61,158 bases of DNA from Actinomycetota bacterium (GTDB lineage Bacteria; Actinomycetota; Actinomycetes; S36-B12; GCA-2699445): assembly GCA_020438795.1 (NCBI GenBank), contig JAGQTY010000009.1:43368-104525 (forward strand), written 5' to 3'. The position numbers were made by a program, and so were the translations under genes. Below are positions 1 to 61,158 of the stretch, one piece after another. The stretch's first letter is position 1. Each line of letters opens with the position of its first letter. Below the pieces are notes generated by a model. The model ran no database searches. It was not told the DNA's origin and saw nothing but the letters and a program-made list of their open reading frames with translations.

Positions 1-1
1 C

Positions 2-865
2 GCCAAGACCCTGGCCGCCAAGACTCTGGCCACGGTGGTCGGCGGGGACTTCAACCGGATCCAGTTCACTCCGGATCTGCTGCCCGCCGACATTCTGGGG
101 ACCCGCATCTATCAGCCGTCCACGGAGTCCTTCAGCGTGGAGCTCGGGCCGGTATTCGCCAACGTGGTCCTGGCCGACGAGATCAACCGCGCCTCACCCA
201 AGGTCCAGTCGGCGCTGCTGGAGGTCATGGCCGAGCAGCAGGTGTCCATCGGGGGCCAGACCTTCAAAGTGCCCGAGCCGTTCATCGTGCTCGCCACGCA
301 GAACCCCATCGAGAGTGAAGGCGTCTACCCCTTGCCGGAGGCGCAGCGTGACCGCTTCCTCATGAAGGTGCTGCTGAACTACCCCTCGGACCGTGAGGAG
401 GTCGAGATCGTGCGCCGGGTCTCGGTGCGCATTCCGGAAGCCTCAGCGATCCTGACTCCAACCAAGTGGCACAGGCTCCGCACGATTGCTGCCAATGCCT
501 TCGTCCACGACGCTGTCGCCGACTACGCAGTGCGACTCGTGGCAGCCACCAGGCGTCCGGCCGAGTTCGGGCTTCCCGATCTCGAGGACAAGATCAGCTA
601 CGGTGCCAGTCCCCGGGCGACGCTCGGGCTGATCGCCGCGGGCCGTGCCCTGGCCATCATGCGGGGACGCAACTACGTCCTGCCGGTCGACGTCTTCCAC
701 GTGGCTCCGGACGTGCTCCGGCACCGACTGGTCCTGTCGTACGAGGCGCTGGCCAGTGAGGTCGGCGCCGACGATGTGGTCGACCGGATCACGTCGCACA
801 TCTGGGCTCCCAAGCTCACCCCCGCCACCGAGCAGACCGCGGTCGTCGTCGGCGAGGCGGGCTGA
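2..865 (+). CDS. MoxR family AAA+ ATPase, 5' end cut by the window
   Basis: The reading frame is open from base 2, so the true start and most of the Walker A loop lie upstream; only its final AKT is visible (residues A-K-T-L at the edge). Walker B reads VLADEIN, sensor 1 is in the LATQNP stretch, and the arginine-rich sensor 2 region and the C-terminal lid (SYGASPRA) are present. MoxR ATPases act as chaperones that remodel or insert cofactors into partner proteins, often proteins with VWA domains. The next two genes, a DUF58 protein and a VWA membrane protein, are the usual MoxR partners and follow with a 3-bp gap and then a 4-bp overlap, so one operon is likely. The actual substrate cannot be told from sequence. 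Confidence 0.93.
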   Translation, partial: AKTLAAKTLATVVGGDFNRIQFTPDLLPADILGTRIYQPSTESFSVELGPVFANVVLADEINRASPKVQSALLEVMAEQQVSIGGQTFKVPEPFIVLATQNPIESEGVYPLPEAQRDRFLMKVLLNYPSDREEVEIVRRVSVRIPEASAILTPTKWHRLRTIAANAFVHDAVADYAVRLVAATRRPAEFGLPDLEDKISYGASPRATLGLIAAGRALAIMRGRNYVLPVDVFHVAPDVLRHRLVLSYEALASEVGADDVVDRITSHIWAPKLTPATEQTAVVVGEAG

Positions 866-868
866 GCA

Positions 869-1777
869 GTGAAGACACCCACCGCCGAGGTGCTGCGGGG
901 CGCCGGGGGATTCCAGCAGCTGGAACTGGCCGTACGGATCAAGCTCGACGGCCTGCTGCACGGCGAGAATCTCACCAGGCAGTACGGGCCCGGTTCCGAG
1001 CGAGGTGAGAGCCGCTCCTATCAGCCCGGTGACGATGCTCGTCGGATCGACTGGAGCGTCACGGCGCGGATGAACGAGCTCTACGTCCGCGACACCATCG
1101 CCGACAGGGAGCTTGAGACTTGGCTCGTGGTCGACGGCAGTGCCAGCCTGGACTTCGGTACCGCGGACTGGGAGAAGCGAGATCTGGCGATCACTGCAGC
1201 CGGCGCGTTCAGTCTGCTCGGCACCAAGCCGGGGGACCGGACCGGCTCCATCGTCTTCGACGCCGAGGGTGAACACATGAGTCCGCCCCGTGGCGGTCGC
1301 CAGCCCGTGCTGCACCTGCTTCGACGCCTCGAACAGCGACCACGCCAGGATGCCGGCCGTGCCTCGCTGGCCAGTGCGCTGAAGCTCACCAATCGCGTGG
1401 CCAAGCGGCGGGGCCGGATCGTGATCATTGCCGACCTGCTGGACACCGATGACTGGGCCAGGGAACTGCGCTATCTGCGCTCCCGGCACGAGGTGATCGT
1501 GGCGCATGTTGTCGATCCGCGGGAGTGGTCGCTGCCGCCTGTCGGCCTGGTCACCTTCGTGGATCCGGAGACCGGCGAGACCTTCGAGGTGCAGACGAGC
1601 AGCCGCTCGACCAGACGGAGATTCGCGGCAGCGAGTGCTGAGCGGTTGTCAGAACTGGAGGAACGGGTGATGAGTTCAGGGGCGCAATACGTGCGGCTTT
1701 CCACAGACTCCGACTGGTTGCTGGACCTGGTCGCGTTCGTGGTCCGGTCCCGTCGATTGGGGGTGCCGGCGGCATGA
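869..1777 (+). CDS. DUF58 domain protein (MoxR partner)
   Basis: A 302-residue protein starting at GTG 869, three bases after the MoxR stop. The DUF58 signature is clear around residues 45-65: GERGESRSYQPGDDARRIDW, followed by RD and a VWA-like fold with VVDGSASLDFG, where the metal-site serines are partly kept. DUF58 proteins accompany MoxR ATPases and VWA proteins in bacterial operons thought to assemble or stabilise envelope proteins; no enzymatic activity is established. No transmembrane segment is visible, unlike many DUF58 proteins that carry two N-terminal helices, so this one is probably a cytoplasmic or peripheral form. Its stop overlaps the next start. Confidence 0.9.
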   Translation: MKTPTAEVLRGAGGFQQLELAVRIKLDGLLHGENLTRQYGPGSERGESRSYQPGDDARRIDWSVTARMNELYVRDTIADRELETWLVVDGSASLDFGTADWEKRDLAITAAGAFSLLGTKPGDRTGSIVFDAEGEHMSPPRGGRQPVLHLLRRLEQRPRQDAGRASLASALKLTNRVAKRRGRIVIIADLLDTDDWARELRYLRSRHEVIVAHVVDPREWSLPPVGLVTFVDPETGETFEVQTSSRSTRRRFAAASAERLSELEERVMSSGAQYVRLSTDSDWLLDLVAFVVRSRRLGVPAA

Positions 1778-2733
1778 CCTTCCTGGCGCCTGGTCTGCTG
1801 TGGCTGCTCCTGCTCGTTGTGGCGGTGGTGGCCCTCTACGTCGTCCTGCTGCTGCGCAGGCCCAAATATGCCGTGCGGTTCACCAACGTCGAACTGCTCA
1901 AGTCCGTTGCGCCGAGACGACCCGGCTGGCGACGGCACCTGCCCGCTGCCCTCGTTCTCGCAGCGCTGATCCTGCTCGCGCTCGGTCTGGCCAAACCCGT
2001 GCATGAGACGCAGGTGGCCAAGGAGTCCGAGATCGTGATGCTCAACATCGACGTATCCCGGTCGATGTCGGCCACAGACGTTTCACCCACGCGGCTGGCG
2101 GCGGCGACCGAGGCCGCCGCCGACTTCGTTTCCGGTCTGCCGGAAGGGGTGCAGGTCGGACTGGTCGCCTTCTCCGACACCGCCGATCTCCTTGTTGCGC
2201 CGACGGCGGACCGGCAACAGGTGGAAGCGGCCATCGCAGACCTCGAGCCGGTCTCAAGCACGGCGACCGGCGATGCGATCATCACCTCGCTGAACGCGAT
2301 CGAGTCGGCGGAGCGCTCTGCCGGAGTGACGCCCCAGGAGGGGGACACGCCGGCAGCGATCGTGCTGCTTGCTGATGGCGATCAGAAGGTCGGTGTGCCT
2401 CTGGAGGAGGCCGCGGCCGAGGCGGCTGATGCCGGTGTGCCGGTCAACACCATCACCTTCGGCACTCAGTCCGGCACCGTCACCGTGGACGGCATGGAGA
2501 TTCCGGTACCGCCCAATCCCCAGGCGATGGCCGAGCTGGCCGATGCCACCGGCGGGGAGGCTTTCGACGCCAGGAACAGTGACGAGCTGCGCAACGTGTA
2601 CAGCCAGATTCAGGGCGAGGTCGGTTTCACGACCGAGGACAGCGACCTGTGGCCCTGGTTCGTTGCCGCCGCCTTCGTCCTGCTGCTGCTCGGGGCCAGC
2701 GGCGCCATCATCTGGACGGGCAGGTTCCTGTGA
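1774..2733 (+). CDS. VWA domain membrane protein, BatA-like
   Basis: A 319-residue protein whose ATG overlaps the DUF58 stop (ATGA). It has an N-terminal membrane segment (about 5-27), a second one (about 55-72), a VWA domain with an intact MIDAS motif D-V-S-R-S near residue 90, and a C-terminal helix (WPWFVAAAFVLLLLGASGA). This is the BatA/Aerotolerance-type layout, with the VWA domain exposed between membrane anchors. Together with the preceding MoxR and DUF58 genes it forms the canonical MoxR-DUF58-VWA module; the role is inferred as metal-dependent protein binding in envelope quality control. A strong hairpin follows the stop codon. Confidence 0.9.
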   Translation: MTFLAPGLLWLLLLVVAVVALYVVLLLRRPKYAVRFTNVELLKSVAPRRPGWRRHLPAALVLAALILLALGLAKPVHETQVAKESEIVMLNIDVSRSMSATDVSPTRLAAATEAAADFVSGLPEGVQVGLVAFSDTADLLVAPTADRQQVEAAIADLEPVSSTATGDAIITSLNAIESAERSAGVTPQEGDTPAAIVLLADGDQKVGVPLEEAAAEAADAGVPVNTITFGTQSGTVTVDGMEIPVPPNPQAMAELADATGGEAFDARNSDELRNVYSQIQGEVGFTTEDSDLWPWFVAAAFVLLLLGASGAIIWTGRFL

Positions 2734-2736
2734 CCC

Positions 2737-2758
2737 GCCGGCCCGGGATCGGGCCGGC
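2737..2758 (+). terminator. GC-rich hairpin after the MoxR/VWA operon
   Basis: A perfect 9-bp inverted repeat (GCCGGCCCG / CGGGCCGGC) with a 4-base GGAT loop begins four bases after the VWA stop codon. There is no U-tract, as is common for actinobacterial hairpin terminators. It separates the MoxR operon from the ABC transporter genes. Confidence 0.6.
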
Positions 2759-2885
2759 GCCATCAGGGCGACGACGAACGCGGATGCGGCGGCTGATCCT
2801 GATCGCAGGCTCCTGGACCTTGTGGGTCGCCACAGCGATTGCTGACTGAGTGGCCCGAACGGCACCCGACCGGAGCCCTTCCCAA

Positions 2886-2891
2886 TAGACT
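2886..2891 (+). promoter_or_regulatory. Possible -10 hexamer TAGACT of a leaderless transcript
   Basis: TAGACT ends six bases before the ATG at 2898, the spacing expected when transcription begins at or next to the start codon. No Shine-Dalgarno sequence is visible in front of this ATG. No convincing -35 was found. Confidence 0.35.
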
Positions 2892-2897
2892 CCAGTC

Positions 2898-3953
2898 ATG
2901 CGCGCCATGATCGTGAAGGAATTCCGCGAACTGCGCAGGGACCGCAGAACGCTGGGAATGCTGATCGGCATGCCGATCCTGCTGTTGCTGGTCTTCGGCT
3001 ACGCCGCCAACTTCTCGGTGTCGGACATCCCGACCGCGATTGTCGGTCCAGCAGCACAGCAGGTCGCCGATCAGGTGCAGGCGGCCAACAGCCCGTTCGA
3101 CGTGACCGAGGTGCTGCCCCAGGACGACAAGGACAGCGCCACGACGCTATTGGTGGACAATGAAGTGTCGGTGGCGATCGTCACCGGCGTGCAGCCGCCC
3201 GAGGCACTCATCGACGGAGCCTCACTGTTCTCCGCGCAGACGGCGGTCTCCGCCATTCACGCCTCGGGTCTGGATGTGCAGATCGACGTCCTGTTCAACC
3301 CCGACCTCACCACGGCCTGGGTCATGGTCCCGGCGATCATCGGACTCATCCTGACCTTCATCGGCACCGTCATAACGAGCATCGGGCTGGTGCGGGAACG
3401 GGAGTCCGGAACGCTTGAGCAATTGGCCGTCATGCCGATCCGGCCGAGCTCGGTGATCCTCGGCAAGATCGTGCCCTACTTCATACTGGCCGCCCTGGAC
3501 ATGACCGCGGTGACCCTGCTCGGTATGTGGTTGTTCGGCGTGCCGTTCAACGGCAACCCACTGGTGTTCGCACTCGGATCGGCGCTGTTCCTCTTCGTGG
3601 TGCTGGGGCTCGGCGTCTTCATCTCAACGATCTCGAGCACGGTCGGGCAGGCGATCCAGACGGCATTCTTCTTCCTGCTCCCACAGATTCTGCTGTCGGG
3701 CATGATCTTCCCGCTGGATGCCATCCCCTGGGGTGTGCGCTGGATCAGCTACCTGCTCCCGCTCACCTACTTCGTGGAGATCTCGCAAGGGGTGATGCTG
3801 CGTGGCACACCCATCGACCATCTCTGGATCCCGATGGTGGTGCTGGCCGGGATGGCGGTGCTCGTGTTCGCAGGCGCGGTCGCCCGGTTCCGCAGGGACC
3901 TCGGTCCCTCCAAACACCAGATCCGCAAGGCCGCGGAGGCGGTGGCCACGTGA
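2898..3953 (+). CDS. ABC-2 type transporter permease
   Basis: A 351-residue membrane protein with the ABC2_membrane_3 architecture: one N-terminal helix (about 21-40), a roughly 120-residue extracytoplasmic domain, then five helices. The conserved RERESGTLEQLAVMPIRP stretch before the third helix is typical of the YhhJ/YbhS/YbhR/DrrB-like exporter permeases. It is followed, with GTGA overlaps, by two ATPase genes that together resemble E. coli YbhF cut in two. Export of a drug, lipid or other hydrophobic compound is likely; the substrate is unknown. Only one permease gene is present, so it would act as a homodimer. Confidence 0.9.
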   Translation: MRAMIVKEFRELRRDRRTLGMLIGMPILLLLVFGYAANFSVSDIPTAIVGPAAQQVADQVQAANSPFDVTEVLPQDDKDSATTLLVDNEVSVAIVTGVQPPEALIDGASLFSAQTAVSAIHASGLDVQIDVLFNPDLTTAWVMVPAIIGLILTFIGTVITSIGLVRERESGTLEQLAVMPIRPSSVILGKIVPYFILAALDMTAVTLLGMWLFGVPFNGNPLVFALGSALFLFVVLGLGVFISTISSTVGQAIQTAFFFLLPQILLSGMIFPLDAIPWGVRWISYLLPLTYFVEISQGVMLRGTPIDHLWIPMVVLAGMAVLVFAGAVARFRRDLGPSKHQIRKAAEAVAT

Positions 3954-4762
3954 GTGCGTTCGGCGTCGAGGAGCTGACGGTCCGCTACGGGGATACGATT
4001 GCCCTCGACGACATCACGCTGAGTCTGCCTGCCGGTGAGGTGACTGCTGTCGTCGGTGGTGACGGCGCGGGCAAGTCCACGCTGCTTGCCGCACTCGTGG
4101 GGCTGGTCGCTCCCAGCATGGGCGTTGTCAGGGCGCCGGACGACGCCCACCTCGGTTATCTGCCCGCGTCCGCGGGCAGCTGGGCCGAGCTCACGGTGAT
4201 GCAGAACATGATGTTCACTGCTGAGGTCTTCGGTGACGTGGAAGCAGCTCGCGTCGAGGAACTCCTGAGAAGGGCGCAGCTGTGGCAGGCTCGAGACCGC
4301 CTTGCGCGTGCGCTGTCGGGTGGCATGCGCAAGAAGCTCGGCTTCTGCATGGCCGTTGCCTCAAGTCCGGAGTTGATCGTTCTGGACGAGCCCAGCACGG
4401 GAGTCGACCCGGTCAGCAGGGTGGAGCTCTGGCGGCTGATCGCCGATGCTGCCGTCTCAGGAGCGGCAGTCGTCATGGCCTCCACCTACCTGGACGAGGC
4501 AGAGCGCGCCAATCGCGTGCTCGCCCTCGACCACGGCGCTGCGCTGCTGCAAGGACAGCCGGACGAGTTGCGTTCTGCGATGCCTGGCGCCGTTGCCCGG
4601 GTCGATGAGCCCCGCGACCCACGCCTGGCCTGGCGCTACGGCCGGGGCTACCGGGAGTGGTTCCCGGACGCGAACACGCCGGTGCCCGCCGAGGAACCCG
4701 ATCTCGAGACGGCCGTGATTGTGGCCTCCCTGGCACGCGAGCTCGAGGGTGGTCGCTTGTGA
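3950..4762 (+). CDS. ABC transporter ATP-binding protein (YbhF N-half-like)
   Basis: A 270-residue nucleotide-binding protein. The start chosen is GTG 3950, which overlaps the permease stop by 4 bp; longer open frames upstream lie inside the permease gene. Walker A is GGDGAGKST, the signature is LSGGMRKK, Walker B is LIVLDEP with STGVDP as D-loop, and the switch residue position (usually His) reads T in MASTYLDE. The C-terminal tail carries WFPDANTPVP-type sequence seen in the first half of YbhF-type ATPases. It most likely pairs with the next gene product as a heterodimeric ATPase on the upstream permease. Confidence 0.9.
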   Translation: MSAFGVEELTVRYGDTIALDDITLSLPAGEVTAVVGGDGAGKSTLLAALVGLVAPSMGVVRAPDDAHLGYLPASAGSWAELTVMQNMMFTAEVFGDVEAARVEELLRRAQLWQARDRLARALSGGMRKKLGFCMAVASSPELIVLDEPSTGVDPVSRVELWRLIADAAVSGAAVVMASTYLDEAERANRVLALDHGAALLQGQPDELRSAMPGAVARVDEPRDPRLAWRYGRGYREWFPDANTPVPAEEPDLETAVIVASLARELEGGRL

Positions 4763-5628
4763 GTCAGGATCCGTTGCTGCAGGCTGACCGGCTGTCGCGC
4801 CGCTTCGGCGCTTTCACCGCCGTGGACGATGTGAGCTTCACAGTCGGGCCGGGAGAGGTGGTCGGGTTGCTCGGTGCCAACGGCGCGGGCAAGACCACGG
4901 TGATCAGAATGCTGCTGGGGCTGCTGGCACCCACTGCCGGACGAGCGTTGCTGCTCGGTCAGGTCCCCGACCTCGACGTCAGGCGCCGGCTCGGCTACGT
5001 GCCCCAGAGTATGGGCCTCTATCAGGATCTGAGCGTGGAGCAGAACCTCGAGTTCAGCGCAGGCTCCTACGACGCCCCGGTGGCCGTTCTGAAGCCGCCA
5101 CTGCTCGAGCTCAGAGATCGGCTGGTCGGCGATCTCTCACTGGGGCTGCAGCGGCAACTCGCCTTTGTGGTGGCCCTGCAGCACCGTCCCGAGGTGCTGG
5201 TGCTTGACGAACCCACTTCCGGGGTCGGTCCGCTCTCCCGCGCAGGGCTGTGGGACACGATCCGGGGTGAGGCCGAACATGGCACCGGTGTGCTGGTGAC
5301 CACGCACTACATGAGTGAGGCGGCCGAATGCGATCGGCTGCTGCTGATGTTCGCCGGCCGGCTCATCGCCGCGGGGTCGGAGGCCGATCTCATCGGTGAC
5401 ACCACGGCCGTGGCGGTCAGCACGCAGGACTGGGCGGCCGCCTTCAAGGTCCTCGGGGACGCGGGGGAGCCGGTGACGCTCGTGGGCAGGGGTGTGCGTG
5501 TCGCCGACCGGGACGCGCGGCAAGTCGCTCGGCTGTTGTCGGATGCCGGTGTGCCTGCCACGTGCGACCAGGTGCCCGCCACGATCGAGGAGCGGATGGC
5601 GAGCCTGGCCAGCGGGAGCGGGGCGTAG
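4759..5628 (+). CDS. ABC transporter ATP-binding protein with degenerate signature (YbhF C-half-like)
   Basis: A 289-residue ATPase starting at GTG 4759, a 4-bp overlap with the first ATPase. Walker A (GANGAGKTT) and Walker B (VLVLDEP) are intact and the switch histidine is present (TTHYMSE). The signature motif is LSLGLQRQ, not LSGGQ, and the D-loop reads SGVGP where SGVDP is normal. A degenerate LxLG signature is typical of the second half of YbhF-like proteins, which supports the view that the two genes are a split YbhF; the Asp-to-Gly change in the D-loop is not something I expect in the family. One degenerate ATP site in a heterodimer is compatible with transport. Confidence 0.88.
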   Translation: MSQDPLLQADRLSRRFGAFTAVDDVSFTVGPGEVVGLLGANGAGKTTVIRMLLGLLAPTAGRALLLGQVPDLDVRRRLGYVPQSMGLYQDLSVEQNLEFSAGSYDAPVAVLKPPLLELRDRLVGDLSLGLQRQLAFVVALQHRPEVLVLDEPTSGVGPLSRAGLWDTIRGEAEHGTGVLVTTHYMSEAAECDRLLLMFAGRLIAAGSEADLIGDTTAVAVSTQDWAAAFKVLGDAGEPVTLVGRGVRVADRDARQVARLLSDAGVPATCDQVPATIEERMASLASGSGA

Positions 5629-5754
5629 CTCGCTGAACATGAGGTGTTCTTCATCACCCTAGCGTGGCGCTTGTCTGGCGCCCACCAGGCTCCTGCAATA
5701 CTCTGGGTGTGAGTACGGTGACCACTTGCTGGCATCGAGACGAAGGAGATTCCC

Positions 5755-6189
5755 ATGCGACGTCGCATGATGAAGTCCAAGATCCATCGGGCACGTGTCA
5801 CGGATGCCCACCTCGACTATGTGGGCTCAGTCTCGCTGGACCCTGAGCTCATGGAGCTCGCCGACATCCTCGTCGGTGAACAGGTTCAGATCGTTGATAT
5901 CGACAACGGTCAGCGATTCGAGACCTATGCCATCGAGGGCCAGCCCGGCGAGGTCTGCCTGAACGGGGCAGCGGCTCGCCTGGTCCATCCCGGCGACAAG
6001 GTGATCGTCATCACCTACGCCGACTACGACCGTGAGGAGATCAAGGAGTACCGGCCCACGGTGGTCCACGTGGATGACCTGAATCGTCCGGTTTCGGAGG
6101 AGGTCGCTCACGAATTGCGGGGTGGGCCGCTGGCGGTGGCCACGTCGACTGGATCAAGGCCCCACCGAGGCTCTACGATTCCTGGGTGA
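5755..6189 (+). CDS. panD: Aspartate 1-decarboxylase precursor
   Basis: PanD makes beta-alanine from L-aspartate for pantothenate and coenzyme A. The 144-residue proenzyme contains the self-cleavage site at Gly24-Ser25 (YVGSVSLD), the same numbering as E. coli PanD; Ser25 becomes the pyruvoyl group. The VNGAAA-like segment ([16 protein letters not shown]) and YAI are conserved. A strong ribosome site, GAAGGAG, lies 7-8 bases before ATG 5755. Some 20 C-terminal residues beyond the usual core are extra, as in other actinobacterial PanD. The stop overlaps the start of the next gene by 4 bp. No other pantothenate gene is nearby. Confidence 0.96.
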
Positions 6190-7445
6190 GCCCTTCATCG
6201 GAGCGACCGGCCCAGCAGCCGGAGCCGGGCGAGGAGTCGCAGCCCGACGCGCCGGCTATGGATGTGGGTGGCGCGGCTGCTGCTGAGCCAGCAGCGACAT
6301 CCGACAGCACTGAGAGTGGCGGCACGGCTGCGAATGGCGATGCCCCGTCGGCGGATGAACAGGCAAGGGCTCACTTGGGCGCCAGTTCCGGGCTGGACAA
6401 GAAGCGCACCATCATCGGCGGCATCATCGCCGTCATCTTCCTTGCCATCGTCTTCTGGCGAGTGATTCCACAGATCGGTGACTACTCAGCGGCGGTCGAG
6501 TCCCTGCAGGCGATGACGATCTGGTCCCTGATCGCGCTGATTGTGGCCGTGGTCATCTACAACTTCATCTACGGCTGGCCGTTCGTCGCCGCGGTGCCGG
6601 GTCTGAAGTACCGGCAGGGCTTTGTGGTGAACGAGTCCGCCTTCCTGGTATCCAACGGGATCCCTGGCGGCGGCGCCTTCGGCCTCGGACTCCAGTACGC
6701 GCAGCTCACGTCGTACAAGGCCACGCCGACGGCTGCCACGGCAGGTATCGGCGCAACGGGGGTCTGGAGCATCTTCGTCACACTCGGGCTGCCCACCACG
6801 GGTATCGCGGCACTGGCGCTCAGCGGCGATGATGCCAGCGGATACATCTGGGCGGCGATCATCGCCATCGGGATCCTGGCCGCGGTGATCGGACTGTTCG
6901 CCCTGATCCTGTGGTCGGAGAAGTTCGCGGTGAAGCTCGGCCATTTCGGTAACCGGCTGGTCAACCCGATCCTGGCGAGGTTCAAGAAGCACGACTGGCA
7001 GGTGCATCTCGAGGACACCATCCTCGACCTCCGCAACGACATCGTCGACCTGGTGAAGCGCCGCTGGATCGTGATCACCATTTCCCAGATCGGGGTCTCG
7101 TGGAGCCAGTTCGCCATTCTCTATGTGGCCCTGCTCGCGGTCTCCGGTGACAACACGATCTCACTGCTTGCGGCGTACGGAAGCTGGGCGGTCAGCCAGA
7201 TCGGCATCATGATCCCGATAACGCCGGGTGGTCTCGGCACGGTGGACGCCGCCCTGATCGGCCTGCTCCAGGCCGCCGGTGCGGATGTTGGGGATGCTAC
7301 TGCGGCTGCGCTGGTCTGGCGTGCCAGTTCCTATGTGCCGCAGATGGCGATCGGGCTCGGGTGTATCTTCTTCTGGCGCTGGGAAGAAGCGCGGCGCCGC
7401 AAGGCGGAGGCCGACGAGGCCGGGACCGCACAACCGGCGACCTGA
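6186..7445 (+). CDS. UPF0104/lysylphosphatidylglycerol synthase transmembrane family protein
   Basis: A 419-residue protein with an acidic, Ala/Pro/Ser-rich cytoplasmic N-terminus (about 1-70) and then about eight membrane helices. The pattern of conserved glycines ([15 protein letters not shown] and [17 protein letters not shown]) marks the flippase-like membrane domain shared by MprF and the UPF0104/AglD-associated family. There is no synthase domain, so it is not a lysyl-transferase; lipid or polyprenol-linked translocation is inferred. The GTG start overlaps the panD stop by 4 bp, and a TACGAT hexamer at 6175-6180 could allow an additional leaderless transcript. Confidence 0.85.
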
Positions 7446-7613
7446 TCCTGGCCTGCCGGCTGCCTGGGGTCGGCCTCATAGCGGCGGCAACGCTCAGACT
7501 CTGCGGCCGCTATTGCCGTTGTGGAGTCCCGATTTCCGTGTCATGGAACCGGCCTCGTCCACAGATCCGCACAGGCAGGCCGTGAGGAGGTGGTCGCGGT
7601 CCAGCCTGGAAGC

Positions 7614-8558
7614 ATGAACCACTGCCCACGACGCTGCGACCCGGCACCCGAGGACCTGATACCCGTGCTGCCAACGCTGCTGGGGCACCGTCCCAGCGAC
7701 AGTCTGGTCGCCATCTATCACCGCGCTGAGCACCCAGTGCTCAGCGCCCGTATCGACTGGGGACACGCGCGGCTGCGAACTGGTGCGGTTACCCACCACC
7801 TCAGCGCGGTCGGGCAGCGTTCGGGGGCCCGGAGCGCAGTCCTGCTGGTCATCGAGCCTGCTGACGTGCCGGGAGCGACAGCGCCTGTCAGCACGCTCGA
7901 GGTGGTCCGGGCGGTGGCATCGATCTGGCCCGACGAGGGACCGGCGCTGCGCTGGACGTGCGTGGTCGCGTCCGATCACTGGTCCTCGCCGGAGTGCGAG
8001 CGCGATTGTCCGGAATCCGGGCACTCCTGTGAGCTTCCCCGGGCCGGTCCGAGCCGTGACGAGGTTCTCGCCGAGGTCACGGCCCGTGACGAGGTTGCTG
8101 CATCGCAACTCAGGGAACTGCTGCACACCCGAGCCACCGTGCCGACGACCCCGGTACCGGTCCGCGTGGCCCAGGAGCTTGATGCGCGTCTCGGCGGCCA
8201 GCGCCACGTGCTGGTTCGTCTCCTACGCGATCTGCAGGATGCTGCCTACCGCGACCGGTTCCTGCGACGGATGACAGCAGACACCACTGACTGGCAGGAT
8301 CAGCACCTCCGCTGGCAGGCGCTACTGGCCGTGACCCCGCTGGAACACTGTGCGCCGGTCGCGACGATCGCTGGACTGGCCGCCTGGCAGGCGGGGGATG
8401 GCCTGCGGGCCAGCATCGCCTACCGGATCGCGCTGGATGCCGACCCCGACTACCGCCTTGCGCGGCTCCTGCTGACCGGCCTGCAGGCGGGCCTGCCGCC
8501 ATCGATGTGGGTGCATTGCCTGCGGGCAGGCCCTGCCCCGCGAGCCGGACACCAGTGA
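7614..8558 (+). CDS. DUF4192 domain protein
   Basis: A 314-residue protein matching the actinobacterial DUF4192 family: the N-terminal PEDLIPVLPTLLGHRPSDSL segment and the C-terminal LTPLEHCAPVATIAGLAAW...GDGLRASIAYRIAL...DPDYRLARLL segment are diagnostic, the latter resembling a TPR-like fold. Function is unknown. I placed the start at ATG 7614, just before the conserved block; an in-frame GTG at 7590 is possible but overlaps a GAGGAGG stretch that could itself be the ribosome site. No membrane or signal segment is seen. Confidence 0.82.
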   Translation: MNHCPRRCDPAPEDLIPVLPTLLGHRPSDSLVAIYHRAEHPVLSARIDWGHARLRTGAVTHHLSAVGQRSGARSAVLLVIEPADVPGATAPVSTLEVVRAVASIWPDEGPALRWTCVVASDHWSSPECERDCPESGHSCELPRAGPSRDEVLAEVTARDEVAASQLRELLHTRATVPTTPVPVRVAQELDARLGGQRHVLVRLLRDLQDAAYRDRFLRRMTADTTDWQDQHLRWQALLAVTPLEHCAPVATIAGLAAWQAGDGLRASIAYRIALDADPDYRLARLLLTGLQAGLPPSMWVHCLRAGPAPRAGHQ

Positions 8559-8586
8559 CTCGAGCGAGGCCCGGCAGGACACCCCG

Positions 8587-8802
8587 ATGTTGAGGCGCAA
8601 TGATGGGACTGAGTCTGGAGCCGAGATGCCGCCCGAAGTCGTCGTACACGTCATGCAGGTCATCCTGGCTGTGAGTGCCCTCATCGTCGCCGGCCTGATC
8701 GTCTGGTTGACCACGACCATTGTGCGCCAGAACCTTTCGGATCGTCGGGCGCAGCAGGGCCTCCGGGGTTCCAGCGTCCCTGAGCCGCCCGGTTCCGCGT
8801 GA
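8587..8802 (+). CDS. Small single-pass membrane protein, unknown
   Basis: A 71-residue protein with one hydrophobic helix (VMQVILAVSALIVAGLIVWL) followed by a basic, polar tail. An internal ATG at 8626 has a better-placed GGAG and would give 58 residues starting MPPEVVVHV, so the true protein may be the shorter one. It sits between the DUF4192 gene and a DNA glycosylase gene with short gaps on both sides. I recognise no family. Confidence 0.5.
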   Translation: MLRRNDGTESGAEMPPEVVVHVMQVILAVSALIVAGLIVWLTTTIVRQNLSDRRAQQGLRGSSVPEPPGSA

Positions 8803-8814
8803 GACAATCGGCGC

Positions 8815-9390
8815 ATGCCGTTGCACCTGAGCCTCAACGACGAAGCGGATGAACTCCTGAGTCGCGATCCCTTCGCGCTCCTGACCGGCATGCTGCTGGA
8901 CCAGCAGTTCCCCATGGAGCGAGCTTTCGCGGGCCCGTACCTCCTGGCCACCCGGCTCGGGCTGAGCGAGCTGGATCCGCAAGTGCTGGTCTCCACGACC
9001 GAGGAGCGGCTCCTTGAGGCCGCCAAGGGGCCGCCGGCGATCCACCGCTATCCCGGGAGTATGGCCAAACGCGTCCAGGCACTCGCGGAGGTGGTCCTCT
9101 CGGAGTATGACGGGGACGCTGCCCGCATCTGGCAGGACGCACCCGATGGGAAGGATGCGCTGGCGCGGCTGGAGAGCCTTCCCGGATTCGGCAGCGCCAA
9201 GGCGCGCATATTTCTTGCTCTCGTCGGCAAGCAGCTCGGCCAGGGCCCGCCGGGATGGCAGGAGGCTGCGCGTCCCTACTCCGAGCCCGGAACGACCATG
9301 TCGGTCGCCGACGTGACATCCGCGCAGACACTTGCCGACGTGCGGGCCTGGAAGAAGCACCAGAAGCAGGCCGCCAAGGCAGCCGAGTAG
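8815..9390 (+). CDS. HhH-GPD type base-excision DNA repair protein
   Basis: A 191-residue member of the small actinobacterial HhH-GPD glycosylase-like family. The N-terminal half contains LLTGMLLDQQFPMERAF, where other glycosylases have their helical core, and the hairpin motif is LPGFGSAKARIFLAL. The catalytic aspartate expected after the hairpin is not obvious, so activity on a given lesion is uncertain. It starts at ATG 8815, 12 bases after the preceding small gene. A role in removal of damaged bases is inferred from the family name only. Confidence 0.85.
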   Translation: MPLHLSLNDEADELLSRDPFALLTGMLLDQQFPMERAFAGPYLLATRLGLSELDPQVLVSTTEERLLEAAKGPPAIHRYPGSMAKRVQALAEVVLSEYDGDAARIWQDAPDGKDALARLESLPGFGSAKARIFLALVGKQLGQGPPGWQEAARPYSEPGTTMSVADVTSAQTLADVRAWKKHQKQAAKAAE

Positions 9391-9672
9391 CGCCGCGCCC
9401 CGCCTGGTCCCCTTGGCCAGAGGCTAAGGCGCGGGTTGTTGCGGACCGATGCAATCAGGTGTGGAACGGGGCCAGCAGGGGAATGACGGGAACAGGATCA
9501 GTGTTGAGAACGTCAGAAGTACGGCCGCACACCCCGCAGAGCCCGACCGGGCGACCATCGGCGGCGCAGAACGTGAGACACTGGCATATCGGAGCTCCGA
9601 GGAACTCCGATCGATGCCCGTCGGCAAGCCACCCAGGACTTGACACGGGCCGTTCGCATGTACAGAGGAGAG

Positions 9673-11097
9673 ATGTTGGCCACCAGGACCGCACGTAAGG
9701 CCCAGGAGGACTCCGGCGAGGAGCCCACCAAGAAGACTTCGGCGCGCAAGTCGGGCGCGAAGAAGACTGCAGCGTCCAAGAAGGCTGCGGAGGCCGGCGC
9801 GACCGAGTCGACGAAGTCCGGGACGGCCAAGCGGGCGCCCGCGAAGAAGGCGCCCGCGAAGAAGGCGCCCGCGAAGAAGGCGGCGGCCAAGAAGCCGGCT
9901 ACGAAGAAGGCGAAGGCGCAGGACGAGGACCTCGATGAGAACGAGGCCCAGAAGGCCGATACCAGCGAAGGCGTCGAGCCCGATGAGGTTGGCGACGGCG
10001 TCGACATGGGCGAGGCTGCCGAGGTCGAAGAGCAGGCAGAGGCAGACCTCGAGCGCGACCTGGCTGAGCTCAAGGACGAGGATGGCGACTCCGAGGAGGC
10101 CAAGCCGGCCGCCAAGCAGGGCGAGGTCCTGGTTCTCAGCGACGACGACGACACCGACGAGCCAGTGCAGACGGTCACGGTCGCCGGTGCGACCGCAGAC
10201 CCCGTCAAGGACTACCTGAAACAGATCGGCAAGGTGCCCCTGCTCAACGCGGAGCAGGAGGTCGTCCTGGCCAAGCGGATCGAGGCGGGTCTGTTCGCCG
10301 AGGAGAAGCTGGCCGCGGATGCGGACTACGCGGACGACGAGGAGTACGAACTCGAGCAGCTGGTGGTCATCGGTCGCCGGGCCAAGAATCACCTGCTTGA
10401 GGCGAACCTGCGGCTCGTGGTCTCTCTGGCCAAGCGCTACACCGGACGCGGAATGCTCTTCCTGGACCTCATCCAAGAGGGCAATCTCGGCCTGATCCGG
10501 GCGGTCGAGAAGTTCGACTACAAGAAGGGCTACAAGTTCTCCACCTACGCCACGTGGTGGATCAGACAGGCGATCACCCGAGCGATGGCCGATCAGGCCC
10601 GTACCATCCGCATCCCCGTGCATATGGTCGAGGTCATCAACAAGCTTGCCCGGGTCCAGCGTCAGATGCTGCAGGATCTGGGTCGCGAACCGACGCCTGA
10701 GGAGCTGGCGCTCGAGCTCGACATGACGCCGGAGAAGGTCGTCGAGGTGCAGAAGTACGGGCGGGAGCCCATCTCGCTGCATACCCCGCTCGGTGAGGAC
10801 GGCGACTCGGAGTTCGGCGATCTCATCGAGGACTCCGAGGCGATCGTGCCGTCCGACGCAGTCTCCTTCACGCTGCTCCAGGAGCAGCTCGATCAGGTCC
10901 TGATCACCCTGTCGGAGCGGGAGGCAGGAGTCGTGCGCATGCGGTTCGGGCTCACCGACGGCCAGCCCAAGACGCTGGATGAGATCGGAAAGGTATACGG
11001 CGTCACCAGGGAACGGATCCGGCAGATCGAGTCCAAGACCATGTCGAAGCTGCGGCACCCGAGCCGCAGTCAGGTACTTCGCGACTATCTCGAGTAG
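9673..11097 (+). CDS. rpoD: Principal RNA polymerase sigma factor (RpoD/HrdB/SigA)
   Basis: The housekeeping sigma-70 of the cell. The C-terminal two thirds are almost identical to actinobacterial SigA/HrdB: region 1.2 ([19 protein letters not shown]), region 2 ([18 protein letters not shown] and the -10-reading [18 protein letters not shown]), region 3, and region 4.2 helix-turn-helix ([19 protein letters not shown]). The N-terminal ~190 residues are variable, with Lys/Ala/Pro-rich repeats followed by an acidic stretch. The start is ambiguous: ATG 9658, ATG 9673 and TTG 9676 are in frame around an AGAGGAG sequence; 9673 is given here, but TTG 9676 has the better spacing. About 280 bases of non-coding DNA lie upstream. 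Confidence 0.97.
9835..9894 (+). repeat. 15-bp tandem repeats in the sigma factor gene (APAKK units)
   Basis: Three perfect copies of GCGCCCGCGAAGAAG (9835-9879) followed by a degenerate fourth (9880-9894) encode A-P-A-K-K repeats. They give the sigma factor a histone-H1-like basic segment. Such exact repeats can expand or contract by slippage. Confidence 0.9.
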
Positions 11098-11106
11098 AAG
11101 ACCACC

Positions 11107-11550
11107 TCAGGTCGGTGGGTAGCGCACCAGGCTGATCCAGAACTCGTCGAGGGCATCCACGATCTGGATCCAGTCGGCCGGATCGAACGGCTTGGTGATG
11201 AAGGCCGAGGCGCCCTCCGCGTAGGACTTGAGGACGTCGGCGTCCGCCGACGATGACGTCAGAATCACCACTCGAGTGTTCTCGAGCTCGGGGTCGGCCT
11301 TGATGCGTGCCAGGACGTCGTAACCGGTGAGGCCCGGCATATTCAGGTCGAGCAGTACGAGGTCTGCCGCCCGGGCGTCCTCATACGGGGGCTCCCGCCG
11401 CAGGTACTTCAGGGCTGCCTCGCCGTTCTCCACCGTGGCGATGTGGTTGTCGAGCTTGAGCTTCTTGGCGGCGCGCAGCATCATTCTAACGTCGAGGGGT
11501 TCGTCATCGACGAGAAGCATATGGACGCTTCCCTGACCCTCATCAGCCAT
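11107..11550 (-). CDS. CheY-like single-domain response regulator
   Basis: A 147-residue receiver domain without an output domain. The acidic pair is D15-D16 (LLVDDE), the phosphoacceptor is D68 (LLDLNMPG), the Thr/Ser switch is in VVILTSSS, and the lysine is in FITKPF. The Rcp1-like spacing (ENGEAALKYLRREPPY) is typical of regulators paired with phytochrome-like or PAS kinases. Its start overlaps the end of the kinase gene by 8 bp, so the two form a coupled pair. It converges with the sigma factor gene, with 9 bp between the two stop codons. Target of the phosphorylated regulator is unknown. Confidence 0.9.
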   Translation of the reverse strand: MADEGQGSVHMLLVDDEPLDVRMMLRAAKKLKLDNHIATVENGEAALKYLRREPPYEDARAADLVLLDLNMPGLTGYDVLARIKADPELENTRVVILTSSSADADVLKSYAEGASAFITKPFDPADWIQIVDALDEFWISLVRYPPT

Positions 11551-12655
11551 CAGAGCCCTCTTTCTGCTCGATCGGCAGAGTGAAGCGCACCACGCTGCCC
11601 ATGCCTTCGCCTTCGCTGGTCAGCCGGATCCGTCCTCCGAAGGACTCGACGATCTTCTTCACCATGGCCAGACCGAGACCGGTGCCGCTGTACTCGCTGT
11701 TGGGATGCAGCCGCCGGAACAGCTCGAACACAGCCTCGGTGAACTGTTCGTCGACGCCGATGCCGTTGTCGGTCACCAGTATCTCGACGAACTCAGACTC
11801 CATCGGCCGCCAGTCGACCCGGACTCGCGGAGAGACGTCGGCCCGGCGGTACTTGATGGCGTTGCCGATGAGATTGGCCAGCAACTGCCGGATCAACGTG
11901 GGCTCTCCCATCACTCTGGGCACGGATTCAATATCGACGTCGATCTCGGCGGCGCTCTCGGCGATCGGCTGTTCGAGATCGAGCAGAGCGTCCTGGAGTG
12001 CGGACTCGAGGCTGACCGGCTTGAGGGCCCTGGTCCGGGCATCGACCCGGGAGTACTCGAGCAGCGCACGGATGAGTTGTTGGGCCCGGATCGCGGACTC
12101 CGTGGCGATGTCCATGTACTCCTGGACGACCTCGGGGAGTTCCCCCACCTCGTCGGTCATGAGTGTCAGAGCACTGGTGATCTGCCGCAGTGGCGCCTGC
12201 AGGTCGTGGGAGGCCGCGTACGCGAAGAGCTCGAGTTCCTTGTTGCTGTGTTCCAGCTCAGTACGGGCGATGACGCGGTCGGTCACATCGTTCCACCAGA
12301 CCACGAAACCGTCGTCGAGTTTCTCCGCGCGGATGTCATAGATCCGGGGGATCACCTCCTGTGTGCCCCAGGTGTCGTCGTAGCCGGCTTCGACGATCTC
12401 GAAGGGCTCGCCGGTCTCGGTGACCTGACAGTAGGTGCCGAAGAGCCCGTCTCGATGCTCGGGGAGCTTCTCCAGCAGACGCTGGCCGACCAGTTCTTCA
12501 GGCGCGACCAGGATCTCTCGGGCTCCAGCCGCGTTGATGAAGTCCCATTCGAAGTCGAGGATGGTGCCGTCGTCGTCGCGCACCGCGTGCATGATGGCCA
12601 GGGGCTGCGGAATTGCCGCCGCGATGCTGGCGACTGTGTTCCGGTCCTCAAGCAT
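11543..12655 (-). CDS. PAS-containing sensor histidine kinase
   Basis: A soluble sensor kinase of 370 residues with an N-terminal PAS domain (about 5-130) and a HisKA/HATPase module. The phosphoacceptor is H150 in AASHDLQAPLRQI; the N box is NLIGNAIKY, G1 is DNGIGV and G2 is GTGLGLAMVKK. I chose ATG 12655 over a GTG/ATG frame extending to 12742 because AGGAG lies six bases upstream of it. No membrane segment is present, so the signal is cytoplasmic. It partners the CheY-like regulator that follows. The DLQAPL kinase type is the one found with Rcp1-like regulators. Confidence 0.88.
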   Translation of the reverse strand: MLEDRNTVASIAAAIPQPLAIMHAVRDDDGTILDFEWDFINAAGAREILVAPEELVGQRLLEKLPEHRDGLFGTYCQVTETGEPFEIVEAGYDDTWGTQEVIPRIYDIRAEKLDDGFVVWWNDVTDRVIARTELEHSNKELELFAYAASHDLQAPLRQITSALTLMTDEVGELPEVVQEYMDIATESAIRAQQLIRALLEYSRVDARTRALKPVSLESALQDALLDLEQPIAESAAEIDVDIESVPRVMGEPTLIRQLLANLIGNAIKYRRADVSPRVRVDWRPMESEFVEILVTDNGIGVDEQFTEAVFELFRRLHPNSEYSGTGLGLAMVKKIVESFGGRIRLTSEGEGMGSVVRFTLPIEQKEGSDG

Positions 12656-12819
12656 CCGCCACTCCTGCGACTCGACGGACCTGACAGTACCAACAGCGCG
12701 GGTGTCTCGCCTGTCCAGCAGGTCCCTCCGTAGCGGATTCACCCGATGGCCTCACCGGTCTGGTGGCTGCTGCCGGCGTCGAGCGTTCTTCGGCGTCGTG
12801 GAGTGGGCTGCGGCTCGGT

Positions 12820-13215
12820 TCAGACCGGCGCGCTGTAGTCCGGGCCCGGCTGCTCGACCTCGACCGGGCGGTAGGTGTAGAAGAACTCCACGCCGTCCTC
12901 GCCCACGTCGCTGACTCCATGGGCCACGCCCGGCGGGATGTAGATGTAGGACTGCGCGTCGAGGTGCCGACCGGCGATCGAGCACTCCCCGTTGAGGATC
13001 ACGATGTGATGGTGTGCGCCATGGTGTGTGTGTTCCGGGTTCTCCGCGCCGGGTTCGATACGCATAACGCCGAGAACGGTGCGACCCGACTGCCACAGCA
13101 CCTTGTACTTGACGCCGGAACCCCGTTCCTCGGCCTGCCAGTCCATGGCGTCGATCTCAGCGCTGGTTGCCGCCAGCAGGCGTCCCATGTCGTCTCTGTC
13201 CATGGCCTCCATCAT
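12820..13215 (-). CDS. Cupin domain protein
   Basis: A 131-residue single-domain cupin. Motif 1 reads PGAENPEHTHHGAHHHIVILNG and motif 2 PPGVAHGVSD, giving a histidine-rich metal site. Small cupins of this kind may be metal-dependent dioxygenases, isomerases or sensors; nothing in the sequence fixes the reaction. Possible starts are ATG 13215, 13212 and 13203. The gene stands alone, divergent from the MoxR gene at 13342 and tail-to-head behind nothing obvious on its own strand. Confidence 0.82.
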   Translation of the reverse strand: MMEAMDRDDMGRLLAATSAEIDAMDWQAEERGSGVKYKVLWQSGRTVLGVMRIEPGAENPEHTHHGAHHHIVILNGECSIAGRHLDAQSYIYIPPGVAHGVSDVGEDGVEFFYTYRPVEVEQPGPDYSAPV

Positions 13216-13341
13216 GTCACGCGCGCCCTGGGTTCGGGGAGGGTCACGTCACGCACACTGGTGGTCGGACGAGTCCCCCGGGCGCCGGACCGCGGGAAGG
13301 TCGGCGCTGTTGTGGGACAATGTGGCAACTGAGAGGAAGCC

Positions 13342-14166
13342 ATGGCCACTTTCACCGGAACCGACACCTACCTCACCAACACGGCACTGGAGTCGGCCGT
13401 GCAATGCTCGCTGGTGCTCGAGAAGCCGCTGCTCATCAGAGGTGAGCCCGGGACGGGCAAGACGCTGCTCGCCGAGGCCATCGCTGAGGCCACCGGTGCC
13501 GATCTGATCACGTGGAACGTCAAGAGCACGACCCGCGCCCAGGAGGGCCTCTACCACTACGACACCGTGCAGCGGCTCTACGATTCCCGTTTCGGCGACG
13601 GTGACGTTCACGACATATCCGCATACATTCACATGGGGCCGATGGGCCGGGCCTTCAAATCGGAGTCCCGGGTCGTACTGCTGATCGATGAGATCGACAA
13701 GGCAGACATCGAGTTCCCGAACGATCTGCTGAACGAGCTCGACCGGATGACCTTCACGGTGTCGGAGACGGGGGAACAGGTCACGGCCGCCCGGCGACCC
13801 ATCGTAGTGATCACGAGCAACGCGGAGAAGGAACTGCCGGACGCGTTCCTGCGGCGCTGTGTGTTCCACTTCATCGACTTCCCCGACCGTGAGCTGATGA
13901 GCAGGATCGTCGCCGTGCATCATCCGGACCTCAACGAGCGGCTGCTCGACCAAGCGCTCACAGCGTTCTACCGGGTCCGGGACATGGATCGGATCCGCAA
14001 GAAGCCCTCGACCAGCGAACTGGTCGACTGGATCGCCATGCTGAAGCTCGATGGCCCCGAGGAGGTCAGTCTCAGCAGCGAGACCCCCTATCTGGGCACG
14101 CTGCTGAAGAAGGAGGAGGATCTCGGCGCCTTCTCCGTGGCGCTGGGGCGTGGCCGGAGATTCTGA
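13342..14166 (+). CDS. MoxR family AAA+ ATPase (CoxD/NorQ-like)
   Basis: A 274-residue ATPase with Walker A GEPGTGKT, Walker B LLIDEIDKAD and sensor 1 ITSNAEKELP. The insertion TRAQEGLYHYDTVQRLYD and the absence of the LATQNP motif place it with CoxD/NorQ-type rather than classical MoxR proteins. It starts at ATG 13342 behind GAGAGGAAG. The next gene, a CoxE-like VWA protein, begins on the last base of this stop codon, so the pair is translated together. In other bacteria such pairs activate metalloenzymes such as CO dehydrogenase or NO reductase; no such enzyme is in the window. Confidence 0.92.
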   Translation: MATFTGTDTYLTNTALESAVQCSLVLEKPLLIRGEPGTGKTLLAEAIAEATGADLITWNVKSTTRAQEGLYHYDTVQRLYDSRFGDGDVHDISAYIHMGPMGRAFKSESRVVLLIDEIDKADIEFPNDLLNELDRMTFTVSETGEQVTAARRPIVVITSNAEKELPDAFLRRCVFHFIDFPDRELMSRIVAVHHPDLNERLLDQALTAFYRVRDMDRIRKKPSTSELVDWIAMLKLDGPEEVSLSSETPYLGTLLKKEEDLGAFSVALGRGRRF

Positions 14167-15359
14167 TGCCAGGCGAACCCGTCTTCCTGCGCTTCCTCTA
14201 CCGGCTGCGCAGCCTCAAGGTGCCGGTGGGTACCCAGGAGGCGCTGTCCGTGGCAGAGGCGCTGCTCCACGGTGTCCACGACAACACCCTTGACGGTTTC
14301 TACCACACGGCCCGTTGCCTGATGATCCACCATGAGGGGCACCTCGACGCCTTCGACCAGGCGTTCCTCGCAGAGTTCCGGGGCAAGGAGATCGCTGTCG
14401 AGGCGATCAGTGACGAGTTGCTGGACTGGCTCTCCGACGCGCTGGATCGTCCGGACCTTGACGAGAGTCTCTTGCGCGATGACACCGTCGAGGAGATTCT
14501 TCGCAAGTTCGCCGAGCGGCTCGCGGAGCAGACCGAGCGTCATGACGGCGGCAATCACTGGATCGGGACCGGGGGCACTTCACAGTTCGGCAACAACGGC
14601 ATGCCGCAACCGGGGGTCAGGGTCGGGGGAGAGGGCGGCGGACGATCCGCCATCAAGGTCGCAGACGCCAGGCAGTACGCGCCGTACCGAAGCGATGTCA
14701 CCCTCGACATCCGCCAGATGGAACTGGCCCTGCGCAGACTGCGGTCGTTCATCCGCGAGGGGGCTCACCTCGAGCTGGACATCGATCGCACCATCGACGA
14801 GACGGCCCGCAATGCCGGCGAGATCGAGATCGTCACCAGGCCCCCTGCTCGGCCCGACACCCACGTCCTGCTGCTGATTGACGTCGGCGGCTCCATGTTT
14901 CCCTACTCAGCGCTGATGTCCCGGCTGTTCAGCGCCACCAAGAAGGCCACCCACTTCCGCGATCTGCAGACCTACTACTTCCACAACTGTGTGTACGGGA
15001 AGCTGTATGAGACCGACCGGTTCACCGACCCGGTGTGGCTGCAGGACGTGCTGCGACGTTGTGACTCCCGCTACAAGCTGATCATGGTCGGTGATGCGCT
15101 GATGGCTCCGTACGAGCTGCACGGGCAGGCGGGCCCGATGAATGAGTCCGACCGTCGCGGCGACTCGGGATTCGGCTACCTGCATATCCTGCACCAGCAC
15201 TACCCACAGAGTGTCTGGCTGAACCCGGAACCGGAGTCGCGCTGGCCGGGGACCACGATCGAGGATGTGGCGAGTATCTTCGACATGTACCCGTTGACCA
15301 TGCAGGGCCTGTCCGAGGCGATGACACGGCTGAATCGTGGGGTTCGTCACCATCTGTGA
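14166..15359 (+). CDS. VWA domain containing CoxE-like protein
   Basis: A 397-residue partner of the MoxR-type ATPase. The C-terminal half has the VWA fold; its metal site reads D239-V-G-G-S243, so the middle serine of DxSxS is glycine. The second half has HNCVYGKLYETDR and IMVGDALMAPYEL, conserved in the family. A central low-complexity, glycine-rich linker (about 127-165) separates an N-terminal helical region from the VWA domain. The start (TGATG) shares a base with the preceding stop. Role inferred: adaptor that lets the ATPase act on a client enzyme. Confidence 0.88.
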   Translation: MPGEPVFLRFLYRLRSLKVPVGTQEALSVAEALLHGVHDNTLDGFYHTARCLMIHHEGHLDAFDQAFLAEFRGKEIAVEAISDELLDWLSDALDRPDLDESLLRDDTVEEILRKFAERLAEQTERHDGGNHWIGTGGTSQFGNNGMPQPGVRVGGEGGGRSAIKVADARQYAPYRSDVTLDIRQMELALRRLRSFIREGAHLELDIDRTIDETARNAGEIEIVTRPPARPDTHVLLLIDVGGSMFPYSALMSRLFSATKKATHFRDLQTYYFHNCVYGKLYETDRFTDPVWLQDVLRRCDSRYKLIMVGDALMAPYELHGQAGPMNESDRRGDSGFGYLHILHQHYPQSVWLNPEPESRWPGTTIEDVASIFDMYPLTMQGLSEAMTRLNRGVRHHL

Positions 15360-15400
15360 CCGAACCCGGCAATCGGCGCTGCGCAGCGGCTGCGGTGTGC

Positions 15401-15406
15401 GATAGT
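15401..15406 (+). promoter_or_regulatory. Possible -10 hexamer (GATAGT) of a leaderless transcript
   Basis: GATAGT, extended upstream by TGC, ends seven bases before GTG 15414. No ribosome site is seen between the two. This fits a transcript starting at the lipoprotein start codon. Confidence 0.3.
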
Positions 15407-15413
15407 CAGTTCG

Positions 15414-16397
15414 GTGAACAGTGCGCGGATGTCGGGAAGGACGATCAAGCGGTCGGCGTTGCCCGCCCTGCTGCTGGGAGTCGCGGCAGCATTGCTGCTG
15501 GGCGGGTGTGCGGAGCCCGAGGCGACGGCAACGGGCCCGAACATCGACACCGAAGAAGCCGGGCAGGGCGCGCAGGCCGAGCCGGCGCGTCTGGAACTGC
15601 CTCGGGGGGGTACTGAGGTCTTCCCCGAGTACCGGCTTGTCGGGTATTCCGGGATCAAGGCAGACAGTGGTTTCGCGCTCGGCCGCCTCACCGGTGACCT
15701 CAATGCGCGCTGCCGCGAGCTCAAGAAGATCGGCAAGAACTACGACAAGGACCGGAAGATCCTCCCTGTGTTCGAGTTCATCCCTGTGCTCGTGCACGGC
15801 ACTCCCGGCGCCGACGGCAAGTACCGCAGCCGGGCGCCGTTCAGTGAAGTGAAGGAGTATCTGCGAGCGGCCAGACGCTGCAAGGCGCTCCTGCTGCTCA
15901 ATATCCAGCCGGGCCGCTCGGAGTTCATGCCGGAGCTGAAGTACTACGAGAAGTTCCTGGCCGAGCCGGACGTGGGGGTGGCGCTGGACCCGGAATGGGC
16001 CATGGATCCGGGTGAGGTCCCGGGCAAGGCGCTCGGACGAACGACCGGTGCCGAACTGAACACCGCCGCCAAGTACCTCGCCGGTCTGGTCCGTGAGAAT
16101 GAACTGCCGCAGAAGGTGATGGTCTTCCACCAGTTCAACCTCGGCGCCGTGGAGCAGCTGAACGGGCTCAAGCCGCACAAGGAGATTGCCATCGTGCGGT
16201 CGGTCGACGGACTCGGCGGTCCCCACATCAAGCGGGAGGAGTACGACCTGCTCGCTACGGACCTCCCCGACCACATCCATCCCGGCTTCAAGCTCTTCTA
16301 CACCGAGGACGTCCATTCGCCCTGGGGCAGTCGCCTCATGACTCCGGCCGAGGTGATGGGACTGAAGCCCCGTCCTGAATACGTGCTCTACGAATGA
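15414..16397 (+). CDS. Lipoprotein of unknown function
   Basis: A 327-residue secreted protein with a lipoprotein signal: basic start, hydrophobic stretch and lipobox LLGGC with Cys32. The mature part alternates hydrophobic strands and helices (LVGYSG, ILPVFEFIPVLVH, KALLLLNIQPG, VGVALDPEWAM, KVMVFHQF, EIAIVRSVDG), which suggests a TIM-barrel, glycoside-hydrolase-like fold; the acidic residues in ALDPEW could be catalytic. I do not recognise a named family. ATG 15429 is an alternative start. It is between the CoxE-like gene and a GtrA gene, all on the plus strand. Confidence 0.7.
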   Translation: MNSARMSGRTIKRSALPALLLGVAAALLLGGCAEPEATATGPNIDTEEAGQGAQAEPARLELPRGGTEVFPEYRLVGYSGIKADSGFALGRLTGDLNARCRELKKIGKNYDKDRKILPVFEFIPVLVHGTPGADGKYRSRAPFSEVKEYLRAARRCKALLLLNIQPGRSEFMPELKYYEKFLAEPDVGVALDPEWAMDPGEVPGKALGRTTGAELNTAAKYLAGLVRENELPQKVMVFHQFNLGAVEQLNGLKPHKEIAIVRSVDGLGGPHIKREEYDLLATDLPDHIHPGFKLFYTEDVHSPWGSRLMTPAEVMGLKPRPEYVLYE

Positions 16398-16464
16398 CCT
16401 TGGTTCAGCGCACCCTCGAGTACTAGGATGAGAAGCCGCCTGTCCGGCAGAAAGTGGTCCCGTT

Positions 16465-16998
16465 GTGACAATGACCGAATCCTCCACCGAAGAGCAGCTC
16501 CCCAAGCGGTCCTGGTGGCGCTGGCTCGAGGACAAGGTTCGCTCGATCTACAAAGAGGCCCTGAAGTTCGGCGTCGTCGGCATCCTGGGACTGATCGTGG
16601 ACGTGGGCGTGTTCAACCTCGTCCTCTACACGCCGGCTTCGCCGCTGTACGACAAGCCGATCAGCGCCAAGATCCTGTCCGTCATCCTGGCGACCATCGT
16701 GGCCTACGCGGGGAACCGGCTGTGGACCTTCCGGGACCGGGCCACCCTGACCGTGGGCAAGGGATACCTGATCTTCTTCCTGCTCAACGGCGTGGCCATG
16801 GGTATTGCGCTGGCATGCCTGGGCTTCACCCACTACGTGCTGAACCTGACCGGTCCGCTCGCCGACAACATCGCCGCCAACGTCGTCGGTCTCGGCCTCG
16901 GAACGATCTTCCGGTTCTGGTCCTACCGTAAGTGGGTGTTCCCGGAGGTCAAGGACCAGGACGAGCGCAAGGCCATCATGGGCACGATCGAGATCTGA
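16465..16998 (+). CDS. GtrA family membrane protein
   Basis: A 177-residue protein with four predicted membrane helices and the GtrA family hallmarks: KFGVVGILGLIVDVGVFNLVL in helix 1 and NRLWTFRDR before helix 3, with a second copy FRFWSYRKWVF at the end. GtrA-like proteins are thought to flip polyprenyl-linked sugars used in cell wall or O-antigen modification. Start either GTG 16465 or ATG 16471. The preceding lipoprotein gene ends about 65 bases upstream; the following rhomboid gene converges. Confidence 0.9.
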   Translation: MTMTESSTEEQLPKRSWWRWLEDKVRSIYKEALKFGVVGILGLIVDVGVFNLVLYTPASPLYDKPISAKILSVILATIVAYAGNRLWTFRDRATLTVGKGYLIFFLLNGVAMGIALACLGFTHYVLNLTGPLADNIAANVVGLGLGTIFRFWSYRKWVFPEVKDQDERKAIMGTIEI

Positions 16999-17004
16999 GC
17001 CGGA

Positions 17005-17613
17005 TCACTCGATCGCGGTCCGCACCCTGTCGCCTGTGGCTCTGCGGGCGAACCAGAAGGCCGCCAGGCCGCCGGCGAGCGCGCCACACAGATGACCCAG
17101 CCAGGAGACCCCTGCGCTCACGCCCCAGGGCAGTGCCCCGACGAGCAGGCTCCCGTACAGCAGGAAGACCGCGATCGCCAGCAGCACATCGAGCCAGTGC
17201 CGGGTGAGGACACCTGCCACCAGCAGATAGGCGAGGAAGCCGAAGACCACACCGCTGGCGCCAACTGTAACGGTCAGTGATGGTCCCAGGAGCCAGACCC
17301 CGAGGCCGCCGACGATCACGATGGTCGCGAAGATCTGCCAGAAGTATCGGCCGGCTCGCCACGCCACCAGGAGACCCAGAACCAGGAATGGGAGCGTGTT
17401 GGCCAGCAGGTGACCGAAGTCGACATGGAGGAAGGGGGCAAGAGGGACTCCGACAAGCCCGCTCACGTCCCGGCTCGAGATGCCGTACTGTTCGAAGTCC
17501 CAGGGCAGGATCAGGTCGATCACCTCGATGCCCCACATGATGCCCAGCATCACCAGCACCGCGATCAGCCCACTTCGCGATGTCCCCCTGGATTCGGGTT
17601 CGGTCTCACTCAT
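17005..17613 (-). CDS. Rhomboid family intramembrane serine protease
   Basis: A 202-residue protein with about six hydrophobic helices. The catalytic dyad is Ser120 in VGASGVVFG and His174 in WLGHLCGALAGG; the H68/N72 pair in GHLLANTLP that helps form the oxyanion hole is also present. Rhomboids cut membrane-embedded substrates within the bilayer. No substrate can be inferred from the neighbours. It converges with the GtrA gene (6 bp between stop codons) and is divergent from the dehalogenase. Confidence 0.93.
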   Translation of the reverse strand: MSETEPESRGTSRSGLIAVLVMLGIMWGIEVIDLILPWDFEQYGISSRDVSGLVGVPLAPFLHVDFGHLLANTLPFLVLGLLVAWRAGRYFWQIFATIVIVGGLGVWLLGPSLTVTVGASGVVFGFLAYLLVAGVLTRHWLDVLLAIAVFLLYGSLLVGALPWGVSAGVSWLGHLCGALAGGLAAFWFARRATGDRVRTAIE

Positions 17614-17737
17614 GGCTCAAGTCTCGCAGCGGCCTTGCCCCCCGGACAAGGTTGCACCGACGCGCCGGGTTCGGGCAGAGCCGAGGTCCCGATCCGGGGA
17701 GGCACACGGAGGACACCACCGGGGTCGCCGTTCTGGG

Positions 17738-17743
17738 TAAGCT
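17738..17743 (+). promoter_or_regulatory. Possible -10 hexamer (TAAGCT) of the dehalogenase gene
   Basis: TAAGCT ends eight bases before ATG 17752, with no Shine-Dalgarno sequence in between, so a leaderless transcript is plausible. Confidence 0.35.
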
Positions 17744-17751
17744 GTGGTGCC

Positions 17752-18645
17752 ATGACCGTGGAATTCGTGCGCACACCCGATGACCGATTCGCCGATCTGC
17801 CGGACTTCGGCTATCAGCCCCACTATCTGGAGGACCTGCCGGATTTCGAGGGCCTACGGCTGGCATACATCGATGAAGGGCCCAGGGACGCCCCAGTCGC
17901 CCTGTGCCTGCACGGTGAGCCCAGCTGGAGCTACCTGTACCGCAAGATGATCCCGGTGCTGCTCGAGCACGGCTATCGTGTCGTGGCGCCGGACTGGTTC
18001 GGGTTCGGCCGCAGCGACAAACCTGTCGACGACGATGTCTACACCTGGGACTTCCACCACGACACGATGACGGCATTCGTGGACGCGCTCGGGCTGTCGG
18101 ATGTGACCCTGATCGTGCAGGACTGGGGTGGCCTGCTCGGGCTGACCCTGCCGGTGACCCACCCGGAGCTCATCTCGCGCCTCATCATCATGAACACAGG
18201 GTTCAACGTCGGTGTGGAGCCCACCGAGGGTTTCGTGGCCTGGAGGGACTACGTGGCCAACACGCCGGACCTCGATGTCGCCGAGCTGTTGCAGCGTTCC
18301 GAACCCACACTGTCCGACGTCGAGGCGGCCGCCTACGGTGCTCCGTTCCCAGGTCCCGAATACAAGGCCGGGGTGCGGCGGTTCCCGCAGCTGGTTGCGA
18401 CCTCGCCCGACATGGGCGGAGTGGAGATCTCCAAGCAGGCGGTGGACTTCTGGGCGAACCGGTGGCAGGGGCCGACATTCATGGCGATCGGGAAGGACGA
18501 CCCCGTGCTCGGGGAACCCGTCATGCAGCGCATGCGCGCATTCATCAACGGCTGTCCGGAGCCGTTGATCCTGGATGTCGGTCACTTCGTCCAGGAGGCG
18601 GGCGACCAGGTCGCGACCGCCGCCCTGGCTTCCTGGGCTGAGTGA
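17752..18645 (+). CDS. Haloalkane dehalogenase, HLD-I (DhlA-like)
   Basis: A 297-residue alpha/beta hydrolase that should hydrolyse carbon-halogen bonds to alcohol and halide. It lines up over its full length with Xanthobacter DhlA: nucleophile D124 with halide-binding W125 (VQDWGG), cap-domain W164 (equivalent to W175, in FVAWRD), acid D250 (equivalent to D260, in AIGKDDPVLG) and base H278 (equivalent to H289, in VGHFVQE). The oxyanion motif is HGEPSW. The cap lacks about 11 residues that DhlA has between N148 and the cap Trp. Starts at ATG 17752, not further upstream, because similarity begins at MTVEFVRTPD. The substrate is uncertain. Confidence 0.93.
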   Translation: MTVEFVRTPDDRFADLPDFGYQPHYLEDLPDFEGLRLAYIDEGPRDAPVALCLHGEPSWSYLYRKMIPVLLEHGYRVVAPDWFGFGRSDKPVDDDVYTWDFHHDTMTAFVDALGLSDVTLIVQDWGGLLGLTLPVTHPELISRLIIMNTGFNVGVEPTEGFVAWRDYVANTPDLDVAELLQRSEPTLSDVEAAAYGAPFPGPEYKAGVRRFPQLVATSPDMGGVEISKQAVDFWANRWQGPTFMAIGKDDPVLGEPVMQRMRAFINGCPEPLILDVGHFVQEAGDQVATAALASWAE

Positions 18646-18651
18646 CTCTGC

Positions 18652-20190
18652 TCAGCTCCGGGTGAAGAACACCTTCTGCGCCGCGTTGTCGCCATAGTCG
18701 CTCTTGGCCTGGATGTCGATGTCGCTGTTCACACACGTGCTCAGGTCCACGATCATCGACAGGGTCCGCGTGGCGCTCGGCACTCCGTTGCTGGTGAGAT
18801 CGCGAACCGCGGTAGAGCCCCCGTCTGGGATGGTCATCCCGTCGGAGTCGCCGTTGGTCGCCGCGCAGAATCCCGGGTGGTCATCGGCCAGGTAGATCAG
18901 GCCGCCGATGTCGACGTAGCCGTCGGTGTTGGGCTCTGCACCGATCGCCGGTCGCTGCGGCCGCCAGAACTCCAGCTTCACCTGCTCGCCCGTGCTCACG
19001 CTCACAGGGATGGGGTTCGTCTGCGAACCGGCCTTGTTGCCGGCTGTCCAGTCAACGGTGGTGGTGCTCAGTGTGGCACCCGAACTGTCCAGGATGGAGT
19101 AGGACTTCAATGCCGGCGTGGTGAGGAAGACGAAGTTGAGGACGCCCGGGTAAATCCTGCCACCGGCGCGTTCCACGAACGTGTCCCCGGCACCGGCATC
19201 ACCCGCAGCGAGCGACGGATACGTGCTGGCGAGATGCCACTGGAAGTCCCCCGTCGGCCCCGCCGTGATCGTCATCGGCGTGGCCGGGCAGTAGACCTGT
19301 CCTGTGCACCACAGTTGCGCGCCCGGGCTCACGACCTCGACCGCGAGTCCGGTCTTCGCGTTGACGCTGGCGTCGAGCTGAGCCGATGTCGGAGTAGCGA
19401 CGTTGACATTGATCACGTCACTGAAGTCCGGTGCCGTGGCCTTGTAATTCGAGAACAGCCAGAAGCCTTTGGTCGCCAGGCTGACGCCGACCGCGGCCGT
19501 GGGGTCCTGGTAGTCCACGTTGTCGAGTTTCTCGTTACCGTTGTTGTCCACGTCGAAGGCGTTGGGCAGGCCGTCCTTGTCGGTGTCCAGCGACGGGTCC
19601 TGCGTCGCAGCGGAGCTCACTTCGCTGCCGCCGACGTCCATCAGCACGAAACCGTACTTGCCTGCCCCGACCGGCTTGCCCTTCGTGGCCACCGCGTAGG
19701 CCGAGCCACGCTGGACGTACTTCTTCTTCTTGAGGGTGCTTGCGACCTTGTCGGTGACGGAGGCACGACCGCCCTTCATCGTCAGCGTGCCCGTGTTGAG
19801 CTTCTTGGCCCTGCTCGGATTGGCGTAGCTGTAGGTTCGTGTGGACTTCTTCAGCTTCTTCTTGTTCCCGGCCAGCACCACTGGGCCGTAGTAGTTGCCG
19901 TCGGGCCCGATCACATGCAGCGACGAACCGGGGTCGGTCCTGAGCTTGAAGGCGCCGGACGCCTTCGTCACGGACTTGGTGGTGGCCACACCGTCGGCGT
20001 GCAGCGCGACAACCGTCATGCCCCGGCCCCCAGCGAGCTTTCCCTTGACCACCTGCTGCTTGGCTGCGGCTTCCACGTCTGCGCTCGCGCCCGTCGCTGA
20101 TGCAGCCAGCATGGGCGCGGCGCCCACGACTCCTGCCACCAGCGTCGTTGCGGCTACGGCCGAGGCTGCAACCCTCCCCAAATGTCTCAT
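18652..20190 (-). CDS. Large secreted protein of unknown function
   Basis: A 512-residue exported protein with a signal peptide (RHLGRVAAS, hydrophobic core, cleavage near ASA). GGAGGT lies seven bases before the ATG. The N-terminal ~170 residues have a Gly/Lys-rich beta-type domain, like carboxypeptidase-regulatory-like folds, with a KKKLKK basic patch; a calcium-binding-like stretch, DTDKDGLPNAFDVDNNGN, follows; the remaining ~280 residues are beta-rich and have two Cys pairs. There is no sortase or anchor motif. Cell-surface or matrix role is a guess. It converges with the dehalogenase gene. Confidence 0.72.
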   Translation of the reverse strand: MRHLGRVAASAVAATTLVAGVVGAAPMLAASATGASADVEAAAKQQVVKGKLAGGRGMTVVALHADGVATTKSVTKASGAFKLRTDPGSSLHVIGPDGNYYGPVVLAGNKKKLKKSTRTYSYANPSRAKKLNTGTLTMKGGRASVTDKVASTLKKKKYVQRGSAYAVATKGKPVGAGKYGFVLMDVGGSEVSSAATQDPSLDTDKDGLPNAFDVDNNGNEKLDNVDYQDPTAAVGVSLATKGFWLFSNYKATAPDFSDVINVNVATPTSAQLDASVNAKTGLAVEVVSPGAQLWCTGQVYCPATPMTITAGPTGDFQWHLASTYPSLAAGDAGAGDTFVERAGGRIYPGVLNFVFLTTPALKSYSILDSSGATLSTTTVDWTAGNKAGSQTNPIPVSVSTGEQVKLEFWRPQRPAIGAEPNTDGYVDIGGLIYLADDHPGFCAATNGDSDGMTIPDGGSTAVRDLTSNGVPSATRTLSMIVDLSTCVNSDIDIQAKSDYGDNAAQKVFFTRS

Positions 20191-20280
20191 ACTGTGACCT
20201 CCATCACACAGAGTGATCGAGATCGGAGGCAGGTCGCCAGCGGCGTTGCGACGGACGGGTGGGTCCGATCGGGTGGTGCG

Positions 20281-21297
20281 TCAGCGGCCGAAGGTCTCCA
20301 GGATCGCGAACACGTTCTCGGCCATGCGCTTGCCGCCTACCTTGAACCAGGGGCCGCCGATGAGCAGGGTGTCGCAGTACTGCCCGAAGTCCAGCAGCCG
20401 GTCCTTCACCTCGTCGGGGGTGCCGGCGAAGGCGTATCGCTGCACCGCCTCATCCGGCACAGCGGCGATCATGGCGTCGGCGTCGCGGTTGCTGGCCTTG
20501 AACACGTGGTTCAGGGTCGTCTGCAGCTCGCCGTCGCCCGCCGCCTCGAACACCTGCCGGTAGTTCGGGGTGGAACCGTAGAAGGCGATCTGTGCTTTCG
20601 CGTCCCTGATGGCCTGGTCGCGGTCGTCGCTGATCGAGACGATCACTCCTTGGGCGAGCTGGAAGTCCGAGCGGTCCCGGCCGTTCTCGGCCAGGGTCTC
20701 CTCGATCCGGGGCAGGACGCTGTCGGTCAGGTACTCCCGGCTCACGAAGGGGTGGCCCAGCATCCCGTCGGCGAATGTCGCCGCGGTCTGTGTCATGCGG
20801 GGTCCCACCGCGGCGACGTAGACCCGTGGCAGCTGCCGGTCCTTGGCGCGGCCGAGCCCCATGAGCCCGGGCCGCAGCACATGGTAGAGGTCGCCATCGA
20901 ATGTGACATCCTCGCCGCGCATCATCGCCCAGGCGGCCTGCATGGCCTGCACGTATTCACCCATACGCTTGGCGGGCTGGCTGAACTCCGCAGAGAACCG
21001 CTCCTCCACGATCCGGCGCACCTGGCTGCCGAGCCCGACGATGAAGCGGTCCGAGGTCAGCTCGTTCAGATCCCAGGCGGCCTGCGCGGTGACCACGGGG
21101 GAGCGGGGGAACGCGAGAGTGATGTTGGTGCCGATCTCCACGTCCTCGGTGGCAGTGGCCACGACGGACGCCTGGACCAGCGAGTCCTGATCGGCTTCGG
21201 CCACCCAGACCGAATCGAATCGACGCTTCTCCGCCTCACCCGCCAGCACACCAAGGGTCGCGTATGGTCCACCGATCGTCAGTCCCAGCTTCGCCAT
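20281..21297 (-). CDS. LLM class flavin/F420-dependent oxidoreductase
   Basis: A 338-residue luciferase-like TIM-barrel protein. Typical features are the N-terminal KLGLTIGG strand, FDSVWVAE, the non-prolyl-cis region in IGTNITLAFPRSP, and GLGSQVRRIVEERF followed by RMGEYVQAMQAAW. The pattern fits the F420-dependent group common in Actinomycetes more than FMN-dependent monooxygenases, but the cofactor cannot be proven from sequence. It is divergent from the ClC channel gene and reads toward the secreted-protein gene. Substrate unknown. Confidence 0.85.
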   Translation of the reverse strand: MAKLGLTIGGPYATLGVLAGEAEKRRFDSVWVAEADQDSLVQASVVATATEDVEIGTNITLAFPRSPVVTAQAAWDLNELTSDRFIVGLGSQVRRIVEERFSAEFSQPAKRMGEYVQAMQAAWAMMRGEDVTFDGDLYHVLRPGLMGLGRAKDRQLPRVYVAAVGPRMTQTAATFADGMLGHPFVSREYLTDSVLPRIEETLAENGRDRSDFQLAQGVIVSISDDRDQAIRDAKAQIAFYGSTPNYRQVFEAAGDGELQTTLNHVFKASNRDADAMIAAVPDEAVQRYAFAGTPDEVKDRLLDFGQYCDTLLIGGPWFKVGGKRMAENVFAILETFGR

Positions 21298-21416
21298 CTC
21301 ATCCTCCTGCCCTTCACGCTACCGCACACTATCCCGCGGGATACTTGTCGGGTCCCCAGTGGCTTGTCTCTGCGAGCCGAGGTGTGGTGCTGTTGCGGCT
21401 GTGTCACGATGGGTCC

Positions 21417-22607
21417 GTGGCAGACAAGGACAGTACTGGCCAGGCACAGTCGGCGGAGTCGGATGACGCGAAGGTCGTGCGTCAGGCACCGTTCCTGGTG
21501 CTGGCCTTCACCGCACTCGTGGCACTGGTGATCGGCTACGTGATCTTCAAGTTCATCCAGTGGTACGTGAAAGAACTGTGGACGAACATTCCCGCCGATG
21601 TCTTCGAGAACTCGGTGCCGTGGTGGTATCTGTTCCTGCTGCCACTGCTGGCCGGCGTGATCGTGGCGCTGTTCAGGAAGAAGGAGACGGGGCACAACCC
21701 GCTGGCGGGACTCAGTGCCGCGCCCATCACGCTGCCGTCCTACCCGTTCATCCTGCTCGCCATCCTGTTCACCCTTGTCGGTGGCCTCGTACTAGGCCCT
21801 GAGGTTGCGCTGATGTCGACGGGCTCGACGATCGGCTGGACGGTGGCCCAGGTCGGCGATTACGACGCCAAGCGACCAGTCGTGACCGGTTCCCTCGGCT
21901 CTCTCTGCGCGCTGCTGGTCGACCCCCTTCTCGATGGCAGTTCGAACAATATGAACCTGTCCAGCGGCTACGTGTTCTCCTGGAACGATGTCTGGCTTGG
22001 CATCATCGCAGGGCTGCTGACCGCTGTGGTGGTGGCGCTCACGCAGCTGCTCGCCATCGGATTCACCAAGGTCCGTGGCGGTGACCGTCCCATCATCTGG
22101 GAGGTGGCCCTCGGTGGTCTGATCGTCGGCATCATCGCTTTCGCCTACCAGCAGTTCTCCGAGCAGCCGGTGAATCTGGTCCTCACCAGCGGCGAGACGC
22201 TGATCACCTCGCTGGTGACCGTGGGATCTGCCTCGCTGATCCTCTGGACGGTGGCCACCAAGCTCCTGGCCTACGCGGTCAGCATGGGCATGGGGTTCCG
22301 GGGCGGACCCTACTTCCCGGTCATGTTCGCCGGGGCCGGTATCGGCGCCGTGCTCGGACAGTGGTTCCATGGCCAGCCGCAGGGGACTGCGCTGGCCGGC
22401 ATCGTTGCTGCAGTCATCTTCCTGGCCAAACCGAAGTGGCTGGGTGTCGTCGTGATCGCAGTGATCCTGGGGGTGGTCATGGGTGGCTGGAACATGGTCC
22501 TCGTGGTGGTGGTGGGTGCGGTGATGGGCAAACTCGTGCCCAGACTCGGCAATCGTGATCATCTTGTGCCCGTAGCGCCGGTTGCTTCGCCCAGCTCCGG
22601 AACCTGA
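21417..22607 (+). CDS. ClC-family chloride channel/transporter
   Basis: A 396-residue membrane protein with about ten helices. The ClC filter motifs are degenerate but recognisable: GGLVLGPEVAL stands for the G(K/R)EGP loop, and MGFRGGPYFPVMFAG for the GxFxP loop. The external glutamate is present as E in GPE. The start is GTG 21417, since upstream sequence overlaps the divergent promoter region and carries no family similarity. Chloride or other anion movement across the cytoplasmic membrane is expected; proton coupling is uncertain. Confidence 0.85.
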   Translation: MADKDSTGQAQSAESDDAKVVRQAPFLVLAFTALVALVIGYVIFKFIQWYVKELWTNIPADVFENSVPWWYLFLLPLLAGVIVALFRKKETGHNPLAGLSAAPITLPSYPFILLAILFTLVGGLVLGPEVALMSTGSTIGWTVAQVGDYDAKRPVVTGSLGSLCALLVDPLLDGSSNNMNLSSGYVFSWNDVWLGIIAGLLTAVVVALTQLLAIGFTKVRGGDRPIIWEVALGGLIVGIIAFAYQQFSEQPVNLVLTSGETLITSLVTVGSASLILWTVATKLLAYAVSMGMGFRGGPYFPVMFAGAGIGAVLGQWFHGQPQGTALAGIVAAVIFLAKPKWLGVVVIAVILGVVMGGWNMVLVVVVGAVMGKLVPRLGNRDHLVPVAPVASPSSGT

Positions 22608-22689
22608 GCAGTACGCTGACTGCGAACCTCGCGCTGATCGCTTGGGTCTGGCGGGGACAAGCTGTCACTATGAGGGGGAGGTGATAAGC

Positions 22690-22896
22690 GTGGCCACGAC
22701 AACCGCACAGACCGTGCCGATGCTGACGCCCGACGACCGGTGCGACCGGTGCGGGGCTCAGGCCTACGTCCAGGTCGACCTCGTCAAGGGCGGTGGACTG
22801 CTCTTCTGCGTCCACCACTACGTGGCCCACGCGGCCAAGCTGAGCCCCCTGGCCAAACAGATTCACGACGAGTCTCACCGCCTCACTGACGTCTGA
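22690..22896 (+). CDS. DUF7455 small zinc-ribbon-like protein
   Basis: A 68-residue actinobacterial protein with CDRCGAQAYVQV near the N-terminus and FCVHHYVAHAAKL later, giving a C-x2-C plus C-x2-H metal site. GGGGGAG sits nine bases before GTG 22690; GTG 22681 is a second choice. It is conserved between the principal sigma factor region and the ParE-type topoisomerase gene in many Actinomycetes. Function unknown. Confidence 0.85.
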   Translation: MATTTAQTVPMLTPDDRCDRCGAQAYVQVDLVKGGGLLFCVHHYVAHAAKLSPLAKQIHDESHRLTDV

Positions 22897-22950
22897 CATA
22901 TCGGTTGCCGAGCACGCCGAGCAATGCCGTGAGCAGTCGTGGGTTCGAAT

Positions 22951-22956
22951 TAGAAT
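22951..22956 (+). promoter_or_regulatory. Possible -10 hexamer (TAGAAT) of a leaderless parE transcript
   Basis: TAGAAT ends six bases before GTG 22963 and no ribosome site is visible, so translation from the first transcribed codon is likely. The -35 region has no clear consensus. Confidence 0.45.
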
Positions 22957-22962
22957 GTCGTC

Positions 22963-25089
22963 GTGAGTACATCAGCCTCGGGGCCCAGACAACCCGCCAA
23001 GCGCAGGTCCGCCAAGGGCGCCAACTCGGCAGCGGGTTCCGACTACTCCGCAAAGGCCCTGAAGGTGCTCGAGGGCCTGGACGCGGTGCGCAAGCGCCCG
23101 GGGATGTACATCGGGTCCACCGACGGCCGCGGGCTCATGCACTGCCTGTGGGAGATTCTCGATAACTCCGTCGATGAGGCGCTGGCCGGGTTCTGCCACA
23201 ACATCTCGGTGCATCTGTATCCTGACGGTTCCGTCGAGGTGCGCGACGACGGCCGTGGTATTCCCGTAGACAAGGAACCGCGGACCCGGATGACCGGGGT
23301 CGAGGTCGTGATGACCAAGTTGCACGCCGGCGGCAAGTTCGGAGGTGGCTCGTATGCCGCCTCGGGCGGTCTGCACGGAGTGGGCGCCTCGGTCGTGAAC
23401 GCGCTCTCAGAGCGGCTCGACGTCGAGGTCGACCGGGATCGAAAGGTATATGCCATCTCCTTCCGAAGGGGCGTCCCCGGTGTCTTCGAGGGCGACGGCC
23501 CGGATGCCGAGTTCAGGCGCAAGGCGGGCCTCGAAGTCGTCGGCAAGTGTTCTCCGAAACAGACAGGGACCCGGATCCGCTGGTGGGCCGATCCGAAGAT
23601 CTTCACCGCCGATGCCGGATACGACCTTGAGGCGATCCGGGCCAGGCTGCAGCAGACGACCTTCCTGGTGCCCACGTTGCGCATCGTCCTGATCGACGAG
23701 CGTGGTGAGCAGACCATCGAGGAGTCCTTCGCCCACGAGGGCGGTATCACCGATTATGTGGACCATCTGTCCGTGGGTGAGCCGGTCACCCGGGTGCTGC
23801 GACTGACCGGAGAGGGGTCCTTCACCGAGACCGTGCCCGTGCTCGATGACGACGGCCACATGAACCCGCAGGACGTGACCCGAGAGCTGCATGTCGATAT
23901 CGCGCTGCGCTGGTCCACCGGCTACGACACGACGCTGCGTTCCTTCGTGAACATCATCGCCACCCCGAAGGGCGGCACCCACGTGGCGGGCTTCGAGCGG
24001 GCGCTCGTCAAGACGTTCAATGAGCAGCTCAAGGCGAGCAGGACGTTGAAGTCCTCAGAACCGAACGTCGTGAAGGATGACATTCTCGAGGGCATGACCG
24101 CCGTGGTCACCGTTCGACTGGCTGAACCGCAGTTCGAGGGTCAGACCAAAGAGGTGCTCGGCACACCCGCGGCCCAGAAGATCGTCGCCGGTGTGGTGAA
24201 CCGCGAGCTCCAGTCCTGGATCACCAAGCCACCCCGCGGTGACAAGCAGGTCGTCAAGCTGGCCCTGGAGAAGGTCGCGAATGCGATGCGGGCACGGGTC
24301 CAGGCCAGGCATACCCGCGATCTGCAGCGGCGCAAGAACGCCCTGGAATCCTCGACCCTCCCGGCGAAGCTGGTCGACTGCCGTTCCAAGGAGCTCGACG
24401 ATTCCGAACTGTTCATCGTGGAGGGTGACAGCGCCCTCGGCACAGCCAAGCTGGCACGCAACAGCGCGACCCAGGCGCTGCTGCCGATCCGCGGCAAGAT
24501 CCTCAACGTGCAGAAGGCATCCGTGGCCGACATGCTGAAGAACGCGGAGTGTGCCGCGATCATTCAGGTGATCGGAGCCGGGTCGGGGCGGACGTTCGAT
24601 CTGGATTCCGCCCGCTACGGCAAGATCATCATGATGAGCGACGCCGATGTTGACGGCGCCCATATCCGGTGCCTGTTGCTCACCCTCTTCTACCGGTACA
24701 TGCGCCCACTGGTCGAGAGCGGCCGGGTCTATGCGGCGGTGCCTCCGCTGCACCGGATCCAGACGGTCGCGGCGAAGAACCGTCCGGCCGAGACCATCTA
24801 CACCTACTCCGAGGCGGAGATGCAGGCCACCGTGAAGGACCTTGCCTCACGAGGCATCCGGATCAAGGACCCCATCCAGCGCTACAAGGGTCTGGGCGAG
24901 ATGGATGCCGGTCAGCTCCGGGAGACCACCATGTCGCGAGGCAGCAGACTGTTGCGCAGGGTCCGGGTCTCTGACGCGGCGCTGGCCGAAGAAACCTTCC
25001 ACCTGCTCATGGGCAACGAGGTCGCGCCCCGCAAGAGTTTCCTGGTCGATGAGGGGGAGTCCCTGGACCGGGAGCAGATCGACGTCTGA
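22963..25089 (+). CDS. parE: Type IIA DNA topoisomerase subunit B (ParE/GyrB-like)
   Basis: A 708-residue ATPase subunit of a type II topoisomerase. The GHKL ATP site includes LWEILDNSVDEALAG, DDGRGIPV and GGLHGVGASVVNAL; the TOPRIM domain has EGDSA(LG) and DADVDGAHIRCLLL; the C-terminal RYKGLGEM(DA) box is intact. Its position next to the sigma factor region, away from dnaA/gyrA, indicates the second actinobacterial type (ParE) rather than the replication-origin GyrB. The partner A subunit is not in the window. The start at GTG 22963 may be leaderless. Confidence 0.93.
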   Translation: MSTSASGPRQPAKRRSAKGANSAAGSDYSAKALKVLEGLDAVRKRPGMYIGSTDGRGLMHCLWEILDNSVDEALAGFCHNISVHLYPDGSVEVRDDGRGIPVDKEPRTRMTGVEVVMTKLHAGGKFGGGSYAASGGLHGVGASVVNALSERLDVEVDRDRKVYAISFRRGVPGVFEGDGPDAEFRRKAGLEVVGKCSPKQTGTRIRWWADPKIFTADAGYDLEAIRARLQQTTFLVPTLRIVLIDERGEQTIEESFAHEGGITDYVDHLSVGEPVTRVLRLTGEGSFTETVPVLDDDGHMNPQDVTRELHVDIALRWSTGYDTTLRSFVNIIATPKGGTHVAGFERALVKTFNEQLKASRTLKSSEPNVVKDDILEGMTAVVTVRLAEPQFEGQTKEVLGTPAAQKIVAGVVNRELQSWITKPPRGDKQVVKLALEKVANAMRARVQARHTRDLQRRKNALESSTLPAKLVDCRSKELDDSELFIVEGDSALGTAKLARNSATQALLPIRGKILNVQKASVADMLKNAECAAIIQVIGAGSGRTFDLDSARYGKIIMMSDADVDGAHIRCLLLTLFYRYMRPLVESGRVYAAVPPLHRIQTVAAKNRPAETIYTYSEAEMQATVKDLASRGIRIKDPIQRYKGLGEMDAGQLRETTMSRGSRLLRRVRVSDAALAEETFHLLMGNEVAPRKSFLVDEGESLDREQIDV

Positions 25090-25181
25090 TCCCGGCTCGT
25101 GGGCCATCCGGGCCCGGGAAACCGCGAGTGGTCGCGAACGGCTGTCGTGGTTTAGGCTGGCAGGCAACAGTTGGGAGCATC

Positions 25182-25577
25182 ATGGGCAGAGTCATGTGGC
25201 TGGGGATCGGTGCCGTGGGTGGTGTGCTCGCCTACCGTCGCGGGCAGCGAGCCTGGGACGACGCGCGTGCCAAGGGTCTGGTCAACACCAGTGCCATCGT
25301 CACCTCCATCGCGACCTCGACCGTCCAGCAGTTGCGCCAGGCGATCAATGAGCCGGGCCCGGGCGCTGCCCAGCAGTCCCTGCCGGTGGGGCAGCCCTAC
25401 GTGGCCGACGGCCAGCAGGTTGTGACCCTTCCCGTCGAGTTCTTCCGGCAGGCGGGCATGCCGCTGGCGGCAGCTGCACCGCAGGTCGAGGTCGAGGACG
25501 AGGAGGCCGCCCTGCGACGCCAGCGCTCGGCCCGCAAGTCCCGGCAGCGCCGCCTGCTGCAGCGCTCCTCCGCCTGA
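25182..25577 (+). CDS. DUF6167-like protein upstream of alaS
   Basis: A 131-residue protein with a short hydrophobic N-terminus (MWLGIGAVGGVLAYRRG) and an otherwise polar, basic-ended sequence (RKSRQRRLLQR). Small proteins of this layout lie upstream of alaS in many Actinomycetes (DUF6167), which is the main support for calling it. The start is ATG 25182. The middle contains Pro/Gly/Gln-rich linker sequence. Function unknown; membrane association is likely. Confidence 0.65.
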   Translation: MGRVMWLGIGAVGGVLAYRRGQRAWDDARAKGLVNTSAIVTSIATSTVQQLRQAINEPGPGAAQQSLPVGQPYVADGQQVVTLPVEFFRQAGMPLAAAAPQVEVEDEEAALRRQRSARKSRQRRLLQRSSA

Positions 25578-25700
25578 CTGCGCAGGGTCTGCGCACCGGC
25601 GCTCCCCGGTCGGTGGGGGCAGCCGCGTCAACTACCATGAGGTCTGTGGGCCGCCTGTTGCTGTCCGGCGGCCGGTGGGCAGTGCATTGAAGGGACCGAC

Positions 25701-28370
25701 ATGGAATCAGCGGAGATCAGGCGCCGCTTCCTGCAGTTCTTCGAGGACAAGGGCCATGTGGTCGTGCCGTCCGCCTCATTGATCCTGGACGACCCGACGT
25801 TGCTCTTCGTGAACGCAGGTATGGTGCCGTTCAAGCCGTACTTCCTCGGCGAGGCTCCGGCGCCCTATCCGACGGCGACCTCAGTCCAGAAGTGTGTCCG
25901 GACGCTGGACATCGACGAGGTCGGCGTGACGACCCGGCACGGGTCCTTCTTCCAGATGGCCGGGAACTTCTCCTTCGGGGACTACTTCAAGGCCAAAGCC
26001 ATCCCGTATGCCTGGGAACTGCTCACCGCCAGCACGTCGGACGGCGGCTACGGCTTCGATCCGGACCGGCTCTGGGCCACCGTCTACACCGACGACGACG
26101 AGGCGGTCGATATCTGGGAGAACCAGGTGGGCCTGCCCGCCTCACGGATTCAGCGCCGCGGCATGGCGGACAACTTCTGGTCCATGGGAGTGCCGGGTCC
26201 CTGCGGACCCTGTTCGGAGATCTACTACGACCGGGGACCGGACCATGGACTCGAGGGCGGCCCGGTCGTCGACGAGGACCGCTATCTCGAGGTCTGGAAT
26301 CTCGTGTTCATGCAGAACACCCGAGGTGCGGGACCCGCGAAGGACGGCTACCCGATCACCGGCGAGCTCCCGGCCAAGAACATCGACACGGGCATGGGGC
26401 TCGAGCGCATGGCAGCGCTGCTGCAGGGCGTGGACAACATCTACGAGATCGACACCAGTCGTGCTGTCCTGGACCGAGCAGTGGACCTCACCGGGCGCGC
26501 CTATGGTGCGGATCGCAAGTCCGACATCTACCTGCGCGTGGTCACCGACCACACCCGCACCTGTACGTTCCTGATCGCAGATGGTGTCGTTCCGGGCAAC
26601 GAGGGCCGCGGCTACGTGCTGCGCAGGCTCATGCGCCGGGTGATCCGCAACATGCGTCTGCTCGGCTCCGGCGATCCCGTCATGGCTGAGCTCGTCGCCG
26701 CGACCGTGGCCACCATGGCACCGCAGTATCCCGAACTCGATCGTGAACTCGCCCGGATCCAGTCGGTCTCGACGGCGGAGGAGGAGAGCTTCCTGCGCAC
26801 CCTGAAGACAGGGACCGCCATCTTCGACCTCGCGACCAAGGAGGCGGTCAGCAACGGCAGGGGAGTGCTCGGCGGCGAACAGGCGTTCGTCCTGCACGAC
26901 ACGCACGGCTTTCCGATCGAACTGACCCTGGAGATGGCGACCGAACAGGGCCTGTCGGTCGACGAGGAGGGCTTCCGTCGGCTGATGGCCGAACAGCGCG
27001 ACCGGGCCCGGGCCGATGCCAAGGCCCGTAAGGCCGGCCTGACCTCGGAGACAGCCTACAAAGCGATCCTTGAGCGCTCAGGGGTCAGCGAGTTCACCGG
27101 ATACGACCATGTGACCACGGAGGGGACTCTCGTCGGCATGTTGTCAGAGGGCGCCGAGGTCCAGGCCGGAGCGCCGGGGGACAGCGTCGAGCTCATCATG
27201 GATCGGACCCCCTTCTACGCCGAGGCCGGCGGTCAGCTCGGCGACCACGGTCGCATCGTGACCGAGTCCGGATCGGTGTTCGAGGTTGACGACGTGCAGA
27301 CTCCCGTCCCTGGCCTCTACGTGCACCGGGGCCGAGTGGTCTCCGGAGAGTTCGTGGCGGGTGAGGCCGTGCAGGGCGAGGTGGACACCGAGCGACGACG
27401 CGCGATCAGCCGGGCCCATACCGCCACACACATGATCCACCGCGCCTTCCGGGAACTCCTGGGTGACACTGCGACGCAGATGGGATCGGAGAACGCCCCG
27501 GGCCGGTTGCGCTTCGACTTCCCGAGCCCGCAGGCGGTACCGGACTCGGTGCTCGCAGATGCGGAATCACTGGTGAACGAACGGCTGCAGGACGATCTCG
27601 TGGTGCGGGCCGACCTGATGTCACAGCAGGAGGCGATCGCCACAGGTGCCATGGCACTGTTCGGCGAGAAGTACGGCGACGTGGTCCGGGTGGTGAGCGT
27701 CGGCGACTGGGCTCGCGAACTGTGCGGCGGCACCCACGCCCGTCGCAGCGGACAGCTGGGTGTCGTGAAATTCCTGTCCGAGTCCTCCATCGGGGCCGGG
27801 GTCCGGCGTGTGGAGGCGCTCGTCGGCTCGGACGCCTACCAGTTCCTGGCCCGAGAGCATGCGCTGGTCAACCAGCTCAGCCAGCTGGTCAAGGTCCGCC
27901 CCGAGGAGCTGCCTGAACGGGTGGATCTCATGCTCAGCCGTCTCAAGGACGCGGAGAAGGAGATCGACCGCCTGCGCAACGAGCAGCTGCTGGCCAACAT
28001 CGGCGAGCTGCTCGGGGAGCCGCAGCAGGTGGGCCGGTTCGACCTCTACACCCTGAGCGCTCCTGCTGGCGTCTCGAGCGCTGACCTGCGCTCCCTGGTG
28101 AACAGGACGAAGGGCTCGATCGCTGCGGACCGCCCAGCCGTCCTGGTGGCGACCGCGGTGAATGACGGGAAGGTCGCACTCGTTGTCACGGCCAATGACG
28201 CCGCAGTCGCGCAGGGCGCCAGCGCCAACGAGGTGCTGGGAGTCCTGGCTCCGGCCGTGGGAGGGCGCGGGGGCGGCAAGCCGACCATGGCGCAGGGCGG
28301 TGGCACGCAGCCGGAGGGGCTCAAGGCCGGCCAGGAGGCCGTCGTGGCCCATCTCGCGGGAGTCGCGTGA
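25701..28370 (+). CDS. alaS: Alanine--tRNA ligase
   Basis: An 889-residue class II synthetase. Motif 1/2 regions (FVNAGMVPFKPYFLG; RHGSFFQMAGNFSFGDYFK) and GTGMGLERMA-type motif 3 (DTGMGLERMA) are clear; the editing domain has the HxxxH zinc site in AHTATHMIHRAF and the CGGTHA motif; the C-Ala domain ends with GGRGGGKPTMAQGGG. Full length for the family. ATG 25701 is used. The next gene, ruvX, overlaps its stop by 4 bp, as in the conserved alaS-ruvX-mltG-aroE actinobacterial order. Confidence 0.98.
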   Translation: MESAEIRRRFLQFFEDKGHVVVPSASLILDDPTLLFVNAGMVPFKPYFLGEAPAPYPTATSVQKCVRTLDIDEVGVTTRHGSFFQMAGNFSFGDYFKAKAIPYAWELLTASTSDGGYGFDPDRLWATVYTDDDEAVDIWENQVGLPASRIQRRGMADNFWSMGVPGPCGPCSEIYYDRGPDHGLEGGPVVDEDRYLEVWNLVFMQNTRGAGPAKDGYPITGELPAKNIDTGMGLERMAALLQGVDNIYEIDTSRAVLDRAVDLTGRAYGADRKSDIYLRVVTDHTRTCTFLIADGVVPGNEGRGYVLRRLMRRVIRNMRLLGSGDPVMAELVAATVATMAPQYPELDRELARIQSVSTAEEESFLRTLKTGTAIFDLATKEAVSNGRGVLGGEQAFVLHDTHGFPIELTLEMATEQGLSVDEEGFRRLMAEQRDRARADAKARKAGLTSETAYKAILERSGVSEFTGYDHVTTEGTLVGMLSEGAEVQAGAPGDSVELIMDRTPFYAEAGGQLGDHGRIVTESGSVFEVDDVQTPVPGLYVHRGRVVSGEFVAGEAVQGEVDTERRRAISRAHTATHMIHRAFRELLGDTATQMGSENAPGRLRFDFPSPQAVPDSVLADAESLVNERLQDDLVVRADLMSQQEAIATGAMALFGEKYGDVVRVVSVGDWARELCGGTHARRSGQLGVVKFLSESSIGAGVRRVEALVGSDAYQFLAREHALVNQLSQLVKVRPEELPERVDLMLSRLKDAEKEIDRLRNEQLLANIGELLGEPQQVGRFDLYTLSAPAGVSSADLRSLVNRTKGSIAADRPAVLVATAVNDGKVALVVTANDAAVAQGASANEVLGVLAPAVGGRGGGKPTMAQGGGTQPEGLKAGQEAVVAHLAGVA

Positions 28371-28876
28371 GGCCGGGCGTCCGACTGGGAATCGACTTCG
28401 GTTCGGTGCGCGTCGGGGTGGCCAGGAGTGATCCCCATGCGATCCTGGCCACGCCTCTGGCAACCGTGCCCGGTGATTCCGACGTGGTCGCCGCGGTTGT
28501 CGCACTCATCGAGGAGGAAGCTGCATTCGAGGTGATCGTGGGTGATCCCGTGAGCCTGTCCGGGACGCCGAGGGCTGCCGCAGCGGCAGCTCGAGAGTTC
28601 GCAGCGGCCTTGCAGCAGGCGTGGCCACAGGGGCAGGTGCGCCTGGTCGATGAGCGATTGACGACAGTCACGTCGTCGGCCCAGCTGCGAGAGGCCGGTC
28701 GCAACACGCGCAAGTCACGAAACGTGATTGATCAGGCCTCGGCCGTTACGATCTTGCAGAATGCCTTAGATACCGAAAAACGGACTGGGAGACCGCCGGG
28801 AACGCCTGTGACCAGGATCGAGAGACCTCAAGAGGCTCGCATGAGCGATGCGGGCGACATCAGGAGAGATCAATGA
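28367..28876 (+). CDS. ruvX: RuvX/YqgF pre-16S rRNA nuclease or resolvase-like protein
   Basis: A 169-residue RNase H-fold protein: GIDFGSVRVGVARSD carries the first catalytic Asp, VGDPVSLSGTP and VDERLTTV the other conserved positions, and DQASAVTILQ the last Asp. Homologues mature the 5' end of 16S rRNA in E. coli; a Holliday-junction activity has also been proposed. It starts at GTG 28367 inside the alaS stop and ends in a 4-bp overlap with mltG. The C-terminal ~25 residues beyond the core are variable. Confidence 0.93.
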   Translation: MRPGVRLGIDFGSVRVGVARSDPHAILATPLATVPGDSDVVAAVVALIEEEAAFEVIVGDPVSLSGTPRAAAAAAREFAAALQQAWPQGQVRLVDERLTTVTSSAQLREAGRNTRKSRNVIDQASAVTILQNALDTEKRTGRPPGTPVTRIERPQEARMSDAGDIRRDQ

Positions 28877-30021
28877 GCAACGTCGGTTTGTCGATGCAGT
28901 CCTCCGGGGGCGGCGACGGGACGAGTGGCCGCAAGCCCAAGCCCCCGAACAACAGGAAGCGCTCCGGCGGCGCCCTGACGATCGCTGTCCTGGTGATCCT
29001 TGGCCTGGTGGCGGTGGTCGGCTACGCCGGCTACTACGTCTACAACGAGGTGCTGAAGAGCGAGACCATCGACTACCCGGGGCCCGGGGGCGATGAGGTC
29101 CTCATCACGGTCAACGAGGGCGAGAACCTCAGCCAGATCGGCCAGACGCTCCAGGGCGCCGACGTGGTGGCGACCACTGAGGCGTTCAATCTCGCCGTCA
29201 ACGACAACGACGCCGCGCTGTCCATCGCGCCCGGTGAATACGTGATGCTCTCACAGATGAGCGCGGAAGGGGCTGTGGAGCGACTGCTCGACCCTGCCTC
29301 GCGTAACGACAACAACATCGTCATCCAGGAGGGCCTGCGCACCGACCAGATCGTCGCCAAGCTGTCCGAGGCAACGGGTATCAAGAAGTCCGAGTTCGAA
29401 GCGGTGATCAAGTCGCCCAGCCAGTTGCCGTTGCCCTCCTGGGGCAAGGGCAGCGGTGAGGCCAGAGCCGACGGCTTCCTGTTCCCTGCGACCTACAGTT
29501 TCAAGAAGAGCGACGATGCCAAGAGCATCCTCAACGAGATGGTCGCCACGTTCGAGGCTAAGGCCGAGGAACTCGACTTCGTCGCCCGCGCGAAGAAGAC
29601 CGGGTACAGCCCCTACGAAGTACTCACCATCGCATCGCTGGTCCAGGCGGAGTCCAATGGCAAGGATGCCGACATCATCGCGGCGGCGATCTACAACCGG
29701 CTCGACCCGGACACCTGGGGTGGCACCTATGGTCTTCTGCAGATCGATGCCACCGTCAACTACATCTTCCGCAAGTCGGAGCTGAACTTCACCGATGCGG
29801 AGAAGAACGACTCCTCGCCGTACAACACCTATGTCCACCCGGGACTGCCGCCGACGCCGATCAACAGCCCCGGTGAGGCGGCGATGGAGGCAGCCCTGGA
29901 ACCCGGCGAGTCCGATGTGCTGTACTGGCTGCACGGGCCGGACGGCAACACGTGCACGGCCAAGACCTACGACGAGCACATCAACAACGGCAATCCGGGC
30001 GGCAAGTGCCACTTCGAGTAG
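28873..30021 (+). CDS. mltG: Endolytic murein transglycosylase MltG
   Basis: A 382-residue membrane-anchored protein: cytoplasmic basic N-terminus, one helix (TIAVLVILGLVAVVGYAGYYV), LysM-like domain (EVLITVNEGENLSQIG), then the YceG catalytic domain. The catalytic glutamate is in LTIASLVQAESNG, and YGLLQIDATVNYIF and YNTYVHPGLPPTPINSPG are conserved. MltG cuts nascent glycan strands and sets their length. Part of the alaS-ruvX-mltG-aroE operon, overlapping ruvX by 4 bp. Confidence 0.95.
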   Translation: MSNVGLSMQSSGGGDGTSGRKPKPPNNRKRSGGALTIAVLVILGLVAVVGYAGYYVYNEVLKSETIDYPGPGGDEVLITVNEGENLSQIGQTLQGADVVATTEAFNLAVNDNDAALSIAPGEYVMLSQMSAEGAVERLLDPASRNDNNIVIQEGLRTDQIVAKLSEATGIKKSEFEAVIKSPSQLPLPSWGKGSGEARADGFLFPATYSFKKSDDAKSILNEMVATFEAKAEELDFVARAKKTGYSPYEVLTIASLVQAESNGKDADIIAAAIYNRLDPDTWGGTYGLLQIDATVNYIFRKSELNFTDAEKNDSSPYNTYVHPGLPPTPINSPGEAAMEAALEPGESDVLYWLHGPDGNTCTAKTYDEHINNGNPGGKCHFE

Positions 30022-30031
30022 TCGGCCGGTC

Positions 30032-30847
30032 ATGAGCCCGCGCGCAGCGGTGCTCGGGCACCCGATCGAGCACAGTCTCTCGCCGGTCATGCACCGCGCG
30101 GCCTACGCGGCGCTCGCTCTCGACTGGCGCTACGATGCCATCGATGTCACGTCGGAGCAGCTCCCGGGGTTCATCGCGGCTCTGGACGACAGCTGGCGGG
30201 GCCTTTCGCTGACCATGCCTCTCAAGCAGGACATCCTGCCGCTGCTCGATGAGTCCGACGACTGGGTCGCCACCGTGTCCGCCGCGAATACCGTGGTGCT
30301 GCGCGGGGGACGGCTGCTCGGCCACAACACCGACGTCGAGGGGATCGTGCAGGCGGTCCGTGAGGTCGCGGCCGAGCCGCGATCAGCGGCCGTCATCGGG
30401 GGTGGGGCGACCGCAAGATCAACGGTCGCGGCATTGGCGGAACTGGGGGCGGTCAGTGTCACGCTGACCGCGCGTCGGGAGCAACCGGCTCGTGAGCTGC
30501 AGGATCTGGCGACGCGGCTCGGGCTCTGCGCACGGTGCGTCGCCTGGCAGGACCGGTACACGGTTCTCGACGCCGACCTGGTCGTGTGTACCCTGCCCGG
30601 CGATGCGGCCTCGGACTTCGCTCAGGCGGTCCCCGCAGACCCCGGTACGTTGCTCGACGTGACCTACGCTCCCTGGCCGACGACCCTGGCCGGACGCTGG
30701 CAGGAGCGCGGTGGTGCGGTGGTACCCGGGTACCGGATGCTGCTGTGGCAGGCCGTTGCCCAGGTGGCACTCATGACAGGGCTCGAGCCTCCGGTGGCCG
30801 CGATGGCGACGGCGCTGGAGACTGCCCTGGCCGCTCGGAGCATCTGA
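30032..30847 (+). CDS. aroE: Shikimate dehydrogenase
   Basis: A 271-residue NADP-dependent enzyme that reduces 3-dehydroshikimate in aromatic amino acid synthesis. Substrate loop GHPIEHSLSPVMH, catalytic Lys in LTMPLKQD, Asp in HNTDVEG, and the Rossmann glycine motif GGGATARST are present; RMLLWQAVAQ near the end is typical. ATG 30032 is the start; it is ten bases after the mltG stop. Some residues of the usual NADP loop (NRT) are replaced by TARRE, so cofactor preference may be relaxed. Confidence 0.94.
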   Translation: MSPRAAVLGHPIEHSLSPVMHRAAYAALALDWRYDAIDVTSEQLPGFIAALDDSWRGLSLTMPLKQDILPLLDESDDWVATVSAANTVVLRGGRLLGHNTDVEGIVQAVREVAAEPRSAAVIGGGATARSTVAALAELGAVSVTLTARREQPARELQDLATRLGLCARCVAWQDRYTVLDADLVVCTLPGDAASDFAQAVPADPGTLLDVTYAPWPTTLAGRWQERGGAVVPGYRMLLWQAVAQVALMTGLEPPVAAMATALETALAARSI

Positions 30848-30978
30848 ACATTCGCGACGGAATGGGCCGCACAGGTAGGACTGTTCATGCCTGGGCGCGA
30901 CGGCTCCGATGAATGGATTGACTCCCCGCGCATCCGACCGCCCGTGCGGGAATACTGGTCTTCGGAGCGGAGCGGGAA

Positions 30979-32643
30979 ATGGCGCAGCTGGGTGAGATCC
31001 TCCTGACGGAGGGACTGATCACTCCCGAGCAATTCTCACAGGCCATGGACGAGCAGCGCCGTACGGGCAAGATGCTGGGCGCGATTCTGGTGTCGCAGGG
31101 TTCCATCACTGAGGGCGACCTCGTGAAGGCACTGGCCTCGCAGATCGGTCTCCGGTTCGTGGATCTGTCCGACACGGCCGTGGACGGCCACGTTATCGCG
31201 CTCGTGCCGGGGGCCCTGTGCCGCAGACACGTGGTCATCCCCATCGCGGTTGAGGGGAACTCGCTGGTGCTGGCGATGGCGGATCCGGCCAACGTGGTAG
31301 CACGCGACGACGTCGCTTCGATCACGCGTAAGAACGTCACCGTGGTGGTCGCCACCCGGCAGGACGTGCTGGCTGCCATCGACCGGCTCTATCGCGCCGA
31401 CTCCGATCTCGACACGATCACCAACGAACTGGAGGAGGAGCCCGAGGAGGACCTGAGCTCCCTGAAGGAGGTCGTGGAGGACGCGCCGATCGTCAAGTTC
31501 GTGAACCTCCTGATCACCCAGGGCGTGCAGGACGGCGCCAGTGACATCCACCTCGAACCAACTGAGAAGGAACTCCTGGTCCGGTTCCGGATCGACGGTG
31601 TTCTGCACGAGATGATGCACTCACCCAAGTCGATCCAGAACGGCGTCGTGAGCCGGCTCAAGATCATGGCGGACATGAACATCGCCGAACGGCGCGTACC
31701 CCAGGACGGTCGCATCAGCGTGACCGTGCACGGCTCCAAGATCGACCTGCGCGTGGCGACATTGCCCACGGTTTGGGGCGAGAAGGTCGTCATGAGAATC
31801 CTGGACAACTCGACGGCAAGGCTGAACTTGTCCGATCTCGGCTTCTCCAAGCACAACTACGACATCTTCGCCGAGTCCTTCGGTAAGCCCTACGGCATGC
31901 TGCTGGTCACCGGACCGACGGGCTCGGGAAAGTCCACAACGCTGTATGCCACGCTCAATATCCTCAACCGGCCCGAGGTCAACATCATCACCGTCGAGGA
32001 TCCGGTCGAGTACCGGCTGTCCGGGATCAACCAGATCCAGACCAATGTCGCCGCTGGGCTCACGTTCGCCTCAGCACTGCGTTCCATCCTGCGAGCCGAC
32101 CCCGACATCGTGCTGATCGGTGAGATCCGGGATCAGGAGACCGCTCAGATCGCCATCGAATCCGCGCTCACCGGCCACCTGGTGCTCAGCACGCTGCACA
32201 CCAACGACGCGCCCAGCTCGGTCAACCGGCTCATCGAGATGGGGATTGAGCCGTTCCTCGTCGGTTCCGCGCTCGACTGCGTCCTGGCCCAGCGGTTGGC
32301 CCGTCGGCTGTGCACCTCCTGTGCCGAGGACTACCAGCCGACGCGTGAGGCCCTCAAACACGCCAATTTCCCGTTCCTGTCCGATGACGAGGATGTTCCC
32401 GTCCTGAAGCGACCGGTGGGTTGCTCGAAGTGCGCGAAGACCGGCTACCGCGGCCGGATCGCTCTGCACGAGGTGATGCCAGTCTCGGACACCCTCGAAC
32501 GCATGGCGGTCGAGCGTGAGACCACCGGCACCATCACGAAGCAGGCGCTGAAGGAGGGGATGCAGTCACTTCGTGATGACGGTATGAAGAAGGTGCTCGA
32601 CGGGGTCATCTCGTTGGACGAAGTGCTCCGCGTGGTGATCTGA
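30979..32643 (+). CDS. pilB: Type IV pilus extension ATPase PilB (GspE family)
   Basis: A 554-residue secretion ATPase. The N-terminal MshEN domain (GEILLTEGLITPEQFSQAM) is followed by the N2 and catalytic domains: Walker A GPTGSGKST, Asp box, Walker B-type DPDIVLIGEIRD and the His box (TGHLVLSTLHTND). A tetracysteine zinc site, C-x2-C ... C-x2-C (CTSCAE and CSKCAK), is intact. PilB drives pilin polymerisation. Its role with PilT and PilC in the next two genes is clear. The ATG at 30979 is preceded by a GGAGCGGG ribosome-like sequence. Confidence 0.95.
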   Translation: MAQLGEILLTEGLITPEQFSQAMDEQRRTGKMLGAILVSQGSITEGDLVKALASQIGLRFVDLSDTAVDGHVIALVPGALCRRHVVIPIAVEGNSLVLAMADPANVVARDDVASITRKNVTVVVATRQDVLAAIDRLYRADSDLDTITNELEEEPEEDLSSLKEVVEDAPIVKFVNLLITQGVQDGASDIHLEPTEKELLVRFRIDGVLHEMMHSPKSIQNGVVSRLKIMADMNIAERRVPQDGRISVTVHGSKIDLRVATLPTVWGEKVVMRILDNSTARLNLSDLGFSKHNYDIFAESFGKPYGMLLVTGPTGSGKSTTLYATLNILNRPEVNIITVEDPVEYRLSGINQIQTNVAAGLTFASALRSILRADPDIVLIGEIRDQETAQIAIESALTGHLVLSTLHTNDAPSSVNRLIEMGIEPFLVGSALDCVLAQRLARRLCTSCAEDYQPTREALKHANFPFLSDDEDVPVLKRPVGCSKCAKTGYRGRIALHEVMPVSDTLERMAVERETTGTITKQALKEGMQSLRDDGMKKVLDGVISLDEVLRVVI

Positions 32644-32811
32644 GCTTCACCCGAACGGGCCAATCGCAGCGGTACCGAATCCGATCGAGTGCCTGACCGA
32701 GACACCCGCACCCGCAAGGTCAAGAGTGGGAGCGTGATGGTCTTGTCGTCGTCGTGACAGTCAAGTCCCTACGCCGGTTGACCGATGCAGCGCTCAAGGA
32801 CAGGAGTTCAG

Positions 32812-34152
32812 GTGGCGGAGTACGTTCCCGGTAGAGGTCTGGTGACAGACCGTGAGGATGCGCCGTCCTCAGGTGAGAACGGCGCCGGCGTGAGGACTCA
32901 GCCGCCACAGCATCGCCCGCCTGCCCCGCGCCCCGGTACGGCTGAGCGGGAGTCGCAGTCACCGATGGGACTCGGGCGGACCATGCCGCAGACCGCTCCC
33001 CAGGAGCGGGTGTCCCTGTCGGAGGAATCCGTCTCGGAGTCTGCCTACGAGCGTTCCTCCACCGAGGAGAAGTCGCAGGCTGAGGACATCTCCCTGCCCG
33101 ACGTCATCGACAGGATGCTGGAACTGAAGGCCTCTGACCTGCACTTCACAGCCGGGTCACCACCGGTGGTGCGCGTCAACGGATCGCTGCGGAGACTGGA
33201 CGAGTATCCGGTCATGGACAGTGGCATGATCCAGCGCATCATCTATGGCGCTATCAGCCAGTCACAGCGTGAACGTTTTGAGGAACAGCTCGAACTCGAC
33301 TTCTCCTACAGCCTGCCCGGCAAAGGGCGCTTCCGCGTCAATGTCTACAAGCAGCGCGATTCGCTCGGGGCGGCACTTCGCATGATCCCCTACGAGATCA
33401 AGACCCTGGATCAGCTCGGCATGCCCCCGGCGATGCACGAGTTCCCCAATCTGCCGCGTGGCTTCGTACTGGTCACCGGCCCGACCGGCTCCGGCAAGTC
33501 CACGACGCTGGCGGCCCTCGTGGATGAGGTGAACGAGACCCGGACCGATCACATCATGACCATCGAGGACCCGATCGAGTTCCTGCACAAGCACAAGAAG
33601 TGCATCGTGAACCAGCGCGAGGTCGGCTCGGACACCAAGTCGTTCGGGGAGGCGCTGCGCCGCGTGCTGCGACAGGACCCGGACATCATCCTGGTGGGTG
33701 AGCTGCGGGATCTGGAGACGATCCAGGTGGCGCTGTCCGCGGCCGAGACCGGGCATCTGGTGTTCGCCACGCTGCACACCCAGGACGCGGCCCAGACCGT
33801 CGACCGCATCATCGACGTGTTCCCCGCCCACCAGCAGGATCAGATCCGGCAGCAGCTGGCCGGTGCCCTGCAGGGCATCGTCTGTCAGACGCTCTGCAAG
33901 ACCAGCGACCGCAAGGGCCGGGTGGCCGCCACCGAACTGCTTGTCATGACCCCCGCCATCCGCAACCTCGTCCGGGAGGGCAAGACCCACCAGATCTACT
34001 CCGCACTCCAGGCGGGTGCCAAATTCGGCATGCACACCATGGATCAGAACTTGGCCGAACTGGTCCGCAACCACCGCATCACCTACGAGGTCGGGCTGGA
34101 CAAGGCACATCACATCGAGGACTACAACCGGCTCTGCGGCAGGGTGGGCTGA
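32812..34152 (+). CDS. pilT: Type IV pilus retraction ATPase PilT
   Basis: A 446-residue ATPase with an unusually long, disordered, Pro/Ser/Glu-rich N-terminus (about 90 residues) before the PilT core. The core has Walker A GPTGSGKST, DPDIILVGELRD, TGHLVFATLHTQD, and the PilT-specific AIRNLVREGK and QIYSALQAG motifs. I chose GTG 32812 because AGGAG is seven bases upstream; ATG 32785 is an in-frame alternative without a ribosome site. It ends three bases before pilC. Retraction of type IV pili, hence twitching or DNA uptake, is inferred. Confidence 0.94.
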   Translation: MAEYVPGRGLVTDREDAPSSGENGAGVRTQPPQHRPPAPRPGTAERESQSPMGLGRTMPQTAPQERVSLSEESVSESAYERSSTEEKSQAEDISLPDVIDRMLELKASDLHFTAGSPPVVRVNGSLRRLDEYPVMDSGMIQRIIYGAISQSQRERFEEQLELDFSYSLPGKGRFRVNVYKQRDSLGAALRMIPYEIKTLDQLGMPPAMHEFPNLPRGFVLVTGPTGSGKSTTLAALVDEVNETRTDHIMTIEDPIEFLHKHKKCIVNQREVGSDTKSFGEALRRVLRQDPDIILVGELRDLETIQVALSAAETGHLVFATLHTQDAAQTVDRIIDVFPAHQQDQIRQQLAGALQGIVCQTLCKTSDRKGRVAATELLVMTPAIRNLVREGKTHQIYSALQAGAKFGMHTMDQNLAELVRNHRITYEVGLDKAHHIEDYNRLCGRVG

Positions 34153-34155
34153 GCC

Positions 34156-35376
34156 ATGGCCAAGACTGAGACATTCGACTACCAGGTCCGCGACCGGAAG
34201 GGCCAGGTGATCAAGGGGACCCTTGACGCGGAGTCTCAGGCGATGGTCGCCAACAAGCTCAAGTCGATGGGGTATGCGCCCATCTCGATCAACAAGCACG
34301 GCGAGGGCCTCAAGAGGGACATCAAGATCCCGGGCTTCGGCCAGAAGATCAAGCTGTATGACATCGCGGTGATGTGCCGGCAGTTCGCCACGATGATCAA
34401 CTCGGGTCTCACCCTGCTTCGGGCACTGTCGATCCTGGAGCAGCAGACACAGAACAAAGCGCTGGCGCAGGTCCTCGGCGAGGTCCGCTCCAGAGTCGAG
34501 GGTGGCTCGGCACTGAGCGCGGCCCTCAGTGAGCACGAGGCATTCCCCCCGCTCATGGTGAACATGGTGAAAGCCGGCGAGGTCGGCGGCTTCCTGGACG
34601 AGGTGCTGCTGCAGGTCGCCTCGAACTTCGAGGCCGAGGTGCGGCTGCGTCAGAAGGTCAAGTCCGCCATGACCTATCCGACCGTGGTATTCATCATGGC
34701 CATCCTTGCGATGACGGGCATGCTGCTGTTCATCGTCCCGGTGTTCGAGGGGTTGTTCAGCTCACTGGGAGGGGAGCTGCCGCTGCCGACCAGGGTACTT
34801 GTGACCCTGTCCAGTCTGATGAAGCTGTTCGCACCCGTCCTGCTGGTCCTGCTCATCGTCGGGATGTTCCTGTGGCGCAAGTACCGAAGAACCGAGCGTG
34901 TCCGAAACGTGGTGGACCCCCTCAAGCTGCGGCTCCCGGTCTTCGGGAAACTCTTCCAGAAGATCGCGCTGAGCCGGTTCAGCCGTAACCTCGGCACGAT
35001 GATCAGTTCGGGTGTCCCGATCCTGCAGGCCCTGGATATCGTCGCCGGCACCTCGGGCAACATCGTGATAGAGCGCGCTGTGAAAGACGTGGAGGAATCC
35101 GTCCGGTCCGGTGAACCGCTGGCGCGGCCGCTGGAGAATCACGCGGTCTTCCCCCCCATGGTCGTGCAGATGATGGCCGTGGGTGAGGACACCGGCTCTC
35201 TGGATGCGATGCTGCACAAGATCTCGGAGTTCTACGATCAGGAGGTGGAAGCCACCACGGAGGCTCTCACCTCCCTCATCGAGCCCATCATGATCGCTGT
35301 GGTCGGCGGCATGATCGGGGCCATGCTGATCGCGCTCTACATGCCGATGTTCAAGATCTTCGAGCTAGTGAAATAA
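34156..35376 (+). CDS. pilC: Type IV pilus inner membrane platform protein PilC
   Basis: A 406-residue T2SSF-type protein with two repeated domains. Conserved blocks are FCRQ-like (MCRQFATMINSGLTLLRALSILE), EALLQVA-type helix, the membrane segments VFIMAILAMTGMLLFIVPVF and VLLVLLIVGMFLW, and the final IAVVGGMIGAMLIALYMP. The protein looks complete, including the usual C-terminus. Only six bases separate its stop from the Tn7-like terminus at 35383. In most pilus operons pilin, prepilin peptidase and PilMNO genes follow; none follow here in the window, so the operon may continue past the inserted element. Confidence 0.95.
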   Translation: MAKTETFDYQVRDRKGQVIKGTLDAESQAMVANKLKSMGYAPISINKHGEGLKRDIKIPGFGQKIKLYDIAVMCRQFATMINSGLTLLRALSILEQQTQNKALAQVLGEVRSRVEGGSALSAALSEHEAFPPLMVNMVKAGEVGGFLDEVLLQVASNFEAEVRLRQKVKSAMTYPTVVFIMAILAMTGMLLFIVPVFEGLFSSLGGELPLPTRVLVTLSSLMKLFAPVLLVLLIVGMFLWRKYRRTERVRNVVDPLKLRLPVFGKLFQKIALSRFSRNLGTMISSGVPILQALDIVAGTSGNIVIERAVKDVEESVRSGEPLARPLENHAVFPPMVVQMMAVGEDTGSLDAMLHKISEFYDQEVEATTEALTSLIEPIMIAVVGGMIGAMLIALYMPMFKIFELVK

Positions 35377-35377
35377 C

Positions 35378-35382
35378 CGAAA
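35378..35382 (+). other. Candidate left copy of the 5-bp target-site duplication (CGAAA)
   Basis: Tn7-type elements duplicate 5 bp at insertion, and these five bases lie directly outside the TGT terminus. If correct, the same five bases should follow the right end, beyond the window. Confidence 0.45.
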
Positions 35383-35459
35383 TGTCGGTTGACAGCAGAC
35401 ATTGCGTTTTGACAGATACCTTGCGTCAGTCTTGCGTCGTTTGACAGCTATCCTGCGTC
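35383..35459 (+). repeat. Transposon end with TnsB-like binding repeats
   Basis: The end starts TGTCGG and contains three direct repeats: 35389-35408 (TTGACAG, 6-base spacer, TTGCGTT), 35409-35427 (TTGACAG, 5-base spacer, TTGCGTC) and 35441-35459 (TTGACAG, 5-base spacer, CTGCGTC). A partial copy (CTTGCGTCG) lies at 35431-35439. Spaced ~20-bp repeats behind a TGT terminus are the hallmark of Tn7-family ends. A weaker TGACAG-containing copy occurs at 35593-35598. Confidence 0.78.
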
Positions 35460-35752
35460 GCTCCACGAGTGGAGTGCTCAGTGCCAGCCTGTCCGAGTTG
35501 GTGTCGCACGGTGTGAAATTGAGCTGGCGCTGCGCCCATGCAGTGGTTGAGATGTCGGAGGAGAGTCTGGCTCTCAGGGTCAGCTCTCACCATGACAGGT
35601 TGGCGACAAGCTCAGGCTCCTCTTGTGGCGCAGTTGTCGGAGCGCCATAGGGACTCACCACCCGTCGACTGGGGATTGCCTCTGTCCCTGTTCTGGCCGC
35701 CAGCGGGGGCTATTGGGGGAACTTCACTCTCGAGCCCCGGCACGCGGTCACG
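35460..35752. other. Non-coding stretch inside the transposon end
   Basis: No convincing gene on either strand. It contains a scattered TGACAGGTTGGCGACAAG similar to half of the end repeats, and otherwise nothing I can interpret. It may include outlying TnsB sites and separates the end from the convergently read DUF2752 gene. Confidence 0.5.
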
Positions 35753-36184
35753 CTAGGGGATGGCGGAGGTAATGATTAGGTCTGCGTGGGCCTGCTGGTT
35801 CAGCCACCAGAGGACTGCTATGGCGACCCAGACGATCACCGGCAGTCGTAGGTTGAGGTAGATCCAGTTCTTTGTGGTGAGTCCGACGGCGAGTCGGGTT
35901 AATACTGTTGCGGCTGTGACGGCGAGGAGGTAGGCGGCTGGGTTGTAGTTCCAGGCTGCGATGAGGTTCCCGCCGGCGAGTGCCTCTGTTGCGCGGGTGA
36001 GGCCGCAGGTGGGGGTGACGATGCCGTACTGCCAGGTGGGCATTGGTAGGGGGATGTGCGGTAGCCCGAACAGTGCCAGGCTGATGGCGGCCAGGACGCC
36101 TGCCATCGCGAGCCAGGTGACGACACCTACGTTCCCTTTCGCTGTTCCAGGCTTGCTGTGGACGTGGAGGTATGTCTTCCACAT
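35753..36184 (-). CDS. DUF2752 membrane protein
   Basis: A 143-residue protein with three to four hydrophobic segments. The diagnostic DUF2752 block is TPTCGLTRATEALAGGNLIAAWNYNP (usual form CPGCGLTRA...GDLAAAWRYNP), here with Thr in place of the first Cys. Function is unknown; the family is frequent in Actinomycetes. It begins one base after the multicopper oxidase stop, so it is the second gene of that operon, and it is the cargo gene closest to the transposon end. Confidence 0.85.
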   Translation of the reverse strand: MWKTYLHVHSKPGTAKGNVGVVTWLAMAGVLAAISLALFGLPHIPLPMPTWQYGIVTPTCGLTRATEALAGGNLIAAWNYNPAAYLLAVTAATVLTRLAVGLTTKNWIYLNLRLPVIVWVAIAVLWWLNQQAHADLIITSAIP

Positions 36185-36185
36185 G

Positions 36186-37637
36186 TCAGGCGGTGTAGTC
36201 GAGCCTGGTGGTCATGCCGGCTTCTGCGTGGTAGCCGTTGTGGCAGTGCAGCATCCAGTTGCCGGGGTTGTTGGCGAGGTAGTCGACCGATGCTTGAGCA
36301 TGGCTGGTGAGCAGGAGGGTGTCCTTCCTGGCTCCCGTTCCGCCTGCTGGTCCGATCTGGAATGTGTGGCCGTGCAAGTGCAGGGGGTGGGGCATCATCG
36401 AGTGGTTGAAGATGTTCAGCCGTCCCGTGTCACCGAGTCCGGTGGTCAGGGGGACCGTGTTCTCGTACGTCTTGCCGTTGATGGTCCAGACGTAGGGTCC
36501 GGTCCGGCCCTGCTCGAGGACGACGCGCTGCTCGTGGGCAATCTCGGCGGCCGGGAGCCGGACACTCTCAAGACTGGTGAGTTGCTCCACGCCGACCGGC
36601 TGCTGGTCCACAAGTCCTGGGTTGATCCGGTCAGGTGGGCTGCTGCCTTCGACGCGGATGAGGCCGTGGGCGTGTTGGTCCTTGCCGACTGCGGCGGCGA
36701 TGAACGGCACGGAGGCATCGCCCACAGTGAGGACCGTGTCGTACCGTTCGCCCATGCTGATGAGCAGTGATCCGGCCGCCCTGGGCTGCACTGGGTAGCC
36801 GTCGGTGTGGGTGATCAGCAGGTCGTGGCCGGGGACGCCGACGTGGTACAGGGTGTCCGCTGCGGCGTTGACGATACGCAGCCGGATACGTTGTCCGCCT
36901 TTGACGGTGATGCTGTCCGGATCGGTGTTCGACCTGCCGTTGATGAGGTGCAGCGGGTAGGTGACGTCGCCGCCTCCGTGTCCGCTCATGCCCATGTGGC
37001 CATGATCCTGTCCGCCGCTGTTGACGAGGTTGTCCAGGACCTGTTCAGGGGTGGTGCCGGTGCCGTCAATCCAGTCGTCGAGGACGAGGACCCATTCGTG
37101 GTCATAGTCGCCTGGATCCTCAGGGTCGTCGACGATGAACGGCGCGTAGAGTCCGCGATCCAGTTGGACACCGTGATGGGGGTGGAACCAGTGGGTGCCG
37201 GAGTCAGGGACGTCGAAGTCGTAGGTGAAAGTGCTGCCCGGTTCTATCCCGGGGGTGGTGACGTCAGGAACCCCGTCCATGTCGTTCGGGATGGCCAGGC
37301 CGTGCCAGTGGACGCTGGTGTGGGTAGGCAGCTGGTTGGTGACGGTGATCCGGGCCCGTTCTCCTCGGGTGAGCCGGATGGGCTTTCCGGGGAGCTGGTC
37401 GCCGTATGTCCAGGTGTCGACGATCGTGCCGCCGAGGTCGATCCGACTCTGCTGCGCAGTGAGCGTGAACTCCTTGAGTGGCCCTGTGGGGGTGCCGCTG
37501 GGGGCGGCCACGAGGGCATTGCTGTTGCCCCCCGCATCCACCGTGCGGGTGCCGCAAGCCGCCAGCGCACCGGTGACGGTGAGGCCCAGGGCCGCGCCGA
37601 GCAGTTGACGGCGGTTGAGGCCGGGTCGGTTGATCAC
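36186..37637 (-). CDS. Multicopper oxidase
   Basis: A 483-residue secreted oxidase, likely a three-domain laccase/CueO type. The N-terminus has both a twin arginine (R9-R10, RRQLLGA) and a lipobox-like LAAC (Cys28), so it is probably Tat-exported and may be a lipoprotein. All copper ligands are present: HWHGL, HPHHG (FHPHH), HPLHLHGH and HCHNGYHAEAGM, giving one type 1 copper and a trinuclear centre. It should oxidise Cu(I) or organic substrates outside the cell. GTG start at 37637. The candidate operator (37684-37700) lies 47 bases upstream. Confidence 0.95.
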   Translation of the reverse strand: MINRPGLNRRQLLGAALGLTVTGALAACGTRTVDAGGNSNALVAAPSGTPTGPLKEFTLTAQQSRIDLGGTIVDTWTYGDQLPGKPIRLTRGERARITVTNQLPTHTSVHWHGLAIPNDMDGVPDVTTPGIEPGSTFTYDFDVPDSGTHWFHPHHGVQLDRGLYAPFIVDDPEDPGDYDHEWVLVLDDWIDGTGTTPEQVLDNLVNSGGQDHGHMGMSGHGGGDVTYPLHLINGRSNTDPDSITVKGGQRIRLRIVNAAADTLYHVGVPGHDLLITHTDGYPVQPRAAGSLLISMGERYDTVLTVGDASVPFIAAAVGKDQHAHGLIRVEGSSPPDRINPGLVDQQPVGVEQLTSLESVRLPAAEIAHEQRVVLEQGRTGPYVWTINGKTYENTVPLTTGLGDTGRLNIFNHSMMPHPLHLHGHTFQIGPAGGTGARKDTLLLTSHAQASVDYLANNPGNWMLHCHNGYHAEAGMTTRLDYTA

Positions 37638-37683
37638 TCAACCATCATGCTCCGCGCAAGGCTGTACTCCGACGTCGCCACGG

Positions 37684-37700
37684 TGAAGAAACAATCAAGA
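37684..37700 (+). promoter_or_regulatory. Candidate copper-regulator operator, site A
   Basis: TGAAGA-AACAA-TCAAGA: two hexamers 11 bp apart. It lies between the histidine kinase gene and the multicopper oxidase start, reading opposite to the oxidase gene and 47-63 bases before its start. Confidence 0.6.
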
Positions 37701-37722
37701 AACGGGGCCACTGCTGCGTGGG

Positions 37723-38835
37723 CTACTCGTGGGCTGGCAGCTGGATAGTGAAGCTGCTGCCTTGCCCCGGTCCGGGGCTGGTGGCAGTGATACTGCCGTG
37801 ATGTTCGATGACGATCCGGCGGGCGATGGTGAGTCCGAGGCCACTGCCGGTGGGTGAGTCGGCGATGGTTCGGGCTGGGTCGGCCCGGTGGAATCGATCG
37901 AAGATTGCTTCGAGCTGGCCTGCTTCGATGCCTTCACCGGTGTCGGTGATGACGATTTCTACGGTTGGGCCGTGATTGTGCGCCTTGAGGTGTACTGATC
38001 CTCCAGCCGGCGTATGTTGCAGTGCGTTGCTCAGCACATTCGTCAGTACCTGCTGGAGCCGTTCCTCGTCTCCGAGGACGTTCCGGGTCAACGAGTCGAC
38101 GCTGGACTCTACTGAGACTCCCTTGGCCTGGAACTGGGGTCTCGCCAGGTCTGCAGCCAACTGCACCTGCCTGCGAATGTCCAGTGGAGCCAGATCCAGA
38201 GTCAGGTCGAGGTCCTCCTCGTGCCGGCTGGCAGCTTGCCGGATGTCCTTGGTGAGCCGGTGCAGCCGGCTGATCTGGTTGCGGAGCACCTGGTAGGTCT
38301 CAGCGTCGGCCTCAACGACACCATCTTCGAGGCCGTCGATGAATGCTTCCAGGGTGGCCAGTGGGGTTCCGATCTCGTGGGCGAGATCGTTGAGCATCTG
38401 GCTGCGACTCTCGTCCACTTCCTTCAGCTGCCAGGCCAGCTGTCGGAATGATGTCGTCAGCGAGTCGAGCTCGGCTCCGAAACCCTGTTCTGGGATGGGG
38501 ATGTCGTAGTTGCCGGCCGCGACTTGTCTGGTTGCCTCAGAGAGTCGTTGAAGGGGTGGGACGATTCGGGTGACCAGAAGCCAGGAGATGATGCTGGCCG
38601 CAATGATGGCCGCTGCGGATGCGACCGACAGTGAGATCAGATAGGCAGAGTTGAATGCCTGTTCGGCGTGCTCGATCGTGCCTGGGTCTGTCACCCCTGA
38701 ACGCATCAAGTGCTCGGTGAACAGTGGCGGTGCCACGATCACTTCAGTGACCAGAAGCGTAACTCCGCCGACGGCGATGACGATCAGCTGGGCGATCATC
38801 AACCGGGTGGCCAAACCCGTGCGTTGTTGCTTCAC
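37723..38835 (-). CDS. Sensor histidine kinase, OmpR-partner type
   Basis: A 370-residue membrane kinase. TM1 (about 11-34) and TM2 (about 65-90) enclose only some 30 extracytoplasmic residues (PPLFTEHLMRSG... with a few His/Met/Glu); HAMP follows, then the dimerisation helix with phosphoacceptor H153 (NDLAHEIGTPLATLEAF), N box VLSNALQHTP, DTGEGI and GSGLGLTIA. Being in a copper island with a cognate regulator, it most likely senses metal or envelope stress, but the sensor region is too small to say which ligand. Start overlaps the regulator's stop by 4 bp. Confidence 0.9.
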   Translation of the reverse strand: MKQQRTGLATRLMIAQLIVIAVGGVTLLVTEVIVAPPLFTEHLMRSGVTDPGTIEHAEQAFNSAYLISLSVASAAAIIAASIISWLLVTRIVPPLQRLSEATRQVAAGNYDIPIPEQGFGAELDSLTTSFRQLAWQLKEVDESRSQMLNDLAHEIGTPLATLEAFIDGLEDGVVEADAETYQVLRNQISRLHRLTKDIRQAASRHEEDLDLTLDLAPLDIRRQVQLAADLARPQFQAKGVSVESSVDSLTRNVLGDEERLQQVLTNVLSNALQHTPAGGSVHLKAHNHGPTVEIVITDTGEGIEAGQLEAIFDRFHRADPARTIADSPTGSGLGLTIARRIVIEHHGSITATSPGPGQGSSFTIQLPAHE

Positions 38836-39536
38836 GCCGCACTCGGTTCCAGGGCGTAACCGACACCTCGAACCGTGCGGATGATGGCGTCATTTCCCAG
38901 CTTGTGGCGGATGTGGCCCACGTGTACGTCGACGACATGCTCATCGCCGAACCAGTCCCTGCCCCACACGTCAGTAAGGATGTCGTGCCGGGAGAACGCG
39001 GCTTCTGGCTGCTTGGCGAGGGTGTTGAGAATGTCAAACTCTGTGCGGGTGAGCTCCACATGCTGACCGTGCCACGTAATCCTGCGAGCCGACTCGTCGA
39101 TGACCAGTGCCCCCACCCGCATGGTGGTAGGGGTCGCCAGCGAGCGTGGACGGCGCAGCATAGCCTTTGCCCGTGCCACAAGCTCTCTCGGCCGGAAGGG
39201 CTTCACCAGATAGTCATCGGCGCCGACCGACAGGGCCACGACCTTGTCCGTTTCGGTGTCGCGGGCGGTCAGCATAATGACATAGGCATCAGTGAAAGTC
39301 CGCAGCTGCCGACACACTTCCACACCGTCGAAACCCGGCAGCATGATGTCCAGCACCACCAAGTCCGGCTGACACTCCCGCGCCATCTCGACCGCATCCG
39401 ATCCACTATGAGCAACCTGAACCTGCATCCGCTCCCGACGCAGATAGCTCGCCACCACCGAAGCGAACGGCACCTCATCATCGACAACCAGCACCTGAAC
39501 CGCATCGCTGGGGGATTGCGTCATGTTAGGCAGCAT
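38832..39536 (-). CDS. OmpR/PhoB-type response regulator (CopR/CusR-like)
   Basis: A 234-residue regulator: receiver with D19-D20 (VVDDE), phosphoacceptor D63 (VLDIMLPG) and Lys in YLVKPFRP; winged-helix output domain with TRTEFDILNTLAKQPEAAFSR and VDVHVGHIRHKLG...IRTVRGVGYAL. OmpR-type regulators bind tandem half-sites about 11 bp apart, which is what the repeated TGAAGA-N5-TCAAGA sites in the cargo offer. An inner ATG (39524) is an alternative start. Transcribed with the upstream SHOCT gene and the downstream kinase. Confidence 0.93.
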   Translation of the reverse strand: MLPNMTQSPSDAVQVLVVDDEVPFASVVASYLRRERMQVQVAHSGSDAVEMARECQPDLVVLDIMLPGFDGVEVCRQLRTFTDAYVIMLTARDTETDKVVALSVGADDYLVKPFRPRELVARAKAMLRRPRSLATPTTMRVGALVIDESARRITWHGQHVELTRTEFDILNTLAKQPEAAFSRHDILTDVWGRDWFGDEHVVDVHVGHIRHKLGNDAIIRTVRGVGYALEPSAA

Positions 39537-39566
39537 AGACGCTCGCCAACGAGAATGAGATCGACG

Positions 39567-39839
39567 CTACACCCCAGCGCGGTGCCGCAGTTCCTCCACG
39601 AGTTCTCGATACTCGGCGATGGTGATATCGCCAGCCGCCAAGCGCCGCTCCAGGATCGTCTCAGGATCATCCTCAGCTTGTCCGTCTCTGATCTCGCTGG
39701 CGTCACCGCCAATGGAGCGGACGCTGGTCAACCGCACGATCGCCCACACCGCCAGTGCCACGATCACCACCCAGAACAGCATCATAGACCCGGCTCCCAG
39801 CCAGGACCAGTCCGTCTCATACATGTGGTCCCAATACAT
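39567..39839 (-). CDS. SHOCT domain small membrane protein
   Basis: A 90-residue protein: one N-terminal membrane helix (MMLFWVVIVALAVWAIVRL) and a C-terminal SHOCT motif (ETILERRLAAGDITIAEYRELVEEL). AGGAGG is seven bases before ATG 39839, which fixes the start; an upstream GTG is rejected. SHOCT proteins are small adaptors of unknown role and often sit beside copper or two-component genes in Actinomycetes. Thirty bases separate it from the regulator gene, so SHOCT-regulator-kinase is probably one operon. Confidence 0.85.
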   Translation of the reverse strand: MYWDHMYETDWSWLGAGSMMLFWVVIVALAVWAIVRLTSVRSIGGDASEIRDGQAEDDPETILERRLAAGDITIAEYRELVEELRHRAGV

Positions 39840-39899
39840 GATGACCACCTCCTGCCCCCATCATGGACCCGCCGATCATGAAGAACCGACCAGCCTGCA

Positions 39900-39916
39900 T
39901 GAAGAAACGATCAAGA
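39900..39916 (+). promoter_or_regulatory. Candidate copper-regulator operator, site B
   Basis: TGAAGA-AACGA-TCAAGA, in the intergenic region between the SHOCT gene (minus strand, 61 bases away) and the 33-residue peptide and sortase genes (plus strand, 163 bases away). A degenerate first half (TGAAGA at 39879-39884) lies 21 bases upstream. It could serve either side. Confidence 0.6.
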
Positions 39917-40078
39917 CAACTCCGTGATATGGCGCAGGTCGTGCCCTTCGGGCGATGCTGAAAGTAGGCTGAAGCGTCCGACCTTCCTCCGCGACCGGTG
40001 CTCATTGGAGAGAACACTGGCAGGTTCGTGGAGTTCCGTCGCACTCGGCCATAGGGGATGTCCTCGTGGAGGTGCATC

Positions 40079-40180
40079 ATGAACGGCCATGTATGGGCTC
40101 TAGCGGTCGTCTTTGCTCTTGTTGCGCTAACGGCGATGGTGTGGTGGCTGTGGACGATCCTCGAACGCAGCGTCGGATGA
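40079..40180 (+). CDS. 33-residue single-pass membrane peptide
   Basis: A short frame, ATG to TGA, preceded by GTGGAGG at a normal distance of seven bases. The peptide is a single hydrophobic helix (VWALAVVFALVALTAMVWWLW) ending in the tail TILERSVG. Such small membrane peptides with an adjacent good ribosome site are usually real. It lies 106 bases upstream of the sortase gene in the same direction and downstream of operator site B. Function unknown; a role as a small regulator of a membrane partner is possible. Confidence 0.55.
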   Translation: MNGHVWALAVVFALVALTAMVWWLWTILERSVG

Positions 40181-40286
40181 GGCTGCAAATCACCCAAGTA
40201 CCGTGGCCCCTGGGTGCGACGATTGGCGGTCGCGGGGAGCCCTCTTGCAGCAACCTCGCTGCTTGCTGGGCGGAGTCGGCTGAGGA

Positions 40287-41069
40287 ATGAGACTACGTCA
40301 GAACAACGGTGACGTGCTGGTATCGGCGTTGCCCCGCCCTCTAAGGCACAGGCGGCGCGGCCGTTGGTCGACCGGGATCGGACTGCTGGGGGAGCTGCTG
40401 CTCACCCTTGGAGTGCTTCTGCTTCTATTCGTCTTGTGGCAGTTGTGGTGGACCGACGTTTTGGCCGGACGCGCCTTCACCGAGGAGCGGCAAGCTCTGC
40501 AGCAGGAGTGGGCGATGCCCACTTCCACGGATCACGCCGGCGCAGGCGACTCCCGCAATGCCAACCCCGTCCGACCCATACCCGGCAAAGCGTTTGGGTT
40601 GGTGTTTATCCCGCAGCTGCGCGACCGCGCCTGGGCCATTCCGGTGTTGGAGGGGACCGATCGAGACACGCTGACCAAAGGTATGGGGCATCATGAAGGG
40701 TCTGCTATGCCCGGGGAGTTGGGCAACTTCACGTTGGCTGGGCACCGCACGACCTACGGAGCTCCACTGCACGACATCGACCAACTGCAGGTCGGAGACG
40801 AGGTGATCATTCAGACGGGTCGCCGCTACTCCACGTACACGCTGACGAACAGCATCATCATCCAACCGCACGAGGGTTGGATTCTTGACCCGGTCCCTGG
40901 CCTTCCGGCCGATACCGAACCTGATGAAGCGTTGCTGACGATGTACTCCTGCCACCCGAAATTCTCGGCTGCGCAACGGTTCGTGTGGTTCGGGCGTCTG
41001 ACCGATCAACGAGCCCGGTCGGCTGGACCCCCAGCTGCCCTCGATGAACAGCTCCTAACGGATCCCTAG
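40287..41069 (+). CDS. Class E-type sortase
   Basis: A 260-residue transpeptidase with one N-terminal membrane helix (LLLTLGVLLLLFVLWQLWW). The sortase triad is H153 (LAGHRTTYG), C222 (TMYSCHPKFS) and R231 (AAQRFVWFG); in class E the cysteine motif is T-x-T-C-x-P, here modified to M-Y-S-C-H-P. It should attach surface proteins to the peptidoglycan precursor. No protein with an LPxTG/LAxTG signal occurs in the window, so its substrates must be elsewhere or beyond the window. ATG 40287. Confidence 0.88.
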   Translation: MRLRQNNGDVLVSALPRPLRHRRRGRWSTGIGLLGELLLTLGVLLLLFVLWQLWWTDVLAGRAFTEERQALQQEWAMPTSTDHAGAGDSRNANPVRPIPGKAFGLVFIPQLRDRAWAIPVLEGTDRDTLTKGMGHHEGSAMPGELGNFTLAGHRTTYGAPLHDIDQLQVGDEVIIQTGRRYSTYTLTNSIIIQPHEGWILDPVPGLPADTEPDEALLTMYSCHPKFSAAQRFVWFGRLTDQRARSAGPPAALDEQLLTDP

Positions 41070-41452
41070 CGAACGGCTCTGCGATGCTCTCTGCGGCGAT
41101 TGCGATCAGCTCGATGAAACCTCAATCGAAAAAGGGGTGACCGCGAATGATCGAAAGGACACCGCGTGACGGCCGCCACGGTCACGACTGTCAGGCTGCC
41201 GGTGATCGAGGCGCCGGCGTCTCGATGGTTCTTTGATCGATTCGAGGACTCATTCGCATACGGGTGGGGGTGGGTCTCTATGTTCCGCGTCAATGCTTAT
41301 AGATGGGAGCGGGTGTGCCATATCCTGCCCCACGAGGACGCCGGGATGATGGGAGTCGTGAACCTCCGGTAGTTTGTCAGTGGTGGCCGGCTGCGGCTTC
41401 GTGCGCGGTAGCGACGAACGTTCATGTCACCACCGCCGCGAGCTACTCGTGG
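41070..41452. other. Stretch without a confident gene
   Basis: A 383-base gap after the sortase. The only sizeable frame is a 68-residue GTG frame at 41166-41372 with no recognisable family and a weak ribosome site. A poor match to the cargo operator, TGAAAC-CTCAA-TCGAAA, lies at 41115-41131. I see no hairpin terminator. Confidence 0.35.
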
Positions 41453-42463
41453 TCAGACGCCGCCGTAGGAGTGCAAGCCGGTGAAGAACAGGTTCACGCC
41501 GAAGTAGTTGAAGACGTAGGTTGCCAGGCCGATCACGGCCAGCCATGCCGCTCGCCGACCCTTCCAGCCGGCCGTCGATTGAGCGTGTAGATAGCTGGCG
41601 AAGACAACCCACGTGATGAATGCCCACGTTTCTTTGGGGTCCCACCCCCAGTACCGCCCCCAAGCGCTTTCTGCCCAGATCGCGCCAGCGACCACGGCGA
41701 AGGTCCAGACCGGGAAGGCGAACGCGATGAGCCGGTAGGTGAACTGTTCCAGCACGACTGGCGCCGGAAGTCGCTGTCCGATCTCGGAGAGCCTCTGTGA
41801 GACAGGACCCTTCACTGGCCCTTGTGCCCATCTGGCCATGAGGTAGAGCGCAGCGGTGGTTCCTGCGATGAGGAACGCGGCGCCGCACAGGATTGCCATG
41901 GAGACATGGATGACCAGCCAGTAGGAGTCCAGCGCTGGTACGAGTTGTTGGGTTTCGGTGTACAGCACGGTGGTCGCCAAACCCAACGTGAGCAACACCA
42001 GAGGGATCAGGAAGACGCCGAGCCAACGAAGATCACGGCGGACAGAGACTGCCAGGTAGACCAGCAAGATAGCCAGAGCGCTACTCACGGAGAACTCATA
42101 CATGTTCCCCCATGGCACTCTGCCTGCCCAGCTCGCCCGCGTGATCACAGCGACGAGTAGCAGGATGGTGGCGAGCCAGGACAAGGACAGGCCGATGTTG
42201 CCGGCCCGGCGCCCGCGAGTATCAGGTGGAGGCTGCGGCCGAGACTCAAGTGCTCTGCTGGCAGCGTCTCCGGCAGCCCCCGATGCTTGCACGGCCACCA
42301 GCGCCCGCCGCGACTCTCGCAGGTCAACACTGTCGCTGCGGCGGACAGCGAATGCGACCGCGAAAGCGATCATGGCCGCCACCAGAGCCAGCATGGCCGC
42401 ATAGACCATCGAGTTGGAGAACTCCGCCACGGTGGTGGCGCTTCCCACCTGAGTTGGTATCAC
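41453..42463 (-). CDS. ccsB: Cytochrome c biogenesis protein CcsB/ResC
   Basis: A 336-residue multi-helix protein of the CcsA/CcsB/ResC haem-handling family. The WWD-type motif, WGRYWGWDPKETWAFITW, and the conserved histidines in WLVIHVS and SYLHAQS are present. With ResB it forms the system II complex that moves haem across the membrane and joins it to apocytochrome c thiols. GTG 42463 is chosen because it overlaps the ResB stop by 4 bp and AAGGAAG lies in front. Last gene of a DUF3105-CcdA-ResB-CcsB operon. Confidence 0.93.
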   Translation of the reverse strand: MIPTQVGSATTVAEFSNSMVYAAMLALVAAMIAFAVAFAVRRSDSVDLRESRRALVAVQASGAAGDAASRALESRPQPPPDTRGRRAGNIGLSLSWLATILLLVAVITRASWAGRVPWGNMYEFSVSSALAILLVYLAVSVRRDLRWLGVFLIPLVLLTLGLATTVLYTETQQLVPALDSYWLVIHVSMAILCGAAFLIAGTTAALYLMARWAQGPVKGPVSQRLSEIGQRLPAPVVLEQFTYRLIAFAFPVWTFAVVAGAIWAESAWGRYWGWDPKETWAFITWVVFASYLHAQSTAGWKGRRAAWLAVIGLATYVFNYFGVNLFFTGLHSYGGV

Positions 42464-44016
42464 TGGCACCTTCCTTCTTTCACTTGCTGGGGTTCGATGC
42501 TGTCCTTGACAGGCCCTTGAAGGTCACCGAGGAGGGCCTTCTGATCCATGACCGCGGCGCTTGGCCCTCGTTGCAGCGCTGACACTGCCACCCCGTCGCC
42601 TGGCCTGGCCACCACCCACAGTCGTCGGCGTCTCACGAACAGGCTGATCGTCATACCAGCCACGGCCACGACGATCGACAGCAACGCCCACGGCCCGCCA
42701 CTGTCCTCGGCCACTTTCACCGCGATCCAACGGTCGAAGCCGAGAAACTCCACTCGCTGGCCCTCGGGTAACTCCCAAGTGTCACCCGGAGACAGGGACT
42801 GCAACCCGATCTGCTGCAAATGGGTCTCGTCGAGAGTGAAGACGCTTTGCGGCACGCCGGCGTCCAAGCCCAGGTCGCCCTTGAAGGCGCTGAGAAAAAC
42901 CACCGGGTTGTCCGGCGCCGGGAACGTGGAGAAAGGTCCCCTCTCCTGGCTGATGGCTGCCGTGGGTGCGAACAACCCACGGAACCCGAGTTGTGGGCGG
43001 GCATCAGGGACTTTCACGACTCCCAGTGACGTGAAATTCGAATCCTCCTGTGTGAACACGGTCGAGTCATCGAACACGACTGTGCCGCTGCTATCAGTGA
43101 CACGCAGCCGCGGCGCGTACCCGTGACCCAGCAGGTAGATTTTGGCGTCCTTGACGGTTACCGGGTTGTTGACGCTGAGGAACTCGTGGCTCTGCGACTG
43201 TGCAGTCGAGACACTCACCTGCGCGTCAAAGTATCGTGGGGTCCCGGCTTGCTGCGGGTCCCGGTCGAACTGAACATCAAAGGAGTCCAGCGTGACCGTG
43301 AATGGAGCCAACGTTTCTTCGTTCACGAACCGGCCAGCGGTGAACTCATCGTACTGACTCACGGTGTTGGAGAATCCCGTCCCTTCGCGGAGCACCACAT
43401 TACCGTGCCAACCGGTCACGGCACCCCAACCGACCGCGATGAGCAGGCTGAGCAGGGCGAGGTGGAACACTTCGTTCCCGGTTTCCCGCAGGTACCCCTT
43501 CTCAGCGGCGACGAACGTCCCCGTTCGGCGGACTCGCCAACGTTCACTGCGCAGCAACGCTTCTGCGCGAGTGAGCAACACCTCACTGTCGCCGGCGACG
43601 ATAGGATCACTGGACCGATGCCTGGGGGGATCGGGTGGTCCAGCACGCCAGGTGCGGTAGTGCACCAGGACCCGCGGGAATACGCAGCCGACCAGGGATA
43701 GGAACAGCAACAGATATACGGCCGAGAACCACACAGAACCGTACACGTCAAAGAGGCTGAAGCGATCCAGCCATTCGGCCAGCCTCGGGTGCTCTCGGAA
43801 GTACTCGCCGACCGCGAAATCATCAGAGGTGCGCTGCGGGAACAGCGAACCAGGAACTGACGCTAAACCCAACAAGAGCAACAAGACCAATGCCGTCCGC
43901 ATCGAAATCAGGCGTCGCCACATCCACCGCAACCACCCGGTTACGTTGAGTCCGCCCGGTGGGTCAATCCTGCGATCCATCGGGTCGGCATGCGTCGCGA
44001 ACTCGGTAGCGCTCAC
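42460..44016 (-). CDS. resB: Cytochrome c biogenesis protein ResB
   Basis: A 518-residue membrane protein with three N-terminal helices (MRTALVLLLLLGLASVPGSLFP, SAVYLLLFLSLVGCVFPR, LALLSLLIAVGWGAVTGWHGN), a large extracytoplasmic domain (about 190-430) and a C-terminal helix. The RTALVLLLLLG...PGS...FP and PR opening is diagnostic of ResB. GTG 44016 is used, because it overlaps the CcdA stop by 4 bp; upstream residues in this frame overlap the CcdA gene and have no similarity. It works with CcsB to mature c-type cytochromes outside the membrane. Confidence 0.93.
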   Translation of the reverse strand: MSATEFATHADPMDRRIDPPGGLNVTGWLRWMWRRLISMRTALVLLLLLGLASVPGSLFPQRTSDDFAVGEYFREHPRLAEWLDRFSLFDVYGSVWFSAVYLLLFLSLVGCVFPRVLVHYRTWRAGPPDPPRHRSSDPIVAGDSEVLLTRAEALLRSERWRVRRTGTFVAAEKGYLRETGNEVFHLALLSLLIAVGWGAVTGWHGNVVLREGTGFSNTVSQYDEFTAGRFVNEETLAPFTVTLDSFDVQFDRDPQQAGTPRYFDAQVSVSTAQSQSHEFLSVNNPVTVKDAKIYLLGHGYAPRLRVTDSSGTVVFDDSTVFTQEDSNFTSLGVVKVPDARPQLGFRGLFAPTAAISQERGPFSTFPAPDNPVVFLSAFKGDLGLDAGVPQSVFTLDETHLQQIGLQSLSPGDTWELPEGQRVEFLGFDRWIAVKVAEDSGGPWALLSIVVAVAGMTISLFVRRRRLWVVARPGDGVAVSALQRGPSAAVMDQKALLGDLQGPVKDSIEPQQVKEGRCQ

Positions 44017-44957
44017 AGTGGCACCTCGAAGCCGGTGACGAGGCCCTGCAGCCAGATCACGATAGCGTTCCACCACCCGAACACCAACATCACGCCGATG
44101 ACGGTCAGCATGGCGCCACCTGCGACGGACAAGGCCCGGAAGTGCCGGCGCGCCCAATCGTTGGCGCCAGCGAAGGCGCGCAATCCCAAGGCCATACCAA
44201 GGAACGGCAGACCTAGACCCAGACAGTACGCGGCTGAGAGCAGGCCACCGCGCAACGCGGATGCTTCAGAGAACGCCATGGCTTGCACCGCTGCCAGGGT
44301 TGGGCCGATGCACGGAGTCCAGCCCAGCCCGAACAGTCCGCCCAGCAACGGTGCACCCCATAAGCCTCGCGTCGGCCGATACTGCCAGCGTCGCTCACGG
44401 TTCCACAGGAAGGAGCCTGCAATCGCCGGTAGGCCCGCGAACCCGAGACCCATCAGGATCACAATCGCCCCCACCACGACCGTGATGGCTTGCTGATACG
44501 TGAGCAGCCAACCGCCAAGCCCTCCGAACAGGGCACCATAGGACACAAACACGAGAGAGAAGCCAGCCACGAACAACAAAGCTCCCCACAAGACCCGGCC
44601 ACGCGCCACCGCGGCGGCCGTCGGAGTGTGGGTTCTGCCCCCGGCGGCCCAGAAAGCGCGAGGCCCTCCACCCGTTCCCACCATTGAGGAGCCGGCGGCA
44701 ACCGTGGTTGTTCGGTTGCCTGAGACGTCACCGTTCCGTGGACCAGCAACCGCTACCTGGGATAGATCACGATAGCGGCTGTTTGCAGCTCGTCGATTGG
44801 CCTGGAGATCCATACCGGTGAGACCGGTGATGTACCCCAGATAGCCGGGAGCCAGCGGCAAGACGCATGGGCTGAAGAACGACAATATGCCCGCCGCGAT
44901 AGCGATCGGGATAGCCAGGAGCAGATTCCCGTCCAGGACGATGGCTGTCACGTCCAT
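44013..44957 (-). CDS. ccdA: CcdA/DsbD-type thiol-disulfide transport membrane protein
   Basis: A 314-residue protein with about six helices. The two redox cysteines sit in the FSPCVLPLAPGYLGYITG and LGWTPCIGPTLAAV motifs, as in CcdA. CcdA passes electrons from cytoplasmic thioredoxin to periplasmic thiols, keeping apocytochrome and TlpA/ResA-like proteins reduced. The hydrophilic loop after helix 1 (about 50-120, Ala/Thr/Gly-rich) is much longer than usual in CcdA. AGGAG lies before ATG 44957. Operon with DUF3105, ResB and CcsB. Confidence 0.92.
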   Translation of the reverse strand: MDVTAIVLDGNLLLAIPIAIAAGILSFFSPCVLPLAPGYLGYITGLTGMDLQANRRAANSRYRDLSQVAVAGPRNGDVSGNRTTTVAAGSSMVGTGGGPRAFWAAGGRTHTPTAAAVARGRVLWGALLFVAGFSLVFVSYGALFGGLGGWLLTYQQAITVVVGAIVILMGLGFAGLPAIAGSFLWNRERRWQYRPTRGLWGAPLLGGLFGLGWTPCIGPTLAAVQAMAFSEASALRGGLLSAAYCLGLGLPFLGMALGLRAFAGANDWARRHFRALSVAGGAMLTVIGVMLVFGWWNAIVIWLQGLVTGFEVPL

Positions 44958-45047
44958 GGCACTCCTTTCACCCAGTGGTCAACCAACAGCGCAGCCGGTG
45001 TGGGGAGCAAGGCAATGCGGTTGCGTTTCAGGGGCGACTCTCGAGCC

Positions 45048-45692
45048 CTACAACATGGGGTTGCCAATCCCGCCGGTGCACGGCGCGCCCGGCTCCGGCG
45101 CTTGCTTGCCGTTGACATAGCGCTTGAGGAAGCGTTCGAGGCGCGAATCGTCCACGCTGTCGAGTTTGAGTTGATGGCCCCACGCCGTCGCCACGACAGG
45201 GGATGCTTGCTCGGGGAAGGGGCTCACAAGAAGGTAGCTTCTGCCCTGAGCGAGGTCTTGAAGCGCTGCGATGTCCTCTTGCGACAGGTCGGGGCGATAC
45301 GTCAGCCAGACCGCGCCGTGCTCCAGTGAATGCACTGCATTCTCGACTGCAACTGGTGTGTCGTAGACGCCGCAGTTCTGGACGGTTGGAGAGTGGTCGC
45401 CGCCTGTTGGGGGCAGCTCGGTGGCCACGATCGGATGATCTGGGACATGGTTAGCGGACTGGTCCTCAACTTGAACCACGCCCTCGATCGGAGCGACGGC
45501 GGCGTCCTGCGCGGAGCGGACCCCCCACACCGCCCCGCCGATGATCAGGACCACCAGCACCGTGGCACCGCCGAAGATGAGGACGTTTCGGCGACGCTCG
45601 CGCCGGGCATCGGCGCGCCTCAGCTCCTCTGCAGCTTGGCGTGGCGACTTCTTGCCAGCTGAGGTACCTGCTTTGTGCTGCTTCTTGCTCAC
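45048..45692 (-). CDS. DUF3105 domain protein
   Basis: A 214-residue protein with a cytoplasmic basic N-terminus, one membrane helix (VLIFGGATVLVVLIIGGAVWGV) and an extracytoplasmic DUF3105 domain: PPTGGDHSPTVQNCGVYDTPV, then ENAVHSLEHGAVWLTYRPDL. The His-rich and Cys residues are conserved in the family and could bind metal. Function unknown; commonly found next to DUF305 and copper genes in Actinomycetes. GTG 45692 has GGAG six bases upstream. First gene of the CcdA-ResB-CcsB operon, downstream of operator site C. Confidence 0.85.
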   Translation of the reverse strand: MSKKQHKAGTSAGKKSPRQAAEELRRADARRERRRNVLIFGGATVLVVLIIGGAVWGVRSAQDAAVAPIEGVVQVEDQSANHVPDHPIVATELPPTGGDHSPTVQNCGVYDTPVAVENAVHSLEHGAVWLTYRPDLSQEDIAALQDLAQGRSYLLVSPFPEQASPVVATAWGHQLKLDSVDDSRLERFLKRYVNGKQAPEPGAPCTGGIGNPML

Positions 45693-45791
45693 CCAGACTC
45701 CAGTTGTTAGCTCGGTGCGTCGGCGTCCCACAGCTGACGGTTCGTTTCACCCTGCCACGGGGACACCGTCTCGAGCGAGGAACACGGCTAG

Positions 45792-45808
45792 CCTTGATTG
45801 TTTCTTCA
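45792..45808 (-). promoter_or_regulatory. Candidate copper-regulator operator, site C
   Basis: On the minus strand TGAAGA-AACAA-TCAAGG, 100-116 bases before the DUF3105 start and reading in the same direction as that gene. Confidence 0.55.
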
Positions 45809-45925
45809 TGGACCAGTCGCTGCAGCGGCTGTGCCCCCCAGGTTGTTTGCTCCGGCAGGCCACGGTGCGGTGTCAGGGGTAGCCTGTCCCCGCAGCAGGC
45901 GTCCCAGAGCGTAGCCCAGTGGTCC

Positions 45926-47110
45926 TTACCGGATTCGTGCAAACGTATCCTTGCGCGACTGATTGGTGTTCTTGGGGAGTGCGGACTTCTTCTTCCAGGC
46001 GCGCCACTGATGGGTCCAGTGTTTGCCCTGCCCATAGGCCAACCGCGCGGTCATGGCTCGTCCAGTGCCTTTGGTGACGACTGGGTCGCCTTCCCGGGTG
46101 CGGTGGTACAGCCAGCGGGCGTCTTCGATATTCATGTTCGTGCAGCCATGGGAGCCGTTGGCCTTGCCGATGCGGTAGCGGGCCCACGGCGCTGAATGGA
46201 TGAACTCGCCGTTGGTGGTGATCGGCTGGGAGTAGGGGGACATGACGTCCCACGTTTCGCCGCGGACGTTGCCGGTCATGCGCAGGTTCCGGTACTTGAT
46301 CCCGGTGAGAACCTTGATGCCGGAGCGGGTTTCCCAATTGCGCTTGCCGAGGGAGACGCCGAACTTCTTACGCAGCCTCCCGTTCTGGTACACGTACATG
46401 TGGTGGGTACGGTTCTTGATGAGCATCACGAATGATCGAGCCAGTCGTAGCGTTTCGACTCGGGTGGCTTGGCTGCCACCGATGTAGCGGGCCTCGCCAT
46501 CGTCGCGTAGGACAACGTCTGTGAGGTTGAGCCGGAAACGTACGTTCGTCTTGCCCGGCCAGAAGTTCCGAGTCCGGTAGACGGCCGTCTGGTCATCCAA
46601 CCAGCCCCAGCGTCCCTTTGGCAAGAGGACCTGCTGCCGACCCCGCTTGCCCGTCCGGTCTCCAGTTACGCTGATATTCCGTTCGACCGCCGCCTTCCGT
46701 GAAACGGGAACGGGGAACCGCATTTTCACGGTCTGAGCCACGCCCATCTTGCTATCAGGAATGTCAAGGGTGGGGGTGACTTTGACGACCTTGACACCGG
46801 TCTGGGCAGACACTTCGGTGGACTCGAACCCACTCTTATCCGCGAGACGAATGAACTCCTCATCCACAGCCCTCAACAGCACTTCGGCCTGCCGTGCTGT
46901 CTCTTCCAGTTTGGGTTGCAGGCGCTCGTCGGAGTTGTCCTCGGCAGCGGTGACCGTGCTGGTGCTCAGCAGCCCCAACAGGACGGTGGCGGTGGTCGCT
47001 GCAGCGATGGTCAGTTTCTTAGAGGTCTTCCTCCGCCGCGGCACTGTCGTCGACATCGGCGGGTCGGATCGCGGAGTCGCCTTCGACGTGGCCTCGTGGT
47101 CAGGCTTCAT
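45926..47110 (-). CDS. L,D-transpeptidase (YkuD), first copy
   Basis: A 394-residue exported protein. A hydrophobic segment (about 35-55) acts as signal or anchor; a Big-type Ig-like domain (about 105-205, TLDIPDSKMGVAQTVKMRFPVPVSRKAAVE) precedes the YkuD catalytic domain. The catalytic motif is SHGCTNMN with H321 and C323. These enzymes make 3-3 cross-links in actinobacterial peptidoglycan. The start overlaps the TlpA stop by 4 bp (ATGA), so it is the last gene of the Ldt-TlpA-Ldt operon. Partner copy 47720-48865 has the same architecture but is clearly diverged. Confidence 0.93.
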   Translation of the reverse strand: MKPDHEATSKATPRSDPPMSTTVPRRRKTSKKLTIAAATTATVLLGLLSTSTVTAAEDNSDERLQPKLEETARQAEVLLRAVDEEFIRLADKSGFESTEVSAQTGVKVVKVTPTLDIPDSKMGVAQTVKMRFPVPVSRKAAVERNISVTGDRTGKRGRQQVLLPKGRWGWLDDQTAVYRTRNFWPGKTNVRFRLNLTDVVLRDDGEARYIGGSQATRVETLRLARSFVMLIKNRTHHMYVYQNGRLRKKFGVSLGKRNWETRSGIKVLTGIKYRNLRMTGNVRGETWDVMSPYSQPITTNGEFIHSAPWARYRIGKANGSHGCTNMNIEDARWLYHRTREGDPVVTKGTGRAMTARLAYGQGKHWTHQWRAWKKKSALPKNTNQSRKDTFARIR

Positions 47111-47718
47111 GAGCGGTGCTCTCTTTCCGGTTCAGCGAGGAGTTCTTCGATGAACCCTCGCAGTGCTGCCGCGGAAGCTTTCCCGATGATCCGTCCGGCG
47201 ACTCGACCTTCCCGGTCCACGAACAGCGTGCTGGGGATCGCTGCGGGAGGGACCGAGTCGCGCATCTGCAACTGAAGGCTGCCGTCAGCGTCCATCAAGT
47301 GGGGGTAGTCGAGCTCGTAGCTCTCGGCGAATCGTTGCGAGGCGACCTCGGAGTCACGGGTGACCAGGCCGATGAACTGGACTGGTTGATCCTTCGTTTC
47401 CTGCCACACCTCGCGAAGCTCGGGTGCTTCACCTCGGCAGGGACCGCACCAAGACGCCCAAATGTTCAGGACGAGGACCCGGCCGCGATAGTCGACCAGA
47501 TTCAGGGTGTCGCCGTACACGGAGCTGCCCCGCAGCTCCGGCAGCGGCCGTCGGTCTGCAACATCGAGGAGTTCGACCTGCTGGGAACTGCCATCGAACC
47601 CGGCCGGCAGTTGCGCTGACTGCGCGCCCTGCTGCGAGGCGGCACACCCGGTGATGAGCACACCGGCAAGGAGCAAGCCAAGAAGTCCGACGGAATGCTT
47701 CACGTATGGGGCGGGCAT
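47107..47718 (-). CDS. TlpA/ResA-like thioredoxin-fold lipoprotein
   Basis: A 203-residue redoxin with a lipoprotein signal (LLLAGVLITGC, Cys25) and the active-site motif WASWCGPC (C91, C94). It is a membrane-anchored thiol reductase of the TlpA/ResA type, probably kept reduced by CcdA. Its ATG 47718 follows the upstream Ldt stop by one base. Its position between two L,D-transpeptidases suggests it keeps their catalytic Cys (or other envelope thiols) reduced; that is inference. Confidence 0.92.
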   Translation of the reverse strand: MPAPYVKHSVGLLGLLLAGVLITGCAASQQGAQSAQLPAGFDGSSQQVELLDVADRRPLPELRGSSVYGDTLNLVDYRGRVLVLNIWASWCGPCRGEAPELREVWQETKDQPVQFIGLVTRDSEVASQRFAESYELDYPHLMDADGSLQLQMRDSVPPAAIPSTLFVDREGRVAGRIIGKASAAALRGFIEELLAEPEREHRS

Positions 47719-47719
47719 G

Positions 47720-48865
47720 TTAGAGAGCACTGCCGGCGGTCCAGTCTTTCCAGGATTCGTTCCAGACTGTAATCCCGTTGCCGAGGTCCTGCTCCCGACC
47801 ACTGTTCACGACTTCGACGACGTCGCCGATATTCACGTTCTGCATCAGCCACTCCGAGTCGGATGGGCTCAGGTTGACGCAGCCATGCGACACATTGCGC
47901 CACCCTTGATCTCCTACCGACCACGGTGCTGAGTGCAGGTACTCTCCGGACCAGGTGATCCGCATCGCGGTATCGATCGGAATCTTGTAATACTCAGGGT
48001 CGCTCTCGGCGACGTCGGCGGTGAAGACGACGTTGCGTTCCTTCGTCATGATCACCTTGATACCGGACCTGGTGGCATAGCCCGGCTTGCCCGTGGACAC
48101 CGGCATGGTCTTGATGAGCTTCCCGTCGCGTTTGAAAGTCATGTCATGGTCGGACGCGTCGACGAGCATCAGATTCGCTGCCCCGTACTTGATCTTGCGA
48201 GTGGCGTCTTCCAAGCCGTACACGTCGTTGCCGGCATGCACCCCCTTGAGGCGAGCATCCAGACGGACCTTGGTGTGAGCTGGCCAGTACTTCTTCGGCC
48301 GGTAGGACACCGAGGTGTCACTGTCCCACGACCAGCTCCCGACAATCTCCTTCTCAGCGTTGGAGCTGATCAGCAGGCGCTCCTCAACGGCAGCCTTGTT
48401 GGTCACGGGTTCGTTGAACGTGACCTCGATCGGCATCCCCACTCCGTAGGTCTCACCGTCGTTCACGTTGGTCCACATCGTGAGTTCTTTGCTCGGTGTG
48501 AACGTACTGAACTTGCCACTGACGGTCGTGGCCTGACCACGCAGATCCACCGCGGTGGCCGTGACGTGATAGCGGGTCCCAAACTCCAGCTGTGAGGAGT
48601 CCGGCTCCCAGGCTCGTCCACCGCGAGTCAGCTGTCCACCGACCTGCTGTCCAGTGGCGGCTGAGACCACTTGCACGTCGCTGATCCTGCCCTGTCTTAC
48701 CTTGACCACTGGCTTGCCGAACGGGACGTCGTCCTGCCCGAACACGGGGGAAGACAAGATGGCTGCGGACTCGGCGATTGGCGGGGTCACCAGTCCCAGC
48801 GACGGGGTGCATGCCGCGGTGATCAGTAACGGCAGTGCGGCTGCAGCTGCCCATCGACGTCGCAT
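47720..48865 (-). CDS. L,D-transpeptidase (YkuD), second copy, lipoprotein
   Basis: A 381-residue lipoprotein with signal LPLLITAAC (Cys19). Two Ig-like domains (about 45-120 and 125-225) lie before the YkuD domain, the layout of mycobacterial LdtMt2. The catalytic motif is SHGCVNLS with H327 and C329; HSAPWS and the STGKPGYATRSG stretch are conserved. Start: ATG 48865 is used; TTG 48871 is in frame and closer to a GGAAGG stretch. First gene of the Ldt-TlpA-Ldt operon, downstream of operator site D. Confidence 0.93.
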   Translation of the reverse strand: MRRRWAAAAALPLLITAACTPSLGLVTPPIAESAAILSSPVFGQDDVPFGKPVVKVRQGRISDVQVVSAATGQQVGGQLTRGGRAWEPDSSQLEFGTRYHVTATAVDLRGQATTVSGKFSTFTPSKELTMWTNVNDGETYGVGMPIEVTFNEPVTNKAAVEERLLISSNAEKEIVGSWSWDSDTSVSYRPKKYWPAHTKVRLDARLKGVHAGNDVYGLEDATRKIKYGAANLMLVDASDHDMTFKRDGKLIKTMPVSTGKPGYATRSGIKVIMTKERNVVFTADVAESDPEYYKIPIDTAMRITWSGEYLHSAPWSVGDQGWRNVSHGCVNLSPSDSEWLMQNVNIGDVVEVVNSGREQDLGNGITVWNESWKDWTAGSAL

Positions 48866-48959
48866 CTTCAACGGGAGATCACCTTCCAGATGGCTCGTGG
48901 TCCCCACTCAACCGCAACCACGACTCTGGAGCTACGGCACAACCCCGTCCGGTCGGCCT

Positions 48960-48976
48960 TCTTGATCAAGTCTTCA
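48960..48976 (-). promoter_or_regulatory. Candidate copper-regulator operator, site D
   Basis: On the minus strand TGAAGA-CTTGA-TCAAGA, an exact match in both hexamers, 95-111 bases before the L,D-transpeptidase start. A GTAGCT hexamer about 23 bases downstream could be the -10. Confidence 0.6.
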
Positions 48977-49155
48977 TAAATCAACGATCGTCGACTGGTA
49001 GAAGCAGACAATTCGTGCTGTGTGCTGTGTCCAAGTGACCAGGGCATCGGCCCGTTCTACTTCGCTACCGCTGCGGTCTGGGTGATGAGAGCGCCCGTAC
49101 TCCTCGGACCTGGAGGGCCTCAATGACGACCTTCGAGGATCGTTCCTGGCCGTTG

Positions 49156-49503
49156 TCATGATCGGCGCCTTGGGCGGGTCAAGGAAGTGAAACCCGTGAA
49201 TATCCATGCCAGGATCAGCGTCAACAGACACCGACACCGTCGCCCGATGGCCACACCGGTTGTGATACGGAACTCGTGCGCCAGTCCCATCGCCACGATC
49301 GCAATGGCTGTAACGCGCAACTACCACGCGTCCACCACCACGTGCCGATACGCGTCCTCAGCGGGTTCGCATTCGCTGATCCCCACGACCCTCTCAGCGA
49401 CCGGCCACCCACCGGCTTCGTTGGCAGCTGTCCTCGGGCACAACGCCACCAGCGCGATACCAGTGACGATCACGAGAACGACAACCGCAATCCTGAGCAA
49501 CAC
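49156..49503 (-). pseudogene. Possible small membrane protein gene interrupted by an in-frame stop
   Basis: A GTG frame (49503) encodes 60 residues starting with a clear hydrophobic helix (LLRIAVVVLVIVTGIALVALC) and ends at TAG 49321-49323. The same frame continues without a break for another 54 codons, from TTG 49320 to TGA 49156, and this part again has hydrophobic segments (AIAIVAMGLAHE; CLLTLILAWIFTGF). Read through the stop, it looks like one two- or three-helix protein. It may be a nonsense-mutated gene or two coupled small genes. No family recognised and no clear ribosome site. Confidence 0.3.
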
Positions 49504-49516
49504 TCAAGTTGGTTCA

Positions 49517-49533
49517 TGAAGATATGACGAAGA
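49517..49533 (+). promoter_or_regulatory. Candidate copper-regulator operator, site E
   Basis: TGAAGA-TATGA-CGAAGA, 105-121 bases before the DUF305 start and in its orientation. A GATAGC hexamer about 20 bases downstream could be the -10. Confidence 0.55.
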
Positions 49534-49637
49534 AACGCATTCCCTACCTCACGGATAGCAGGAAAACCCCGATTTGGCCTCATGCTTCAGGTATTGGCTG
49601 AGGTTCGGTTCAGAATTAGTCGAAGGAGAATATCGCG

Positions 49638-50258
49638 ATGGCCTGGCAGAAGAATATAGGGATCGCGGCCGCAGCCGCGGCCCTCCTGATCACCTCGGCA
49701 TGCTCAACTGTTGACAACGCGACCAGCGACACTACGCCAAGCACCACGGTCTCAGCAGCCCCGGCCAGTGCATCGGACGTCGCATTCGCTCAAGGGATGA
49801 TCCCACACCACGAACAAGCAGTGGAAATGGCAGACCTCGCACTCGATCCTCGAGCCGACGCCTCGGCGCAGGTGAAGCAATTGGCCAGGCAGATCAAGGG
49901 TGCGCAGGATCCCGAGATCGAGATGATGACGCAATGGTTGCAGCAGTGGGGTGCGCCCACCGAAATGCCGGGAACCACCGGAGACTTGGCGGGCATGGAT
50001 CACAGTGGCCACGATATGGGCGGGATGACCATGTCCGGGATGATGACCGCCGAACAGATGCAAGACCTCCACCAGGCCACCGGAGCAACGTTCAACACCA
50101 TGTGGCTGGAAATGATGATCGCCCACCACGAGGGCGCGATCGCCATGGCAGAACAGGTCAAGGCCAGCAGTACCGACCCAGCTGTGACCAGGCTCGCCGA
50201 TGAGATCATCGCTGCTCAACGCGCCGAGATCACCACCATGCGCCAAGACCTCAAGTAG
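49638..50258 (+). CDS. DUF305 copper-associated lipoprotein
   Basis: A 206-residue lipoprotein (lipobox ITSAC, Cys22). The DUF305 ferritin-like helical repeat is present twice: GMIPHHEQAVEMADLAL and MIAHHEGAIAMAEQV. A Met/His-rich loop (MDHSGHDMGGMTMSGMM) separates them, which is suited to binding Cu(I). DUF305 proteins such as CopM bind copper outside the membrane. GTCGAAGGAG lies before ATG 49638. It is transcribed alone on the plus strand, between two minus-strand operons. Confidence 0.92.
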   Translation: MAWQKNIGIAAAAAALLITSACSTVDNATSDTTPSTTVSAAPASASDVAFAQGMIPHHEQAVEMADLALDPRADASAQVKQLARQIKGAQDPEIEMMTQWLQQWGAPTEMPGTTGDLAGMDHSGHDMGGMTMSGMMTAEQMQDLHQATGATFNTMWLEMMIAHHEGAIAMAEQVKASSTDPAVTRLADEIIAAQRAEITTMRQDLK

Positions 50259-50333
50259 CTACACTACTGCCGCGTGCCAGCTTCTGCAGCCGGTGAACAG
50301 CCAGCGCCTGAACAGCCTGGGTCTGGCGTTTCG

Positions 50334-50552
50334 TCAACTGTAGAACTCAGGTCGGCACGATTCGCCGTGTTCGGCGCAGGGGAGTCGACGAAGTCCGACC
50401 TTGGTGGTGACGCCGTAGACCCGGTAGAAGGGGTCGAATCCGGTGGCCGCCGTGAGCAGGATGGCGACCGTGAGGAGGCCCAGAATGAGAAGGTCCACGG
50501 CCCACACACCCCACCACACGCCGATTCCTACCAGCAGTACTCCGATGACCAC
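50334..50552 (-). CDS. DUF2892 (inner membrane YgaP-like) protein
   Basis: A protein of 72 residues from GTG 50552, with two hydrophobic helices and TAATGFDPFYRVYGVTTKVG, the DUF2892 ending (usually TGFCPLY...G). The conserved N-terminal segment of this family (N-x3-WDRATRVVIG) is encoded upstream of that GTG, back to position 50597, where only CTG is available as a start and overlaps the ATPase stop (CTGA). The real protein is therefore probably 87 residues. Last gene of the CopCD-VKOR-ATPase operon. Function unknown. Confidence 0.7.
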   Translation of the reverse strand: MVIGVLLVGIGVWWGVWAVDLLILGLLTVAILLTAATGFDPFYRVYGVTTKVGLRRLPCAEHGESCRPEFYS

Positions 50553-50593
50553 CCGGGTCGCTCGGTCCCATGGGGCCAGGTTCTTGGTCGCAG

Positions 50594-52909
50594 TCAGACC
50601 TTCGCCCGGCGCAGGCGCAGGGCATTCAGGATGACCGACACACTCGACAGGCTCATCGCTGCGGCGGCGATCATGGGGTTGAGCAGCAGTCCGATGAACG
50701 GGTAGAGCACGCCTGCGGCGATGGGGATGCCGATGGAGTTGTAGAGGAAAGCGAAAGTCAGATTCTCCTTCATGTTGCGGACAGTAGCGTCGGAGACCCG
50801 CCTGGCGGCGGCGATCCCGCGCAGGTCACCTTTGACGAGGGTCACTTGTGCGGCGTCGATGGCGATGTCACTGCCGGTACCCATGGCGATGCCTATGTCG
50901 GCTTGGGCGAGTGCAGGGGCGTCGTTGATGCCGTCACCGGCCATGGCGACCAGGTTGCCGCGGTCGTGCAGTTCCTCAACGATCCGTTGCTTGTCATCGG
51001 GTTTTACCCCTGCGTGGAATTCGTCGATGCCGAGCGACTCCGCCACGGCTCGGGCAGGACCTTCGGCGTCCCCGGTGGCCATGACGATGGTGATTCCCTG
51101 CTCGTGTAGGGCGTGGACGGCTTCGGCGGTGGTGTCCTTGATTTCGTCGGTGAGGGTGAGGCATCCGACTTCGACGCCGTCGACTGCGACATGGATGCGG
51201 GTCATCGTGCCAGTGTCTGTACAGGGGCCGGACGTGATCCGACTGGCCTGCTCGCGGTCGAGCAGTTCCGTGTTGCCGACCAGGACTGCAGCGCCGTCCA
51301 GAGTTCCTGCTACTCCGAAGCCCGGTATGGCCTCGAAGTCATCAGGTTCAGTGATGTCGAGGTTCGCGTCCTTGGCCGCCTGTTGCATCGCGCGAGCCAG
51401 GGGATGCTCACTGCCCGAGTTCAACGAGGCTGCAGCCTGCAGCAGACGTTCCTCGCTCCAGTCGTCGGCAGGATTCACCGAATGCACACTGGGGCGTCCG
51501 ACAGTTAAGGTTCCGGTCTTGTCGACGACGAGTGCGGTCACCTCGCGCATCTTCTCCATAGCGGTGGCGTCGCTGAACAAGACACCGTGATTGGCTCCCA
51601 GGCCACTGCCCACCATGACCGACATGGGTGTCGCCAACCCGAGGGCGCAGGGACAGGCGATGATCAGCACGGAGACGGCGACGATCAGCGCATGTCCCCA
51701 GCTCGGCTCCGGACCGAACAGACCCCAGATCACGAACGCCAGCAGCGCGATCGCGAGCACGACCAGCACGAACACCCCGGCAACACGGTCGGCCAGACGC
51801 TGCATCGGGGCCTTGGAGCGTTGCGCATGGGCGACCATGTCCACCACGCGTGCCAGGACGGTGTCGGAACCGACCTGCTCGGCGCGGACGACGAGTGACC
51901 CAGTGGTGTTGAGGGTGCCCCCGATCACCGAGTCGCCGGACTGCTTGTCCACCGGTACCGGCTCGCCGGTGAGCATGGACTCATCCACGGTGCTCTGCCC
52001 GGAGACGACCTTGCCGTCCACCGGCACCTTCTCGCCAGGGCGGACTCGCAGCCGGTCGCCGACTCCGACGGCAGCCAGGGTCACTTCCTCGTCCTTGCCG
52101 TCTTCGCCGACTCTGATCGCGGTGGCCGGCGCCAGGTCCAGCAGTCCCTTGATGGCGTCGCCCGTCGTGGCCCGAGCCCGCAGTTCCATCACCTGGCCGA
52201 GCAGTGTGAGGGTGCAGATGACGGCGGCGGCCTCGAAGTAGACGGGCACCTCGCCGTCCATCTGCAGTGCCTCGGGGAAGATGCCCGGCGCGATCGTCGC
52301 GACCACCGAGTACACATAGGCTGCGGAGACGCCGATGCCGATGAGTGTCCACATATTCGGGGACCGGTGCCGGATCGACTGCCACGACCAGACGAAGAAC
52401 GGCCCCGCCAGCCCGATCACCACGATGCTGGCCAGCACCAGCTCGGTCCAGGTCGAGACCGTGTGCGGCAGCGGCGGGAAGTTGAACATTGCCAGCGACA
52501 ACACCACCGCCGACAACGGCACCGACAACCAGAACCGCCACAGCATCGTGCGGTACTCATGCATCGCCGAGTCGTCGTCGGCGCCGGGGTTCATCGGCTC
52601 CAGATGCATGCCACAGATCGGGCAGCGGCCGGGCGAATCCCGGACGATCTCCGGATGCATCGGACAGGTGTACTTCACGCCACCGCCGCCCTGCGCCTGT
52701 CCGGGTGACACCTCGGGGTCAGTCTGAGACTCCCCACCATGATCGACGTGTGCCTCGGTTGCTGCGACGTGACCCTGTTGCTCGTCCGCAGGCTGCAAAT
52801 CCATGCCGCACTTCGGGCACTCGCCCGGCTGATCGCTGCTGACTTCGGGGTGCATGGGGCAGGTGAAGCGGGCAGTTTCGGGGGCAGGGTCACCGTGCTG
52901 ATGTGCCAT
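50594..52909 (-). CDS. copA: Cu+-exporting P1B-type ATPase with two N-terminal metal-binding motifs
   Basis: A 771-residue copper pump. Two copies of a Cys/His metal-binding motif (TCPMHPEV...CPKCGMDL at 16-38 and TCPMHPEI...CPICGMHL at 81-103) replace the usual MxCxxC domain. Transport and catalytic motifs are present: CPC (419-421) in the metal channel, TGE (314-316), DKTGT with phosphorylated D463, and [17 protein letters not shown] and MSLSSV in the last two helices mark the P1B-1, Cu(I)-selective group. It should pump Cu+ out of the cytoplasm. The gene lies 68 bases after VKOR in the copper operon. Confidence 0.94.
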
Positions 52910-52977
52910 GACGGGGCCTCCTCATCCGTCTCGGTCCGTGCTGCCAGTGTGGCCCAGTCACCGCCGCAACGCCCGGA

Positions 52978-53640
52978 TTAGAACAGCGTGGACCAGTAGT
53001 CCCAGAACCGGATCCCGATGAGGGCCACGATCAGCAGGTAGCAGATGATCAACAGCCATGCGGTGTTACGGCGGTAGGTCTCGATGAGGATGCCCCGGAC
53101 GCTGTTACTTGCCGCCGGTGATTGCCGCAGCGTTTCGCGAAGACTGTAGAGGAAGATGGGGATGGTCACGGTCCACACGATCATGCAGTAGGGGCACAGG
53201 GCGCCGATCCGGTACAGGCTCTGGAAGATCAACCAGATCACGAAGGCTGTTCCCAGACCCGACCCGACGCTGAGGCCGACCCAGTACCAGCGCCGGAAGG
53301 AAGCACCCGCCAGTAAGGCCATTGCGGTAGTGATCACGACGCTGAACCCGGCGATCCCCAGTAGCGGATTCGGGAATCCGAACAATTCCGCCTGGGGCGT
53401 GGTGACGATGGAGCCGCAGGACAGTAGCGGATTGATGTTGCACGACAGCTCGTAGTCCGGGTCCTTGAGCAGGGCGATCTTCTCGACCGTCAGGTCGAAC
53501 GCCGCCAGGAACCCAATGACGCCAGCGATCAGCAGGAACCACGTGAATCCACGGCCCGCGCCGAATCTGCCATCCGAAGGGTCCTGATCGGTGTCGCCGT
53601 CTGCGGGCGCCGTAGCTCCCGAGCCCACGTCGCTGGTCAC
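52978..53640 (-). CDS. Vitamin K epoxide reductase (VKOR) family protein
   Basis: A 220-residue protein with four to five membrane helices. The two VKOR cysteine pairs are C67/C75 (LSCNINPLLSCGSI) and C149-x2-C152 (CPYC). Bacterial VKOR re-oxidises a DsbA-like thiol oxidase using quinone, so it drives disulfide formation outside the membrane. No DsbA-type protein is seen in the element. GTG 53640 has GGAG nine bases upstream; it lies 11 bases after the CopCD stop, within the same operon. Confidence 0.92.
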   Translation of the reverse strand: MTSDVGSGATAPADGDTDQDPSDGRFGAGRGFTWFLLIAGVIGFLAAFDLTVEKIALLKDPDYELSCNINPLLSCGSIVTTPQAELFGFPNPLLGIAGFSVVITTAMALLAGASFRRWYWVGLSVGSGLGTAFVIWLIFQSLYRIGALCPYCMIVWTVTIPIFLYSLRETLRQSPAASNSVRGILIETYRRNTAWLLIICYLLIVALIGIRFWDYWSTLF

Positions 53641-53651
53641 GCTGGGGTCTC

Positions 53652-55187
53652 CTACCCGACGGCGGAAGCGTTGACGAGCCAGGCAGTCAGCGCGACGACG
53701 CCGAGGAGGATGAGTACTTCGGCGTAGGCAGTGAACCAGAGCTTGCGGCTGATCCGGTCGTTGGCGACCTCCACCCGTTGCCGCGTTGCAAGTGCAACTC
53801 CGCCGGACGCGCCATGCGGTGCCGGGCTCTCGGGCTGGAGGTCTTCGGGCAGGTGCGGATGATTGGTCCGGAGATCCACGGCCTGCTCCAGTACTGGGAT
53901 GAGCCGGAAGTGGTTGTAGGCTCCGATCGCGGCCACGACCGCCACCAGGGCCACCTTGGCGATGAGCACCAGGCCCCACGTGCTTGACCACAGCTGGCTC
54001 GGCTCATCGAGGATCTCTACGGTCAGCGCGACACCGGCCAGACCAGCGAGAACCAATGACAGGCCAGCCACGCTGGAGAACCTGACCGCCAGGAACGCGG
54101 CATCCAAGGCGTGCCTGGCGCGTCGGCGCCGCCACAGCACTGTGGCCAACATCGCGATACCGCCAACCCACGTGGCTGCTGCGAGGACGTGCACGATGTC
54201 GCTGAGCCAGACCAGCACCCGTGGCGCTGCGGTCTCGGTGTGACCGTCAAAGAGGAACGAGGCGAGATACAGGCAGGCGCCGATCACCGCCACCCATGAG
54301 CGTCGCAGTGACGCTGACACGATGGGATCATCAGGCTCGTGGTGGGTGGTCGCCAAGGCCGCTGTCGGCGCACTCGCGAACGCCGCCCAGACTCCGACAA
54401 GGATCAGCACGCCGCCCAGCAGCCGAAGCCCGACCGCAACACCGTACGTGCCGGACCCCAGCAGGTCAGCGATGGCGTTCGGAGACAGCCCGGCCGCCCA
54501 GTCGCCGTCCTGGCGCATCGTGGAACGTGCCGCAATCTGGATGAACGAACCCACGATCAGTAGGGCAGCCGACCAGCGCACCCGCTGCACCACCGTCCGG
54601 ACCTCACTGCGTCGTCCCGCCATCACCAGAGCCAGGAACACCAAGCCACCGATACCGAGCACCGCACCAGTGATCATCAAGGTCGTGCCGCCCCAGCGCA
54701 CCCACTGCGCCACGGTGGTGTCCACCGGCTGTGCCAGAATCTCATCCAAGCTGGACGCCGCGCCCTGATCCTGAGCAGTCGGCGAGTCAGCCGGCGCTAC
54801 CGCACCGGGAACGTTCACGCTGAAGCGGAAGGCACCCGTTTTCGGATGCGTGTCGGGGGCTGCTACGCGCCATTTCACGCCGTACTTGCCGGAATCCAGA
54901 GCTTCCAGAGGCTTCGCCACCCACGTCAGGCCTTCGTCCGGGGTCGACACCTCGATCGGCACCTCCTGGCCCGTGCGATCAAGCAGGACGATCCCCGCAC
55001 CGGCCGGTTCACCGGGCACGTTGGACTGCAGCTGGACCTGCTTCACCGGCTTCGACAGTTCCGCGCCATCGGCAGGTGTGGTCTTCACCAGGTCCAGGTG
55101 CGCAGACGCCGGACCCGCCACCAACAGCACCGCCGCAAGGGCTACCAAAGCGCCAACCAGCCAGCGCCTCACCATCACAACTCGCAT
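53652..55187 (-). CDS. CopC-CopD fusion copper resistance protein
   Basis: A 511-residue protein. A signal peptide ends in ASAHLDL, leaving the CopC domain with an N-terminal His (H30) as in CopC copper sites, plus DTHPKTG. The CopD part follows from about residue 160 with eight membrane helices (including DIVHVLAAATWVGGIAML and YNHFRLIPVL). CopC carries copper and CopD is thought to move it across the membrane. GAGGAG lies seven bases before ATG 55187, preferred over an upstream GTG (55205). Second gene of the copper operon after the F510_1955-type lipoprotein. Confidence 0.92.
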   Translation of the reverse strand: MRVVMVRRWLVGALVALAAVLLVAGPASAHLDLVKTTPADGAELSKPVKQVQLQSNVPGEPAGAGIVLLDRTGQEVPIEVSTPDEGLTWVAKPLEALDSGKYGVKWRVAAPDTHPKTGAFRFSVNVPGAVAPADSPTAQDQGAASSLDEILAQPVDTTVAQWVRWGGTTLMITGAVLGIGGLVFLALVMAGRRSEVRTVVQRVRWSAALLIVGSFIQIAARSTMRQDGDWAAGLSPNAIADLLGSGTYGVAVGLRLLGGVLILVGVWAAFASAPTAALATTHHEPDDPIVSASLRRSWVAVIGACLYLASFLFDGHTETAAPRVLVWLSDIVHVLAAATWVGGIAMLATVLWRRRRARHALDAAFLAVRFSSVAGLSLVLAGLAGVALTVEILDEPSQLWSSTWGLVLIAKVALVAVVAAIGAYNHFRLIPVLEQAVDLRTNHPHLPEDLQPESPAPHGASGGVALATRQRVEVANDRISRKLWFTAYAEVLILLGVVALTAWLVNASAVG

Positions 55188-55217
55188 CGTCAACTCCTCA
55201 AACACCAGGCTCGCTGA

Positions 55218-56102
55218 TCAACCGATCGAGTACAACTTCGACTGGCTGACCGCGAAACCACCACCGCCACTGGACGCTGCCACCGCCTGAGCATCGGTTG
55301 CCTCACCGACCTCTTCCCAAGTGGCTCCACGATCCGTGCTGCTCCACACCATTCCCTGCGGATCCAGACCCAGTACGGTCTCGTCAGTGCCAGCCGAGAT
55401 CAGCATGAGCACCGGAGCATCCGCCACAGTCTTGAAGGACTCACCGCCATCAGTGGACACCTGCAGCCCCGACTGAGTCGTGGCAAGAATCCTGTCCCCA
55501 CTGTAGGCAAGGGCCACCGCGGGTACCTTCGCGGCGTCATTCCACGACTGGCCCCCGTCACTACTGACCATGAGGGCCTGCCCACCGCCGTAGCCGATTA
55601 CGTCATCGCCGCTGACTGCCAGTGCATGGAAGTCGACCTCACCCTGCAACGACACCGGCGACCATGTCGCGCCTGCATCAGCACTGGTGAGCAGTCCCAC
55701 CGGGTTCGGCAGCGAACTGCCCGGCCCGGGGTGACCACTGCTGGCCAGCCTCTGCGAGCCGGCTTCACCGGTCATGCCCATGAGGTCATCACGGTCATCA
55801 CCAGGGTTCGTCACCTTCCCTGAGTTGTCGATCGTTCGGGCGCCATCATGCGTACCAGCCACCACAGTGTCCAGGTCCACCGCCACCAGCCCATGCACAT
55901 GGTCGATCTGCTCCGACAGGTCAATCGCCTGCACCCCAGCAGCCCGCTTTGCGCTCGAGGATGTGGCGGCTCCGCTCGGTGAGGACTCCGCGGACGAACT
56001 CGATGGTGACTCAGACGATGAGCATCCCGCCAGTGTCACCACCGCAGCAACCCCAACCACTGCCAATCCTCGGCCAAACCGCATCGCAGCCATCTCCCAC
56101 AC
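55218..56102 (-). CDS. F510_1955-type BNR-repeat lipoprotein
   Basis: A 294-residue lipoprotein (lipobox TLAGC) with a Ser-rich linker and a beta-propeller-like domain. Sialidase/BNR-like Asp boxes occur at least four times (SADAGATWSP, SSDGGQSWND, STDGGESFKT, SSTDRGATWEE). Proteins of this group are annotated as F510_1955 family glycosylhydrolases and occur in copper loci of Actinomycetes; no catalytic residues can be named. Start codons GTG 56102, ATG 56093 and ATG 56084 are all possible. First gene of the CopCD-VKOR-ATPase operon, downstream of operator site F. Confidence 0.82.
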   Translation of the reverse strand: MWEMAAMRFGRGLAVVGVAAVVTLAGCSSSESPSSSSAESSPSGAATSSSAKRAAGVQAIDLSEQIDHVHGLVAVDLDTVVAGTHDGARTIDNSGKVTNPGDDRDDLMGMTGEAGSQRLASSGHPGPGSSLPNPVGLLTSADAGATWSPVSLQGEVDFHALAVSGDDVIGYGGGQALMVSSDGGQSWNDAAKVPAVALAYSGDRILATTQSGLQVSTDGGESFKTVADAPVLMLISAGTDETVLGLDPQGMVWSSTDRGATWEEVGEATDAQAVAASSGGGGFAVSQSKLYSIG

Positions 56103-56177
56103 CGTTCACTAGGCAACTTGCCCAGCGTGCACCCTCAACTTCCCTCGCGCTACCGACCTTTGCCGGGAATTGCCCGA

Positions 56178-56194
56178 TCTTGATCGAACCTTCA
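56178..56194 (-). promoter_or_regulatory. Candidate copper-regulator operator, site F
   Basis: On the minus strand TGAAGG-TTCGA-TCAAGA, 76-92 bases before the first start of the copper operon, in gene orientation. A GGTAGCG stretch about 23 bases downstream could contain the -10. Confidence 0.55.
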
Positions 56195-56539
56195 TGGACT
56201 GCGCCAGGGCACACGACAAGTCGCGCGACCCCCACTGTGCCTGCAAGGGCGCGGAGCAACGACGGCAACGAACGGCTTTGGACATGTGGGAGGACCCAGG
56301 GCAGGTCGTTGAAAGCGATCTTCGTCATGGGTCTCGTCCGCCAAGGGGTGGTCGAACCAACCGTCTTGCGAGCACAGGTACCAGACCCGGCAGGGACTCG
56401 TGGGGCGCGCGGTGGTTCGGCTGAACCCGGTACCGGTGTTTCGGTCCTCGTCTCGTCTCGAAGACTCAGGGTCGTGTCGGGGGTCCTCCCTAGAATTGAA
56501 ACTACGAAGCCGCATGGCGGTGACAAGGGGGCGTGACAC
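56195..56539. other. Non-coding region upstream of tnsA
   Basis: About 345 bases with no convincing gene on either strand. No copy of the TTGACAG-N5-TTGCGTC end repeat was found, so this is not an obvious transposon end. The tnsA promoter probably lies in the 3' part. Confidence 0.5.
56491..56496 (+). promoter_or_regulatory. Possible -10 hexamer (TAGAAT) of the tns operon
   Basis: TAGAAT lies 43 bases before the tnsA GTG. The -35 region has no good consensus match. Confidence 0.35.
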
Positions 56540-57388
56540 GTGAGCACGACAAAGGAACATCCGGACACCAGTGGTTCGCCGCTGGTGTCAGAACGTCTAT
56601 TCGAGTGTCTCGGTGGCCTTGAGTACCGCCCGGTGGACGCGGACAAGACCGTCACGCGCCCGGTCACCGCATGGCCGCTCGACCATGAGGCTCTTCTGAA
56701 CTCGGGTCCTATTCGGGCGCCCGCCTTCTACAAGGGACAGTGGAGCAAGCCCGGCTGGTACTGGATGGCCAGTCTCGGCCGACACATCTCGTACGAGTCC
56801 AAGTTTGAGCGGTCCTTCCTGATGGAAGCGGACTTCGCTGGGACAGTCACCGGGGTAGTCCCGCAGCCGTTCCGGCTGCACTTCGAACGTGATACCGCTC
56901 CCCACCGCCATATCCCGGATTACTTGGTCGCCCACGAGGAAGACATACCCGAACTCGTTGACGTCAAGGGTCTGCGTGCCCGCGAGAAGCCTCTCAACCG
57001 TCTGACCTTCGCGTTGACCGAATGTGCGTGTGACCAACTCGAACTCCGTTTCACCGTGTACAGCGAGCCGGATCCGGACTGGCAAGAGAACCTGGCCTTC
57101 CTCGCCGGGTTCCGGAACCCCCTCTTCGCTCGGGTCGACGAGCACCTCCCGTTGCTCGTTGACGTTCTCGCGGATGCACCCCTGCCGTTCGATGAGGCGT
57201 GCCGACGGCTGGTGTCGGCCGGCGTCGACATGGGCGTCGCCGCTGCCACCGTGTGGCGGGCCGCTTGGCGGCGAGTAGTTCAGGTTCCGCTGCGCTCCGG
57301 CCTACTGAACGACGATGTCCTCGTCGAAGTGGCGCGACCTGAGCCCACCGAGGGATTGCTGAACCATGAGATGAGGAGCGCTGCATGA
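56540..57388 (+). CDS. tnsA: TnsA-like transposase endonuclease subunit
   Basis: A 282-residue protein matching the actinobacterial TnsA-like endonuclease group. The PD-(D/E)xK core can be placed as E86 (SYESKFER), D127 (HIPDYLV) and D141-x-K143 (LVDVKG), matching E63, D114 and Q130-x-K132 of Tn7 TnsA in order and spacing. TnsA cuts the 5' ends of the transposon, which allows full cut-and-paste transposition. The C-terminal part (about 180-280) would contact TnsB/TnsC. GTG 56540; the stop overlaps tnsB by 4 bp. Confidence 0.9.
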   Translation: MSTTKEHPDTSGSPLVSERLFECLGGLEYRPVDADKTVTRPVTAWPLDHEALLNSGPIRAPAFYKGQWSKPGWYWMASLGRHISYESKFERSFLMEADFAGTVTGVVPQPFRLHFERDTAPHRHIPDYLVAHEEDIPELVDVKGLRAREKPLNRLTFALTECACDQLELRFTVYSEPDPDWQENLAFLAGFRNPLFARVDEHLPLLVDVLADAPLPFDEACRRLVSAGVDMGVAAATVWRAAWRRVVQVPLRSGLLNDDVLVEVARPEPTEGLLNHEMRSAA

Positions 57389-59664
57389 GCATCGAGAGAA
57401 CCGTCAGGCTCGAACCGGGCGCAATCGTGACGTTCCGCGCCGAGACGTGGCGAGTCGCCGGCTTGGACGGTCTGCGAGTCCACTTGTCTCCCGTGTCCGA
57501 GGCCGGGTCACCGGCCGTTTGGCTGGTCAATGACGTTTTGGCCTGTGAGGACTTCAAGGTTCTAGCGGGTAGCGATGGTGTTGCAGTGCTCGACACAGAC
57601 CCTGGCGACTACTCCGACCAGTACGTCTTTGACACCCTTGAGCCGGAAGGCCAGTCGGAGGTGCAGCGCCGCTGGGAGGCAGTGTGTCTTCTTCGCGACG
57701 GACGGCTCCCGGGCAGCCCCGCCGACCCTGAGCTGGAGGGGCTCTCGCAGCGTGACCGGCTTCCTGTGCTTGCAAGGCGTTTCGACGTCTCAAAGAGAAC
57801 CTTGCAGTATTGGTCAGCTCGGTTCCAGCAGGGCGGCGTTTCAGGCTTGGTTGACCGGCGGGCCCGGAGTACGGGTGAGGGTGGCCCTCTGCAGAAGCGA
57901 ATCGATGCACGTTGGCGTGAAGCCATCCGTGTCGTGTTCACTGACTACCACGACCGGACAACTGTCACCGATGGCTACCTTGTTGACCGGGTTCGAGAGG
58001 TTGCCCTGGAACGGTTTGGGAACGACACCCCGGAGGCGTCAGACCGCACCCTGCGACGGTATATCGACGAGGTGGCCCCCGGCCGGAAACAGGCAGCAAA
58101 GACGCGGCGCTCACGAGGCAACGCTCCTTCACCTGACAAGTGGTGGAAGCCACTGCAGTGCAGCCGGCCCGGACAGGTCGTCGCTGTCGATACGCAGTAC
58201 TTGGACGCGTTTGCGCTTGAGCCCGTGAGTGGTGAATGGCAGCGGGTGCAACTGCTGATGGCGGTCGACATCTACTCACGCAGCATCGTCGGGTGGCGGT
58301 TCACGGCCTGGACTCCGAACAGTCAGGACGTAGCCCTGCTGCTACGACACATCATCTCGCCCAAGCATGCACCCGCAGACTGGCCGTCCGAGGGGCTGTG
58401 GCGCTACACAGGCGTCCCTGAGCATGTGGTCGCGGGGTTACTCGGCAGCGACCCCCTCTACGCTGACGAGTCGCCCCTACACGATGCCCGCGATGACTTG
58501 CGGGTAGCCGGCGTACCAGTCCTGATTCCCGATGAACTCACCCTGGACCATGGCCGCGACTACATGAGTCGTGACACGAAACGGGCCTGCGAGTTGCTCG
58601 GTATCACGATTGGGCTGGCTCGCCCCTACACGCCGACAGACAAGGCACATGTGGAGCGGGCCTTCGCGACGGTGAATTCCGGGTTCGTGCAACGGCTCCC
58701 CGGCTACAAGGGCCCCGACGTTCACTCACGAGGCGCCCGGAGGTTCGTGGAGGACGGTGCTTTCTACACCTTCGACGAGATTGAAGAACGTTTCGCCGCC
58801 TGGGTCGCTATCGAGTACCAGAATGCGCCGCACAAGGGACTGCGGCACGCTGCGCTCCCGAAGGTCGCGCTGTCTCCCAATCAGATGATTGACATGGCCA
58901 TGACGACCAGTGGGTTCATTCCCGTCCCCGTCGATACCAACCTGCAGGTGGAGCTGCTCACGACCAAGTGGCGAAGGGTTACCAATGAGGGCATCCAAGT
59001 CGGCAAGTTGAGCTATGACTTCCCCGGTGCGTCTGTCTTGGACGACTACCGGAACAGGCCGGGAATCTACGGGAGTCCCAAGGGCCGCGACGGCAAGCAT
59101 CAGTGGCGAATCAAGGTGGACCGCAGAGATCTCTCTGGCGTCTGGTTCTACGCCTTTCGCAACCCTGAGAATCCCGCACCCGGTGAAGGGGAATGGGTCC
59201 GGGTGCCCCTGCGCGACCTCCCTGATGCAGTGCCGTTCCAAGAACGACACCTCGCATTCGCGAAACGACTCATCATCGACGCTGGTGGCGACTCTCGAGA
59301 CCGGGACACTGTCGTGAAGCAGCTGCGTCGCGTACTCAATAGCCTCAGTCGTCCCAGCGACCAGTTGACCACGGCCGAGAAACGCATGGTCGCTCACGCG
59401 CACGCCCACCAGTTGGCCACCCACGCCGCTGCCAGTAGCGGCCTGCTCTCTGCGCTGCCCTCTGACGATGACGAGCAGTATTACTCAGGCCCAGAGTCAG
59501 ACACCGACGCGGCGAGGTCGCTTCAAGACCTCACGGCCGGCGGACCGCCTGGGTCCAGCATCGACATGCATCCTCACCTGAAGGACGGCCAGGGCCTTCC
59601 GTTCCAGATGGACGAGGTTGATGAGTGGGACCCCTTCGACGACGACCTTGCTGACATCGCCTGA
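57385..59664 (+). CDS. tnsB: TnsB-like DDE transposase
   Basis: A 759-residue transposase. N-terminal DNA-binding helix-turn-helix domains (about 120-165, including DVSKRTLQYWSARF, and 195-230) are followed by the RNase H-fold catalytic core with D269 (VVAVDTQ), D388 (TLDHGRD) and E424 (DKAHVERAF). The Mu-transposase C-terminal beta-barrel and a long acidic tail, which usually contacts TnsC, follow. It binds the end repeats and joins 3' ends to target. Overlaps tnsA by 4 bp; tnsC starts ten bases after its stop. Confidence 0.94.
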   Translation: MSIERTVRLEPGAIVTFRAETWRVAGLDGLRVHLSPVSEAGSPAVWLVNDVLACEDFKVLAGSDGVAVLDTDPGDYSDQYVFDTLEPEGQSEVQRRWEAVCLLRDGRLPGSPADPELEGLSQRDRLPVLARRFDVSKRTLQYWSARFQQGGVSGLVDRRARSTGEGGPLQKRIDARWREAIRVVFTDYHDRTTVTDGYLVDRVREVALERFGNDTPEASDRTLRRYIDEVAPGRKQAAKTRRSRGNAPSPDKWWKPLQCSRPGQVVAVDTQYLDAFALEPVSGEWQRVQLLMAVDIYSRSIVGWRFTAWTPNSQDVALLLRHIISPKHAPADWPSEGLWRYTGVPEHVVAGLLGSDPLYADESPLHDARDDLRVAGVPVLIPDELTLDHGRDYMSRDTKRACELLGITIGLARPYTPTDKAHVERAFATVNSGFVQRLPGYKGPDVHSRGARRFVEDGAFYTFDEIEERFAAWVAIEYQNAPHKGLRHAALPKVALSPNQMIDMAMTTSGFIPVPVDTNLQVELLTTKWRRVTNEGIQVGKLSYDFPGASVLDDYRNRPGIYGSPKGRDGKHQWRIKVDRRDLSGVWFYAFRNPENPAPGEGEWVRVPLRDLPDAVPFQERHLAFAKRLIIDAGGDSRDRDTVVKQLRRVLNSLSRPSDQLTTAEKRMVAHAHAHQLATHAAASSGLLSALPSDDDEQYYSGPESDTDAARSLQDLTAGGPPGSSIDMHPHLKDGQGLPFQMDEVDEWDPFDDDLADIA

Positions 59665-59674
59665 GGAGCCACCC

Positions 59675-60769
59675 ATGTTCACTTTCGACCTCGGCCCCAG
59701 CACTGCCGACGGGGTTCCAGAGCATCTCTCCACTCAGCCGGACCAGGTCCGTCACGCGCTGTCGACGAAGGAGGGGTGGCAGCAGTTCGTCACACGCACG
59801 GCTCGACGACCCAAGGTGCTGACACTGACCAGACTGAAGACCCTCGACGATACGAAGCGAGCACAGTACGACGCCGCCAGAACAGCCTTCCACCGCACCC
59901 TTGTCATTGCCCAACACACGCAGTTGAGGAGCATGTGGGAGCAGATGGCCAACATCGTCAATGGGCAGCACGCCGATGACGGACCGGGACTGGGCATCGC
60001 CATGACGGGCGGCCCCAGCTTCGGCAAAACGGCAACCAGTGTCGGATTCGCGCGCCTCTACGAACGACAGATCCGCGACGAGTTCCCGGCCGCGTTCGAA
60101 CAGGAGAACGAGTTCATCCCCGTCTGCTACTCCAGCCTCGTGCGCGGCGCAGGGCTGAAGTCCCAGATGGAACACATCCTCAACTTCTATGGCCTTCCCA
60201 CCGCACGCCGAGCCACCGGCACGCAACTGGTGGATGAACTCATCCGAGTGCTCAACGCCTGCCGTACAGGAATCCTGTGTCTGGACCAGGCTCAAAACCT
60301 TCACTCGGGAGACAAACGCGACGACCAGGTTGCAGCAGCCTTGAAAGAAGTGATGGACGGCAGCCACGCGACGCTCATCCTCGTCGGTATCGACATCGAC
60401 AGCACAGGCCCCCTTGCCATCGCCGCCCAAGGCCGACTGCAAGCCAGCAATGACCGTCTGCAGCTGGCTCGTCGGTTCACCTGGCTGCGAATGCAGAAAG
60501 TCGACAAAGATTCCCAAGAATGGCGCGACCTACTCGTCAGCGTCGAGAATCAACTGGTGCTCGCCAACGCCAAGCAAGGCGACATATCCGTGGGTCTGGC
60601 CGACGAAGTCTGGAAGCGCTCCAAAGGAGCTATCGGAGTCGCCTTCAACATGCTGCGCAGCGCCGCCAACGCCGCAATCGCAGACGGCAGCGAACGCATC
60701 ACCAAGCGCACCCTCCTCAAAGTCCCACTGACCATCGAGGCCGCTCCGACCAAGAAGAAGGCCGCATGA
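59675..60769 (+). CDS. tnsC: TnsC-like AAA+ transposition regulator
   Basis: A 364-residue ATPase. Walker A is GGPSFGKT (112-119). Walker B reads ILCLDQAQ, so the position after the Asp (D204) is Gln205, not the usual Glu. TnsC forms filaments on target DNA, links the target-selecting TniQ/TnsD protein to TnsAB and gives target immunity. GAGGAG lies nine bases before ATG 59675, which sets the start. The tail is basic (TKKKAA), and the stop overlaps tniQ by 4 bp (ATGA). Confidence 0.9.
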   Translation: MFTFDLGPSTADGVPEHLSTQPDQVRHALSTKEGWQQFVTRTARRPKVLTLTRLKTLDDTKRAQYDAARTAFHRTLVIAQHTQLRSMWEQMANIVNGQHADDGPGLGIAMTGGPSFGKTATSVGFARLYERQIRDEFPAAFEQENEFIPVCYSSLVRGAGLKSQMEHILNFYGLPTARRATGTQLVDELIRVLNACRTGILCLDQAQNLHSGDKRDDQVAAALKEVMDGSHATLILVGIDIDSTGPLAIAAQGRLQASNDRLQLARRFTWLRMQKVDKDSQEWRDLLVSVENQLVLANAKQGDISVGLADEVWKRSKGAIGVAFNMLRSAANAAIADGSERITKRTLLKVPLTIEAAPTKKKAA

Positions 60770-61158
60770 CTCTTCGAACCCTGCCGGTAGCAGTCCACCC
60801 TGGCCCAGACGAGACTTTCCACTCGTGGCTGTTGCGACTGTCCGCCCACCTTGAACTGGAGCCCCTGGCGACCCTACGGGCTGTTGGTTACCCGCTGCCT
60901 ACTCGCGCCGTTGTCTACCCGGGCTACGGCATCACACTGCCGGACAAGGCAGTCGAAGACATCAGCCGCACCACCAGGGCCTCGAAGGAGCGCGTCCGCG
61001 GCACGCTGCTGACGACCTTTGACGGAGGGCCGTTGAGCATGGCAGGCATCGACTTCAGTTCGAGCAGCGGCAACCGGGACTTTGGGTGGAGTCAGTGGGT
61101 GCACTCCGGTACGAGCAGTGCCTGCATCGAATGCCTGACAGATTCCGGATACCAGTGG
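60766..61158 (+). CDS. tniQ: TniQ/TnsD-family target selector, 3' end cut by the window
   Basis: The first 131 residues are visible. The opening (LPVAVHPGPDETFHSWLLRLSAHLELEP) is the typical TniQ N-terminus, and CIECL near residue 120 starts the zinc-finger region (C-x2-C). TniQ/TnsD proteins read a specific target site and bring TnsC there. With pilC right beside the other end of the element, this protein is the candidate for recognising the pilC 3' region, if the insertion is site-specific. Its C-terminal DNA-binding part is outside the window. Confidence 0.88.
   Translation, partial: MTLRTLPVAVHPGPDETFHSWLLRLSAHLELEPLATLRAVGYPLPTRAVVYPGYGITLPDKAVEDISRTTRASKERVRGTLLTTFDGGPLSMAGIDFSSSSGNRDFGWSQWVHSGTSSACIECLTDSGYQW

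Follow-up and report, generated by a model that had tools for sequence, protein, structure and literature searches.

A Tn7-like transposon directly downstream of the type IV pilus gene pilC in an actinobacterium, and related elements at the same site in other phyla

Organisation of the pilC locus and of the transposon

The window, by which we mean the whole stretch of 61,158 nucleotides that was analysed, belongs to contig C212 of an actinobacterial draft genome consisting of 212 contigs (88.1% complete, 3.62% contamination). In this stretch, a shikimate dehydrogenase gene, two genes for T2SSE-type ATPases (pilB-like and pilT-like) and pilC lie in a row upstream of a transposon end. The pilC gene (34156–35376, plus strand; PF00482, 2.2e-64) is intact, and its stop codon TAA (35374–35376) is followed by the bases CCGAAA (35377–35382). 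The transposon end, TGTCGGTTGACAG, begins at 35383, six bases past the stop. The left end as a whole (35383–35460, plus strand) consists of a TGT terminus, TTGACAG repeats at +6, +26 and +58, and TnsB-type half-sites (TTGCG/CTGCG) near +19, +38, +49 and +70. The initial annotation had described a Tn7-like end with a TGT terminus and three spaced repeats, placed six bases after an intact type IV pilus gene, and all of these elements were confirmed, the end reaching 18 of 18 in the layout test described below. The five bases preceding the terminus, CGAAA (35378–35382, plus strand), represent the left copy of a predicted 5-bp target duplication, since the same five bases are found outside a matching terminus on another contig, C33.

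About 21 kb past the left end, a tnsA-tnsB-tniB-tniQ cluster (56540–61158) is encoded on the plus strand. It comprises a tnsA-like endonuclease subunit (56540–57388; NF033179, 1.4e-40, above cut-off), a tnsB-like DDE transposase (57385–59664; weak matches to rve and HTH families, PADLOC TnsB 5.4e-19), a tnsC/tniB-like AAA+ regulator (59675–60769; PF05621, 5.2e-11, scanned from 59678) and the first 131 codons of tniQ, the predicted target selector (60766–61158; PF06527, 5.8e-08), which is cut by the contig end, as both the window and C212 end inside this gene. A homology search with the TniQ fragment returned the query itself as its sole match; in direct comparison, the fragment was 35% identical to the TniQ of a related element, L051 (see below). 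TnsE was not recognised among the genes scanned. With TnsA, TnsB, TnsC/TniB and a truncated TniQ in one cluster, the window element is a Tn7-like transposon, of a little-studied lineage.

The cargo between the left end and the cluster (35753–56102) was mostly assigned by family scans to predicted copper, cytochrome c/thiol and envelope functions. The predicted products include a multicopper oxidase, CopM/DUF305, a P-type ATPase, CopC-CopD, CcsB, ResB, a DsbD-like protein, VKOR, L,D-transpeptidases, a class E sortase and a two-component pair. No cas family was found among the cargo proteins scanned, which cover part of the cargo ORFs of an incomplete element. By ORF reading, copper/metal genes (DUF305-like, P-type ATPase) seem to be present also in L086 (G009:C11), which belongs to another TnsB clade, and the Deinococcota element at pilC introduced below (L140/L052, G561) also seems to carry copper/metal genes.

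The right end lies outside the window. For this end, the initial annotation had named the lack of a matching terminus and of a CGAAA duplication as a refutation. A matching terminus exists on C33 in the form of a 23-bp exact copy of the window terminus, beginning 247 bp from the contig end and followed, read outward, by CGAAA; the five bases of the predicted duplication lie outside both ends, on two contigs that are unlinked in the assembly (C212 and C33). When the end pattern was searched with up to three mismatches, it occurred at five places in the genome, with 0–1 mismatch at C212 and C33 only. TGT-ended termini with several TnsB sites are represented by the left end in the window and a right-type end on C33. 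No pil genes were recognised on C33 when homologues of the ORFs from the pil regions of three genomes of the same family (G002, G003 and G006) were sought, the sole exception being a 34%-identity match to a 603-aa ORF. Instead of pil genes, the C33 terminus adjoins genes that, read without a family scan, resemble a macB-like transporter cluster.

It is conceivable, though less likely than not, that the C33 end is part of another insertion or of a rearranged copy next to this transporter cluster, and not of the copy in the window. The missing pil genes would fit such an arrangement, as would the location of the macB-like clusters of G001 and G006 on other contigs than pilC, the presence of a cluster in G004 together with no pilC match, and the fragmentation of a genome that is only an 88.1% complete draft. 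A weaker homologue (39%) lies about 21 kb from pilC in G010. Against a second copy, the five bases next to the two termini are identical (a chance of 1 in 1024 in a single comparison), the assembly holds only the two ends with 0–1 mismatch and one TnsB, and the TGACA spacing on C33 (7/51/85) resembles that of the right end in G003 (7/50/84) and is unlike that of left ends. In addition, a gene read as aroC in G003 had no match in the window's genome; this empty result alone shows little, and it raises the possibility that the rest of the pil operon is missing from the assembly. On balance, we regard the C33 end as the probable right end of the window element. The alternative concerns the right end only and leaves the pilC site untouched.

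Occupied and empty pilC sites

Within the window's order, matches to pilC were obtained in 51 of 166 sampled genomes and gave 54 entries, of which 48 keep the 3' end and six lack it. Using the pattern TGTC-N2-4-TGACA within 140 nt of pilC, three of the 48 flanks proved to be occupied, namely in the window (+6), in G003 (+6) and in L051 (+5), and the other 45 represent an empty pilC site. In a sample of 396 genomes of the phylum, the strict pattern, which is blind to TGTAGGG-type ends, returned one genome, i.e. the window's own site. The TnsB search was positive in 9 of the 396 genomes and in 6 of the 166, the window's genome being counted in both.

As a motif-free alternative, designed after the relatives had been seen, we scored each TGT by three similar 6-mers following at the relatives' spacing. 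The test set of 52 flanks consisted of the 48 of the order and four from other phyla. The seven flanks with ends scored 16–18 of 18. In the other 45 flanks, five TGTs lie within 15 nt of the stop with a best score of 12, and none of the 103 TGTs lying farther from the stop, counted over all 52 flanks, exceeded 14. One candidate, L033, has a TGT at +6 after pilC and was rejected as an occupied site because it scored 7 and showed no end layout.

G003 belongs to another genus of the window's family. Its element of 1.9 kb (L079:1330–3199, right terminus set at 3199 by site spacing) begins at +6 after pilC, contains an AbiEi/AbiEii-type pair as its sole genes and thus lacks tns genes, and resides in a genome in which TnsB was not found at E 1e-30, making it a likely non-autonomous Tn7-like element. 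The flanking bases are GCCGC on the left and GCAGC on the right, identical in four of five positions. ORFs beyond the element did not match the window cargo. An exact 13-bp copy of the window terminus was noticed at L079:3206, six bases past the right end; it may be what is left of an earlier element that was stacked there. We also observed that several kb of differing genes follow pilC in G002, G003 and G006 (L094, L079 and L095), with pilin-like ORFs about 6–7 kb past pilC in G003 and G006 and none seen in the 10 kb examined for G002.

The L051 contig is the same as G045:C124. In the draft genome G045 (contigs C124, C246, C687, C725 and C878), whose contamination is 7%, two pilC genes and four TnsB relatives are present. 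The pilC tail of L051 is 79% identical to that of the window, compared to 67% for the other, complete pilC of G045. The L051 contig may therefore be misbinned and its host is uncertain.

Beyond the order, a TnsB alignment was scanned against 84,980 species genomes and yielded 17 loci. The five best were L051, L052 in a Deinococcota MAG, and L053, L054 (Rhodoferax) and L055 in Betaproteobacteria. The initial annotation had proposed a comparison of related elements, since one insertion by itself does not distinguish a fixed site from a chance one. This comparison points to a fixed site: in the TnsB clade of the window, all six loci with a readable site have an end 5–10 nt after the pilC stop, and they are distributed over three phyla (two in Actinomycetota, three in Betaproteobacteria, one in Deinococcota), the G003 element at +6 adding a further case. 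Insertion 3' of one conserved gene is thus repeated, and a chance placement beside pilC was rejected on account of the relatives at the same site.

In L053, L054 and L055, an ORF in the position of tnsA follows directly after pilC, with ends 8, 9 and 9 nt past the stop; family scans confirmed tnsA for L053 and L054, and pilC for all three. The terminus of L055 was set at +9 in alignment with L053 and L054, a TGT at +6 scoring 16 as well. For L052, no pilC was present in the first flank, and a search of the genome located it about 24 kb upstream of tnsA, with the end 10 nt past the stop. Two of these elements are complete. The betaproteobacterial one (L053, G562:C27 44628–65431) is flanked by CAGGT and the one from Deinococcota (L052, G561:C52 51279–82411) by GCTGG on both sides, both perfect 5-bp duplications; right end plus duplication strings are expected by chance 0.0003 and 0.004 times, respectively, in the strand searched. 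For L054 and L055, no right end was found in the flanks searched. The right flank of L053 is pilD (Peptidase_A24), and when the flanks are joined, the pilC stop is followed by the pilD start. As a side observation, the insertion in G562:C27 (L053, L142) separates the pilD start codon, which remains next to pilC, from the remainder of pilD, and expression of pilD would consequently need another start.

All seven left ends have half-sites at about +19, +39, +50 and +70 to +80, with differing cores (TTGCG, TTTCC, GGCAC, TTGCA in two ends, TTTCAG and TGAGAAC). The layout is thus conserved, whereas the core motif, which TnsB presumably recognises, has changed. Relatives of the TnsB were also present in 166 plasmid records, all under 60% identity, and two weak matches in viral contigs were dropped.

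The relationship of the transposases was assessed in a tree built from 31 TnsBs whose genomic context was available, from which L042, L048, L067 and L088 were dropped as long branches or fragments and 17 context-less proteins were left out; an earlier tree includes both sets. The latter 17 are metagenomic TnsBs of the wider clade without readable context, one of which (P0014) is L051's own. The six TnsBs from pilC sites form one group with moderate support (85/80; 82% of bootstrap trees). For the 25 TnsBs outside this group, no pilC was found in the DNA examined, bearing in mind that pilC can lie farther out, as in L052; the site was readable in two of them only (L057 and L081, see below).

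Proposed target selection at the 3' end of pilC

Stop codon and terminus are separated by 6, 6, 5, 8, 9, 9 and 10 nt in the window, G003, L051, L053, L054, L055 and the Deinococcota element, respectively. Measured from the end of the conserved Pro-Ile/Met-Phe codons, the distances in the same order are 30, 30, 29, 29, 30, 30 and 37 nt, i.e. 29–30 nt in six of seven sites with the Deinococcota element as exception. These codons belong to a block at the end of PilC that reads G-A-M-L/I-I/V-A-L/M-Y-M/L-P-I/M-F-K in its actinobacterial form; the PilCs from Betaproteobacteria share about 35% identity with that of the window and end differently. The block is equally conserved in unoccupied genes, as expected of a conserved protein, and its conservation alone can therefore not show selection by the element.

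The TnsD protein of Tn7 occupies the last 36 bp of glmS, and the transposon inserts about 25 bp from that site, about 20 bp after the glmS stop (PMC2918618). Applying this geometry to pilC would place the selector on the conserved block of codons. The TniQs of L053, L055 and L051 comprise 617, 620 and at least 561 aa, and that of L052 has 835 aa from the chosen start codon. Those of L055 and L051 align along their length to the TniQ of L053 with 62% and 30% identity, respectively. All three have an N-terminal TniQ domain and keep Cys-x2-Cys and Cys-x2-His, and a CCCH motif has been described for TnsD (PMC2918618). Large TniQ/TnsD proteins go with direct reading of the site (PMC10293859). By analogy, we infer that a TnsD-like TniQ of about 620 aa with a CCCH motif reads the last pilC codons; the structure predicted for TniQ from three sequences is unreliable (pLDDT 34.6).

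We are quite confident that the 3' end of pilC is a fixed landing site, where TniQ likely chose the place by reading the conserved last codons. In the proposed mechanism, which relies on the size and CCCH motif shared with TnsD, TniQ would bind these codons directly, and their recognition would fix the point of insertion about 30 bp beyond them. TnsC would bridge from TniQ to this point, where TnsA and TnsB would cut and paste the cargo. Since the recognised bases would code for a conserved region of a protein of pilus assembly, many bacteria possessing type IV pili would share the site, and this would account for its use across phyla.

Three other explanations for the position were weighed. 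An element ending just after the pilC stop might read a feature downstream of the gene, such as a terminator, a hairpin or an intergenic motif. We consider this improbable, because the bases after the stop are different at each of the seven sites, those of L053 comprising the start of pilD, while the distance to the coding motif is nearly constant. The grouping of the six TnsBs in one clade and the 81% identity between those of L053 and L054 would also be compatible with one old insertion inherited by descent instead of repeated targeting. This, too, is very unlikely in view of the patchy occupancy (3 of 48 pilC flanks in the order, and this TnsB in 2 of 399 genomes sampled from the family of L054), of the ends, offsets, flanking bases and cargo that differ between elements, and of an element of other size and content at pilC in G003, a member of the same family. 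The three betaproteobacterial cases could nevertheless share one old insertion, and independence is safest to claim at the level of phyla plus the three actinobacterial ends.

The third explanation, a choice of the site through a guide RNA of the kind used by CRISPR-associated transposons, draws on the fact that the window element is cut at tniQ and that genes between tniQ and its right end are unseen. We consider it very improbable: the scanned part of the cargo ORFs contained no cas family, and TniQs of 560–835 aa fall among the large TniQ/TnsD proteins that are associated with direct site reading (PMC10293859). Reading of the pilC codons by TniQ remains our preferred explanation.

Relation to known transposons and a candidate second site

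The elements at pilC resemble Tn7 in their TnsA/TnsB/TnsC/TniQ-type gene set, in TGT ends with several TnsB sites, in the 5-bp duplication of the relatives, in the insertion just 3' of an intact conserved gene and in the large selector with a CCCH motif among the relatives' TniQs (PMC2918618). They differ from it in the target, which is pilC and not glmS, in the insertion 5–10 nt after the stop as compared to about 20, in a TnsB that, in the window, is only distantly related, and in that no TnsE was recognised among the genes scanned. They are thus not Tn7 proper, which is defined by the glmS site and TnsE. The nearest solved TnsB by sequence is that of the type V-K CRISPR-associated transposon ShCAST (1.6e-12), which is also the nearest PADLOC model, but tnsA is present here and neither Cas12k nor another cas gene was among the proteins scanned. 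The host phyla fit a TnsB clade in which Actinobacteria dominate (Benler et al. 2021, PMC8649781), a likeness that concerns the hosts, and the available text of that paper names no pilC site for the clade. Tn6022 is likewise a Tn7-like element aimed at a gene linked to DNA uptake; it inactivates comM using TniQ and a partner protein, whereas pilC stays intact here (PMC11406308).

The attachment sites named in the available text of a review are few, comprising glmS, yhiN, comM, parE, tRNA genes and plasmid resolution sites (PMC11406308). In the open-access literature, in which preprints were barely covered and supplements lay outside the scope, neither pilC nor dnaB was found named as an attachment site of a Tn7-like element. 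The suggestion of the initial annotation that the 3' end of pilC is a target site not yet described thus stands for the time being, and we provisionally regard pilC as a new attachment site, common to three phyla, for a known kind of transposon.

More tentatively, and with the odds in our opinion against it, the 3' end of pilC could be a landing site of general use, equivalent among type IV pilus genes to attTn7, at which a TniQ lineage of Actinomycetota, Betaproteobacteria and Deinococcota reads the Tyr-Leu/Met-Pro-Ile/Met-Phe codons and inserts 30 bp on, and landing between pilC and pilD may damp pilus assembly or DNA uptake. In that case, the element would reside in and modulate the very machinery through which its host could get rid of it.

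A site in the pilC codons, used at a near-constant distance in three phyla, provides a new selector-target pair and a naturally occurring test of the way in which a selector gauges distance; it might also become a tool for site-specific insertion in bacteria that have type IV pili, and it ties metal-resistance islands to the pilus operon.

The initial annotation had further stated that related elements at unrelated sites would speak against a fixed site. None of the pilC clade was found elsewhere, which supports the claim for this clade, but two elements of a sister clade seem to be inserted at dnaB. In L057 (Frankiaceae MAG) and L081 (G101:C42), TGTAGG begins 7 and 4 nt past the dnaB stop, respectively, and tnsA comes next. 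On the basis of these two sequences, the 3' end of dnaB is likely a second attachment site, suggesting that different lineages keep different genes as targets. The dnaB gene of L057 carries homing-endonuclease (intein-like) domains.
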